Shown here in pieces: positions 1 to 64,000 of a stretch of 64,000 nt of DNA. The DNA is taken from contig NC_079489.1 of the NCBI RefSeq assembly GCF_020520425.1, positions 16,578,001 through 16,642,000 on the forward strand, read 5' to 3'. How positions within the stretch are numbered: the first letter of the stretch is position 1; every line of letters begins with the position of its first letter. The notes below the pieces were generated by a model. It had not been told where the DNA came from and searched no databases. It saw nothing but the letters and a program-made list of their open reading frames with translations. The position numbers and the translations under genes are program-made. The DNA comes from Spinacia oleracea (Eukaryota; Streptophyta; Magnoliopsida; Caryophyllales; Amaranthaceae).

Positions 1-489
1 GGGTTCACTGGGTCGGATTGAGAATTGACACCCCTATGTACGTCACATGTTTGATTTCCCCTCATTCGTAATGTGTAGTAATATATACTCCGTAGTTTCA
101 TTATTGCTCAATTGGCCTACTGTAGCAAATAACAGAAGACGTACACCACAGGTTTCCCAGCGGCAACTGCTCAAACACCACACCTTGTGCAGTGGGTCCC
201 TTGTTGAGTTTAGTACCTCAGCTCCTTTAATATTAAAAGGAACACTTGCTTTATACAAAATGAAATCACCATGTACAGTTGGCATTCCCGAAATGAAATA
301 CAGAGTGAGAGTATATGGTGGCCGATACTATCAAACGACCTCTATTAGAAATTATTCCAAGTAAGTACATAATTAAGGAAATGTTCTACTAAAAAGTTCA
401 AACACAAAACCCAAGTAAACAAATATAATCTACTTCTAATAACTAATAAGCATCTGTTAAGTACGTATTAACTATTAAGACCTTAAGCT
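1..489. other. No recognised gene
   Basis: This stretch has open frames of 80 aa (minus) and 105 aa (plus) that overlap each other, but neither resembles a family I know. A splice-donor-like AAG|GTAAG stands near 359 on the plus strand, so a partial exon of a gene lying upstream of the window cannot be excluded. Nothing firm can be called. Confidence 0.3.
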
Positions 490-1616
490 TCACTTCCTGG
501 AGAATTTTTGTAACTTTGAAAAATTCGAATTGCATGTCACTAACTCGAAGGAAGACTTTCCAAGGACCTTGATCAAATCACATAATCCAGATTTAATATC
601 ACCAACCCAAAGAGTACGTCCGAAAATAGAAGTAACCAGTATTTTGTTCTCATCCAATTGCAACACAGGCATAAACAAACTCCAATGATCCAACCTCTGG
701 AAAACAAATTGCTTCACCCAAGATTCCTTCACACCATAATCTTTCATCACCCAAATTTCACAAACATTACCATGTTTATTCACACAACTGAAAGTAAGGT
801 CAGAATTAAATATGCTCACAGAAGAATACCAGCGAAGATAATTGGACTGTTGTACTTGATCGGGTAATGCAATGCTCCGCTCGAAAACTCTTCTTTCCCA
901 AAATGGAATGACCATATACAGGTTGTACTGCATGAGTATCCATGAAGCGAGCTGTTAAAGAAAACCATATTATGCATCGGTTCCCAACAGTTAATTGGTA
1001 GTTCATCAACAACAGGCCTCCATTTATCAGTGCCTATAGTTTGTATTTCGGCCACATAAACACCCTTTACTTTGAGGATTCTTAGTATTTTGAATTTGTT
1101 CGACACAGGACAATATCCCAACCCAGATACCTGTAAATCATAACCTGGTCTACGTCTTTGCTTGATCACCACATGCTGACCCGTTAGCAGATTGCAAACC
1201 ACATAAGGACCTTGAACCATAAAAGAATCAAACAAGATTACCCCTTTGCATTCATTAACCAGATTCTTTAACGAATCATTCTTCACTCTAAATTTGGTCT
1301 GGTACCCAATCATTTCATCTGGGCTAACATTAAGATTACCCATCTCATCAACATTTAGGCGCTTGTCTATGTCAAGTACCAGAAAGCTTCGCCTGCCATT
1401 ATTATTGAAATCACCCCAAAGCAATAAGGTTGAATAGCAACCACGAGAACGACGCGAATCAGGAAACAGGGGATCTTTGATGATAGAATTCCAATCTTTG
1501 CAAACAAGCTTACAAATCAAGCATGCTTTTGTTGGGAGTCTTGACAAAATATCTGATATAATTGGAGATGGTAGTTCTTCGATACCCGACCATTTCAATT
1601 GCAATTTCTTCACCAT
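490..1616 (-). pseudogene. F-box protein with F-box-associated domain, one-base frameshift
   Basis: F-box proteins are the substrate-binding subunits of SCF E3 ubiquitin ligases. The reading frame starts at 1616 and has an N-terminal F-box (about residues 12-55: ELPSPIISDILSRLP, then a CKLVCKDWNSII segment). An F-box-associated region follows, with the usual spacing of hydrophobic and Trp residues. Near 870-900 the frame shifts: the first frame stops at 816, while the coding signal continues in another frame (IALPDQVQQSNYLRWY, later CEIWVMKDYGVKESWVKQF, a typical FBA motif) to a stop at 490. The span of 1127 nt is one base short of 376 codons, so a single-base deletion explains it. The intact protein would be about 375 aa, normal for the family. 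It may be a true pseudogene or a sequencing indel. The partner substrate cannot be inferred. Confidence 0.85.
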
Positions 1617-1650
1617 TGCTCAACTGTAAAATCGACTCAACTTTCCGACC

Positions 1651-1962
1651 CTGTACAAACAAGATTGCAAAAGAAAATCGTCAATGTTCAAAATCAATTG
1701 CACAAACCTAGATTATAGAATTCCGATGGATGAGTTATGCTTAATAAGGTAAAAGCAAAAATCCAATCTATTAACACGACAACTTATTACGGGAAGAATG
1801 ATAAATCTATGATAATTGTAAGGGACTAATTCAATTTTTCATTGGTAATTTCAAGTATATTTCATGAAATTAGGTATTCGCATCCATTGATTTTCGGGCA
1901 ATAAGCAAGAAAACACATACGAACTACTCCAAAACAGTAAAAGTTGAGTTAAGAAAATGTAC
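1651..1962 (-). other. Probable 5'UTR intron of the F-box gene
   Basis: On the minus strand ACTTCAAG|GTACATTTT (donor at 1962) and TTTGTACAG|GGTCGG (acceptor ending at 1651) frame a 312-bp AT-rich intron just upstream of the start codon at 1616. A second acceptor-like TTTACAG lies at about 1623, close to the ATG. The intron is inferred from splice consensus only. Confidence 0.55.
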
Positions 1963-2035
1963 CTTGAAGTTGAAGCAGTTTGGCGCTGATGTTGTGTTTC
2001 CGTATTTTATTTGGGGTTTATATTTTACACGTAGT

Positions 2036-2048
2036 AGTATATTTATAG
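2036..2048 (-). promoter_or_regulatory. TATA box of the F-box gene
   Basis: CTATAAATATAC on the minus strand sits about 75 bp upstream of the inferred first splice donor, so transcription would begin near 2010. The fold-back MITE at 2108-2643 ends only about 60 bp further upstream and therefore lies directly at this promoter. Confidence 0.5.
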
Positions 2049-2107
2049 GGGAAGGGAGAGATCGATTTAATCGGGGGATAAGAGTGTGTTTCCATAATTT
2101 ATTAATT

Positions 2108-2643
2108 GGATAAATTGTTTTTTATCACTAAAAAAAATCGAAAAATAATTTTTTACCAAATAAAAAACTAAAACTTGTATTTTACCATCTAAAAAATTTA
2201 AAACTTGTTTTTTACCACCTGAAAAATGAAAAAAAAATGTATGAAAATGTTATGTAGGGGGCAACAATAACGGTAATATTTCTTATATGTTCTATTCTTC
2301 TACGATTTCATGTATTTAACTCTCTTCACTTCCCCAACTTCCTTATGTTTCATGAATTTGCATAATTTTTCACCACCATTAATTCACAAAATTGACAAAA
2401 TTTAATGAAAGTAAATTAAGAAGGGTGAAAGAGTTAAAGCAATTCATTTAGGGAGTGTGATAAATTGGAAGGAAGCTGAATTAGATAGCCATACATAAAG
2501 GATTTATCTAATTTTTCGCTTACAGGTACGTGGAAAAAAACAAGTTTTAATTTTCTTTTTGGTGGTAAAATACAAGTTTTAATTTTTTAGGTGGTAAAAC
2601 ATAAGTTTTTGATTTTTGTAGGTGGTAAAAAAATAATTTGTTC
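2108..2643. mobile_element. Fold-back MITE of the TTTTACCACC family (copy 1)
   Basis: A 536-bp element is flanked by a perfect 9-bp target-site duplication, TTATTAATT (2099-2107 and 2644-2652). The ends are inverted: GGATAAATTGTTTTTTA on the left, and GAACAAATTATTTTTTTACC when the right end is read on the minus strand. The arms contain several spaced copies of a TTTTACCACCT(A)n motif on the left and its complement AGGTGGTAAAA on the right. A 9-bp TSD and long arms point to a non-autonomous Mutator-like element. Related copies are at 61933-62326 and, more distantly, 53445-53988. Confidence 0.8.
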
Positions 2644-2652
2644 TTATTAATT

Positions 2653-2969
2653 ATATATATCAATTTATTTAAAAAAAAAACTATTTGTTTTATTTTTTTG
2701 AGATCAATATTGTTTTTTATTCCATAAATTTACCCCATTTTCTTATTTCAAGTCATCAATACCTACTGAAAAATAAGGGAATGAGAATTTGCATGAAAAC
2801 AATCAAAATAAATTACTCCCTAGCGGCTAGCTACTACATAATCGAAACAAGAGTTTTAACTTTTAACCGTTTAACAATGATCACTTAATTTAAGAGTAAC
2901 TACTATGACTCTATGATTATTAAACAGTGTTACACAACATTTGTCCATGTCCAAAGTTATATCGCCACA
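2653..2969. other. AT-rich spacer, nothing recognised
   Basis: No gene or repeat boundary was seen. It precedes the stop codon of the minus-strand CER1/CER3-like remnant and probably holds its 3'UTR and polyadenylation region. Confidence 0.4.
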
Positions 2970-3703
2970 TTAATTCCTTAGGGTCGGGAGAGGACGAAAA
3001 CCATGTAGAAGGGTAGCTTCCCAAACTTTGTCTATGTCAAAAATTTGATCACCACATTCGTTGGTGTTCCACCCTTCTAAAGTGTGCACTATTCCGGCCA
3101 CCCGCGAAGCACTCATCACCCTTCTTGGCAACCAATTCTGATGTACGAGTATGAAAAGATCAAAATTAAGTAAATAAGTTTCAGAGGAAATTAATTAAAT
3201 AGACTTGAATAATATAATAATTAAAGAAAAACCGCGGTAATTCTAATTGGATGAACAAACCTCGCATGAATGCAAGTTCCCAAATGATTTGGGAGCCAAC
3301 CTAGCTGGAGTAGTCTGATAGAAACAATCTTTTCTTTTTTGCTGTGGAGGAAACTGCGACAAGGGAATAAAAAGAGTTCCTTTTGATGTTAAGGATTGCT
3401 CACTTTCTGTCAAATCTTCTCCAACTAACCATACCTAAACAAGTGAACAGAACAAAAGGTAAAATATGTACGTTAGATCTCCTAATATGTAAGACCGTCA
3501 TATATAAGTTTTTATAAATATCAATATATAAATTCCGTGTTAGGGAGAAATATGACCTTATAGTGATTGAAATTTTCGGCTAAATGGATCAAATTGTTTC
3601 CATCTTCATTCGTCAGGGTTTTCTTAAGCTTCTCGTGTTCTTCCTCTCTTATGGTGGCAACCTGGTACATGATATTGAGAGCATAATTAATACTCGTCTT
3701 ATA

Positions 3704-4514
3704 TGTTGGAATTTAAAGATGGAAAAGCGCTCAAAACCTGCCTGCCAGGTTTTGGAAAACCGGCAGGTTTCTCAAAACCTGCCTGCCAGGTTTTCCGAAA
3801 CCGGCAGGTTTCGAGTGTAAGTTGAAAATCGGACTTAAAAGACATTTTTTGAAGTGAACCGAAAACCGGCCGGTTTTGGAAAACCGGCAGGTTTCGAGAT
3901 CGGTTCTTGGTGTTGTCCGTTTTTTATCTTCTCTTGGATTCCTCCTTTATGATAACCTTTTAAGTATTATTTATGGACAATTATCATTCTGATTATGGTG
4001 ATTAAGTTGGTCCATTATTTCTCTTGATTATGGGGGTTATCAACTCTTCATTATCATGGGTTTATGGTTGATTAATATCATTGAATTCCTTTGAAACCTT
4101 TGATTTCTTTGGATTGTTTTGTCTCCTCCACACATCCTATAAGTACTCTTCATTTTCTGAGTTGTTGGTACACACATATATTGATCTCTTCCTCTCCTCC
4201 TCCTTTCCCTTTTGTTTTGGATGGAAGAATTTTGGTTCATGATTAAGTCATGAATATTTGTATCTCTTCAAACCGTTTCCTTCTTATTCTTTTGGGCATA
4301 AGTTTATGTGGCTCCATCTCATCACCCAAAAGTGCCTTTGTGTGTTGAGAGTTGTGTAAACCTTAGGGAACGAATCGGTGGATACAATTGTGCACCCCGG
4401 TTGCACCGAATCTCGTTTTCAAGGCAGTGGTTTGGTTACCACGGCGCAACGATTTCCTAAACTCGTTCTTATTCTTATTCTAGTATTTGCCTTGAAAACC
4501 CAATTATTACAACA
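3704..4514 (+). repeat. 5' LTR
   Basis: This LTR runs TG...CA over 811 bp. A TATA-like CCTATAAGTACTC lies at about 4136, which would put the transcript start near 4165. Upstream of it, in the probable U3, is a cluster of GC-rich inverted repeats, listed separately. Confidence 0.95.
3731..3899 (+). repeat. U3 cluster of AAACCTGCC / GGCAGGTTT inverted repeats
   Basis: The motif AAACCTGCC and its complement GGCAGGTTT alternate several times (3731-3813 and 3860-3899), with CCGGCCGG palindromes between. Each pair can form a short hairpin. The cluster is much richer in GC than the rest of the LTR and lies 250-400 bp upstream of the TATA-like box, the usual place for LTR enhancers. The 3' LTR carries the same block at 8731-8899, with one mismatch at 8785. 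Confidence 0.7.
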
Positions 4515-4529
4515 ATTTGAAAACGAGAT
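4515..4529 (+). other. Putative primer-binding site, unlike any tRNA PBS
   Basis: The sequence after the 5' LTR does not start with TGG, as expected for priming by a tRNA 3' end. Instead TTGAAAACGAGAT (4517-4529) is perfectly complementary over 13 nt to ATCTCGTTTTCAA at 4410-4422 inside the same LTR. This suggests possible self-priming, as known for Tf1-type elements. It is inference only. Confidence 0.4.
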
Positions 4530-7500
4530 ATATTTCAATGGCTAAATACTTCTTATGATTTTTGAGGAAATTTATATTTGTGAGTTTGAGTGAAAGATAA
4601 AGGGAATTTAGAAGGTTTCCAAAGATGTTTTTCATTCACGTTTTTCTGGGAGAAGTCTCAAAGATTGATCCAGATCGAGGGTCATCCGTGGTCCGATTGT
4701 CCCGAAATTTTGACACAATATCCGGGACATCTTAGGCTTGATTTTTAACGGTCGGATTGTCATTGGATGATCGCGATCGTCAGTTACAACTTCAACAACG
4801 AACCTGATTTTTCTGGATACGGAAAGTCAAAAGTAACGTCTTGGAAGAAGATGATTGATGAATGGTGGTCATGATATCGTGATAGAGGATTGATTGAAGA
4901 TTTTGGAATGTCTTACAATACACATACTTGATTTAATATCAAGGGAGGTTCATTCTAAACTACTTCTTTTAATAAGATATTATTCTAACATGTTCATTTC
5001 TAATAGTCATTTCAACAAATTATATTTTGTGAAGATGACAATATTAAAATTGATTTTTATATTGTCAAATGATGTTTGTTGGAATGATTACTAGAAAGTA
5101 GAGTATTTGAATTATTTATGATGTATGAACATGTTATTGCACTCTACAGTTTACTTTGGTTTCATGCATGTTTAATTTCATGAGGAGACCTTAGTTTTAT
5201 TAAAGTTATGTTTTTAGTCTTTTAAAGACTAATGTGAATTATTTGTGCATTGTCATATTTTCCTTGGTAGAGGAATTTTGGGCTTGTGACTTTGTGTACT
5301 TGCTTTACTAAGGGTATTTAGTAAGTAGTTTTATTCTAATAGTGATTAGATTATTAGCCTTGTACGTTGTCATTTCAAGCGCTAACTTGTCATAGTAATA
5401 TTGGTGTATACGTATGATTCCAAGTTCTTGTTATGCCGGTTTTCCAAGTTCTTGTTTATCACCATGAATATTGGGTATGTAACTTCATAATCAATGGTTT
5501 CTTATGCATTGTTGGAAATATGCATATTTAATTCCTTGGAGTTTTTTGTGTACCCATTGGAGCAAGTTATCATAAGCTTGTGATGACCCCCTAGAACATA
5601 AGTGTTTGAGTTTGTGGAAGCAAACTATGTTAACCCTTTTCCTTGGAATATGTTGAGTGAGTTTTTACGTATAATATTTTCCTTGGATGTATACCTGATT
5701 ATTCGAGTCACTACACTTTTGGGAATTTGACCATTAATCTTGTCATGATTGGTATGGTGTTGTTTAATGAATTTTCTATGGTTGAGACTAAATAGCCTTT
5801 TTATTTGTGTTGGTGTTGGAATTTCATTAAAGTTGGCCAAAAGTTTTGAGACTTGAGTTTTAAGGGTTTATTGATCTTAAAATGGTTTTATGGGAATTGT
5901 TGAGTACATAATTTTATTATGGCATTTCTCATAGTTTAACCTTGTTGAGTGATCATTTTATGATCTTAATTTTTGGGCTTATTATTTCCATGTGGGGGTT
6001 GTTTTTGAATGCTCATGTATTTTTGAGAGTTTCTCTTGGGAAACCTTTAGACCCCGGTGTTTTTTGGAAAGTGGTTGTGAGTCCAAATATTCGAGATTCG
6101 AAATTTTTAGGTGTCATGTAAAAGAGACTTTTAAGTCCACTATATGGGAAGTGCCTAATATTTCAATGTTGGACTTGTTTTCTTGGTCCTTGTATTATTT
6201 GAGTGTACTCTTTTTATTATGCATGTAATTCCATGACTTCTTGGGATGTTCATCTTATTGATGAGTTTTGGTATGTATTTTTTTGAGTATTCTCATTTTA
6301 ACGGTAATTCTTCTTTTAGCATGTTTGTGCATGATGCAATTAATTGTTTGGCTATGCATGTTGGGTTTAAAGTGTCTCTTGCTTGATTGTTCTATTTTCT
6401 TCTAATTCTTTTGTTAGTAGTGAACAAGTTGAATTTAGAAGAGACTTGAAGTCAGAGTTTTCAAGGCATGAGAATTGCCCGTTATGCTAAAGGACGTTTT
6501 TATGTATGCCTTGAATTTGTGTTGTGTTTTCAATTCCTATGAGTAAGACCTTAATTCCGTGATTTGTCAATGGAGATTTTTTGTCGTTAACCTTTGAGGG
6601 GAAGCTTTTGGGAGTAAGTTAAGCTTACTTGTGAGTTTCGCAACCTACCTAAGGAATATGAATATCTAGATGTTTTCTTGAAAGGGTTTCATGACTATTC
6701 ACCGGATGGTTATTAGGAGTTTCAAGGCTATACTTGAATTGGGAGAACCTTATCAACGTAAGGGAGTGAGATTTTCTTATTCTTATTATTTTGGGAACAA
6801 GTTTTATATCACTTAGATTTTTGAGCAGTTTAATTTTCATTCCTATATTGCATGCTCTTTTATCATAGGTATGTAAAGTGATTGTTCTAAGTGGTAAAAC
6901 CATGAGTGATGAGTTCCCATACTTGAGGATAAGAATTATGTGTTTATGGAATTCATTATGTGTGTTGGAGTTATCACCATTGTAATGGTACATGTACCTT
7001 ATCGATATCTTGATGCATATTGATTGTGTAGAATTTGAATTCTCATAGTTGTTTAGATTAATAACTTGGGTGGAGAATTTCAATTCTTATTTTTCCAAGG
7101 TGATAATTATGTGTGGTTATTTTACTCGATATGTGGATGATGTGCTCAAGTTATATTTACATCACATGTTGAATATTGAGTTTTAAACCTTCATTGAATT
7201 CTATGTCTTCTCCCTTGAAAGTTGAAAGTGTTATTTAAGTAAATGGTTTTGAGTAATATATGAAAACAAATGTTTGGTTTTCATAGTAAGTCATTTTCTT
7301 AATTTTTGAGAAGATTTGTGGAAATATAAAATCATATCATTTGTGGGTATGTGTGGAATGTAATTTTTAGCTTCAACATTTAAAAGGACCTAAAACATGA
7401 TTTAGGTTGTGGACGCTAGTATATTTTCCGCTATGATAATGATATGTATTGTTGGTATTTTGACATAGCTATTATTTGTGAATTTACTGTGAAATAATTG

Positions 7501-8703
7501 AGTTGTTTTTAATTTCACAAATTTTTAGTGAACGAGGGTTTGCTTCATTTTAAAGGTATCATGGATAAGGTCGAATGGTATTTATTTGCTATGTTTTCAA
7601 AGTATGTCGCTTTGAAGTTTTCGATGCAAATTATAGAAGTTTGATATTGATGAAGTACTTTCACTAAAGTGGCTATGTTGATTTGAGGATCATACTTTAT
7701 GAAGAACTTTTTGTAAAATTGAGTTTTACAAAATTGTCCCATCAAATTTAATTGGTGTTAGTTGAACCAAAAAGCATCTTATAATTTCTTTACCATGTGT
7801 GCTTTTGAGTGAGCATATACCATTTAAATGTCCTTGCTTATGGTTATACTTTCTAACGGAAAATCTTAATGCAAGGTACGCTATGCACTATGGTACGAAG
7901 ATTGAATTGGGACATGTAATGATCCTTGATGGTTGAAATGTCGAGGGGGATAGGCTTCATGCCCATTTGAGTAAAGTAATAAGCATTACTTGCTTATCCC
8001 TATGGCATGTGTTGTAATGCTTGAATGAGGTTGAGTCTTTGAACTCTTAATGGTAGAGTGCTAGTTGAGATGCACTTTAAAGAGAACCACCGCTTGTATG
8101 AGGGTTGAGTTGTATAAACTCTTAATGAATCTAACATATTGAAATGGACGCATTCAACTTGTGGATTCACCAACCAAATTATTTGAGAGGTTGAACATTA
8201 TATTATGTTCTTAATGAATCTATGGTCTTGTGGGGGTTAATATAGCTGCGAGGTAGCTCTTGATGGTTCACTAAAAGTGAACATAATTTAACCCTATTGA
8301 CTAAGTGCTATTTTGAGAAGCACTTGAGGATTCACCTACGTGGTTGTGAAGACTCGCCATCTTCTATGAAACTTGGGCAGTTTCCTAGAGCTTCCATGAG
8401 AACTAAGGTAAACGCATGGCTTAAAACGCGTACACTTTGCGGAGTCCACATAATCTTTGGAGTGAGGTATGTGTTGTGGGGGCGTGACTTAAATCTTAGA
8501 GTTTCAAGGTTAGTCCACTATTTGATCAAGGACTTAAGGGTTTCAAGGTACGTCCACCCTTGGGTTTGTAAGTCATAATTCACTTCACTAAGCATTTGGT
8601 TTCAATTTACTTTATGTAACACCAAGTGTTATGTATTAAGCTCCTCTTATGCCCAATATCTTCCTCTTTCATTTGGTATCTTTTCTCATCTTTAGTGGGG
8701 GAT
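4515..8703 (+). other. Non-coding internal region of the LTR element
   Basis: There are 4189 bp, T-rich on the plus strand, with stops in all frames. Short phrases recur toward the 3' end (for example CTCTTAATGAATCTA and GGATTCACC variants at 8100-8340). A lone YVDDVL-like stretch occurs at about 7128-7145 but has no neighbouring RT motifs. Nothing else is recognisable. Confidence 0.7.
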
Positions 8704-9514
8704 TGTTGGAATTTAAAGATGGAAAAGCGCTCAAAACCTGCCTGCCAGGTTTTGGAAAACCGGCAGGTTTCTCAAAACCTGCCTTCCAGGTTTTCCGAAA
8801 CCGGCAGGTTTCGAGTGTAAGTTGAAAATCGGACTTAAAAGACATTTTTTGAAGTGAACCGAAAACCGGCCGGTTTTGGAAAACCGGCAGGTTTCGAGAT
8901 CGGTTCTTGGTGTTGTCCGTTTTTGATCTTCTCTTGGATTCCTCCTTTATGATAACCTTTTAAGTATTATTTATGGACAATTATCATTCTGATTATGGTG
9001 ATTAAGTTGGTCCATTATTTCTCTTGATTATGGGGGTTATCAACTCTTCATTATCATGGGTTTATGGTTGATTAATATCATTGAATTCCTTTGAAACCTT
9101 TGATTTCTTTGGATTGTTTTGTCTCCTCCACACATCCTATAAGTACTCTTCATTTTCTGAGTTGTTGGTACACACATATATTGATCTCTTCCTCTCCTCC
9201 TCCTTTCCCTTTTGTTTTGGATGGAAGAATTTTGGTTCATGATTAAGTCATGAATATTTGTATCTCTTCAAACCGTTTCCTTCTTATTCTTTTGGGCATA
9301 AGTTTATGTGGCTCCATCTCATCACCCAAAAGTGCCTTTGTGTGTTGAGAGTTGTGTAAACCTTAGGGAACGAATCGGTGGATACAATTGTGCACCCCGG
9401 TTGCACCGAATCTCGTTTTCAAGGCAGTGGTTTGGTTACCACGGCGCAACGATTTCCTAAACTCGTTCTTATTCTTATTCTAGTATTTGCCTTGAAAACC
9501 CAATTATTACAACA
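8704..9514 (+). repeat. 3' LTR
   Basis: This is the second copy of the 811-bp LTR, identical to the first apart from two substitutions. It is preceded by the polypurine tract AGTGGGGGAT (8694-8703) and followed by the TTATA duplication. Confidence 0.95.
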
Positions 9515-10464
9515 TTATACGCATATGATGTGTGTAAATATAAGAAACATATTTGTGTTATTACATTAAAACCTGAAATAACATGTAATACATATATATA
9601 AATGTGATCCGTGAAAATATAAATGTAAGAATTATTGATCTAAGATTCTGACTCCATTAATCTGAAAAGCTTGAAGTACACCAGATATTTTTGCCTTCAT
9701 CACCCTACGTTTGGGGGCTCAGGTCACTAAAACTAATTCCATTAAACTGGGAGAGAGTTCCACTGTTTGTTTTGATTATTATTACAACTTGATTGAATGA
9801 ATAAAAAAGGAAGTAATAAAAACTATTTTATACTACTGCTAGAAGCCAGCAAGCATAACAGAAAAATAGAGTTTGTTTCATGGGAAATACTTCTCTGATA
9901 CGCAGACTACACTAATGTAGTGTGCACCTGAGGTGCAGCTGCGATGTTGTTAGTGTGCTGATGTTGTAGTTGAGCTTCACTCAACTCAGTAGTCTTAACA
10001 GAAACATATAAGTTAGATAGAGTCAAACGCATATAAACAGATTGATTAAAATGGTAAAATTTATTTAATGGGCTAGATTGATTAAAATGTTTCTTTGGGC
10101 TTTTCCTATTGGATAGTTTGTCATTATATTCTCTATTCGATAAGTATGGAGGGTATTTTAGTAATACAAGGGAACATCAAAAGTGAATTTATTAAAATAA
10201 CCTCACATCTTCACTTATATAATAGAGATAGATCAACCGGTTAATTGGTAGTATTCCAAGGAGAATGTTTTCTTAAAATTGTTAAACATATGACCATAAT
10301 CCTTTAAAATCTAACTTGGATCATCAACCAAATGCGTGACTAACTAACAGCAAATTCAGTTATACATCAGTTTGGATTTAATTGTCACGTTATTAGTCTA
10401 AAATTATTGAGTGTAAAGAAGCCAGTTAAGAAGACCCCAAGAAAGTTAGGGTATTAATTATTAC
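9515..10464 (-). other. Remainder of the interrupted CER1/CER3-like intron
   Basis: The stretch is AT-rich and has no intact gene. On the minus strand about 9650-9730 reads KRRVMKAKISGVLQAF, then a stop. It faintly resembles the NWLPRRVMSASRVAG motif of the gene's last exon and could be a degraded duplicate of that exon. A perfect palindrome TGCACCTGAGGTGCA-like hairpin lies at about 9924. Confidence 0.35.
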
Positions 10465-11241
10465 CTGGATGCCCTTGCGACACAGATTGGAGACAACAGA
10501 ATAAGCAACCTTAGAGAGGCTACCTCTAAACACAACCTGGAAGTCTCCTTAGGAATGCTATTAAGCACCACCGCGACAGTTAAGCTGCTACCGTCTACCA
10601 CTTTCACTTTAAGGTTTGGGTGCCTTTCCAAGTAAATTTCGCCGTTCCTATTTAATTGCTCCCCCTACAAGTATATACATGGAGATCAAAAAACAGATCG
10701 ATGTTCATTAGCTAGGTTGGATCGAGTTATATTGGTAATTAGAGGGGAAAGTAATGACTTAAACAAGACTTGCCTGATTAAAGAGTCCAAGGCTCACTAC
10801 TTTGACTCCTTTATTGTTTGCCTCAAGTATGGCTCCTTCGATCAACTTATTTATAGCTTTTCGTTGCCTTTGCAAATCATACTATCATTTATTAATTTCA
10901 TTTCAGAAAACAAATTAGAAGCCAATCAGGCAATATTTCGAGTCATTCCCTCTTTTTGGAACTTTAATCATCACTTGCTTAAACAAGTATTGGAACAACT
11001 AATTTAAAAAGGAATTAGTGTGGGCTTTCTTCTGTCTCACAGCTAAGGCCTTTTTTTTATAGGCAATGCCTAAAATGTTTAATTTTTTGGTAAAATATAT
11101 CATTTGACATGTTTTAATTGCTCAACAAGTGAAAATATATGTTCAAAGTAATAATAATAATAATAATTATGTTCATTTTAAAACAGCAACTTTTCGGTAG
11201 GATCGCCTAACAGGCGCGTGTAGGAAAGACCGCCTGTAAAA

Positions 11242-11274
11242 CCACGCGCGCGTGGCTTCACGCGCGATATAAAT
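11242..11274 (+). promoter_or_regulatory. Transposase promoter with CpG palindrome and TATA box
   Basis: A 14-bp perfect palindrome CCACGCGCGCGTGG (11242-11255) is followed by TATAAAT (11268-11274) and a CT-rich leader up to the ATG at 11446. The GC-rich block stands out from its AT-rich surroundings and lies in the subterminal region, where MULE transposases normally bind. Confidence 0.5.
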
Positions 11275-11445
11275 CGAAATTTTTTCTCTCTCCTCTCATT
11301 TTCTGCAAACTCGCTTCTTCACCTTCTCTCCTCTCAAAACTCTCTCTGTAACCCTAAACCCTAACTGCAGATCACGAATCTCATCTCCTCCTCCGCCACC
11401 GAATCTGCAGACCCTAACCCTAGTTTTTCTCCTCCGTCGATTTCC

Positions 11446-14400
11446 ATGGAGTCCTCACCGTCGTTTTCGCATGATAACTTTAACAACTCCGCCGCACCGT
11501 CCACCAATTTAGGGAGTTTTTCAACCTTCTACGGCGAAGACAACCTCCATGAATACCATCCTCCTCCAGAATTTCTTCCTCCACCTCGATTTTGTACAGT
11601 TCAACGACTTCGTTCTCCAAGATTTCTTCCTCCACCTCGATTTTCTACAGTTCAAGGATTTCGATCTCAACGATTTCCGCCTCCACCTGCAACGCCTAGA
11701 TTTGCTACTGATAATCGATATTTTCCTCCTCCTACATTTGCTGCTCCTTCTAGATTTGGGGCTCCTTCTAGATTTGCTGCTCCTGATGGATTTAATTCCA
11801 CTGTTAACTTTCAATCACCTGCTCCTCCTAGATTTGAAGCTCCGGAACCAATGAATTTGTTACTTGAATATCAAACAGGAAATACTGCAACAACAGAAAC
11901 AACGTCAGACACAACTTCTGGAAAAACATCAGAAACGATGTCAGACACAACGTCTGGAAGCAACACATCAAGTAATAAACTAAACACAATGGGCAAATAA
12001 ACTAAATACAATGGGCAAATAAACTAAATACTTTCATATATTAACTAATTTTAGTTTTCTTTAACTAATTTTATGAATTTTGTAACTAATTGCTCCTAAA
12101 CTGATTAAACAATTTAAAAAATTTGTAACTAATTTTAATGAAAACTTTAACTAAACATTTGAATTTTGTAACTAATTATGTTTTTCTTTAACTAAATAAC
12201 TGAATTTTTTAACTAGTTAACCGGTTAAAACTAATTGCATTTTTTTGGTAACTAATGTCTTTAATATTTTAACTAATTACATTAACTGTTTAACTTTTTA
12301 AGCAAGTATACCACTTAACTTGGGCAAATTAAAATAATTTTAACTATCTCATTTCAGTTGTTAACTAATTCTAATGAAAACTTTAACTAAACATTTGAAT
12401 TTTGTAACTAATTATGTTTTTTCTTTAACTAAATAAGTGAAATTTTAAACTAGTTAACTGATTAAAAGTTTTTGCGTTATTTTTTTAACTAATTTCTTTA
12501 AGATTTTAACTAATTTCTATTGATTCTTAACTAATTTGTTTTTTATTTTACAGGTTTAAAAACTAAATTTGATAACTTAACAGAGGATGAAATAAGAGGA
12601 TCATTGACTGGATATGAAGCACAAACCCTTGATGAAATATTTTCTCTTTATCAAAGACATTCAGTGTTGATCGGATTTTCAGTGAGGAAAGCTACAACAA
12701 GGAGAGTTCCAAAAACTGGAGAGCTCAAGGAACAATACTTGTGTTGTTCAAAGCAAGGAAAAAGAAGAGAAGAAAAATCAAAGAACAACGAGGAATTACC
12801 TTTACCATGTGAAAGCAAACCAAAAAAAGAGTCAAAACAAACAAGAAAACAAGATATTACTAGAACGGGATGCAATGCGCAGATAAGAGTGAAGTTGAAC
12901 TGTAGTGGAATGTTTGAAATTAAGCATCATGTTATTGAACACAATCATGATTTAGCAAGATTGTCACTGCAACACTTTCATAGGTACAAATAATTAAACC
13001 AAACACTTTCACTAATTCGTTTAATTTCCTAACTAATCTGTTTAAAACGTGAACTATTTATATATTTTCATTAACTATTTTCTCTACAGGTCAGAAAGAA
13101 AAATTGATGAAGATAAGGCACAAGTAATTGAAGGGCTTGCTTTATCAGGAATACAACCAGCAGATTCATACAGATATATGTGTAATGAATCCGGTGACCC
13201 GGAAGTGCTTGGCCACACATTAATTGACCACATGAATTTTTCAAGTAGATTGAAGATGAAAACAATAGAAGGAAAAGATTCACAAGCAGTGGTGAATATG
13301 TTAATTCGCAGAGGAGAAGAAGAACCGGATTTTTTTTATCGTGTTAAGTTGAATGAGAAAAATCAAGTTATAGGCATATATTGGAGAGATGGAATGATGA
13401 AAGAAGATTATGATATATATGGAGACGTGTGTGTGTTTGACACGACCTTCAGAACAAACAAATACAACTTAGTTTGTGCACCGTTTGTAGGCGTCAACAA
13501 CCACTGGAGTAATGTGATGTTTGGATGTGCCTTTATTGCTGATGAAAAAACAGACACTTTTGTGTGGCTATTGGAAGTATTTCTAGAGTCTATGGGAGAA
13601 AAAGCACCAGTAACTATCTTCACTGATCAAGATCAGACAATGGCAAATGCTATTGAACAAGTAAGAATACCTTAACTAATTTGTTAATATTGTTAACTAA
13701 TTGCTTCTTTTTGTTCACTAATCACTTACAAATCTTCACTAATTAATAGACACTCTTCTCTGATGTCTTCAGTAGTTTACTAAAAAGTTAAAATCATTAA
13801 CTAATTCATATTAATACTTAACTAATACTATTCTGTGAATATAATAGGTATTTCCTCATACTAGACATAGATTATGCTTATGGCACCTACAAAAAAATGC
13901 TGTGTCAAGGTTTGGAGATTTAAAGGCTGACACGACATTCAAGGACACTTTTAAAAAGTGTTTATATGGCTGCTTCAATGAAGAACAATTTGAAACAACA
14001 TGGTTTGAAATGATTCAAACGTATGGGCTTCAAAATCATGAATGGTTTACAAATTTGTACACCATAAAGGAAAAGTGGTGTACAGCTTTAAACAAAGATT
14101 TTTTTTCAGCTGGTATTTTGTCTTCACAAAGGTTAGTTACCAACTGAAATAATTGATATAAATATTTAACTAATTGGTATAAATATTTAACTAAGTATTT
14201 CGATTTTTTAACTAATGTCTTGCAATGCTTAACTAATTGGTGGAGTTGTTTATCTAATTGTGTTTTGTTTAACTATTTGATTGGTTTATTTAACTATTTG
14301 GTTTTAAAATGTAACTATTTCAGCATATTTATTAACTAATTGAATATTTTTCTTTTAAAAAGGAGTGAGAGCACAAACAATGCCATTGGATTTAAAGGGA

Positions 14401-15629
14401 ACAAATCAACTACCCTAACAGAATTCTTCCATATATTTGGGGCAACAGTAGATCGGTGGAGGTATCAAGAAGATCAGAATGAGTTTAATTGCGGAAATTC
14501 AATGCCTAAATCAGATTTTCCAATGGTTGGAATGATTAAACACGCGGCAAGTGTTTATACGCTCACCTTGTTTCGAGATTTTAAAAAAGAATTCAAGTAT
14601 GCAATGGGTTGCATATCAACTATTCATCACATGGAGGACAATTTCATTGGTTATAAAGTACAACACGAATCATGGCCAGACCACACTGCAAAACATGTAG
14701 CATTTGATCCATCAACCAATTCAATTGCTTGCAATTGTAGAAATTTTGAAGAATCAGGTTAGCTAATTCTGTTGACTAAATCTTTTAAAAAGTTAACTAA
14801 TCGTATTCAATTCTTAACTAATTGATTCATGTACTTAACTAAATAGTGTCAGTTTTTAACTAATTGATTTCAGTTCTTAACTAATTGTTTGAAAAACTTA
14901 ACTAATTGTATTCATTTTTTAACTAATTCATTTCAGAAAGTTCTTAGATTTCAGTTTAATTTTCTTGCATTATGATCAAATATTGCTCCTATTACAACAT
15001 GCAGGATGGCTATGTTTTCATGCAATTCGAGTTCTACATGTACATTCTATAATCAATATCCCAGATAAATATATTTGCAAAAGATGGACAAAGTTTGCAA
15101 AAAGTGAAGTATGGAAGAGAGTGGAACAAAGAGAAGATAATGGTATTGAAAAAAGAAAAATCACTCCATGGCGTTACGAGATGGCAAGAAATTTTTACAA
15201 TTTGGTTCTTAAATGTCAGGACAGTGACGAGGCAAAAAAGGTTTTTAACTAAATGAAGGTTAACTATTACATACAAATTTAATACTAATTTCTATTAGAG
15301 TTTAACTATTTTTTTTAATTTTTTACTATTAGGTTCTGAGAGCTGCTTATGCAAGTGCTAGTGACAACATAAATAAAGTGCTAGAAGCAGAAAAGGCAGC
15401 ACAAAAAGAGGCAGCTCAAAAAGAAGCAGAGGATGTGGCACCTACTTCATCATCATCAAATGCACTTCTAGAATATCCTGGTCAATTTCCACAAATAACA
15501 GTTCAGAATCCACCACAAATAAAGACAAAAGGAAGAAGTAAAAGAAAAAAGGGACACTTTGAGGTCAGAGAATCATCAACAACAGCTAAAGAATTCGGAA
15601 CATTTCCAACAAAACCACAACTATTTTAA
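11446..15629 (+). CDS. MULE transposase, FAR1-type, seven exons, 912 aa
   Basis: The protein cuts and moves Mutator-like DNA. Proposed exons are 11446-11971, 12554-12983, 13090-13660, 13848-14131, 14363-14757, 15005-15240 and 15333-15629. They total 2739 nt, an exact 913 codons, and every border is GT-AG. Exon 1 encodes a Pro/Phe-rich tail with PPPRF-type repeats. Exon 2 holds a FAR1 WRKY-GCM1-like zinc domain (CC...TGCNAQIRV...IEHNHDL). The DDE core reads VFDTTFRTNKYN (first D), IFTDQDQTMANAI (second D) and SSQRSESTNNAI (catalytic E), with the conserved CLWHLQKNA between the last two. A SWIM zinc finger spans the exon 5/6 junction (CNC...FEESGWLCFHAIRVL). The C-terminus is charged and basic. 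No stop or frameshift was seen. Host-domesticated FAR1/FHY3 relatives are an alternative, but the TSD and termini make this a transposon gene. Confidence 0.9.
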
Positions 15630-16303
15630 AGATTTGTGTAATTAATTGAATATGAACAGGAATTAGTCAAAGAAAGTGATTGTGTAGTGAAACTATCAGA
15701 CAAAATATTCAAAGAGAAAACACAAATATTTATATTTGATTTTTAATACTACTTCAATTTTTACTTCACATTATTTATTTATCTTGCAATTGTTTAACTA
15801 ATTGCTTTGATTATTTAACTAAGCAGCTCAATTTATGAACTAAAGGCTTCCATTTCTTAACTAATTGGATTGCAATACTTGATTTAACCAAGTGTTCCAT
15901 TTTTTTAACTAATGTCTTGCATTGTTTAACTAATTGGTTGAGTTGTTTGACTAATTGGTTCATTAGTGTAACTAAGTGGTTGGTTTTCTTAACTATTTTG
16001 TTCTAATGAACTGCACTAACTGGTTGGATTACTTAACTATTTGTATCAGAGACTTTACTAACTAGTTGGATTACTTAACTAATTGGATTACATTGTTTAA
16101 CTAGATTACATTGATTAACTAATTGTTTCAATGACATCACGAACTAGTTGGATTACTTAACTAATTGTTTCAGAGATTTAACTAAATGTGCAACTAACAG
16201 TACCACATGTTAATTTGTTAGAAAAAAGAACCACTATCAACTAAAACCACTATCACCTAAAATGTTTGGCAAATTTCACAACTAGACCAACTCCTAAGTT
16301 GAT
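15630..16303. other. Spacer between the two convergent MULE genes
   Basis: This region should hold both 3'UTRs. It is dominated by TTAACTAATT-type motifs with no open frame of note. Confidence 0.6.
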
Positions 16304-16531
16304 TCACTCGTCAACTTTATGTCTTTTCATGCTCGGTTCTTCAGTTCCTGATGTGGGGGCTGTTGTTGCAGTCTTGGCTCCACGCCTTGTCATGGCATAT
16401 GTTTTAAGTGGTTCAGAAACATCTTCTTTGGCATTCTCTGCTGCTGCTGCCTTCTGTGCCTTCTTCAAAGCAATAGTTTGTAGTCTCTTCTGCACAGCAG
16501 CAGCCTTCTTCTGTTTCAGTTGTTCTTGCAA

Positions 16532-19500
16532 CTAGGCAGTAGCCTCTTCTTCTTGTTTACGCCTCTTTTCGTCTTCTTCTTTCTTCTTCTTCTGTTCTTC
16601 AATCTTCTTCAGTTGACGATCATGGATAGCGGGGGCAATACCAGCTTTCACGGAGTTGAATCCTTCAATTTCCTTGAGCACATCTTGTTGAATTTGGTTC
16701 AAATCAGACAGAACTAAGGCACTACAAACCTTAGCTCTGCACTGAATTCTGGTTGAACGCTGAAAAAAAAAGAAAAACAGACTAATTAGTAATTGAGTTT
16801 CACAGTTAACTAATTTCTATAATATTTAACTAATTGTATTTCACAGTTAACTAATTGCCATATATACTTAACTAATTGTATTTCACAGTTAACTAATTGT
16901 CATGTGTACTTAACTAACTAACCAGTCTAACTAATTGCTTAACTAATTGCTTAACACAGTTAACTAATTGGTATAAATATTTAACTAATTGTATTTCACA
17001 GTTAACTAATTTCCATATCTACTTAACTAATTGGATTTCACAGTTAACTTATTGCCATGTATACTTAACTAATTGCCATTTATACTTAACTAATTTCCAT
17101 ATGTACTTAACTAATTCCCATATGTACTTAACTAATTGATTTCAGTTCTTAACTAATTGGTTGAATACTAAAATAAAATAAAATAATGTTTAACCAATAA
17201 ATCTAAACAATTAACTAATTCTTTTAAAAACACTTAAAAATATTGAAAACACTTAACTAAAAGAGAATTACCTTGGAGAGATCACAAGTCATCTCCTCTC
17301 CGTCAAAAAAGTGCATTGCCATCAACAGAAAAACCCCACAATCTACATGATTAGGGGTTTTTGATCTTCCAGGGAAATCAAGATATGTCATTTCGAAATC
17401 TAAAAGCTCGGAAGCTGATGGATGATCAATTTCCATCAAGTAATTGTAGAACGCTTCAATCATAAAGGACATTATTGTCTTGTATATAGACAACACCTTC
17501 TTCGTAGAAATGACGTTGTCAACATATACAAGAGTTTTACTGTTGAAGTTGACAATTAGAAGAGAAAAGTGCTCCCCATAATGAATAGGCAAGTAAAACT
17601 GCAAAAAAATGAAGAAAAACAGAATCAGAAAAATCATAACTAAAAGACATAAAATTTTAACTAATTAATACAATGTCTTAACTATAACCTATAAATTCAT
17701 AACTATTAAGAATACAAACTTACCATGGAAACAGTTTTAAGATCCCATCGGTGGTCATTGATGTCTTCCACCCAATGTTTCCAACTACTTAAAAGCTCTT
17801 CAGAAATTTGTTGTTCAGAGTCCATTGACTTCTCATTCGAAACAAGATCTTTTAGCTTGATCTAAAAAATAATAAAATAAATTTAAATAGAGAAAAAACA
17901 TAGTAACAAATTTTGGTGTAATGAATAATAACAAAGAAATAATCGTACCGTATACTCAATTCCGAAATAGAAGTTACACCCTTGATAATTCAGCTCAAAT
18001 TGCTTTCTATTTAATAGAATGGCCCAAGACTCGACAATATTGGATAAGATTTTCCTATCAGGGAGCAAACTTTGCATCTCTTCTCTTGTTATCTTATGAA
18101 CCAAACCATAAACAAAAAGTTCAGCCCTGTTACACAATCATTAATTTATGTTAGTGTTTAAATAATTGATGTAATTTTTAACTAATAGGTTCTTGTGCTT
18201 CACAATTTAGTTAAGTTGCATATTTTTTAAGGCTTAACTAAATGACATGATTAGTTAACTAATACATGATATTCTCTAACTAATTGTTAAAAATTCTAAA
18301 CTAATGACTATAAAATCCTAATTGATAACTAAAAATTCATAACTAATTTATGTTAACTATTTACTAAAAACTCATTACTAATTGATACACATTCTTAGAT
18401 AAAACTATAAAATGAATAACTAATTCAGAAACACAACTTACTTTTGATCAATAAAATCATCTTCATGAAAACAGAAGTCCATTTTTAAGGCTTAACTAAA
18501 TGATATGATTTGTTAACTAGTATATGATATTGTCTAACTATTTTGTGAAAATTCTAAACTAATGACTATAAAATCCTAATTAATTACTAAAAAATTCATA
18601 ACTAATTTATTTTAACTATTTACTAAAAACTAATTACTAATTGATACAAATTCTTAACTAAAACTATGAAATGAATAAGTAAATACAGAAACACAACTTA
18701 CTTTGGATCAACACACTCATCTTCAAGAAAACAGAAGTCCAGAACCTCTTTTTCAAGCTTTGCCTCTTGGGAGAGAGTCTTAGGGTACCTAAGCATGAAT
18801 GCAGATACAAAGAAAACTTCTTCATCAGGTGAACCAAGTGCTATGCTGCAACAAAGATTATCATTTTCTGGTTGACGACCACCAGATGTATCACTCGTTG
18901 AAGGAACAGAACCAGAAGCAGCATCATTCTTTTTATCTGCACCGCTACCATCACCAACAGAACCAAAAGCAGGAGCGTTCTTTTCACCTGCACCACTACC
19001 AACACCGGCAGCACCAGAAGCAGCACCATTCTTTTCAGCCTCATCATTACCAGCACCGACAGAACCAGAAGCAACACCAACACCATTCTTTTCACCTGCA
19101 TCATTACCAGCACCGGCAAGTCCAGAAGCAACACCATTCTTTTCAGATGCATCATTACCAGCACCGGCAGCACAACTGTTATTTTTCTTCAGATCTTCAG
19201 CATATGCAACAATGGAGTCTATAATCTCCAAAAATACTGGATCTCCATAACCAGGACTATCTGACAATTGTTGTCTTCCCTTCTTTAACGTACTGATATG
19301 CTGCTGATGAAAATTGGAAACAATGTATAAATCCCGGCAATACTTTTTCAATGCTACTTCCAACTCCTTCACAAAAAATGAAAAAAATTAGCTAAAACTA
19401 ATAATAGTATCAAACAATGTATAACTATTTAATTTAATAACTTAACTAATACAAGACACCATGTAACTAATTTCTTGAATTACTTAACTAATATGTGTGA

Positions 19501-21457
19501 CTGAAAAATAATAAAATTGTTAACTAATTGCCTTAGTAGATTAACTAATTGGTATCAGTTCATCACTAATAAGTAGGATTCCTTAACTAAACCAAATAAA
19601 AATAAAATTGAAAAAAATAAACTGACTTACATCATCGCAGCTCTTTTCAATATCATCATTTGTCTGAAAACCTTCAGGAATAGCAAACTCAATCATCTTA
19701 CTTCCCGATGCAGAATGAGGTATCCCCGACAAATCACCAAGAGACTTTGCCAAAGGATAGCTCGTTAAATCAACAGCAGCTAGCCCAAAACCCATTTTCA
19801 CCTCAGCAGCTACACGTTCAGATACTTCATCAGGAGACCAATGTTGCACAAGCGGAATCTCCTTGGGCGGACTTACACCACGGAATAAAGCTCTTTGAAG
19901 ATATATAATCTCCAAAAATTGTAAACAACCGCCAACTCTAGTATTAGTAATTTTTTCGTTCCACCTACATACAGCCAACCCCAAATGGTCAAGCACGTAC
20001 TTGCACCAATTTTGTTTCGCAATTTTTGAAACATCCTCTACTGCCTTAAGAAGCTTAATGTCTACCAAACGGTTAGACGTGGGAGCCAAGAAAACACCTG
20101 TCAAACCAATCAGTTCATCACAAAAACAAATCAGTGAAGCAATTGAATAAATTAGTTAAGCATGCAGTTCAATTAGTCACACTGAGACAGTAAGTAGTTG
20201 AACAATCAGTTCACTTAGTTAAAAACAAGAATTAGTGAAGCATTTCAAGCATTTAGTTAAAAAAATCAAATAATTAGTTAAATTTTCATTACAATTAGTT
20301 AAGATGTGAAATAAAAATACTGAAAATTTTTCGAAACAATAAATCACTGAGAATATAAGTAGTTAAGTATTAAAAGAAACTAGTTAAAGAATAGAAGGAA
20401 TTAGTGAAGCATTTTAACCAATTAGTTAAGGTAGAATAAATAATTAATTACAAAAATGGATTACCTAAAGCGTAAATCACAAACGCACGCTTGAATTCAT
20501 CTCCGTACTCGTTAGTATTTGCAAGATAAATCTCCACCTCAGACAAAGCAGCAGATTGCACATTGTCTTTTTTGTTATATTTTCTAAACCACCTCTGGAT
20601 CATTTCAAACGTTCCATCTCCCTCAACCCTCTTCCTAGGTGTTTCTTCAACATCAACACCTTTCACCAAGGGCAGCCTAAACACGTCATACACATCATAA
20701 TCATATAGCTGCACACCATATTTCCGGCCTTCCCCAAACTGCAGCATATGACCAACACTGTTAAATTTCTCAAGAATCCAGCAACTAAGCTTCTTGTTAA
20801 TATCAGGAAGACGAATAGACAGCAGGCCACCAAATCCAATTTCAGTTATGGCCTTGACTTGTTTGTCTTTCTCCTTGATGATAGATAGCATATTAATGAG
20901 AGCTTCTGGTCTACAGATGGGTGTAAAATCCCTAGAAAAGAACAAAAGAACTTAAAACAAAGAACCAATAATGTAATAATTGGAACATAAGTGATATGAC
21001 TAAATTAATAGGAAAACTACACTATTAGTTTCAGTCCATAACTAAATACATTGGATGTTTAACTAATTACTTGTACAATGACACTAATTGATGTCAAATC
21101 TTAACTAATTGGTTTCACAACTTAAAAAATTCAAATGAAAGTTTAGCTAGTTGAATTTACTGTTGAACTAATAGGTTTCAATCAATGACTAATTAAACTA
21201 AATGTATAACTAATAGGTCTCAGTCAATGAATAAAAAGAGGATAAAATTTATACCTATCCAACTCAATTGTTTTACCATCAGGCTCTACATACTCCAACT
21301 TCACTTTTTGTGTTTTCTTTGTCCCTTTTCTGGACGGAACAGCCTCATACCCTACATCAGCAGCAACTTCTTGTGTCTGTTTCACTAAATCAGGATCTGC
21401 ATTCTTAATATGAGGATCATCCTCAGATGTCTTCGCTGCATTTTTTGTTCTAGCCAT
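16532..21457 (-). CDS. Ulp1-like C48 cysteine protease protein carried by the MULE, eight exons, 890 aa
   Basis: Proposed minus-strand exons are 21457-21255, 20931-20465, 20097-19631, 19366-18702, 18126-17949, 17861-17724, 17598-17272 and 16759-16532. They sum to 2673 nt, 891 codons with stop, all with GT-AG borders. The N-terminus is Lys-rich (MARTKNAAKTSEDD). Exons 2-3 resemble the plant domain found upstream of Ulp1 in such transposon proteins (ALG|VFLAPTSNRLVD). Exon 4 encodes a low-complexity GAGND.EKNG.ASG repeat. Exon 7 carries the protease core: His in PIHYGEHFSLL, Asp in LVYVDNV and Cys in HVDCGVFLLMAM. The usual oxyanion-hole Gln before the Cys is not evident. Cellular family members cleave SUMO; here the role in transposition is unknown. 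An in-frame TAG at 16534-16532 ends the protein inside a Lys/Glu coiled-coil-like tail; the frame continues to 16304 with a Lys/Ala-rich 75-residue extension, so the stop may be a recent mutation. Confidence 0.85.
18226..18740. repeat. Tandem duplication of about 258 bp at the exon 4/intron 4 border of the Ulp1-like gene
   Basis: The block starting TTAAGGCTTAACTAAATGA at about 18226 is repeated from about 18486. It includes the splice-donor end of exon 4 (ACAACTTACTTTGGATCA at 18693 versus ACAACTTACTTTTGATCA at 18433). The distal copy therefore holds a pseudo-exon end with its own possible donor, inside the intron. Confidence 0.75.
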
Positions 21458-21465
21458 TTTGATAC

Positions 21466-22355
21466 CTGAAAAAAAATACACAACGTAAGTCAACAAATCA
21501 AAATTCAAAAAACAAATCACTGAAAAACTAGAAAGTTTGTAACTATTTAGTGTGTATAGATAACTAATGTATGTAAATGTGTAACTAATATGGTAAAATA
21601 TGAAACTAATTCGTCTGTATAGATAACTAATTGGTTATAACTAATTTATGAAAACACATAACTATTTGAGTTGAATAGTTAACTAATAGGTTAAAATATG
21701 TAACTAACATGTTAAAATACATAACTGAAACATACATGTTGTTAAGATATTCTTAATTGTGATTATTAATAAAAAAAAACTAAAACTACTGATATCTTAA
21801 CTAAACAACCTAAATTCTAAACTAAAACAACAAAAATTCAAAAGCATAGCAAAAAATAAATGGGAAAAAGCATTTTCAAGCAGTTCCAAAAGAAAAACAC
21901 ATAAAAATAATGAATCTGACAACCTGAAATTCAAATAAAAAGTACGAAAAATGAAGTTCTAACAATAATAGCACAAAAAAGAGAACAATCGCGCAGTTGT
22001 AGAAGAAGAATCGCAAAACGTAAGCACAAATCTCAGAAAATCACAACAAATACATGAAAATCTTAAAAAATCGACGAAAACCCTAACATAAACGGAAAAT
22101 CAAGAAGAATCATATAATCGATGAAAATAGAAAAAATGAAGAACAAAAAATGCACAAAAACGCAACGACATTAAAGTAAAACCTAAAAATCACAGTAAAA
22201 CCCTAAAATGAACACAAACCCTAACAATATACATGCATACCAAAATGTAGATTAAAAGCAAAATAAAACGAGTATACAGACTAAATTAAACTAGAAAAAG
22301 AGAAGAAAATCCAAAAACAACAAAAATTGAAAGTTAAATTGAAGGAAACACTTAC
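21466..22355 (-). other. 5'UTR intron of the Ulp1-like gene
   Basis: TTTT|GTAAGTGTTTCC (donor at 22355) and TTTTTTCAG|GTATC (acceptor ending 21466) bracket an 890-bp intron ending 8 bases before the ATG at 21457. The first exon would begin downstream of a TATA-like CCTATAAAAAC (about 22585-22575), roughly 110 bp inside the right end of the element. Confidence 0.6.
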
Positions 22356-22646
22356 AAAATCGAAGAGACAAAGAACAATAACGGAGCTTGAGCCAATTTC
22401 GGAAGAATAAATAGCAGAATTGAACCAAAAACGACCAGAAGTGAAGCGTGATTTGGAAGAAAAACGATCGGCGCGAAAAGATGAAGAAAACCGTCACTTT
22501 CTCTCTCTTAAATGAGAACAGTGTGATTTGAAAATGAAACGAAAATGAAAATGAGGAAATAGATCAGGAAACCAATGTTTTTATAGGATCCGAATATTTT
22601 CGACCCGCGAGAATTTGGGCTGTATTTGACCCGCGAACAGAACCCA

Positions 22647-22682
22647 GTATAAGGTGGTCTCACAGGAAAGACCGCCTTATAC
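22647..22682. repeat. Terminal hairpin at the right end of the MULE
   Basis: GTATAAGGTGGTCT (22647-22660) is inverted as AGACCGCCTTATAC (22669-22682) with one mismatch, leaving an 8-nt loop. The left end has CGCCTAACAGGCG, and the small relative at 54061-61803 ends in TATAAGGTCGCCTTATA. Fold-back ends look like a family trait. Confidence 0.75.
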
Positions 22683-22702
22683 AAAAGTTTGTAATTTTAA
22701 AA

Positions 22703-22975
22703 TTAGTAAATACTTGTTTCACAATCAGTAGATAAATGTTCATTTCTAAATTGGTTGAATAAATGAGAATTACCAAATAATTAGATAAACGTTCATATTC
22801 GAATGAGTAGATAAATGTTTATTTTCAAATAAATAAATAAATGTTCATTTCCAAAATAGTAAATGTTCATTTCCAAAATAATAAATGTTCATTTCCAAAT
22901 AAATAAATAAATGTCCATTTCCGAAAAAGTAAATGTTCATTTCCATATGAGTATATTAATGTTCATCTTAAACAA
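22703..22975. repeat. Degenerate minisatellite AATAAATGTTCATTTCC
   Basis: Units of about 20-35 bp built on AAATGTTCATTTCCAAA are repeated roughly eight times immediately outside the right end of the MULE. Confidence 0.75.
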
Positions 22976-23999
22976 CAAAAAACGACGTAGTTTTAGATAG
23001 GGGTACAACCAACTTTAGCTGCACCCGGGTACAGCAAAAAATTTGCGCAAATACACCCTTAATGATTTAATTTCCATTTGTCTACTTGGGCCAGGCCCAA
23101 GTTTGTAGCACGGTTTCGAATATAGGCTATGCAGAAATACAGAGTAACTGATATCTTCTTCAACCTATCTTCTTCAACCTAATTTCAGTTTTCTGGCGGA
23201 AAAACTTTCATACAATCAGCAAGTTTGCTTGGGAAACGTGAATATTAGATTGAAATCTCGTTTCCCATTCGTTTCCGGGATGAATTCAGTTTCAAACACT
23301 TCTCTATTTTTCTGAAACGGTTTCGGTGCGTTCCGAAACGCGTTTCCCGGTTTCCCCGTTCCAGGACGTTTCGGAAACGGTACGTCGTGAATTTTTGGCG
23401 TTTCCGTGCTTCGTAGGTTGTAATTATAAAATTGATTGTTTCTGCTAATGATAGTTGTTGATTTTGGCATATTTAAATTAGAAATTTATGAATTTATCAT
23501 GTATGACAGTATGAAAGACTGGTATTAGTTACTGAAGGTTTTGATGCAGGTTTAAAGATGATAATGACAAATAATTCGGTTTATATAATACTCATCTTGT
23601 CAAATGGAAACATGGGAATTGCTAATACTCAATTGTTCTCTTCACTTTTGTGTATCAATCATTATGTCAATCTTGATGCAAATTAAGGTTTTTTTTTGTT
23701 ATGAAAGTCATATTCTGTATGAAAATGAGACTCTGGTATTAGTTCTTAAACAAGTGATTGCTCTATACTACAATTGCTGATATCCTTCTTCATGATTAGA
23801 TAATCTAGTCAAATTCAGTTTCTTACAATTGCAATTGCCTGTAATTAGATACAGATTGTTTTTAGGAAGTATGATCACATGAAAAGCTTGAGAAGACAGC
23901 TATGCTTTGGAACATGACTATGCAGTAGATGAATGATACAGTTTTGAGGATGAGAAGATTACGTGATTAGGACGTGTCCTTTATTTTTGTAGGTCTCCC
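22976..23999 (+). other. Upstream region of the CRM gene
   Basis: No gene was recognised. About 23230-23400 is full of GTTTCCG/CGGAAAC motifs that give a spurious minus-strand frame. TTTTTGTAG|GTCTCCC at 23981-23997 is a strong acceptor just before the ATG at 24000, so the CRM gene probably has a 5'UTR intron whose first exon lies here (a possible donor is CGTAG|GTTGTAA near 23415). Confidence 0.4.
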
Positions 24000-26353
24000 A
24001 TGGCTAGTTCTTGCTTTCATTGCCTCAGACGGGCTGCTAGGTTCTCTGTGTCACTATTCAATACTTCCCAATTGGATTTTCTTTCTCCTAGGTACTCTCT
24101 CCTTCTTTACGTCCTTATTTTTAAAAGGCATCACTCACTAATATCCTTATTTTCTAACCTCTTTCTTTTCCTTCCAGGTTGACTTCGTATAATCCTGGAA
24201 CCCTTTGGGGAATTTGCAGACCATTGTGTTTTCCATACACATCAGAACCCTGTTTAGTGTCCCGGAATTTCAGTTATGGCACAGTGAACTTGGTTATTTC
24301 TCAGGGGAAACCCAAATTTGAAGTCCAAGAAGTTGATCCTCCAAAGAAAGACAAGTGGAAGACGAAGAAGAGGCTCAAGATGCAGAGGTTGAGAGAGAAA
24401 AAAGAGAGGAAAGCAGCAAATAGAAGAGATCCACGGCGTCTCACTGTTAAGAGGAAGAAGCAAAAGTTTGCTAGTGTTGAGGATAGGATCAAAGACAAGC
24501 TCGAAAGGGTATCTTTTTTATCCTTGAGTATTGCATACTAAGTTCTGCGAATGTCTTTCTAGTTCTTTTTCTGTATGATTTTGTTGAATGTGCATCTTTT
24601 GTATAAAAAAATTCTGTCTTTCCTGATTCATTCATTTTTAGGTGTCTAATATCCTACAGTGGCTACAGATTATTGGTTGAATTGCCGATGCTTACTTTAC
24701 ATAGATTTGTAAGTTCAACCACTAACTAATGGCCTATATTCTATATCCACTAACTGTTGTTTAGGAAATTTACAAAAAGTTTGAGCCCTCATCTAGAGAT
24801 TCCACCTTAGATAGGGAAGCCAGAGCCATTCCATCCAGATTGGTACCACTGCTCTAATGCTTAGGAACTTTTTGTTCTATTATTCTCGTGATTGTGAATT
24901 TTAGGTTGATTCCTTTTGTTTAATTTCATGGAATGATTTACAAAGATGATTGATTCTTTCAATTGAGCTTTGTTATATAAAAATTCCCCTTATCTTGCAC
25001 CAAGCAAAGTCCCACATATACTTTTCTATATTTAAAGACACATTATTTACTTCCTCCACCCTAAAATTAAGTTCCTCTGGACCTTTTGCATGGAATGATT
25101 ACCCATATGAGAACATTATTCCCGTATACCTAGACTATAAGCATGTATTAATGTATTATTCCAAACTACTCTGTACTAATTATTGAAGGAACGGATTTAA
25201 AAATGCATATATACCCAGGCCTTACTGCCTTCAGAAAGAAAGTAGTACCTTATTTGATGTTTAGGCAGGACAAGCTAATATTGGGCATTGACAGTTATTT
25301 TTCGCCATACCTTACAGGCAAGAATCAAAGAGGCTTTATTGGTTGAGCGCCTCAAAAAGTATGAAGTTCCAAAGGTTCAGGGTCCTGTTGTTCGACCACA
25401 CAAGATAAATGGTGAGGAGAAGTTTTATTTCAAGAAGATGGCCCAGAAAAGGTCTAATTATGTTCCAGTTGGAAGAAGAGGTGTTTTTGGTGGTGTCATT
25501 CTCAACATGCATATGCACTGGAAGAAACATGAAACCGTGAAAGTCTTCTTTAAGCCTTGTAAACCAGGCCAAATACATGAATATGTGCAAGAAATAGAAC
25601 GATTGAGTGGTGGTATAGCAATACAAATAATCGGAGATGACACCTCTATATTCTATAGAGGAAAGAACTATGTGCAACCGGAAATCATGTCACCCATTGA
25701 TACACTGTCCAAGAAAAGGGTATGTTATCTCAAACGCACATATTTTACGTGTTCTCAAAAATCAAATTCATAGAAAGAAGTATCTTTTTCTAGGTATGTC
25801 CCTTTTATGCCATTTAATTCGGTAGGTTCAATTTTTCTGTGTTTTTCTGTTGCTAGGCCTTGGAGAAATCCAAGTATGAGCAATCACTGGAAACTGTGAG
25901 GCATTTCATTGCTGTTGCTGAAAAGGAATTGGAGCTTTATTACAGGCATATAGCACTGTATGGTATTTCAAACAAGCAGACATGTAGTACAATTGCTCAA
26001 AATTCAATAGAAGACTCAAATGATACTGTAAATCGTCATTTCACAAAAAGCAAAATTCTTGAGTCAACCCTCTATTCTACATGCGATCCTCAAATGGATT
26101 ATGATTCCTCGGATCAAGAATTAAATGGTACTGGAAATGTGTCTTCCAGTGAGACAGAGCTAGATGGTGACTGCATGTCTGATGATGAAGACGATCTGGA
26201 TTCTGAAGGGAGAGAGGAAGCTTTACCAAAATTAACGTAAGAGAGGTTCATAAATCCACAATGCATGATTGCATTCTGCAAGTTACTCTACCTCAGATAT
26301 GCTCTTTTCTGACCAGGCCCTCGTCTCGTATTTATGGCATCCTGGAAAGGTAA
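24000..26353 (+). CDS. CRM-domain (CRS1-YhbY) RNA-binding protein, probably organellar
   Basis: CRM proteins bind RNA and act in group II intron splicing or ribosome assembly in chloroplasts and mitochondria. Exons are 24000-24091, 24178-24508, 25318-25719 and 25857 onward, all in phase. The N-terminus (MASSCFHCLRRAARFSVSLF) is basic and Ser-rich, like an organelle transit peptide. Exon 2 has a long Lys/Arg stretch (KWKTKKRLKMQRLREKKE). Exon 3 is the CRM domain: MAQKRSNYVPVGRRGVFGG (the conserved G-rich loop), HMHWKKHETVKV and IFYRGKNY. Exon 4 encodes a helical segment and an acidic Ser/Asp/Glu tail. It either reads to TAA at 26240 (402 aa) or splices at AAC|GTAAGA (26236) to 26317-26353, giving PSSRIYGILER and TAA (413 aa). 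The closest relatives I recall are the single-CRM plant proteins of the At3g25440/At3g27550 type. Confidence 0.9.
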
Positions 26354-26828
26354 ATACTCTGCTTATATGCACCTAGAAGAGAGTGTTTCTTGGAATTGTT
26401 CACTGATTTCTCTGATTTTAGTGTTGAATCTATCTTGCTTACTTATGTTTCAGTGAAATATTATTTTCCTCTGCAATTGTCAGATATGTTCTCTCTTTGA
26501 GATGGCGTTATTGCATGATCTTGCATATTTTGATGTTAGATTAATGTTAGGTTGGGGTTGTAAGTCAATTAGGATATTTCTTATACTTGACATAGAAGAT
26601 TTTTAAAAGTAATCCGAATTTGTATTTGCTATCAGCGAATAATTTGATTCATAAACAAAAATCTTGTACATAATCAATTGACAATGTGCTTGGATTAGGC
26701 TTGTTGAATGCTTTCTCGTTTTCTTTTGGCTGATTTTGTATACAAGCAGAAAGTCATTAATTAGGGAGCATTTTGTTTTTTGGGAAGCACTTTTATTTCC
26801 ACAAAATATTTATCTAACCTAAGCTTAA
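26354..26828 (+). other. 3' flank of the CRM gene
   Basis: Probably 3'UTR and spacer; no other feature was seen before the Helitron boundary. Confidence 0.4.
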
Positions 26829-28017
26829 TCTATAACCCTTATAAAAGCAACAACATCAAGTTCCCCACCCCTCAATTTCTTCTTTGAATTTTCTTAAGAA
26901 CAGTGAAATATCTAGAGTTTACAGCCTCCCCCATCTTGCTTGGAGAAAACTCTAGAGTTGACTGCAAGCGGGCGAACAAGAAGAGGCAGAGCCGGTCACG
27001 GGTTACCTTTCATCATTCTTTCTCTATTTTCCTGGTGAAATCTTCATAACCCACACGCCAATTCATGTAATTTTTTGAAAAAAAGTTTCTTATTTTTTTT
27101 TCATGAATTTTAACTGTTCTGTTTTTTTTCCGCTCTAGTTCTGGTCTACATTTTGTGAATCTTTAATGTAAAGATTGATTATGATTATTAAATTAAGAAC
27201 TTGGTGAAATAGGTATTCTTTATTCTTGCATTTCGTGTTCTTAATTACGGAGTAATAGGTTTCATATGTTTAATTTGGAAATGTTGGAAAATTTGATTAG
27301 AATTGTAATTCAATTATTGAATGATTTTGTGGGTTTTTTGCGTGAATTGGGTAAATTTGTTTAAAATCTGCCAAATTGTTACATTTTTAGTGTGGAATTG
27401 AGGTCAATTGTAAAAGAAGAGTTTTAATATAAGTTATATTTTTCAAAATAGCTTGTCTACTCTATGCATGGACAGTAGCCCATTATGGTTTTATAGTTCG
27501 ATGTAGATCCGATGCGTGTACAGGCGGACACCTGTTTTTATCATTGGTTCCCTACTTGAATGCCAGTCAATACAATTATGCATTAAATAGTAAAATAGAG
27601 ACAAAGAAAAATTATATGGCCTAGCATGGAGGCCGAAGTTGTATTATTGTTCAACTGTTATAGATTTTCCTCGATGTAGCAAGTGAATAATTGACAGGGC
27701 CGAGAGAGAGATCAAGAATGGGATAGTATAAGGAGGAAAGCTTGCAGTTTGAAGAGCAGGAATGGGAGCTTTCCATTTTTCTTGCTTCTCTGTGTGAAGA
27801 CATCAGATACATTGTGTATGCCAGTGAAACAAATATGAAACCTACATCAAGTTTTTTTTTGTGCATTAGGAGGAATATCATCGTAGCTTCTAATTGTTTC
27901 GTGATTTATTCTCTTTTTTGTGTCTTGATAAAGATGTAATAATTGTTGATTTACTTCATCTGTTTTTTGTGTAGTTTTCTCAAGTAATTTATTAATTTTT
28001 TTTTTGCATCCCCTTGC

Positions 28018-28139
28018 AGAGGAGGATACACCTTCAAAATCTACAGAAGTTGTTGTTCCTGGTACAAATATTGTTGGTGGTATGATGCCAGGCGGTTTTG
28101 CACCACCTGGAACTTATGGAGTTATGCAGCGGCCCATGT
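28018..28139 (+). pseudogene. Captured exon, parent gene not recognised
   Basis: After a good acceptor (TTGCAG|AGGAGG) the frame reads TPSKSTEVVVPGT...GGMMPGGFAPPGTYG, a Gly/Pro/Met-rich segment of about 40 residues typical of a protein-coding exon. A donor CAT|GTGTGT follows. I do not recognise the family. Confidence 0.45.
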
Positions 28140-28953
28140 GTGTTCTCTTGACTTCTCTTTTTCAGTCTTATTTCTCACTCAATTTTTATAGTTAATTTCA
28201 CAAGGGGTTGTTGCCTATGGAATGTGCATGTACTGTTTCCCATCCCCCCAAGAAAAACAGCTCCCAATCTTTATAGATACCTTCTTGGCCCAGTTGTGGA
28301 CTGTGGGGGAGGAGAGAAAGTTTGTTAACAGGAAGGAGAGGAGAGTGAATTGAGGCACTGATGGGAACCTTTAGTTGTGGTTCGGAAATCTTTTCAAGTG
28401 GAATAGAAGTGTTTTATAAGGAAACAAGCTAAACAGGGAACCCTCTTAAAATAATCTAGAAAATAGTCCAGTTGTACTTTTTGCTTATTCCTTAACATGA
28501 AGGATTGTTACTCCTTATGTTACCGTTCCCTACTTGAATGATTGCCTTCTTATCCTCCACTTTGATGAAAATGCACCAGTTATACATTCATTAAACACGG
28601 TACCAGTCCTCCACAGTAATGGATAGTCCTTTGCCATAAATGAAGTTCTATTCTTCCTACAGATATTCCTTGCGAATTTGATTGTACTTCACCATAGAAA
28701 ATTTCCTTTTTTTTGTTTTGTTTTAGGAAGATAGCAAAATTCTAAGTGATGTTTCGTGAACTTTGTTCCCTGGCCCAATTTTCACAGGATGAGTAGTCAA
28801 ATATGTCTGGTGAACACCATAGTCTGACTTCTGCAGTGTTTTGATCAAGTCAAAATGTTACTCGTTACTTGAAAGCTCTTTTTCAGTACACTCTTGGTCC
28901 ATTTTTCATTCATTAGAAGTTTAGAACTTATGGTTTGATTGATTTATTTTGAA

Positions 28954-29267
28954 GGTAATTCTGCTTGCCAGGCAATTGAGTTTCTTATACAGAAAGGAGT
29001 TCCAGAAGCCCATATTATTTTTCTGAACCTTATATCAGTAAGTTCAGTTTTACAGTGATTACACCCTTTGGCTCTGCAATACACTACTTACTTTTTATAA
29101 TTGAATTGGTAAACTTAAAGGCACCTGAAGACTTCCATTGTGTTTGCAAACGTTACCCGTCCTTGAAGATTGTCACTTCAGAGATTGATGCTGCGTTGAA
29201 TGATGAGTATCGTGTAATACCTGGCATGGGAGAATTTGGGGATCGTTATTTTGGTACTGATGACTGA
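28954..29267 (+). pseudogene. Uridine kinase/uracil phosphoribosyltransferase fragment, last two exons
   Basis: Exon 28954-29038 encodes GNSACQAIEFLIQKGVPEAH...FLNLIS and exon 29121-29267 encodes APEDFHCVCKRYPSLKIVTS...IPGMGEFGDRYFGTDD with a TGA stop. Both match the C-terminal UPRT domain of plant dual uridine kinase-like (UKL) proteins in pyrimidine salvage, including the end GDRYFGTDD. Everything upstream (kinase domain, PRPP loop) is missing. This is a captured fragment inside the Helitron. Confidence 0.85.
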
Positions 29268-29854
29268 AGATGCAAGGAGGTGCAAATTTTATTATGTATC
29301 TGCTTATTGAGGTCTATTGGGAATTTAGGATAATATTAAGTGTCTAAAAATGTAGTTCAGACATGCCAGTAAATACGCGAATGTCATATTCTTAACTTCA
29401 GAGAAGCATTACCACGTTGCCAAAATGGTTGATGCTACTTTCTTACTGCAGTGATGATTGTGATGTGTTTTCTCGTTGATACGAGGTTGCAGTCTACTAC
29501 CCAAATATCTGCTTGGTACTGGCACGAAAAGGCCATCTCCAGTTTTATGCAGGATTCGGCCTCGTATTAAGTATCTTGTCATGTAACTACAATTTAACCC
29601 ATATTAGCACAAAGGGAATAAACTAAATCTATATGTGTTTCTGCATCAGCAGCTTCTTGAATGATCTGCACAACTTCTTGAATGCTATCAACTATTTTCA
29701 TTCAATAAATATCCAAGAAGTATAATAAGCTTATAACTTATAAACCTGTGCACATGAATGACGAATTTTACATTGGTCTGAAGCAAAATCGGGCTACAGG
29801 GGAGGAATACACTGAGTTTGTTCCTGAATTTAACATATGTTGTGTGCTTTACAG

Positions 29855-29980
29855 GTTGAGCAACTGGTAGCAGAGAACACTACACTCTTCGAGAAGCTGA
29901 ACGCGACAGCTCAACAGCTCAGAGAAGCCACAACAACAATTTGTGTGCTTAAGTCAGATGTTCAAGCTTTGAGAGCCAAG
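29855..29980 (+). pseudogene. bZIP leucine-zipper exon fragment
   Basis: A 42-codon exon framed by TTTACAG|GTTGAG and AAG|GTATAT encodes [20 protein letters not shown] and VLKSDVQALRAK, with Leu/heptad spacing. It matches the zipper of plant group-C (Opaque2-like) bZIP factors. The basic region and the rest of the gene are absent, so it is a captured exon. Confidence 0.8.
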
Positions 29981-30885
29981 GTATATAGAGGAACTTAAAT
30001 AAGCTTTTTAATCATCTTAATTTAATTATATTAAGTTTTGCAGAGTATGTATAAATGACTTGAGGTGAAAATTAATTATTCATGGGTTACAAGAGGCACT
30101 ATGAACTAGCTTCTTCAGATTACTACATTATGTTCACCTTCTCCAGTTGAACTTATCAAGTGTTTGGAGGCAATCAAGGAAAATGCTTTTATGCTTCAGA
30201 CTACCCGGCCATCGTTACATTTGAAGACCATTTAGACTCTTTTCTTCATGCTAAAGTCGCCCAGGAAAGTTCGCTCACATAGACTAACTTTTTTCATAAA
30301 ATTATAAAATCAGTTGTATTGATCCTATAGTGACCTATTTTTTTCCCTTTAATTCAGATGGTCTATACAACATTTGGAAATATACTCTTTCTATACTCTT
30401 TCCAGGCATAGATTTCAAAGAATTCCCTTCACCAAAATCTCTTCATTCATAGTAATGGAACATAATCACCAAGTATATTAGATGAAGGGATGTTTGAAGA
30501 ATAATGAGCGAAGAATCCGATAATTTTTAGTTGCGTGTTTTGTACATGCAGTAATTTATGAAGTAGTATTGGATTGGAAAATTTGTTCACACTTTCAGTA
30601 GTATGAGAGGAAGTGATAGTTGAGGATATTGAATATTTTTATGTTCATTTGTTCTGAACTACTCACGAGTTGTTTATCTCAAATCTTATGGTGGTTTTTG
30701 TACAGATTGACTGGAAAGAAAATATTCATCATTTTTTCGGTGGGCATCCGCGCACGATAGCGCGCAGTCCGATCCTAGTATGAGAAATAATGATAAATTC
30801 ACATTTTTATTACTGCTCTTGTCCACGAGGGACTAGAGAAGTTATTGAAAAGAGTCTCTCGAATAGAGGAAGTTAAAGAAAATCA

Positions 30886-31211
30886 CAAATTCTTATTTAT
30901 AATGGGTGTACAATAAATATTGTACACCGGAGTAAAAGTTGACTCAAAATGCTTAAAAGTTACATTTATATATGTAAAAGTTATCTATTTTGTAATGATA
31001 AATTTTTTCATTTGAATAAAAATTATTTCTTCAAAATCACTAATAATGTATAAATTAATCATTTAACCCTTTAAAATGTTTATATATCAACTTTTTAATT
31101 TTATAATATAGAAGTTACAGAAAAATAAGTTAAAGTTACAAAAAACAGCATAAAAGTTATCTTGGTGTATAATAAATTTATTATACACCTTGTACGCGCA
31201 AGACCTTTTGA
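30886..31211 (+). repeat. Approx. 300-bp palindrome-ended repeat, copy A
   Basis: The copy starts ACAAATTCTTATTTA, then the palindrome GGTGTACAATA-AA-TATTGTACACC, then CGGAGTAAAAGTTGACTC. It ends with a second palindrome (GGTGTATAATAAATT.. with its complement), then CTTGTACGCGCAAG and ACCTTTTGA. Other copies are at 32076-32362, 33063-33363 and 53213-61841. No coding frame and no clear TSD were seen. Confidence 0.8.
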
Positions 31212-32075
31212 AAGATAATAACGTAATTATGGTCTTTATAGTTATGAGCTGTAACACCACTTCACCTCAAGCCCTAAAGCCTGGTTTTATTCTGTTTATA
31301 GCTTCTGCAACTTAGACTTTAGACCATGTGTATTCTTGACTCTTGGTCAAGTGTAAAATAATTTCTCTCTCATCTCTCTCCTTCTTACTCCTCATTTTCC
31401 ACTAACTTGACTTACCTCCTACTTTGACCTCTTCTTTTTTTCTACAATATTGACCCAAGGTCACAAGTCTCTCTCACCGACTTTTCACTTAATCTCACCT
31501 CATATTATTTCTCCTACAAAGTTACTAATTTTAGTAACTATAATTTCTTTCTTGAATTAAGTTAAGAAAATATTAAAAAAATATTTTTTTTACTAATTAA
31601 TATTACAAAAACATTAATGATAATTAACCTATTTATGTACTACGTATAAGTGCACAATTAATCAAATAAAAAAGTTTGGGCAAAATAATTAAATTCATTG
31701 TTGTTGGTTTATCTATAGCGAACCACAAAAATTATAGAAAAACATGCAAATCATCTTGCAATTTGGTTGCCCAAGGGGTCATATATCTGACCCCTGTCAA
31801 GTATGAGACTAAATTGACATGGAGCAAAGTTAACATTGTACAATTTTTGAGAGGGCAAATAGCAGTTGACAGTAAACCACAGTCATGGTTGCTGGTGCTC
31901 TTAGTGGATGAACAATTGGACATGCTTTGCCTTTGCTATTGGAAAAAATAGTTGCTAGCTTTTTTAAATATTTTTTGATACGCTTAACTATTGGAACAAA
32001 TTGCTATGTGTTGCCAGTATATTTATTCGGATCGTTTTCAAAATATCCCTAATACGAAGATCATTTAAAAGTTTA
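31212..32075. other. AT-rich spacer, nothing recognised
   Basis: A 91-codon plus frame at 31676-31951 lacks any family resemblance and codon signal. CT-rich stretches occur at 31360-31470. No repeat boundary was found. Confidence 0.4.
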
Positions 32076-32362
32076 CGCAAATACAAGTTGTATAATAAAT
32101 TTATTGTACATCAAGATAATTTTTATCAATTTTTTTTAAAACTTTTATCTAGTTTTTTTAAGTTTTATATTAAAAAGAAAGAGTCGGTAGATAAACATTT
32201 TAAAGGGTTAAATGACTAATTGTACACATTGAAGAAATAATTTTTATTAAAAGCAAAACTTATCACAAAAAAAATAGATAACTTTTACATATATACGCTT
32301 AATTTTTTAGCATTTTGAGTCAACTTTTACTCCGATATTATACACTACTTGCAAATAATAAT
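32076..32362 (-). repeat. Approx. 300-bp palindrome-ended repeat, copy B
   Basis: An inverted copy: read on the minus strand it starts ATAAATTATTATTTGCAAG, continues CGGAGTAAAAGTTGACTC and ends GATGTACAATAAATTTATT. It is more diverged than copies A and C. Confidence 0.7.
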
Positions 32363-32530
32363 TTATGAAGATCATTCAGGTTGCATTCGTCAAAAAAATC
32401 ATTCAGGTTGCAAATCTTCTTTTACTAAAACAAGCCGCAAGATCCCTTAGGTTTTGCGTCTTTTTTTGTTGCCCATTATGCCCCTTACTTTGTTTGTTAT
32501 TACTGTATTGTCATGCTTATTAATTAGTAA

Positions 32531-32534
<4 letters not shown>

Positions 32535-32562
<28 letters not shown>
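32535..32562. repeat. T28 homopolymer
   Basis: An uninterrupted run of T. It could be the reversed poly(A) tail of a retroposon, but no body was identified beside it. Confidence 0.7.
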
Positions 32563-32857
32563 CCGTTTTATAAACGTTTAACACTTGTTTGCAAAAACCT
32601 AGACATTTTTTGACATTGATGTCTATGTGTTTTGACTATTTCATTGAAAGAAAATACAGACCCTTTTGTTGAGTTTATGTATATATATACGTATATTTTT
32701 TTTCCCCAATATAAGAAGACTTTAAAAAATATATGACTACTAAATTTAATTAATTTATCTTACCTCATTAAATAATTATGTACTCTTGAAGTTTTAATCT
32801 ATACTATTATTGAAACTTCAAGGCAAAGAATGTCATCTCATTTAGTTATATCTTTAT

Positions 32858-32920
32858 AGGTTTTAAACTTGTGACCTCTCATTTGTTAGTCACATATGAT
32901 AACCACTATGCCACAACTCA
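32858..32920 (-). repeat. tRNA-derived SINE remnant
   Basis: The minus strand reads TGTGGCATAGTGGTTATCATA (a box A-like start) and about 30 nt later GGTCACAAGTTTAAAACC (a degraded box B). No tail or TSD was found. Confidence 0.45.
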
Positions 32921-33062
32921 TTTTGTTGTTTCTTATACGTTCAAAATTATATTAAGTCAATATAATTAGAAAGGTGATCTGAATCATTTCTTAATAGTCT
33001 CACGTCACTAATTAGTCATTGCTTTTATGAGTTATTAATCATTACATGATAAATTTATTAAC

Positions 33063-33363
33063 ACAAATTCTTATTTACAAGTGGTGTACAATAAATATTG
33101 TACACAGGAGTAAAAGTTGATTCAAAATGCTTAAAAGTTACCTTTGTATATGTAAAAGTTATCTATTTAAATAAAAATTATTTCTTCAAAATCACTATTA
33201 ATGAATAAAATTAATCATTTAATCTTTTCAAATGTTTATCTATCAACATTTTTTTATAATATAAAAGTTACAAAAACTAGGTTAAAGTTAAAAAAAACTG
33301 CATAAAAGTTATCTTGGTGTACAATAAATTTACTGTGCACCTTGTGCGCACAAGACTTTTTGA
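33063..33363 (+). repeat. Approx. 300-bp palindrome-ended repeat, copy C
   Basis: Like copy A, it starts ACAAATTCTTATTTACAAG with the palindrome GGTGTACAATA..TATTGTACAC and ends with the perfect 14-bp palindrome CTTGTGCGCACAAG, then ACTTTTTG. It lies inside the small Helitron. Confidence 0.8.
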
Positions 33364-33954
33364 TTTATTAAAGCATACTCAAAGAAAGACATATTGTAAT
33401 GTTTGTAAAAATTATAAAAAGTTGTGACTGATCAAACAACATTTTACATAATAACATTTGATTTTTTACTCTGTATATATTAGTAAAATATCCAAATTAA
33501 AGATAATACTTCGTAAATAAATAGTGTGAAATTCCAAGTGATGCATTTAAAAAGAAACGGAGAGTGTAGATTTATAATATATTATTTTTTTTGTAAATGT
33601 AATTAAATAACGTTATGCGATTTTTTATAGAGTAACCCGGTAGGTATATTTCTTAACTTGCAAATAAGAATGATAAGCTTTTGTTTGATGTAAACATTAT
33701 CTTTTGTGCTATACATAGTAGAAAATAACTTAATTAATTAATACGATCGAGTAGTAAAATTATAAATGTACGTCAAGCCAACACGTGCGTGGCACGTGCT
33801 CTCGACTAGTTATTTCAAAAATCCTACACTTTATGAGTATTTGGAAAAAATTATAGTCATTCAATTATGTTGATCAACATTCAACAGCTATTTTCGAAAT
33901 CCTATGAATAGCAATTATTTTAAATATGGTACTATCTCCTTTTTTTGAGTTCTA

Positions 33955-34231
33955 CTCCCTCCGTCCCGGTTTGACCGGCACAGAGTTTAAGGGACTTGAA
34001 TTGACTTATTTAATTTAATAGGTAGTAGTTGATAGTGGGGTATTATTTTAATGTAGTTAGTGGAAAATGTGTAAAGGGGTGGGGTTGGGGAAGAGTAGGG
34101 GTTGAATTTTTAATTATTTTTTGTATGGAGTAGGGGTAGGTGGGTTAATAGGGGTGGAGTGAGAAATAATATAATATTGTTAGAATATTTCCATTTTTAG
34201 AAACAGGTCAAGTATTCCGGGACGGAGGGAG
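33955..34231. mobile_element. Stowaway MITE
   Basis: The ends are CTCCCTCCGTCCCGG and, inverted, CCGGGACGGAGGGAG. TA precedes the left end and TG follows the right (a decayed TA TSD). These are the typical Tc1/mariner-related Stowaway termini. Confidence 0.9.
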
Positions 34232-34507
34232 TGCTCAGTTATTTTAGAATCGGAAATCAATGAGAACTCAACTGAGACACCATACAACCTACCTTTGATG
34301 ATGATAGATGTAGACGGTAAGAGAATTATTAAATACTATTGGATCCCACAAAGTGGAATGAAAAGGAGCGATTTCCCTAGAAATAGCTAAATCGAAAACT
34401 AATTTCCAAATTGTACTGGTTTAAAAAGTAATTCCCATGGTACCGTACACGTAGTATCGGGTAAGAGCTTCGTATATATTTTTATTTTTATTTTCAAATT
34501 TAACATA

Positions 34508-34760
34508 AAACCGCTAACGGTGGTAGCGGTTTATTCTAAAGAACCACTAACAGTGGTAGCGGTTTATTCTAAAGAACCACTAACAGTGGTAGCGGTTCTT
34601 TATGTTAAACCGCTACCACTGTTAGCGGTTCATATTATTATATCGTGAATTGCGTGAATAACTTGTGGAAAGACATAATAATATGAACCGCTAACAGTGG
34701 TAGCGGTTCTTTAGTATAAACCGCTACTGGTGTTAGCGGTTCTAATATATGAACCGCTAA
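34508..34760. repeat. Cluster of AACCGCTA / TAGCGGTT inverted repeats
   Basis: The unit AACCGCTAACAGTGGTAGCG (itself an imperfect palindrome, AACCGCTA...TAGCGGTT) occurs about seven times in both orientations. AT linkers such as TATTCTAAAGAACC and GTTCATATTATTATATCG separate the units. The copies at 34508-34600 can pair with those at 34600-34750, giving a long hairpin with a central loop near 34640-34680. Confidence 0.85.
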
Positions 34761-35209
34761 TAGCTAGGAAATCGTTCAATGAAATGTGATACTACGTATG
34801 ATATGAATAAAAAGTTGATATATAAAAATGAAATAAAGTAAAAGTGAGTAGAACCTAAGAAAATTGATTAAAACGGTAAGTGAGTAGAACTTAAGAAAAC
34901 TGATGAAAACGAAAAGTGATGGGGGGGGTCGTTTGGTTGGACATTTTAGAATGGATTGGAATGGAGTTAGATTATTCCATCAACTTTGTTGTTTGGAAGG
35001 GCCTTTTGAAATGCAGATCCTTGCCAAGGAGGTTCTATCCCCGCCCCATACCACTAAAACTTCATACCCACCTTTTACCATAAGATTCACATTTCATTCC
35101 ACCCAGGTTACTAACTCTAACTCACAAAGAGAGAGGAGCGAGAGGAAGCTGCAACCGCCCACCTTCTTCGACCATGACCATCACCGGAGAGTTTCAGTCC
35201 AGAAGCCAT
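34761..35209. other. Spacer, nothing firm
   Basis: A start GGGTCGTTTGGTTGGACA at 34925 resembles PIF/Harbinger-type termini, but no convincing partner end or TSD was found. The sequence up to 35209 continues beyond the inserted LTR at 38192 with similar GGCGACC/ACCATCA motifs. Confidence 0.3.
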
Positions 35210-38191
35210 TGTAACACCCCGACAATTCTCTCTTTTCTAAAATAATCTTTTAATATAAAACGTAGAGAATTATCAAGGCATTATCGCCCGTGTGAAAACG
35301 TAACGGCTTATTCAGAATTTTGCAGCGGAAAACATAAAACTAACTTTAGGTTTATAAATAATCGATTACAGGTTTAATCCCAAAAATCAACCAACAAAAA
35401 TAAGGAAATATAAATAGTATGACAAGTTTAAAGTCCCAATTAACAAAACCCAAATAACATAGCAAGACAAAATCAATACAAGCTCTCTAATCCCGATCCC
35501 CATGATGCATCATCTTCAAACCTGTAGATGGACAGCGCTTATTGATCCTTAGAGACTGCTCACCAAAGATGGGTCATCACAAGATCAATAAGGCATAGCC
35601 ATGATCAACACACACAAACAAAGCACGTAATCAGCAAAGCTGAGTACTACATACTAAAACAATAATAATCCTAACATATATGATTCTATTAAACGAACAA
35701 TCCTAACATGATGCTAATGAAACATAAGTAAGGGCAAACAACACATATTAATTTGAAGACCACACTTGACTAGACTAGGCTAGATTGGACTAGACTTTTA
35801 TAACAATAACATTATTTTAATTGAAATAGTCAATGGACCGAGTTGCTACTAGAAACTTCTTCTTCTTCACTAAGGAAGACGAGGTACGGGCGCGACTCCG
35901 TAAACCCCAATGACCTGCGATATCGAGGGACTTTTGAATAAAATAGAACCGGTGATCAATCCGGTCCCAGAAAAAGCCATAGGCGACCCATGACCCCAAC
36001 TCCTGATTGTCCGTCACTTTAGACGTGCACAGTCTAAAGCTATTGCTACTCAGTTTCACTTTACATGCATGATTTACAAATTAAACTCTGTTATGACTCA
36101 ACAACCACATAAGTCATACAATCAACAATTATTCTCAACTGTTTTTATCTTGGAATTAAGTAAGTGATCACAAAGGTGACAATCAATACTTATTCCAATT
36201 AATCTCACCTTTAATACTGATCAATCCCTCTATATGGGTATAAGGTTTCAACTTACTAAACAAGGTCCACGGCCCTCATAAAGTAGTGAAAAACTAAAAG
36301 GGAACAACAATCAATCGATCTGAATCAATGTATATAAAATAATCTAGTGTTCTCAACCAACATGTCTGTATCAATCATCCATACTAACATGCTATAATTC
36401 TCATAACGAAATATATATGCTTAACATGTCCATCCAACAATATTAAACATGCACTTTCAACATAACCAAATTCATCAACAATTTCAACATAACCAAGTTC
36501 ATCAACAATTTCAACATAGTTTCAACAAATCACACACATTCCAAGCACACAGGTATGTACGTACCTTGTGTAAACAAACTGATAGGCCACTTTAACGAAT
36601 TCAAAAGTCGCCTACAAAGAATTCTCCGCCTAAAAACAACCAATAAAATTCCCCAATCAATATCCAACAATTTACAGCAATATTAAAGTACTCTAAATAC
36701 ATCCTAAACATATTTTGAACCATCCCCAATATCGAAACTTAACTAAGTAACCCCCAAGCATAATAACTATTAAACTAATGATCCCAAATCGTTCTAAACT
36801 CCAATAAAACATCCTTTTTAAAATTTCCAGCAATATAAAATAATTTCAAACGTCCCCAAAACATAATCAACGTTCTTAAAATCATAAAAATAATAGCTTT
36901 AATAATGTATAATAATTCTATTATGATTTTAGAATATTAAAACCTTAAAAATCCATGCTTTAATAATTAAATTCCTTATTTCAATTCAATTACATAATCT
37001 GAAAATTAAATTTATTATTTAAACATAGTATATAATCTTAAAATATAATTTAATCATAATAACTTATAATTTATACTCAAGGAGCATGAATTGAATTAAT
37101 AAAACTTCATTAAAACCCTAACTTAAACGTAATTAACGAATCTAAAAAATAATTAAATTAATTTCAACAACATATAATCTGAAATTATTTTTGATTAAAC
37201 CATAACGATTATAATTTTAATTCAAGAAGCATAAATTAAATTAATAAACATAATTAAAATAATTAGTTACTTAGGGTTTAAGAAATAACCAAAAAGGAGT
37301 TGCTGGCCGGCGGAGGGACGGCGGCCGCAGTGCTGGTGGTCGCGGGTTGGGCGACGGCGGCAGTAGTGCTGGTGGTTGCGGGTTGGGCGACGGCTGCAGC
37401 AGTGCTGGTGGTCGCGGGTGGTTGCAGGCCACGAAAGAGAAAGGGGGATGGATGGTTGGCCGGCGAAGCAGCGACGCTGCAGGTGGCGACACGGCAGAGT
37501 GAACGACGAAGGTGGTTGGTTGTGGCTGGCCTAGTTGTGCGCAAAAACAGAGCATAAGTGAGGGGGAAAGAAAACAGAGAATAACGAGGGAGAGAAAGAA
37601 AAACGAAAGAGAGAGAAGAGGGAGTTACCGGACGGCGAAGGTAATGGCTCGATGGCGGTGGTCACTGCGGTGGTGCAGTAGGCGTGGAGGGGAGCAATGA
37701 CGGCAGAAGGAGAGAAGAGAGTTTTGAGAGAGGAGGGTTTAACCGATTCACGTGAAATAGGAAGAGAGGAGTTTTGGTGTTTTTGTTTTACGTGAATTAG
37801 AGTAATGGGGTTATGGGTTTATACTATTGGGCTTTTTTCCAATTGGGCTAGACTTAGGATATTAGTTTTAGAATTGAATCTAAAACCGAATAGGATTGTT
37901 TTTCCGAATTCAACGAGTTTTCCTAATTCAAATTCTTTTCAACATAAAATTCTAAAATTATTCTTGATTGCACAAACCGTTAAAACATTTAGAATATATT
38001 TAAATAAAATTTAAATATACATTAAATATATAATAAGGTTCAAAAATCGTTAAATATTTAGAACGTAGTTAAAATAAAATAAATATACGTTAATTATATA
38101 TTTATTACTTAAAGTTCATAAATTCTATTTAAATATATATAATATACGTTTAAATATATTAATAAAATTTATAAATTTACGGGGGATTACA
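35210..38191. mobile_element. Probable solo LTR, about 3 kb
   Basis: The element begins TGTAACACCCCGACA, ends GGGGGATTACA (TG...CA) and is flanked by the 5-bp duplication GCCAT (35205-35209 and 38192-38196). It is 2982 bp long and has no PBS, polypurine tract, internal domain or second LTR. The TGTAACACCCC start is common in large plant Ty3/gypsy LTRs. Solo LTRs arise by recombination between the two LTRs of a full element. The orientation is not certain. It includes a GC-rich minisatellite at 37310-37425. Confidence 0.8.
37310..37425. repeat. GC-rich minisatellite inside the LTR
   Basis: About three 45-bp units built on GTGCTGGTGGTCGCGGGTTG and GCGACGGC stand in otherwise AT-rich sequence. 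They give open frames on both strands (AVLVVAGWATA-type repeats) that are compositional artefacts. Confidence 0.8.
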
Positions 38192-39713
38192 GCCATCATC
38201 GGCGACCTTCAACCCGACGACCGTCATCGGCGACCTTCCACCTTTTCATCATCGTCGACGACCTCTGATTTGGGAAACCAATCACGCTCCAACAACCTTT
38301 CATCTTCTCCGATCTAGGCCTCTTCTTATGAGTGCTTGATATGCTACAGTGTAGTCCTTCCTTTGCCATTTTATGTTTCTTTTTAAACTGGTAGTTCTGT
38401 ATATCGATGCTTAGAATGTTTTATTAGAATCGTATATTGACATATTGTACAATGAAATTATACTATAAATCTTTATTTCATGTCTTAATTTTCTTTTTGG
38501 ATGAATTTTTATGTCATTTTAATGGAATTGCAGTCTCAAATTTGACGACGTGATATCAATTAGCAATTACTCCAAATTTTAACAATTAACAATTACTCCA
38601 AATTTTAATGGAATTGCAGTCTTCAAAGTAGCATATAACTCTCTCTAATTGTTAAAGAGAGTCATATGTCTTCCTTCTTTATAATACATGCTTGTTCATT
38701 AAACCATCATTTTATTTTTACCATTTTTTTCTGTTATTATTTTACTTGGAGCAACATTAAGCTTCTCGTAGAATTATTTACTTATCTAGGGCCTAGAGGA
38801 AGGAGGTAAGTAAATCATTTCATTTTGTAAGGATCTTAACTTATCATGCTTTTGTTACTCAAAGTCTCAAACAACACCTCCTCGCCTCCTTTTATTTCCT
38901 AAGGATTTCTAATTCTAGCGGGGAATTTTTTTCCAATCAAACAAGTACTAATACGGAGTTTATATTGCAATAAGAATTTTTTATTTTCGTTTCTTTTTTT
39001 TGTCAATCAAACAAACACTGACACGATAAATAGGTGTTCATTGTGACTATGTGATTGCATGTCCACCACTTCACCAGAAAAGGGCTTGACATTATTAGTT
39101 CTACTGAAAAATGCATGCATATGGGACCATTATTTTTCACATATCATTATCATTTCTAAGATATCATAGTATGCAAGTAATATGCATCTTCATCTGTTTA
39201 TTTTACTTTTTTTATTTTTTTTTATTTTGTCTCTCATGCCTTCATATTAATTTTTTTTTTAAAGGAAAATATTAACTATCTTAGATACTTTTCCACTTCA
39301 ATTATTTGTCCATTATTTCTATCATCACTTAAATTTTGGAGCTTTTTGATACATACTATAACAAATTTGTTTTAGATGTATCATGAGACCATGAGATGGA
39401 TAGTGATACCAACATCGGCTATATATGCCTATGTCAAAACAAAAAAAACCCAGCTATATTCATGTAACAAAAGTCAATAATGCATGTAAAGAAAACTATA
39501 TTTTGGTTGGCTTTGGGAAATTAGAGAGTGACCCTCATAAATTTCCCCGGCCTCATATTATTTGCATTCCTAGGAAATAGGAATTTAACTCATTCAATAG
39601 AATCCACCGGAACTACTTTCATGAACATGCATGTGGCCGTGTGCCCGGGTGAGTGAATCTCAAACGTTTATGTTCGTGAACAATTCTAAATAATTTTATA
39701 TTGCTGGTAAGTA
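38192..39713. other. AT-rich spacer, nothing recognised
   Basis: The first 90 bp repeat a CATCGGCGACCTTC motif. The rest contains short duplicated phrases (CAATTACTCCAAATTTTAA at 38563 and 38591) but no gene or bounded element. Confidence 0.4.
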
Positions 39714-39956
39714 CTATCTTCGTCCTTAAAAGATAATCCTATTGTAATATTTTGGGTAAAATTTTGAAAATTTTGATCATTATTCCTCATTAGCCTATAA
39801 AAAATAATGGGTCATGTTAGATTCGTTTCAATATATTTTCGGGATATCAACTTATTATAATTTTTACGCGTGTAGAATTATTGATATTTATGTTTTAAGT
39901 CGTGTCTTTGAGACCGTGAAAAGTCAAATGGGGCAATCTTTTAGGGGTGGAGGGAG
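39714..39956. mobile_element. Degenerate Stowaway-like MITE
   Basis: The ends are TA|CTATCTTCGTCCTTAAAAG and CTTTTAGGGGTGGAGGGAG|TA, inverted and flanked by TA. It is older than the other Stowaway copies in the window. Confidence 0.7.
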
Positions 39957-40029
39957 TAATACTTTTCTTCATTATAATATAGTAAAGGTGAAGTTTTTTT
40001 CTCCGGTTCGTTGTCCCCCACTAAGAACG

Positions 40030-42230
40030 AGCTATGATCGCGTGTATTTCATCAATGAGACTATTCGAGATTTAAATACACTCATCATGTATGTTGGAAT
40101 AGCTTGTGCAGCAGTTTTGATTAGAATCTCCTGCCCGAGTCGAGATAATAATTTCTCCTTCCATCCTTGCAATTTCTTCCATATACGATCTTTTAAGCAT
40201 GTAAAGATTGACTTCTTCGACCTCCCAATAATTGTGGGAAACCTTAAATATTTCTTATGTCTATCAACCTCTCGCACCCCAAGCGTATCAATAATCTCCC
40301 TTCTTCTATCCGTCTTCACACTTTTGCTAAAAGCAACGTATGTCATGCTTAGATTGACCTTCTAGCCGGAAACTCTCTCATAAGTACTGATTATATCAAC
40401 AATTTTAGAGCATTCCTGCAAGTTTGCTCTAGCGAAATGTATACTACCATATGCGAAAAAGGTGGGACACCCTAAGCGCCCCAACACACACTCGCGCACC
40501 ATGAATCAGATTTTCCTTTGAAGCTTTGCTTATTAGAATGGAAAAAGCATCGGCACAAAGAAGAAAAAGATACGGATATATAGGATCTCCTTGGCGAAGA
40601 CCACGTGTCGGAGTTAGTGCCCCTTAAATTCCGCCATTATACTTGAAAGAGAAAGATATGCTCGATAAACACCTCATAATTCTCTTGACCCATGAATGTC
40701 GCAAACCCAATTTATACATCACTCTTTTCGAAAAATCTCACTCCACCCTATGATACGCTTTACTCATGTCGATTTTTAGAGCTACCGTAGCATCCTTACC
40801 TCCCCCACCCCCTTCTTTTCATAGCATGAAAATTTTCAAACGCCACCAACGCATTGTCTATGATAAGTCTCTTCGGCACAAAAGCGCTTTGATTAATCGA
40901 TATAATCGAGCCAAATAACGACTTCATTTTATTAAATTTGCTAACGTTTTGGATATGATTTTGTACAAAACGTTACACAAATTAATAGGCCGGAATTCAA
41001 TCATATTTTTCGGATCATTAAACTTTGGTATAAGAGCAATGCATGTACGGTTTGCCTCCTCTAAAGTCGACTCCCCTTTCCTCTAAGACTTAACAAGCTG
41101 AATAACATCCGGCCCAAGAATACCCTAGAATTTCTGGAAAACAAAATATGTGCATTCTGTCGGATCGCGGAGCTTTGTTAGGATGCATATGAAATAATGA
41201 ATCTCTTATCTCATCACCATTGGGTTCCACGTCCAACTCCTTATGCATCTCATCAGTGACCAAATTCTCAATTCCCTCCATAGCATTATCAAAACCCACA
41301 AGGTTGCTCGTGGCAAATAAATCCTCTAAATATTTTGAAATAGTCCCATATAACTCTTCTGGACTAGTTTTCTACTCACCAAACTCATCATTGAGGCCCT
41401 TTATCATATTTCCTCCTACGTTGGCTTGCCTTGTGATGCAAATATTTAGTATTTTACCCCCATCTCTCAATTCATTTGCCCTAACTTGAGCGTGCCAATA
41501 TGACTCTTCGATTCGATGTAACTCATCTAGCTCTTCCGAGATCTCTCTGTATTCTGCTAGTAGAAGAGCGTCATGCCTCTGCCCCTGTAGAGTTTTTGAC
41601 GTACCTTGCTTCGGCCACTAATCTTTTTATTTATAGCTATCCCCCAAAAGTATCAGCCGCCCAGGATGTTAAATTACCCTCCACCCTCGCAATTCGTGAT
41701 ATTATTCTATCACCACCCGTTCTCACGCCAAGCATTAGACACAACCCGCCCACACTCCTCATACTAGAGCCACAATACTTAAAACCGGAATATTTCTCAC
41801 CTATTTTTTCATCATTCTCCTTCCCACACTTCAACATTATCGGCGCATGGTCTGAATGATAGATGGGAAAATGTAACACTTCAAAACAAGGGAACAATGA
41901 TACCCACTCATCATCAGCAAGGTATCTATTTAGTCTCTTGCGAACCAATGTCTCCATCGAATTTCCATGCTCCCATGTGAATACAGTACCCTTGAAGCCC
42001 AGGTCACGAAGTGAGCATGAGTCTAGTGCTCCTCTTAATGCATCAAGAATGCGCTCTTGTCTTACTGCCACTCTCTCTTTCTCGGTCATACTAAGGATCT
42101 CAATAAAATAACTGAACATGACTGTCGGTAGAGGACTTCTTGCTTCCAGTATTGTCATGAGTTCCCAAGTCTTGAACTTCTCATCCGCTTTTGGCCACCC
42201 ATACACCCCAATAGTTTTCTATATCGGCTC
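40030..42230 (-). pseudogene. Decayed L1-type LINE (endonuclease and reverse transcriptase remnants)
   Basis: In minus-strand order, 42206-41637 encodes the end of an AP endonuclease (GFKGTVFTWEHGN and YHSDHAPIM). About 41290-41100 holds a pre-RT segment (HPNKAPRSD, for the usual NKAPGPDG). About 40790 and 40600 hold RT phrases in changing frames (KIDMSKAYD and GLRQGDP). 40346-40032 encodes IIGRSKKSIFTCLKDRIWKK and IPTYMMSVFK. Multiple stops and frameshifts show it is dead. Both ends are missing; no TSD or poly(A) was found. Confidence 0.85.
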
Positions 42231-42674
42231 CCCATTCTCACTCCGCTTTGGTGGGTTAGTTTGTTTAGGTTGTATTTGGAGAACTTTGTTTATTTGCAAA
42301 TTTAGCTGATGAAAAATAAAAAAATAAAAAAAACTTTTAAAGTAAAAACCCAACTGTTCAAAATAAGGTTGAAAAGTGATAGCTTGCTAAATTTACCAAA
42401 TGTAGTTTTGTGTTTGAGATGTCACATGACTTCAAGTTCCTATCAATAAGTATTTTGGGTTAAGGATTCCCTTAACACCACCATCACCAACTCCCCCCCC
42501 ACACACCCACACCCACCCTCTAAGAAAGTTTGGTCTTTGTAGTTGGGTCGGGTTAACATGTGAAGAGGAACTAAATATCCATAATTGTTATAGATAAGTA
42601 AAAACGTAACATGACAATTATGTAAATACATTGAAAGTTCAATGGTAGGAGTAGTAAAAATGAAAACAATGGTA
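42231..42674. other. Spacer, nothing recognised
   Basis: AT-rich sequence with a CCCACACACCC tract near 42495. No gene was seen. Confidence 0.4.
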
Positions 42675-42932
42675 CTCCCTCCGTCTCGAAATACTCGCAC
42701 TATTTTGACTGGACACACTTGTTAATTTTCAACTTTGATCACTAATATCTTGAACTACATATTATAAAACCTTATAAAATACTAATATTTGTTAAATATA
42801 TATTAAGATGAAGCCAACAATATATTATATGCTAACATTTGTTTTCATATACTAGAAATAAAATAGGGTTAAAGTAAATTATGTAAACAGTGTAAAAAAT
42901 AAAACAATGCGAGTATTCCGGGACACAAGGAG
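42675..42932. mobile_element. Stowaway MITE
   Basis: The ends are TA|CTCCCTCCGTCTCGAAATAC and GTATTCCGGGACACAAGGAG|TA: inverted termini with a perfect TA target duplication. Confidence 0.9.
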
Positions 42933-43039
42933 TACTCTGTATAAAAAAGAAAATGATATAAAAAAGGACAATGGTATATTGTACCCCTATTATGTGATTA
43001 TAAACCCATAATGGTTACCTGCCAATTGCAAAACGAATA

Positions 43040-44594
43040 TAAAAAATAAAAATCTCCTTTTCTCTCTCTACCCAAGAAAACCTAAAAACCCACAAAACCC
43101 TAGAGCCGCCGCCTCCTTCAGCAGGCTCGTTGGTGGCCGGAGTTTCAAAAGGTCGCCGGCGAGCCTGCTACCATTCTTATTAGCTTCGTGTCTTTGTGTT
43201 TCCGGTGGTGAAGAAGAAGACGGAGCCAAGCTTGTTCGAAAGGAAGCTTCTACCTCCTCTTTGTGTGTGCTTCTTGCCGGATCTTGTAATTTTTGGAGCC
43301 GCGCCGATCTAGTAGGTGGTTCCCCGATTAGCGAGTTCTTGTGTCTCACCTCAGCCTTGCTTGAAGTAGGGACAAGTTCTTTGAGGTAATCAACTTTGGG
43401 TCCTCCTATAAAGCAACCCGAACGCCGCCGTTGATAATCTCACCGGTAAAGATAAAGTTCGGGGTAAGAGATTCTTGTTTAGGGTAGGATTTCCTTTGTT
43501 TGGGTTGTTTCCTCTTATTTTCTGGGATTTTAGAGTTCGTTAATACCAAAGCTTTCCTTGTCGCCGCCGTTTTGTAGTGTCGGTTACGCCGATCTTAACG
43601 GCAAAGGTAAAGATTAGGTTAGGGTTTCTAATTTGGTATTAATTTTGGACTAATACCGGTGGATGTTCCACCTTCTCGGTTAGTAACTGAGTTTTTGGTT
43701 TGGTGACTTTGTTCTCTCCCTTCGTTAGTGCAACTTTTGTGACTTTGGTGTGTTGGTAGAATGTTTAATTTGTTAAGTCTCCTTGTTTTGTTGTTAGGAG
43801 TTTTCTTGTTCTGCCTTCACAAGTTGTGTTGGTTTGTAGTAATATGGGTTCTTTTTAAAATTGTTGGAATGTTTTCTTTTGAGTATGTTGAGTGTGGTAA
43901 TGAATTGTGGTTTCCCCTTGTGTGTGTTTTGGTTAGATATACTGTGTGGGTATGTCTTCTTTGGAGGTTTGAGTTAACATGGAAGTTGGGACTTCTCAAT
44001 AGGTATGTTTTGGAAGACTGTTTCTCTATTGGGTGGGAGCTTGAAGGTTTGTCAGGTTGTTCGACGAGGGAAGGAGTAGTGTGTATTAGAAAGGTTGGGT
44101 GTTCTCGGGGTTTATTTATGTGGTTGTGGGGATTAGTTGTTAATCCTCGTTTTAGGTTAGCGTTGAGATTTGTTCTCGACGCTTTCAAAATCTTTTATGT
44201 GAGCGCTGTTCATAGTATGCTACCCGAGTCATGTTTATTGACTCAAGACGCTTGTGTGCACTTCACAAGGTCTTTTCAAGAACCCTTTGACATTTTAACT
44301 CTTTCGCTTCTTCATTTGTCATCCAAGTTCCACAGGTTACTAAAGGAGACTCGGTCCAACTTCACCTCCACGTTTTATAAGGAAATCACAGCCATAAATG
44401 GCCTTGGCACGATTACGCCTCATTGGCGCTGTAAACAAGGAATTTTCAACACTCAAGGGCCGGCAACAGAAGAATCTATGTATTGTGTTTTTATAATCTT
44501 TGTAATGGTCTCTAAAGACCTTAGTGTTTTAGTTTTGTAAATTCTTTATTTATTACAAATTAAGCCTATGTCCAAAAAAAAAAAAAAAAAAAAA
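43040..44594 (+). mobile_element. Unclassified poly(A)-tailed retroposon, copy 1
   Basis: It has a GC-rich, CCGCCGCC/GCCGGAG-containing 5' part and a GT-rich middle, then GTAAATTC(TTTATTTATT)ACAAATTAAGCCTATGTCC and a run of about 20 A (44575-44594). The 5' boundary is approximate and no TSD was found. A 259-codon plus frame (43761-44540) starts with hydrophobic residues. The related copy at 47003-49870 does not keep that frame, so coding is doubtful. A TTAATTAAGCCTAT-poly(A) tail resembles plant L1 3' ends, suggesting mobilisation by LINE machinery. Confidence 0.6.
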
Positions 44595-45344
44595 TTGTGG
44601 TACCCGCCTCTCCTTCTCAGATCCGTACGGAGCAAGTTGATTAATGTAGTACTCGTACTCCGTAAAATTGTTGAAACACATAGTTATAGTCCTTGCCTAG
44701 AAGGTGGCAGGTTTGCTGTCCAAATCTCAGCGTATACCAAGCTGTGGTGGGCTCTCATTTCACAGTAGCTAGATTCAGACAATTTAACCTTTTCGGAGCT
44801 TAGTGCAAATCACCCAACAACCAGATTTTGGTTGGTGGGCAATTATGCATGGATTACTCATATTTTAAATGAATTAAAGTCCATCAAATACATCCATCAT
44901 ATTTTTTTATTTTTTTTGAAAACGTATCCATCATATTATATTATTTCCGACTGTTTTGACCAAATTTATAAAAGCCTATATATATTGCCCCTACTGTCTA
45001 AAATCGGACCGGACCGGATCAAATTGGAACTAATTAAACCCGAAAATTGATTTTTTTTTTAATGGAACGAGGTTCATACCGAAAAATTCCAATCCTGTCC
45101 ATTTTGGATCGGATTTTTCAGGTCCGGTCCGATTCATGACTTATTTTGACCTGTTTTTTTAACTTTTTTTTGACATTTTTTAGATTTTCAATACGTAGTA
45201 TTTACTCCTGCATATTCTGTGTTCATGAGTTTTTTTCTTCCTTCGTACGTAGAATATGTTCATCTCCTGTAAATTTTTTCTTCCTTCGTCATGTAGTGTA
45301 GGTGTTTTTCCTACAGTACCATTTTTGGTTATTATGCTTATACG
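44595..45344. other. Spacer with a short inverted repeat
   Basis: ATCGGACCGGACC at about 45003 is inverted as GGTCCGGTCCGAT near 45122-45134. It may be a small decayed hAT-type MITE. Nothing else was recognised. Confidence 0.4.
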
Positions 45345-46767
45345 TAGGGGTGCAAACGAGCCGAGCTTTACCCTGTTCATGTTCATGTTCATTTAACTTT
45401 TGCGAGAACGAACCCGAGCTCGAGCTTTTAACCGAGCTCAAAAATCAGTTCAAGCTCGGTTTGTTTAAAAGATTTTGTGTTCGCGAATTTTTCATGAACA
45501 ACTCATTTATTAATCGAGCCGAGTTTATAAACGAGCTTTTTTCATGAACGAGCTTTCTTAAACGAGCTTTAGAGTATAACCACTTGAAAATCTAACAAAT
45601 TATAATCATATCTAATAATAAAGATTAAAGTACATTACTTTTTTTGTTAAACAAACTAATAATTTAGAAATAGTCAAAGAGCACTAATTTAGCAATTAAA
45701 ATTTCATTTCAAAATATTTTTATTCTATTATAGATTTCAAAAGTCAAAAACATGATTTTTATTTATATTTGAAAATGTAAATATGGTAAAATATGATACA
45801 TAACATAACTAGACGAACTTGTTCATGAACATAAATGAACGAGTTGTTCATGAACTTAAATGAACAAGCATACATATGTTCATGTTCAAGCTCGTTTATT
45901 AACAGAGCTTCAAAAGTTGTTCAAGCTCTGATCGTTTAATAAATGAACAAACATGAACGAGCTTTAAACGAGCCCGAGCCCGAGCCCGAGTAGTTTCTTG
46001 ACCGGCTCGGCTCATTTGCACCCCTACTTTTTTTTTTGACAAGTAAGAGAAGATTTATATATATCAACCACAACAATTTACAACCTTATCAGTACCAAGT
46101 ACTGAAACACCAGCAAGGCTCACACAAAGCCCTAAACAGACCCAAAAAAGCTACTTACAAATTAGCAAACCAGTTAGCTTCACTAGTGCTAATTTTCTTT
46201 CCTATGAGTTTACTGGCTCTATTTTTTACACAAAACTGAATGTGTTGTACAGTGTGTTTGACTGTAGGAACAGACCCTTCCCATATAGAAGAGTTTCTAG
46301 CTTTCCAGATGAAGTAGACAACCCCAGTGATCACAACATAGGTGACCTTTCTTTTGAAACCAGAAGAGCAATATCTTCTAACCCACTGAAAGAGAGATAT
46401 GAGAGATGATCTGCAGGTTCTGAAACCTAACCAATGCAACATAGCATTACAGCAGTCCTTGCTATATTTGCACTCAAAGAATAAGTGAGCTCCAGTGTCT
46501 GGATGGGACCCACATAAGCCACACATATTGTCACCACCAATGCCTAATGGGAACAACCTTGCTTTGGTTTTCAATCCGTCCTGTAAAGCCAGCCATCATA
46601 TGATTCTGTGTTTGGCGATTCTGTGTTTGGGCACAGAGAACCTGTTCCAAACAAAAAGATTCCATCTAATCTTGTCCCTAAAACCTCTCAGCATTTTGTA
46701 AGTATCTTTGATGCAATATTTTGCAGAAGTGAGCCATACAGAGGAACCAACTATATTTGCACCCCTA
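45345..46767. mobile_element. hAT-type MITE interrupted by a LINE fragment
   Basis: The inverted ends TAGGGGTGCAAACGAGCCG and CGGCTCATTTGCACCCCTA are flanked by a perfect 8-bp duplication CTTATACG (45337-45344 and 46768-46775), diagnostic of hAT. The body is full of CGAGCTCG/GTTCATGAACGAGC sub-repeats. Its last bases are separated from the rest by a LINE insertion (46030-46754) whose own TSD duplicates the hAT end. Confidence 0.9.
46030..46754 (-). mobile_element. 5'-truncated L1 LINE fragment with zf-RVT domain
   Basis: A 16-bp duplication ATTTGCACCCCTACTT (46014-46029 and 46755-46770) flanks a 725-bp insert that ends, on the minus strand, in TTACTTGTC followed by A-rich sequence. The 139-codon frame at 46574-46155 carries the reverse-transcriptase zinc-binding domain (CGLCGSHPDTGAHLFFEC). 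It is a typical truncated LINE insertion. Confidence 0.9.
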
Positions 46768-47002
46768 CTTATACGTTATATAAGATCTCATTTTAGTTGA
46801 ATATAATCATCCGTACTTTTATTCTACCGAACAATCAACTAATCAAGTGTAAATATTCATAATTAAGTACAACTACAAAATATTCTACTACGAAGTGTAT
46901 TTTATTAACGATCCGGGTCACCTGTCTGGACTCCGGGTTTTACCCAGACCGATCCGGTCCGGTTCCGATCCAAATTCCCACTATTGGTATAATTTATTTA
47001 TT

Positions 47003-49870
47003 TTTTTGATATAGGCTTAATATTGCATAAATAAAGAGTCGTTACATAAATGTATACTATAATCTAAAAACTAAATTAAGGCCTTTATAGACCATTACAC
47101 ATACTACAATAACAAAACCCACAAGTAGACAACGAAAGGGAGGTGTGCTCTTCTCGTTTTGGCCCGTGATTGTTGGAAAAGCCTTCTGTACACCATCTAC
47201 GTACGCGGTGACCTCTTACCAAGGCAATTTGTGGCTGAGTTCCCTTTATGAAAGATGGCGCTGATGATAAACCAATTACCGCTAGGAGTCTCCTGTAAAT
47301 ACATGTTGAACTTGGGAACAAGGAAAGGAGCGAAAGAGAAACAATATGACGGGGTAGGATAATAGACACTATTGCTCACAAGCGTCTAAACAAAGACTTG
47401 TTTAGAATTCTATGGACCCCCAAAAGATGTGGAGCAGTGTCCAGATAACGGTTTTTTAAAGCACTAAGAACAACTCTCAACGCTAACCTAAAAGGAGGGA
47501 TAACAAAAGTTACCCTCTGCGACCAAAGGACAAGCCAAACCCGGGGGACATTGAACTTTCCCATTAACCATCACACCTTCCCTAACCAAACACCTAAAAC
47601 ACCAACCCCCAAGCCCACACTCATATCCAACAAAAATACACTTCATTCTTTCAACATCAGCTCCAATGGCGGGGAGTGAAACCTGACTAATAGTTCAGTA
47701 GGAACACTTGACAAGAGGGGGGATAAAGGTTTCTTAGGAACTTGGGTAAGTTTCTTGCGTAATTTAAACAATAAAGAAACAGTGATCAATAACAAATAAA
47801 GATATGAAACTGAGGAACCTTCTTGACACTAATCAAGAAGGAAAACCTCACAACTCTTTTGTATTAACGTAATACCTCTATTACAAATACACCCTTTAAC
47901 TCGAGTTCCTCTCGAACACGAGTTCCTCACAGCAATCCCCGTTGATTACTGTGCTGCTGTTTCTCACTCTTTCTCTCTCTGACTTAACTCTAAGTCACTC
48001 AAGGATCACTCAACTCTTAACCCTGAAATACAATGTAGATAATAAAACTCTAGTACGTAATAAAGCTTATACGCAATAAGGAACTCAAGGAACACTCTTT
48101 TTGTAAACTGACTCTTTTAAAACGTTTAAGCTCTTTTTGGAATTTACTTGCAAAAATCAGTTCTGTTTGAAATAATGAATACACTTCTCCTTTTATAGAG
48201 GAGTTTTTCCTAGGGTTAGTTACTCATGTTTTCGTCAACTCCTACTAACTGTTACTGCTCAGTAACTTGAGCATAGTTGGAGTGAAACAAGGAAGACTAA
48301 TTCCAACCACTAATTTGCAGGTTCAGTTGAGAAAATATTGAGAGTAGTTTTGGGATCAAGTAAAATCTTTTTCTTGGAAAACAAGAAAAATATAAATAGA
48401 ATCATATGTTTTTTTTTAAATCATTTTATTTATTTTCAAAGATTTTCTAATTAAAACTACTTTACATTTACAGTTTATATTTTCAGTTAAAATGTACCAA
48501 AATGCTCATATTCCTTTCGTTCCAAATTACGCATAGACAATATTAAATACTTACATAAATCCTAAACATAAACTCATGTGTTATAGTATTCATGCTTGCA
48601 CCTTTAGGAAGCTTCACTCAAAGTCTTCACAATTTGTTCCTTCTCTGGAACATCGAGGATCCACATAATATATGAGGATCTCGCCTCAGGAACTCGCCTA
48701 AGGATCTCGCCTTTCTAAACTTGCCAAATGGTTATTTCTTCAAAGTAATGTCTGACATTGATCAAATGACTTGCATATATTCTACTTTGATTAGTTTATC
48801 CAACTCAAGATCTACCTAACTTAGCATTGTCCATCAAAGGATCACGGGACCTAAATAGCAACATAACTTAACCAATAGTCAGGAGTTTGCTTTGTCATCA
48901 TCAAAATTTTAGGGTCAACATTGACCCAAATTTAACTCCTCACACACACCAACAATCCCCAATTTTTTTTAACTACCTCTAAGGGGTAAAACCATCTTCA
49001 AACTGAACATACCATTAAGATACATCCAATTAAAACCAGAAAACCCAATTTAACACCAAAATGAACAATCCCATACGAACTACAACTAACAAAACCAAGA
49101 AGAAACCAACACATTACCATCCAAAATAATGCCTTCGCCGGAAATATATTAAAAACTAACCTAACGGTCAATACAAGACAAAGCAGAGGAGGCATACGGG
49201 AACATACTTAATCGGCAAAATCAAACCCAAAACTTGAAACGCTAAAAACCTTTACCGTCAAGGTCGGGGTGGGTCGGCACTACAAGACGACGGTGATTAC
49301 CTTTACCGTCCAGATCGGGGTGGTCCAACACAAAACAAGACGGCGGCGATAAGAAGGGGTGAGGGAATAACTAGCCGATAAACCACAAGAACAATTCACC
49401 AAAAAACCAACAAGATCACACAACCCCAACCAACAATTTTACTTCCAAACACAAACCCTAATCCTAAAAGATTACCTTTACCGACGAACACCGGCGGCAC
49501 CGAATAGAGCCGGGCTGGAAGAGGCTCAAAAGTTGTGACTTTAACCCGATTAATAACCTCCGATTACAAACAATAAGATCTTTGCTTGGAACTCGGGTGA
49601 CCCGAGCTAGAGAACATGGAAACTAAAACCCGACGAGCAGTGGGGACGATCTAAGAGGAGGTGGAACCTCTACTTGGCTCCTCTTCCAACTTCTCCACTG
49701 AGAAGACACTGTCGATCTACGGTATCACAAACCCTAGGATATGAAAAGAAATTCTCGTCAGCGACCCGAGTTGAGCTGCGAACTTAGGTCGCCGGCAAGC
49801 AAGGATAGATATAGGTTTTGTGGTGTTTTTTTAGAGAGAGGGGAGAGCGATTTTTCGTAGAGAGAGAAAC
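47003..49870 (-). mobile_element. Unclassified poly(A)-tailed retroposon, copy 2, interrupted
   Basis: On the minus strand it ends TTTATTTATGCAATATTAAGCC and TATATCAAAAAA, like copy 1. It shares with it FRLALRxVLxAxK (TTTTAGGTTAGCGTTGAGA at about 47490) and a GC-rich 5' part with GGTAAAGGTAATC motifs (49230-49500). It begins near 49870 after a CTCTCTCT leader. A ~1.26-kb block (47690-48954) interrupts it. No shared open frame argues for a protein. Confidence 0.55.
47690..48954 (-). mobile_element. Probable LTR inserted in the poly(A)-tailed copy
   Basis: On the minus strand it starts TGTTGGTGTGTGTGAGG right after a purine tract AAAAATTGGGGAT. Toward the other end it has TTACCCAAGTTCCTAAGAAA and CCCCCCTCTTGTCAAGTG, phrases typical of plant copia-type LTR 3' parts. 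The distal boundary and a TSD could not be fixed, so solo LTR versus truncated element is open. Confidence 0.45.
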
Positions 49871-51545
49871 GGTAGTATGATTTTTTGTTTTGGCCTAAAG
49901 AGAGTAACAAAAGTAATGACATAGAAGGGATTTAATCTTGAGTTTTATATATTAATGTATATTATCTATTTTGATTGGGAAAAACAATATCATTAATAAT
50001 CAACCAACTAACATCTACAATGATAAAATAGAGTTGCATACCACATATTTAGATAATACATAATTGTTATAATCACAACAATTACTATTCTGCATCCTAC
50101 GCAACTCATAATCCCCAGCTTCTAGCTTGATGCGAGTAGTGATTTTCGATGTTTTCGCATCTTTTCAAGGAGAGCCCTTCACAATCTGCGCACGAATTAT
50201 TCTGATCGTCGAGTTTATGGTAAACTCTAAGCCCGTATGTGTCCCATACCACCTTTCCAATTATTGTAACCCTAAAAATAAAATCCCCATCCATAAATGA
50301 GAATTGGGAACAACCCAAAAATAAACAGGAAACAACCCAAAAATAAATAGGAAACAACCCAAAAATAAATTGGGAACAAACCAACGAAAAAACGAGAAAA
50401 CAAAAAAAGGAACATAAAAAAGAGAAACTAATGGAAAAACAAGAATAGTCTAATTTCTGACATGAACAACCAAAAAACTGAAACTCTGAAAACATAAGAG
50501 AGACGAAAAAGAAAGGAAAGAGAAATCATGAATTTTTATTATCTAAACTTTAATTAACTAAATAAATCGATTCAATTTTTTAGAGGTGGGATGTCTGATG
50601 TTTGGCGTCCAGTGCCCACGTGACAAAACTGTGGGTATTGAGTATTGACGTCCCAGCGGATCCCTCACGAAACTAGGAGAAAAGAACATGCACAAATCAT
50701 TGGCTTTTCCTGTTGCATAGATTGAATAATGGTGTTACTTGGTACTCCAGAACATATTTTTATTTGAACTGTTTCACGTGATTGTCTCAAATCTAAACTT
50801 TTAGTATTTAGTCCGTAATAGACTATTAGTATAATCAAAATTCCAAAATGAAAATACTCGTTGTCTTATCATTAAGGTGAAGATGGAGTATTATAAAATA
50901 CAGAACAATTATAAAGTACCATCAACTTATCATCAAAGTGAAGTTGCATAGTTGCCGTTGCCGTTGCCTGATCAAATAGAGCAGTTGGGTTCATTCATTT
51001 TTATAGAGGGGCCAATAGAGTCGCATATTGGCTAACTAATCATGATTAATCAAACTTCAATATTAAAAATAATGCAAATTCCTCCTCTTAAGTTGGGTCA
51101 TATCATTTGTGAAGACTTGGAGTGCCACTCCTAATTACGTACTACTCCGTACTAGTTAATTTGCCTTTTGGTGCTTCCTTTTGGGGACTTGCCCCTCGTT
51201 TGTACCAAAAATAAAATAATAACAATTAGAAAAAGAAGAAAAAAAAAATGCATATTTTGAGGTTTTTGACTCTTCAAGTGGTTACAGGCTACATAGCCTA
51301 CATGGTCCTCACGACCTCACTCTCATAGTCTCATTGCCTCTTGTTTAACTATAGTAAATTCATGTCTAAAATTCCAAACTGGAACCGTCTAAGCTACAAA
51401 TTAGGCCAGGCATCAAAATACTAAAAGCTACAACAACAATACCAAAGTGTCGGGGTGCATTAATAACAATTACCCACTCCATATTTTTTAAGCAGTCACA
51501 TGTTAAACCGGCACAAAAATTAAGGAAACATAGTAGAAATTGATA
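49871..51545. other. AT-rich spacer with a 24-bp minisatellite
   Basis: At 50282-50390 the unit GGAAACAACCCAAAAATAAAT is repeated four times with small changes; its minus-strand frame encodes a repetitive hydrophobic peptide that I do not accept as a gene. The rest holds nothing recognisable. Confidence 0.6.
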
Positions 51546-51798
51546 CTACCTCTGTTTCATAAAGTTTTTTACAATCACTATTTGTATGGATTCCAATTCA
51601 ATATTTAACTACTAATATATCCAATTTCATATGTGAAAATTTATAAAAAGTTGATATTCTGAAAATGAATAACGAGACCAATCTAACAAAATCTTACATG
51701 TAACATTTTGATGTATAAAATAGTGGGAAATTACGGTCAAAGTTTTCATACTATGGACACATTTTCCAAAGCGTAAAGAACTTTTGAAACGGATGTAG
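51546..51798. mobile_element. Stowaway-like MITE (CTACCTCTGTTTC family), copy 1
   Basis: TA|CTACCTCTGTTTCATAAAG at the left and CTTTTGAAACGGATGTAG|TA at the right. It is closely similar along its whole length to the element at 62785-63037 read in the opposite orientation. Confidence 0.85.
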
Positions 51799-52746
51799 TA
51801 TAATAATGATGCAAGTGGGGTAAATTGACAATGAGAAAATATTTTTTTTTTAAAAAAACAATTAGGTGAAAACGTTACCGAAATGGATTTATTTATGATT
51901 TAAGTGGGCTCATAAAAAAGTGAAAAAAATATAATAAACAATTGGAGAGTGGATGTAAAAGTTACTAAAATGGAATTGTGACTCTTAAAAAAATACGGTC
52001 GGAAGTAATAATAATTGAGACTATTGAAAAAATACAGAAGAGGTATTTTATATAGTGTGTTTTATCCAACTATCCAAGTTTAGTTTACGACTAAATGAAA
52101 ATGTGTTATTTTCACCTGATTTTCATTTATTTGTTCTGAATGTATTTTATATGAACTTAACTAAATTTATTTGAACTTATTAAAATTTATCTGAACTTAT
52201 CAAAAGTTCTCAAAACTTACAGTAGTTAAAATTGAATTTGACCCATCATTTTTTCCCTAAACATATCTTATATGAAATTATTTTTCCTAAAATAAGTGAA
52301 ATTAAAGTGAAGATAACAGAGGCTAAAATAAGACTATACTAATAAGTTTAGATACAAGTTATAATATCACAGTTTCTTTTTTCATCCCTCACAATTTAAT
52401 CGTCGTACTTTTTCCCTTCCCAATATCAAAAGTTAAGGCTTCACTCATTATCTCAATCAAATCAAATATTTATCCATTACCTCTCATTATACCTACTTTT
52501 TCTATTAAAAATATAATACTCCGTATATAAGTCAAGGTTTATTTATCGCATAACACTTCGTGAAAAATTAATACGGTGATTAAATAGGGATTGAGTGAAT
52601 ATGTTCTAATAAGTTTAGATAAGTTCAGTTATATTTAACACGGTGTGTTTTTAATGAAAATCAGATGAATATAAATCACATTTAGAGGATTTTACTAAAA
52701 TAACCTTATTTTATTATAAATTTTATACTAACTGTGTTTGTCACAA
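51799..52746. other. AT-rich spacer, nothing recognised
   Basis: Short phrases such as GAACTTATTAAAATTTATCTG recur at 52150-52210. No gene or bounded element was seen. Confidence 0.4.
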
Positions 52747-53120
52747 CAGGGCCGTCTCCGACAATTTGGAGGCACTGTGCTAAACTATAGATATTGGGCC
52801 CTATAAATTTTTACGGGCAATTATTTAATGTAAAACACATAATTATTATATTAATATTGTTTCATGTAAATGTTTGATGGACATGAAAAAATAAAATAAA
52901 ATAAAAAAGGGGTCTTGGGAAGATTCGAACCCAGGTCTCATCTACCACACATATGAGTCCTTACCAACTGGGATAAAGATTACATATTGGCTAATAAAGT
53001 AGTTGTTAAATATATAATATTTATTCTTGGGGGTTTACCCAACATAATTTCTTTTTGGGGCCCCAAAATTTTGTGGCCCGGTGCTGGAGATCCGCCTGGA
53101 CCTCCCTTTAGTCGGCCCTG
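52747..53120. mobile_element. Non-autonomous hAT element containing a tRNA-like unit
   Basis: The ends are CAGGGCCGTCTCCGACAA and, inverted, CAGGGCCGACTAAAGGGAGG. A perfect 8-bp duplication TGTCACAA (52739-52746 and 53121-53128) flanks them. At 374 bp it is too short to code. A tRNA-like sequence with a Pol III terminator sits in the middle on the minus strand. Confidence 0.9.
52903..52980 (-). ncRNA. tRNA-like Pol III unit inside the hAT element
   Basis: The minus strand reads TATCCCAGTTGGTAAGGACTC (box A-like), then about 25 nt later GGTTCGAATC (a perfect box B), then a TTTTTT terminator (52908-52903). The spacing is that of a tRNA gene of about 70 nt, but the cloverleaf arms are poor. It may be a SINE head or a tRNA pseudogene acquired by the hAT element. 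Expression is unknown. Confidence 0.5.
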
Positions 53121-53444
53121 TGTCACAACAATTATAATTTTAATAGCTAGAACACGATATGTGATGACAAATGTGTATGGATATCAATGTTTTACATTAA
53201 CAAAATTATTGCATAAATTCTTATTTAAAGGTGGTGTACAGTAAGCATTGTAAATCGGAGTAAAAATTAACTTAAAATACATAATAATTAGCCCATTATA
53301 ACATAATAGTTATTTATTTTTTAGTGATAACCATTTTTATTATAATAAATATCATTCTTTCAAAATCACTAGTAATGTATATAGATAAACATTTATCCCT
53401 TTAAAATGTTTATCTATCAATTTTTTTTCATATTATAAAAGTTA

Positions 53445-53988
53445 GGAAATTTTGGTATTTACTACCTTTAAAATACACCACTTTTGTATTTACTACCTTA
53501 TGAAATTTTTATTTTAAATTACTACCTTAAACTTCCAGATTTTTTTTATTTACTACCACTTTATAGTTTTCTCATTTTAAAATTAAGTTATCTCTTTCGT
53601 TACTTAATCGTTTAAAGTGATTCGAAGTTCATTATTTTCCTTTTTCTATAGGGATTTCATTGAGAACGTCATTTCAAAAAAATTCGTTTGATAATTCATA
53701 AATATTTTAAACTTTTAAAAATAATATTTAATTTGTTTAAACTTTTACGAAATGTTAAACGGTAAGATCCCTATGGAATCCTTACATATAAATGAGAAGA
53801 ATGAGCTTTGAATCACTTAAAATGATTAAGAAACGAAAGAGATATCTCAATTTTAAAATGAGAAAACTGTAAAATGGTAGTGAATACAAAAAAAATGGAA
53901 CTTTAAGGTAGTAATTTAAAATAAAATTTTCATAAGGTAGTAAATACAAAAGTGGTGAATTTTTAAGGTAGTAAATACCAAAAAATCC
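53445..53988. mobile_element. Fold-back MITE with arms of about 250 bp
   Basis: A perfect 9-bp TSD TAAAAGTTA (53436-53444 and 53989-53997) flanks a 544-bp element whose halves are inverted copies of each other. It begins GGAAATTTTGGTATTTACTA and, read from the other side, GGATTTTTTGGTATTTACTA, with repeated GTATTTACTACCTTA motifs. This is a Mutator-type non-autonomous element with long inverted repeats. Confidence 0.9.
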
Positions 53989-54874
53989 TAAAAGTTATTC
54001 AAAACATGTTAAAAGTTACAAAGTACTTCACAAAAGTTATCTCGAAGTATAATAAATTTGGGAAACTTTTGTGTAAGACCGTCTGACATAACCGTTAAGG
54101 AAAGACCTTGCGTGTCATGCTGACATCATCATTTAAAAAACATCGATTTTTTTCCGAATTTATTTTTTAGTACTAACTAAACTAGTGTCAAACTTAACTA
54201 ATCGGAAAAAAAATAGTTAAAATAAAAAAACAAACAAACTGTTACATTCACGAATCGAATAGCTGTAACTTTTAAACAAAATTTTTACTAACTAAAACAA
54301 ATTTAATCTTAACTAAAACAAATTTAGTCTTAACTAACCCTAGGAAATTCTTAAATGAAACTCAGAAGAAAATAACCAAAACTCAAATTTCATAACTAAA
54401 ACTCATAAAACTTTGACTAAAACTTTTGAAATCTTAGTTTAAGCTCAAAAAATTTTAACAAAACTTCAGCTAAATCTTATCTAATACTTCTGAAATGATA
54501 ACTAAAACTAATAAAATCTTAACTAAAACTTAGAAACCTTAGAATTGGGATCCTTTTTTAACTCAAGCCGACGAAGTTATATTAATAAGATACTAAAATG
54601 TACATCGGGAAAAAGCCTTGCAAAGCAAGGGCAAAATTATCAAAGTACCAATAAAACCAAGGCCCCACAACCATGACTGAAAAAACCCCCCAAGAACCAA
54701 AAACTTGCCAAAAAGGGGCATAAACACCTACAATTCGTAGCCTTGGTAGTCTTAAGACGCGAAGAAAAAAAAAGTATTAGTAAATAAACTTCAAGCAAAG
54801 GAAGCATGAATCTCCATGGCGTATGCATTATCTTCCTCCAAAATTGCTTGAAAACCTTGTAAAACTAAAGCACT

Positions 54875-57800
54875 TCAGTTGTTGGTAATCTCCCCATCCT
54901 CTACTTCAACAATTTCAATTGCTGTATCCATTGTTGAACCACCAACAACAAAAGGTGTGAAAGATATCCCTTTACCCTTATCCTGTTTCCCTTTGTCAAT
55001 GTTTTTCAAATTATCCACGGCTCCCTTGATGTCTGTAACAATTGGACCAAAAACCAGTTGAGCAGATGTTCCTGAAGTTGCCACCCGATTCAAAGTATCT
55101 GCATTATCATATGAACGTTTGGCCCCTACAATTGAATTGGCCTCATCTCTCGCATTTCTTCTTATCGTATCAACATAGGCCGGATTTGCATTCTCAAAGT
55201 CAGCCTCATAATCACTCTTGGCACATGAAGGAATAATATAGTGTAATTTGCTTCCAACGGCCATGATAAGAGAATGAGCAGCAAGGGAATGAGCCACTTT
55301 GTTACAAAATTTTGGAATGTGAGTCAGATCCCCCACCCAGTTCTGAGTGAGAAGATGTGCAACTTCCCTCAAGACAGGGCCCAGTTCATGATGATCTTGC
55401 TCTTTAATCTTTTCTAGAAGCACTTTGAGATTTAAAGCATCTGTTTCTATCTCCAACTTCTCAAACTTGAAGTCTCTTGCAATTATGAGTCCCTCTCTTA
55501 ATGCATAAAGTTCTGCAACAAGAGGAGAACATACAGTGAATTTACTGGAGAAACCCACAAACCACGAGCCAGTTGACCTTCTGAACACTCCTCCACCTCC
55601 TGCTACTACATCTGACTTCCAGGCTCCATCTACATTTAACTTCATGACTCCTTCTTTTGGAGGAAACCAGGTCTTTTTACTCATTCCTGGAACTTGATTG
55701 TCACCTATTTCCTTTCCCTGTGAGCAATTGTTAGCAAAAGTCCAATCTACATAAAAGGCATTGTAAAGAGAAAAGGCAGATTTCATTTTGATATCAAAAA
55801 CTACTCTATTCCTGGATAACCAAATCTGCCATATAGCAGTTATGAACAAACTTTTCCATTTCATTGAATTGTTTAGGTTAAAATTGATCCATGTAGTCTA
55901 ATATGAATTGTAAAAAGTATTAAAATCAAATTTAGATTTAGACCAAATGCGTTGGAAAATATAAGTCCATAAAATACTAGATTGAGGACAATCTCTAAAC
56001 AGGTGCATATGATTTTCAATATGTAAGTGGCATCAAGAACAAGTTGGAGAAATTTGAGGAATAAACTGATTTAAATTCCCTGCCACAGGTAGAATCTGGT
56101 GAGCACAGTTCCAAAGCAGCATTTTATATTTATAAGGTCCTATGATCTTCCGAACTTTGTGCCAAATAATGTTATTTAAAGCAGGACAATGATTGCTATT
56201 TAATTGGGAATAATAAGCTGATTTAATATTAAAGCAACCATTCTTAGAATAAATCCATCTTATAAAATCTGTCTCCTTGCAGTTATTAGAGAGAGGATAG
56301 GAAAGGATTAAGGATTTAATATGAGAGGGAAGGAGATGATCAATATCATCAAGATACCAAGTTCCATAACCGAATAATATGACTAACAAACCAATGAGCT
56401 TTGGAATCAGGGATTGTAATTCCTTCAGTTTTATACAATGGTTGATTACCAATCCAATGATGATACCATAAAGAGGTACTCTCACCATTCCCAATACCAA
56501 TAATAATTCCACGTTCAAGGATAGGACGACCTTTAAGAATGTCCCTCCATAAAGGAGATTGATTGTTATTTGGAACGCAGTTGAAAAGGTTTGAATGTTT
56601 GAGATATTTTTCCTTTAAAATTTTCACCCACAATTTGTCTGGGTTAGTTAAAACAGTCCAACCCAATTTGGCCATAAAAGCTAGGTTCCATTCTTTTAAT
56701 TTCCTAATTCCTAAACCACCTTCATTAATTGGTCTAGTAATCTTATCCCAAGAAAGTCTAGACATATACCTACTCCTTTCAACCTTATTCCATAAAAATT
56801 TCCTACAATATTTTTCCAAGGCATAAGTAATGGAAGTAGGAAGAATATTGGTCTGCATAGCATAGAGAGGATAAGAATTTAACACAGATTTAATTAGGGT
56901 GCACCTCCCTGCCATATTAAGAAGCTTAGCTTGCCAACCCCTCACCCTATCCATAGATTTATCTAAAAGACCTAGGTAATTAGAAATCTTTAACTTATTT
57001 GGTCTAATATCCACTCCTAGGTATTTTCCAAAAGAAGAAGAAATTTTAAAACCAAATCCTCCAGCAATATCTTCTCTGATGGAATGATGAAGATTGGAAG
57101 GGAAAATAAGAGTTGACTTATTCATGCTAATTTTTAACCCAGACTTATCTCCAAAATTTTTTAAAGTTTCCATAATATTAATCAGAGAATCCTTGTTTGC
57201 TATACTGAACAGGAAAACATCATCCGCGTAAAAAACATGAGATATTCTAATATTTCTAGTGATAGCAATAGGCTTCCAATTATGAGAATTCACCTCATGC
57301 TCAATAAGAGTAGATAATCTATCAAGGCATAAAACAAAAATGTAAGAGGAAAGGGGGTCACCCTGACGAATTCCCCTCGAAGGTTTGAAAGCATTACAGA
57401 TTTCTCCATTCCAAAGAATGGAAATGGAAGGAGTTGAAATGCAAGACATTATAAGATCGATCATTTTAGAAGGAAAATTAAAATAGAGGAGGGTTTCTCT
57501 AACAAAATCCCACTCTATACTATCGTAAGCCTTGGTGATTTCTAACTTTAAAGCCATGATCTTATTTCTTTTTTTAACTTTATGAAAGTGATGAGCCATT
57601 TCTTTAACAAGGATAACATTATCCTCTATACCCCGACCATGAATGAAACTAGATTGGAACGGACTTATAATTCGTCCTAAAATATTTTTTAATCTTGAAG
57701 AAATAATTTTAGTAATAAGCTTATAAATAGTATTACATAATCCTATCGGTCTAAATTCCGCAATAGTGTCGGGGCACGAACTTTTAGGAATAAGGGTAAT

Positions 57801-59318
57801 ATAAGAATGATTTATATCTTCCGGAGTAGTACCATTAAGAAAACAATCATTGCAAAAGTCAAAAATAATATTTCCTAGTTGTGACCAATGCTTTTGAAAA
57901 AAAATTGGTTGGATCCCATCTGGGCCTGGTGCCTTGATAGGATCCATAGCAAAAAGATTGTTACGAACTTCTTCCATAGAAATAGGGGAATTCAACATGT
58001 TAAATTCGTCATGATTAATGGCCAAACTACTATGCATGTCACAATTTAAATTGCCATACAAACGAGTAGTGGTAAAAAGATTTTGAAAACAAGTCGTAGC
58101 CATACTTTTCAATTGATTTTGATCCGTAATCCACTCATCATTACTGTTTTTTAAAGCTTGGATTCTGCCTCTTGATTTCTTAATGTTAGCTATCATATGG
58201 AAATACTTGGTATTAAAATCCCCATATTTTCTCCAATTCATGCCTGATTTTTGGGCCCAAATCAAACGCTCCTTATTTAAAATATCATTTAGGTGTTGTA
58301 TCAGGATTTTTTCTAAATTCACTAAATACCCTGAGTAATTCTTACTTAAAGCAATCTGTATTCCATCAATTCTTGCTAAAAGATTCTTCTTTTGTTTTTT
58401 TAAATTACCGAAGATGTTATGATTCCACGTAGGGATAGAATTAAGAAATTCATCTCTTCCCTGCAGAAAAGAATTATTTGGAAAATTCCAATTACTAATA
58501 AAGTAATTAGTAAAATCAGGATGTGTTAACCACACTTCTTTGCATCTAAAAGGAAACGGCCCTGTAGCAGTAATATTTGACAGAGTAATTAAAAGAGGTG
58601 AATGGTCAGAATGAGTACGAGGTAAGTGATGAACCTTAGTATGAGGATAAGCTTCCATCCATGGTGAGTTTGCTAAAGCGCGATCAAGCCTTTCCTGAAT
58701 GAGGTTATGCCCATCCCTAGCATTAGTCCAAGTAAAAGGACAACCACTAAACCCCAAATCCACTAGCCCAGCATCATCCATGAAGTTGACCGTATATTTT
58801 CCTTGATTGACACGAAAGGGCCTTCCTCCCTTTTTCTCAGATTGGCTGGTAATTTCGTTCATATCCCCCACCACTAGCCAAGGAGTACTTTTAGGAGGTA
58901 AGTTTGATTGGAGAGAATTCCAGTGGTTAAACTTTTCACCAGACGAACTTGGTGCATGCATGGCAGTTACAATACCCACTTTCCCCAGATTTTTAAAATG
59001 AAAAAGAGAGTGAAAATAGGTATTTTCAGCATAAAAAAGAACCATATCCACCATTTTTTTCCAAAACACCCAAATTCCCCCTCTTGTCCCTACAGGTCTA
59101 ACTACCCTGAAGTCTGAAAATTTTAAGGTTATCATCGTCTCCCTAGCCCTTGAACCATCAGCCTTGGTTTCCAAAAAAATGAAAATGTCTGGGTTTTGAT
59201 TAAAAACAACTTCTTTTGCATGAGCTAAAAACAAGTTTCTATTCGCCCCCCTCACATTCCACATGCAAATTTTCATTTGTAAATCAGGTTTAGTTAAAGC
59301 TAAGTTAATTTTTACCAA
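54875..59318 (-). pseudogene. LINE ORF2: endonuclease, reverse transcriptase, zinc finger, RNase H
   Basis: The frame from 59318 begins with an AP-like endonuclease (CMWNVRGANRN, FLETKAD, VVGDMNEI, THSDHSPLL). The RT follows (NKEx region, LEITKAYDSIEW, GIRQGDPLSSYIF, FYADDVFLF with the catalytic YADD). The first frame stops at 56349; a frameshift near 56360-56390 moves coding to a frame ending at a TGA at 56035-56033, just where the zinc-binding domain (SPTCS, then CHLHIENHMHLFRDC) begins. A second stop, TAG, stands at 55900-55898. After it 55864-54875 encodes RNase H (LNVDGAWKSD, AELYALREGL, IETDALNL, KVAHSLA). One frameshift and two stops therefore inactivate an otherwise complete ORF2. Confidence 0.92.
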
Positions 59319-59383
59319 ACCTTGAGAATCAGATGGCTAGCGGATTAAGTAGCTCTCCCAATCCTTCCAGAATTATGGAGCTC

Positions 59384-61618
59384 CTAGTTTGGGGATGTCT
59401 CCAGGCGAATCGGTGTTAGATAGGTGAATATTTGACGCTGGGCTAGGGGGGATTCCAGTACCGGCCCTGAATCTGAAGACCCACTACCTCCTCCCTTGAA
59501 ATGTACATTGCTGTAAGGCGTTCGTGGTGCCCCATGTCTTGACCTAGTGTTTCGAACCGTAAGGGCATTATTGGTACCCCTCTTGGCAGTGGTGGAAGTG
59601 GTTGCCTTTGTAAAATCGGGCCGTGAGTTGCTGGTGAGAATTTCCAATTTTTCTGATTGTATAAGTGTCGAGGACCCACCTCTATCGTTGATTTGGGGCC
59701 GAAGTTCCCGTTGAAAGACTGGGGTTGATGGTGCGCATGGTATGGTCGTGCTTGATAATTGAGAGTATTCAATTTGGTCAGGCTGCCCTTTAGCTCTTCC
59801 ATTGAAGCCGTCTTCATCTCCCTGGTCTTGTATGTCATGATCGGAGATGTTGGAAACAAATTCATAGTTTTTGGAGGTTTCATTCCCCATGGATCTTCCG
59901 GCAAGATTGGCGAGACATTGACCGGAATCCGTGAGAGATCCTTCCTCTTCCGAAGTTCTACTAGTCTTCTTTGATAAGTTATTGGTGGTGGTGAGTTGAG
60001 AATTTCCGGTATCTCTTTCTGAAACTCTGGTTCCATGGGAAAGAGAGAGAGAAAAAGGTTGAGGAAGTGAAGAAGATGAGTGGTTAGAAGAGTTGGGAAC
60101 AGTAGAAAATGAAGTAGAGGAGAGAGACTGAGGAAGTTGTTGGTTTGCAGTGGTATTTAAAACCAAGGCGGAAAAGGTAGTCGAAGGGTTTAAAAGGTGT
60201 TCCACCAATGGAGAAGAACCCAATTGAGTTGAACTCTGCGCCACGTGTTGGTGAAGTTCTTCAGCTCCCTCTCCGCAGTTCTTAGTTAAGTTATCTTCTA
60301 AATCTTTCTCATTATTATTCTGTAAATTAAAAAGATTTGTTTTGCTGCTATCCTTGGATTGGCTAAAAAGATTTATTGAATTGCCTTTCCCAGGCAAAGA
60401 AGAAGAAGAGTTATTTGCTCCAGCATTTAAAACTGTAGATTTATGTTTTTCATATTCATTAATTCTCGAATTACTGACCCTATTTCTAGAACTCTCAAAT
60501 CTGTTTTTATTGTTGCTTTTCTTATTTGTAACAAGGGTCCAAGGCCCATAATTCTGATGCTCTAGACCTAATCCCTTATCCTCACTTCCCAAAACCGTAT
60601 CATTGTTTTGGATTATATTATTAGATAAACCTAGATTAGCCCGATTTTCTAGGTTATGAGTGGTACTAGTAATATTGTTATTGATATGATCATTATTGGT
60701 ATCCTTCTCACCCGTAGTGTGCTTATTCGGACAATTAAAGTGCGTATGACCTATAATACCGCAATGAAAACAAAGCGTAGCAATATTCTCGTACAAAACA
60801 TTCTGCCAATCCCCTCCTACCCAAACCTTAGATACTAAAGGTTGTTGAAGATCAATCTCAATACATACTCGGGCATATCTGGCCCGTGTTAACTTATCGG
60901 TCGCGTAATCTACCTTTATCGGTTTTCCTGCTATCTTAGCAATACTAAATAGCGCATCTTTATCATAATATTCAACTGGTAATTCCGCAAATCTAACCCA
61001 AACCGTCATTTTATCAAAATCATTAATAGAGGGTCTAAAATTTGGCTTCCAAGTAGTAATCATAATGTAATGATCTAGGATAAACCATGGTCCCCCAAAG
61101 AGAGCTCGTTCGTAATCCTCCTCCATAGAAAATCTATAGAAGAAAATTCCTTTACCTACATCAATAGTTTCTAAGGATCCTTTGATTCTCCACATAGATC
61201 TAACTCGAGCATCCATAAAGGCTAGCTTAGGATTAAGGCCTAAACATTTGCCCATTAGCGTGAGCTTCCATGGTGATCTCAACCTATTTAAAGTATTCTT
61301 ATCAAATTGAACCACGAATTCACCTCGAGGAGCCATGGTTTCCTCTTCTTCATTCCAATCCTTTGAAGAAACTACAATTTTTTTCGCTTCCTCAAACCAT
61401 TGTGTTGATTTAGAAACAACTTCTCTAAAAGATATTGAACTTACCTTGCTTGACAGACGAGAAATAGGACTTTCTTCTGAGATTCCACGATTCTCTTTGA
61501 CAAATTGTGTTGTAGAGTTGCCTTGTTTATTTGTAATTCTCTCATCATCATCATCCTGCATCTCTACATCTTTTGGTATAGGAGGGGGGGGGGGGGGGGG
61601 AGGCGATTCCTCCTCCAT
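59384..61618 (-). CDS. LINE ORF1 protein, DUF4283 and CCHC zinc knuckle, 744 aa
   Basis: The protein is the nucleic-acid-binding ORF1 of a plant L1 LINE, which coats the RNA for target-primed reverse transcription. It starts MEEES followed by a polyproline run (encoded by a G/C homopolymer at about 61584-61600 that is prone to length change). A DUF4283 domain follows (about residues 95-235: GPWFILDHYIMITTW, VWVRFAELPVEYYD) and a CCHC knuckle (CFHCGIIGHTHFNC, about residue 285). The last 400 residues are Ser/Asn/Thr-rich and unstructured. The frame is intact, unlike ORF2. Confidence 0.9.
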   Translation of the reverse strand: MEEESPPPPPPPPIPKDVEMQDDDDERITNKQGNSTTQFVKENRGISEESPISRLSSKVSSISFREVVSKSTQWFEEAKKIVVSSKDWNEEEETMAPRGEFVVQFDKNTLNRLRSPWKLTLMGKCLGLNPKLAFMDARVRSMWRIKGSLETIDVGKGIFFYRFSMEEDYERALFGGPWFILDHYIMITTWKPNFRPSINDFDKMTVWVRFAELPVEYYDKDALFSIAKIAGKPIKVDYATDKLTRARYARVCIEIDLQQPLVSKVWVGGDWQNVLYENIATLCFHCGIIGHTHFNCPNKHTTGEKDTNNDHINNNITSTTHNLENRANLGLSNNIIQNNDTVLGSEDKGLGLEHQNYGPWTLVTNKKSNNKNRFESSRNRVSNSRINEYEKHKSTVLNAGANNSSSSLPGKGNSINLFSQSKDSSKTNLFNLQNNNEKDLEDNLTKNCGEGAEELHQHVAQSSTQLGSSPLVEHLLNPSTTFSALVLNTTANQQLPQSLSSTSFSTVPNSSNHSSSSLPQPFSLSLSHGTRVSERDTGNSQLTTTNNLSKKTSRTSEEEGSLTDSGQCLANLAGRSMGNETSKNYEFVSNISDHDIQDQGDEDGFNGRAKGQPDQIEYSQLSSTTIPCAPSTPVFQRELRPQINDRGGSSTLIQSEKLEILTSNSRPDFTKATTSTTAKRGTNNALTVRNTRSRHGAPRTPYSNVHFKGGGSGSSDSGPVLESPLAQRQIFTYLTPIRLETSPN

Positions 61619-61932
61619 TCCAACTAGGGTTGAAGATACTCAAAGTGGACTTTGCTACTTTTCTCTCAAGACCTTTCTCTCACTAAAAAGTGCTACTTTT
61701 AGAATTGGGATCCACTGAAGCTAAAAAGTTTAAATAAAAAGGAATCATGGGTGACATTAAAGGTGATCTTTTTTATAAGGTCGCCTTATATAAAAGTTTG
61801 TAAATAAATTTGTACACCTTTAGTATACCAGACCTTTTGAAATTATTGTGAAACACGGAGTATTCGGTGTAAGGTTAATTTGGAAGAGATTTTACTACCG
61901 AGTAACAATTTCATTTTCAGAATTTTTATTTA

Positions 61933-62326
61933 GGTTAAATTATTTTTTACCACCTAAAAAATAGATAAATTGTGTTTTACCACCTAAAAAATAAAAATTG
62001 TTTTTTACCATCTAAAAATAAAATAAAAATTGGCTTTTACCACCTCTTAACTAAAAAAATGAATGAAAACATTATGTAAATTAATGGGGAGTAAGGAAAA
62101 ATGATAGCTTATATACATGAAAATTGAAAATCGTGGGAGAAGAGCGGGAAATGAAAAATATAGTCGTTGAAATGGGTCCGCATAACGTTTTCGACCATCT
62201 TTCCGGTGAAAAGGTGGTAAAAAACAATTTTTATTTTATTTTTAGGTGCTAAAACACAATTTTTATTTTTTTAGGTGGTAAAAAACAATTTCTCAATTTT
62301 TTTAGGTGGTAAAAAACAATTTTTTC
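61933..62326. mobile_element. Fold-back MITE of the TTTTACCACC family (copy 2)
   Basis: The 9-bp TSD TTTTATTTA (61924-61932 and 62327-62335) flanks 394 bp. The ends are GGTTAAATTATTTTTTACCA and, inverted, GAAAAAATTGTTTTTTACCA. Four spaced ACCACCTAAAAA motifs on the left mirror TTTTTAGGTGGT motifs on the right, as in the copy at 2108-2643. Confidence 0.85.
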
Positions 62327-62784
62327 TTTTATTTATTTAATATTTTGAAAAAACACTGGAGTACTCCATATTATTTGTTACCTTTTACATTTTATTTGAT
62401 TTTCCTCCTAAAATAGGTAATTCTTCATATGTTTATTCTATTCCAATTTGATCTGATTCCATTCCCGTACGAGTTGATATTCACACCAAGACCAAGACTT
62501 CGGATATGATTTCTTTCCAAAAGAGTTTAGATTCAGTAATACCAAGAGTAAATAAGTGACTAGCAATTTATCCCAATCTCAATAAGCAATTTATCCCAAT
62601 CTCAATAAGCAATTATCCAAAAATTACCAACCACAATCCAATAATCCACATAAGTTATACATAGTACAATAGATAATTGGGTTTTTTCTACCATGTCGTA
62701 TTATAAATTAATTGTGTTTTTTCTGTATGATCAAATAAACTACTATATAAATTACGAATAGGAGCTAAACGCACGTAATAGCTA
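62327..62784. other. Spacer with a short tandem duplication
   Basis: CAATTTATCCCAATCTCAATA is repeated twice at 62565-62610. No gene was seen. Confidence 0.5.
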
Positions 62785-63037
62785 CTATCTCTGTTTCAGA
62801 AAGTTGTTTCCGCTTTGGAAAATGTGTCCAAAGTATGAAAACTCTGACCGTAAATTCCCACTATTATATACATCAAAATGCTACATGTAAGATCTTGTTA
62901 GATTGGTCTCGTTATTCATATTCAGAATATCAACTTTTTATAATTTTTTCACATATGAAATTAGATATATTAGTAGTTAAATATTGCATTGGAGTCCGTG
63001 CAAACAATAACTGTAAAGAACTTTATGAAACGGAAGG
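62785..63037. mobile_element. Stowaway-like MITE (CTACCTCTGTTTC family), copy 2
   Basis: TA|CTATCTCTGTTTCAGAAAG at the left and CTTTATGAAACGGAAGG|TA at the right. It is the reverse-oriented relative of 51546-51798, with shared internal phrases such as GAGACCAATCTAACA read on the minus strand. Confidence 0.85.
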
Positions 63038-63104
63038 TAATAATTAGTAATATTATGTTGATGGAGAAAGAACAAAATACACTACGAATATACTATAAGT
63101 GATA

Positions 63105-63226
63105 TCAATGATGTCTTGGCCTAGTGGTTAAGACTGAGGGCTGTGTACAATAGGTCTCAGGTTCGAATCCCCCGCCCCCATTTATAATTTATATTGCCCT
63201 CGTGGCTCATTCGCACCAAAAAAAAA
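63105..63226 (+). mobile_element. Short tRNA-derived SINE with perfect TSD
   Basis: The head reads GATGTCTTGGCCTAGTGGTT (box A) and GGTTCGAATCC (box B) about 40 nt later. The body ends CTCATTCGCACC followed by a short A run. A 15-bp duplication ATACTATAAGTGATA (63090-63104 and 63227-63241) flanks it without mismatch, so the insertion is recent. At about 122 bp it is at the short end for plant SINEs. Confidence 0.9.
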
Positions 63227-63241
63227 ATACTATAAGTGATA

Positions 63242-64000
63242 GTATCTTGTAAGTAAAACGGTAAAAGTAGTAGTTTATACGTACTCCTTTACACTCCAAC
63301 AATCATAGATTCATAGTAACACTATTGTAGACATTAGACATACACAAATATTTCGTACAATAATATCCATGTGAATAATAAATTCATTCTTATCCAACAA
63401 TCCTAACATAAAATTCAATTAATTTGAAATAGATAAAACTACTCGGTATCCACAAATTTTATAGAATTTTCAGTCCTAAATGAATTAAAGTAACATTAAA
63501 CGTACTGAGTATGTAGAATTGTAGAGTGCATAATTGTATATTGATAATATGAATGCTAATTTCTTTTTCAACAAGAAAATCAAATATTTTGTTAATTGAC
63601 GAAATTATTACGGAGTACTAAATTAAAAAGATCCACCTCCCTTAATTGTAATCCATACATTAGTCAATATTCTAACTCTATCCACGGTAAATGTATTTAA
63701 TTGAGGTAAAATTTCACTAATTACAAAAAACTTTCCCTAATTCAATTCGATCTTTCTTAATTTTCGTTAACTTTTCCGTGGTAGTAATTAATCCTCATCG
63801 GATTAACGCAGAAAGGTGGTCCCCACTTTCTAACTTTCGTAAGATCCAAGTTTAAAAAACTACTCCTAATAAAATTAGAATTATTATATCCCAACCTCAT
63901 CTTACCCACTAATTTCTCCTATTTATACCCACAATTCTCACTAACCTTCCACAAATCAAAATTCAATTTTCTCCTTATAATATTTCGCTCTTTATATAGT
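63242..64000. other. Spacer, possibly the promoter of a downstream plus-strand gene
   Basis: No gene was seen. The last 100 bp contain a TATA-like CTATTTATACCC (about 63919) followed by a CT-rich, A-rich stretch resembling a 5' leader. This is only a guess, as the window ends. Confidence 0.25.

Follow-up and report, generated by a model that had tools for sequence, protein, structure and literature searches.

Short motifs at a 21-bp pitch fill the noncoding DNA of a spinach MULE and may form a binding array for an element-encoded protein

The window, i.e., the whole 64,000-nucleotide stretch of Spinacia oleracea DNA analysed here, contains a complete MULE of two convergent genes (Table 1). 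Another copy, A2 (C2:59431000..), is 99.25% identical to it over positions 11184–17432, starting exactly at 11184, and shows no likeness to the window element beyond 17432. Two other elements likewise lie between 9-bp target duplications, AAATTGAAA and TAAGAATAA, present on both sides. When compared in inverted orientation, the two ends of this element are at best degenerately alike (local score 51 against a maximum of 50 in 200 shuffles). The four CACGCGC sites beside the left end are the only ones in the 64 kb (shuffles: mean 0.38, maximum 2); the heptamer also occurs four times in the left end of copy A2 and twice in that of the non-coding element L030/31, and not at all in the right end of either the window element or L030/31.

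The gene models were rebuilt with GT..AG introns, giving seven exons on the plus strand and eight on the minus strand. The transposase bears FAR1 (PF03101, E 3.3e-17) and MULE (PF10551, E 5.8e-28, above the cut-off) domains, along with a SWIM match slightly under the cut-off. The second gene, which has an in-frame TAG at 16532–16534 after 890 aa, encodes a protein with a Ulp1 (C48) protease domain (PF02902, E 3e-11; PDB match to yeast Ulp1, 1euv, E 0.0005) and plant-mobile-domain (PMD) matches below the cut-off (E 7.4e-6). DUF1985, the VANC domain, was not among the matches listed for this protein (maximum E 10, with filters dropping most matches above about 0.1). A family D relative gave a sub-threshold DUF1985 match (E 0.0099), and the family E piece gave none.

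Table 1. Features of the element and its motif arrays, in window coordinates (array units counted at up to 2 mismatches).
Feature	Position	Strand	Remarks
Left target-site duplication ATTTTAAAA	11175..11183		perfect 9-bp direct repeat
Complete MULE, two convergent genes	11184..22693		11,510 bp; flanked by 9-bp direct repeat
Four CACGCGC sites, candidate transposase sites	11214..11265		by left end of element
Transposase gene	11446..15629	+	912 aa; stop TAA 15627-15629
Transposase exons	11446-11971, 12554-12983, 13090-13660, 13848-14131, 14363-14757, 15005-15240, 15333-15629	+	
Transposase intron 1 array	11972..12553	+	26 units
Transposase intron 2 array	12984..13089	+	4 units
Transposase intron 3 array	13661..13847	+	6 units
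Transposase intron 4 array	14132..14362	+	10 units
Transposase intron 5 array	14758..15004	+	9 units
Transposase intron 6 array	15241..15332	+	3 units
Array in spacer between convergent genes	15632..16304	+	17 units forward, 10 weak reversed
Second gene	16305..21457	-	PMD-like region, 17-aa repeats, Peptidase_C48 (Ulp1)
Second-gene exons	21255-21457, 20465-20931, 19631-20097, 18702-19366, 17949-18126, 17724-17861, 17272-17598, 16305-16759	-	
Minus-gene intron array	16760..17271	+	21 units; most exact copies (16)
Minus-gene intron array	18127..18701	+	19 units
51-bp (17-aa) tandem repeats in variable region of second gene	18907..19170	-	5.1 copies
Minus-gene intron array	19367..19630	+	7 units
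Inverted array, minus-gene intron	20098..20464	-	15 units reversed, 3 forward
Minus-gene intron array	20932..21254	+	8 units
Array in 5' leader region of minus gene	21458..21840	+	9 units
Right target-site duplication ATTTTAAAA	22694..22702		perfect 9-bp direct repeat

The decamer TTAACTAATT is confined to the noncoding DNA of this element, as an earlier note on the sequence had claimed. The 15 noncoding segments between 11972 and 21840 (4,754 bp) hold the exact decamer 45 times in forward and 4 times in reverse orientation (93 and 18 times at up to one mismatch), whereas the 15 exons contain no exact or one-mismatch decamer on either strand in 5,641 bp, a total that includes 2 bases beyond the stop of the plus gene and the open stretch past the TAG of the minus gene. 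Composition does not produce such counts, since 300 dinucleotide-preserving shuffles of the noncoding segments gave means of only 0.23 forward (maximum 3) and 0.09 reverse (maximum 2). The rest of the window (53,605 bp) has no exact copy and 13 + 10 matches at up to one mismatch, and the element ends (11184–11445 and 21841–22693) have none even at one mismatch. The claim that every intron is saturated applies to 13 of the 15 segments, with 3–26 units each in the segment's main orientation, but not to the introns at 17599–17723 and 17862–17948, which carry one unit each. The inverted stretch proposed in the same note is real, and all four exact reversed copies fall within the single intron 20098–20464; exact copies elsewhere in the window share one orientation. 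The uniform orientation described there holds for the strong sites of the window, but not for 43 opposite-strand sites at up to two mismatches, nor for the family as a whole, since subfamily C is mixed.

The spacing is stricter than the loose 15–40 bp first proposed. Exactly 21 bp, which corresponds to two helical turns of DNA, separates the units in 93 of the 141 within-segment gaps (66%), and 101 of these gaps are exact multiples of 21, against 6.7 expected if they were uniform modulo 21. Many tandem arrays with 21-, 42-, or 63-bp periods occur in the window, so the description of the motif as no tandem satellite stands only in part: the periodicity is there, but not the plain satellite. Between segments, the linkers are 0.34 identical, compared with 0.30 expected from composition, whereas the cores are 0.82 identical, a value inflated because the units had been picked by their core. 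Whole units of a satellite resemble each other between copies; in the window arrays the linkers are 0.34–0.40 identical, and the arrays of the non-coding elements L030/31 and L025 come nearer to whole-unit likeness. We consider it unlikely that a functionless 21-bp unit simply spread by slippage wherever coding constraint permits, although the clear tandem periods, the near-homogeneous arrays of non-coding elements, and the differences in copy number and orientation between copies speak for such neutral growth. Core and pitch persist amid nearly randomised linkers, and a simulated neutral satellite, modelled without turnover and tuned to the observed linker identity, did not reproduce this state: of 220 units it retained 79, with 19% of the gaps at 21 bp and approximately 4 exact cores, against the 156 units, 66%, and 49 exact cores observed.

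Comparison of closely related copies gave a more mixed result. Across the 22 copies of subfamily C, 70 of 518 core columns were variable versus 137 of 579 linker columns (p = 2e-5), which also argues against neutral growth; the statistical support was weaker when only A/T columns were considered (52/451 vs. 66/394, p = 0.036) or only C/G columns (18/67 vs. 71/185, p = 0.10). In favour of neutral growth, the subfamily C core showed no lower variability than the remaining columns outside exon 3 taken together (176 of 1,507), a set that mixes other exons and noncoding DNA. In the four copies of subfamily A, core and linker gave 17/394 and 28/412 (p = 0.17; A/T only, p = 0.43), and here the core did vary less than the remaining columns outside exon 3 (223/2,079). 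Over short time scales, the core is only moderately constrained, less strongly than the long-term comparison suggests.

Genome-wide, the motif is abundant, yet as arrays. In 894 Mb, 13,983 core-N11-core pairs were counted (control 0), compared with 694 (control 2) for the eight spacings N3–N10 pooled, and the arrays inspected closely belong to MULE copies or to shorter elements whose ends are similar. The exons are spared beyond the window as well: among the best 30 of 150 scored transposase loci (from 1,245 candidates; the window locus is among the 30), none had an exact motif in exon 3, with 16–33 exact copies in the 3.6 kb of each locus, and 10 had one or two two-mismatch matches in exon 3 on the one strand scanned. 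Matches to the family word at up to one mismatch in coding-aligned DNA, for one copy each, were 1 of 275 in subfamily C, 0 of 138 in family D, and 1 of 143 in family E. Array size and orientation vary between copies: in subfamily C, for example, arrays run in reverse in introns whose window counterparts are forward; as a description, the spacer-specific expansion suggested earlier is borne out by this variation. Arrays also occur in elements lacking matching genes: one of 5.7 kb, in which tblastn matched neither protein, retains both ends, lies within a 9-bp duplication, and carries 107 exact motifs, and another of only 439 bp, also with a 9-bp duplication, carries six.

The more distant MULE families D and E, represented by a single copy each, carry other words, AGTAACTATA and TTAACTTTAA, in the same layout, with a pitch of 20 instead of 21 bp in family D. 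Exact counts of the A, D, and E words were 49/0/0 in the window element, 130/0/0 in a subfamily C copy, 0/43/0 in the family D copy, and 0/0/41 in the family E copy, so exact words were never mixed across these four elements of one genome; at one mismatch, 17 E-word matches appeared in the C copy and 5 in the window element. Between families, the transposases are 38–60% identical by aligned block, and the N-terminal regions of the second genes with other words are 32% identical to that of the window. Four elements holding three different words in one layout is a further point against neutral growth. All three words share TAACT, which resembles MYB sites. This common core, the AT-rich arrays, and a pitch near two helical turns would suit a host factor binding MYB-type sites or phased AT DNA that excludes nucleosomes; we regard this as improbable, because a single factor or shape effect would not demand family-specific flanks, and a single host factor does not easily account for three unmixed words in four elements. 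Still less probable is a role in splicing, the earlier note's reservoir of CTAAT branch-point-like sequences, which location and strand contradict. CTAAT does lie in sense within the transposase introns, but in the minus gene every well-filled intron other than the inverted one carries the array in antisense, 17 units fill the intergenic spacer, and an array is kept in the element without a match to either protein.

The earlier note knew of no description of such a design, but a published one exists. According to the available text of Hosaka et al. 2017 (PMC5735166), the noncoding regions of Arabidopsis VANDAL MULEs contain dense, same-orientation short motifs bound by VANC proteins: VANC21 binds YAGTATTAY arrays in intron, intergenic, and terminal noncoding regions, the tandem repeats it targets vary from copy to copy, and the VANC proteins themselves contain variable regions bearing tandem peptide motifs. 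As far as this text and that of Sasaki et al. 2023 (PMC10398659) extend, VANDAL21 and VANDAL6 with VANC21 and VANC6 share with the window element a dense, exon-free intron and intergenic motif in a MULE and a candidate protein in which tandem peptide repeats make up a variable region; they share with the spinach elements (one copy per distant family) tandem-repeat growth and different motifs in sister families. Their terminal inverted repeats are published as degenerate or weak, and the ends of the window element are at best degenerate. The VANDAL motifs contain AGTA/AGTT, and the three spinach words contain AGTTA on the complementary strand. The spinach words nevertheless differ from the VANC21 and VANC6 motifs, the window protein has a Ulp1 domain alongside a PMD-like region in place of a detected DUF1985, the element has two genes as opposed to VANA/VANB/VANC, and its outermost ends lack the array. 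The available text of both papers holds no statement of a strict 20/21-bp pitch with nearly random linkers. Binding and demethylation have been demonstrated for VANC and are predicted for the window element. The consulted part of a review (PMC13317346) reports VANC genes with Ulp1 in VANDALs and calls Ulp1 conserved among the elements of eudicots; the same source describes Kaonashi/KI-MULE and KIU elements (Arabidopsis, melon, grapevine, rice), which, like the window element, have a second MULE gene with a Ulp1 protease domain, and says that recognition of family motifs in noncoding DNA is a property of KIU elements too. The spinach arrays match the published VANC anti-silencing targets in kind.

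Based on these features and this likeness, the arrays are probably cis-acting binding arrays for an element-encoded protein, most likely the product of the second gene, that counter silencing (probability roughly 0.6). The second protein would read the decamer around TAACT, and the two-turn spacing would place it on one face of the DNA, allowing cooperative loading over kilobases. Once bound, it would remove or block host DNA methylation on the element, a step with a precedent in the action of VANC proteins on VANDALs, and the protection would extend to non-autonomous relatives that retain the array. Exons would be free of sites because coding constraint forbids them, arrays would expand and contract by tandem duplication, and each family would have drifted to its own word, confining each protein to its own family.

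The rival reader is the FAR1-type transposase, which would bind the array in order to titrate transposase, pair the ends, or mark copies. It has a FAR1 DNA-binding domain, and because the words also differ where the transposases differ, it deserves consideration; we nonetheless hold it unlikely and favour the product of the second gene over it as the binder. The transposase shares the FAR1 + MULE + SWIM architecture of the FAR1/FHY3 (FRS) family, whose binding site is CACGCGC according to the consulted portions of PMC6000157 and PMC8599713, although here the FAR1-type protein is the element's transposase and only a predicted binder. It has candidate sites of its own in the cluster at the left end, with counterparts at the left end of each of two other elements (and none in the right ends noted above), whereas the array lies in internal introns and spacers and is absent from both ends. 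The binding array proposed in the earlier note survives as a description, core and pitch being conserved beyond simulated neutral decay, while a transposase or host factor as its reader has become less likely.

A more specific version of the second-protein reading, which we put at slightly below even odds, is that several MULE families each possess a decamer "address code" around an invariant TAACT at two-helical-turn pitch, read by a cognate Ulp1-fused PMD/DUF1985-like protein, with at least three codes coexisting, non-autonomous elements borrowing one, and pitch and core under selection. If true, a helically phased protein filament would be the active anti-silencing structure. If the binding-array reading is right, the Arabidopsis VANDAL anti-silencing strategy runs on a large scale in another plant genome, with three candidate protein–word pairs within that one genome. 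Two matters would then be open to direct test, namely by what route such a protein shifts its specificity and whether it is their phased spacing that lets short sites protect kilobases of DNA, and orthogonal natural protein–word pairs could serve as sequence-specific epigenome tools.

The window, C3:16578001-16642000, is a piece of a plant nuclear genome. A single Mutator-like element (MULE), complete at both ends, spans 11184-22693. A second copy, A2, showed 99.25% identity over 11184-17432, and the left end was set at 11184 because the similarity with A2 begins exactly there; an identical 9-mer, ATTTTAAAA, adjoins the left and right ends. The true ends were not recovered by an ungapped TIR plus 9-bp TSD scan, since the TIRs are at best degenerate. 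The two genes are in convergent orientation. The plus-strand gene, a FAR1-type transposase, has seven exons, GT..AG introns, and an uninterrupted 912-aa frame with FAR1 and MULE domains, plus a SWIM domain slightly under its cut-off; its exon 1 also bears 51-bp tandem repeats (11564-11688), equal in unit length to those of the second gene. The minus-strand gene has eight exons. Its product includes a Ulp1 protease domain (E 3e-11), a stretch of 17-aa repeats that corresponds to 51-bp DNA repeats, and a region that matches the Plant Mobile Domain (PMD) at E 2.4e-5, short of the cut-off for that domain. An in-frame TAG at 16532-16534 ends the predicted protein at 890 aa and is followed by 75 more open codons in the last exon. 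By eye, one intron of this gene (18127-18720) appears to hold a tandem duplication, visible near 18440-18490 and 18690-18750, that takes in a copy of the 3' end of the adjacent exon. In a PDB sequence search, yeast Ulp1 was the sole match to the second protein. DUF1985 was looked for by domain search and was not found, and the protein was therefore not filed as VANC; a relative from a distant family (family D) showed a weak DUF1985 match (E 0.0099) over a region also weakly matching the PMD. The element is a MULE with a Ulp1-carrying second gene, and by analogy its system would work like the VANC-target system.

Other features of the window, outside the element
Position	Strand	Feature	Remarks
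819-1619	minus	Frame with F-box domain	
3704-9514		Pair of direct repeats, each 811 bp, with 99.75% identity and starts 5,000 bp apart	Left of the MULE; resembles an LTR retrotransposon of recent origin
22723-22966		Short tandem repeats with AATGTTCATTT, just beyond the element's right end	Similar repeats also at another genomic locus, L028 (9061-9329)
54878-61639	minus	Long frames with DUF4283, endonuclease, reverse transcriptase, RVT_3 (reverse transcriptase-like)	Looks like a LINE-type element

The exact core TTAACTAATT was found 45 times forward and four times in reverse in the 15 noncoding segments of the element (4,754 bp), and not at all in its 15 exons (5,641 bp) or in the other 53,605 bp of the window; 300 shuffles gave means of 0.23 forward and 0.09 reverse. 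When up to two mismatches were allowed, 156 units were identified, counting only the main orientation of each segment, with 43 more on the opposite strands. Thirteen of the 15 segments held 3-26 units and two short introns held one each, while both outermost ends of the element held none. Within segments, 93 of 141 gaps measured exactly 21 bp (four measured 20 and six 22), and noncoding autocorrelation at lag 21 was 0.494, compared with 0.332 on average (sd 0.037) for lags 5-69; in exons, lag 21 fell outside the eight highest lags. The second column past the core was random (A24 C23 G22 T24, n=93), and linker identity reached 0.34 between segments (composition expectation 0.30) and 0.40 between neighbours. 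Core identity was 0.82, a figure inflated by the units having been picked by their core.

Across the 894,210,420-bp assembly (242 contigs), two cores separated by 11 bases gave 7,255 + 6,728 matches and the control pattern none, while all eight spacings of 3-10 bases combined gave 364 + 330 (control, 2). In viral contigs the 11-base pattern occurred once in each of 13 stretches, which we put down to chance given their AT-rich sequence. Among relatives of transposase exon 3, 150 were scored of 1,245 candidates; in the best 30 of these loci, the window included, exon 3 was free of exact motifs, and the 3.6 kb of each locus contained 16-33 of them; in 10 of the 30 exon 3 held one or two two-mismatch matches. 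The number and orientation of units in the same intron varied among subfamilies (nine loci in detail, strand counts for 30), and the idea of an array orientation conserved between copies was dropped on this basis. The convergent second gene was present in the subfamily C copy at C1:67495000-67508500, with 40-61% identity by aligned block. A 439-bp element in L023 carried a TAAGAATAA duplication and six exact motifs. Another element on C1 (L030/L031; 5,723 bp) contained 107 exact motifs although tblastn matched neither window protein in it; its ends were similar, and it had a 9-bp duplication of its own, AAATTGAAA. The array as a splicing aid was rejected on the ground of this element, of the units in the intergenic spacer, and of their antisense direction in all but one of the well-populated introns of the minus-strand gene.

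Two distant families, represented by one copy each, carried other words. In L067, AGTAACTATA was repeated at 20 bp and the transposase was 50% and 38% identical in two aligned blocks; in L068, TTAACTTTAA was repeated at 21 bp and the transposase was 38-60% identical by block. The N-terminal region of each second gene showed 32% identity to that of the window. For exact copies of TTAACTAATT, AGTAACTATA, and TTAACTTTAA, the window element had 49/0/0, the subfamily C copy 130/0/0, L067 0/43/0, and L068 0/0/41. With one mismatch a few words crossed, mostly matches to TTAACTTTAA (17) in the subfamily C copy, and family words rarely lay inside coding-aligned DNA (1/275 in the subfamily C copy, 0/138 in L067, 1/143 in L068). 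A single host factor as the reader was rejected, as exact copies of the three words never mix in the four elements. All three words share TAACT (AGTTA on the complementary strand), and the VANC6 (AGTTGTCC/AGTTGTAC) and VANC21 (YAGTATTAY) motifs, as given in the part of PMC5735166 drawn on here, contain AGTT or AGTA; so short a match may serve as a hint, not a test.

An array could also have arisen by neutral growth, and here the evidence differs with time scale. In a simulation assuming a perfect 21-bp array from one ancestral unit, no turnover, and an indel ratio of 0.05, decay to a linker identity of 0.40 left roughly 79 of the 220 units and about four exact cores, with 19% of gaps still at 21 bp. 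The real array, some 226 unit lengths long, has 156 units, 49 exact cores, and 66% of gaps at that spacing. Over the long term, maintenance of the core and of its pitch is thus well supported. For the short term, 22 of the 23 loci L040-L062 (L060 omitted; L037-L039 in neither alignment) were compared in subfamily C, at 81-84% identity. Variable columns made up 70/518 in the core versus 137/579 in the linker (p = 2e-5), 52/451 versus 66/394 in A/T columns only (p = 0.036), and did not differ significantly in C/G columns only (p = 0.10); the other columns outside exon 3, exons and noncoding mixed, varied no more than the core (176/1,507). The four copies of subfamily A showed no significant difference (17/394 versus 28/412, p = 0.17). 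The base-composition control and the comparison with other columns weakened the claim of strong short-term selection, and short-term constraint on the core is only moderately supported. For this reason we slightly lowered our estimates for a binding array and for family-specific words with cognate readers and a selected pitch, and raised that for neutral growth, which stays unlikely. We favour binding arrays, most likely for the element's own second-gene protein (probability about 0.6).

The published parallel is the VANC system. In the passages available from Hosaka et al. 2017 (PMC5735166), VANC21 binds, by ChIP-seq and gel shift, a 9-base motif that is dense and in one orientation in VANDAL21 noncoding regions and expands via tandem repeats; VANC6 targets carry other motifs, and binding is accompanied by DNA methylation loss. 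Sasaki et al. 2023 (PMC10398659), in the portion used, sets the system in contest with RNA-directed DNA methylation and describes VANDAL terminal repeats as degenerate, and a 2026 review (PMC13317346, in part) reports a Ulp1 domain in some VANC genes, conserved in eudicots, and recognition of family motifs. In the available portions of the literature we met no mention of a pitch fixed at two helical turns, and we claim no novelty for it. CACGCGC, the FHY3/FAR1 site according to the sections seen of PMC6000157 and PMC8599713, had only four copies in the window, all at 11214-11265. Two other elements also have it at their left end, and it was in neither right end examined; this cluster is the more likely, putative site of the transposase. 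The window element fits the VANC-target plan published for VANDALs, with the second protein as the best candidate reader of the array. A pitch of 20 or 21 bp would place the sites on the same helix face, and cooperative loading is therefore the natural guess; the second protein would bind the array, load cooperatively, and counter silencing. More tentatively, at a little under even odds, several families may each possess their own TAACT-centred word and a cognate Ulp1-fused reader, with core and pitch under selection.
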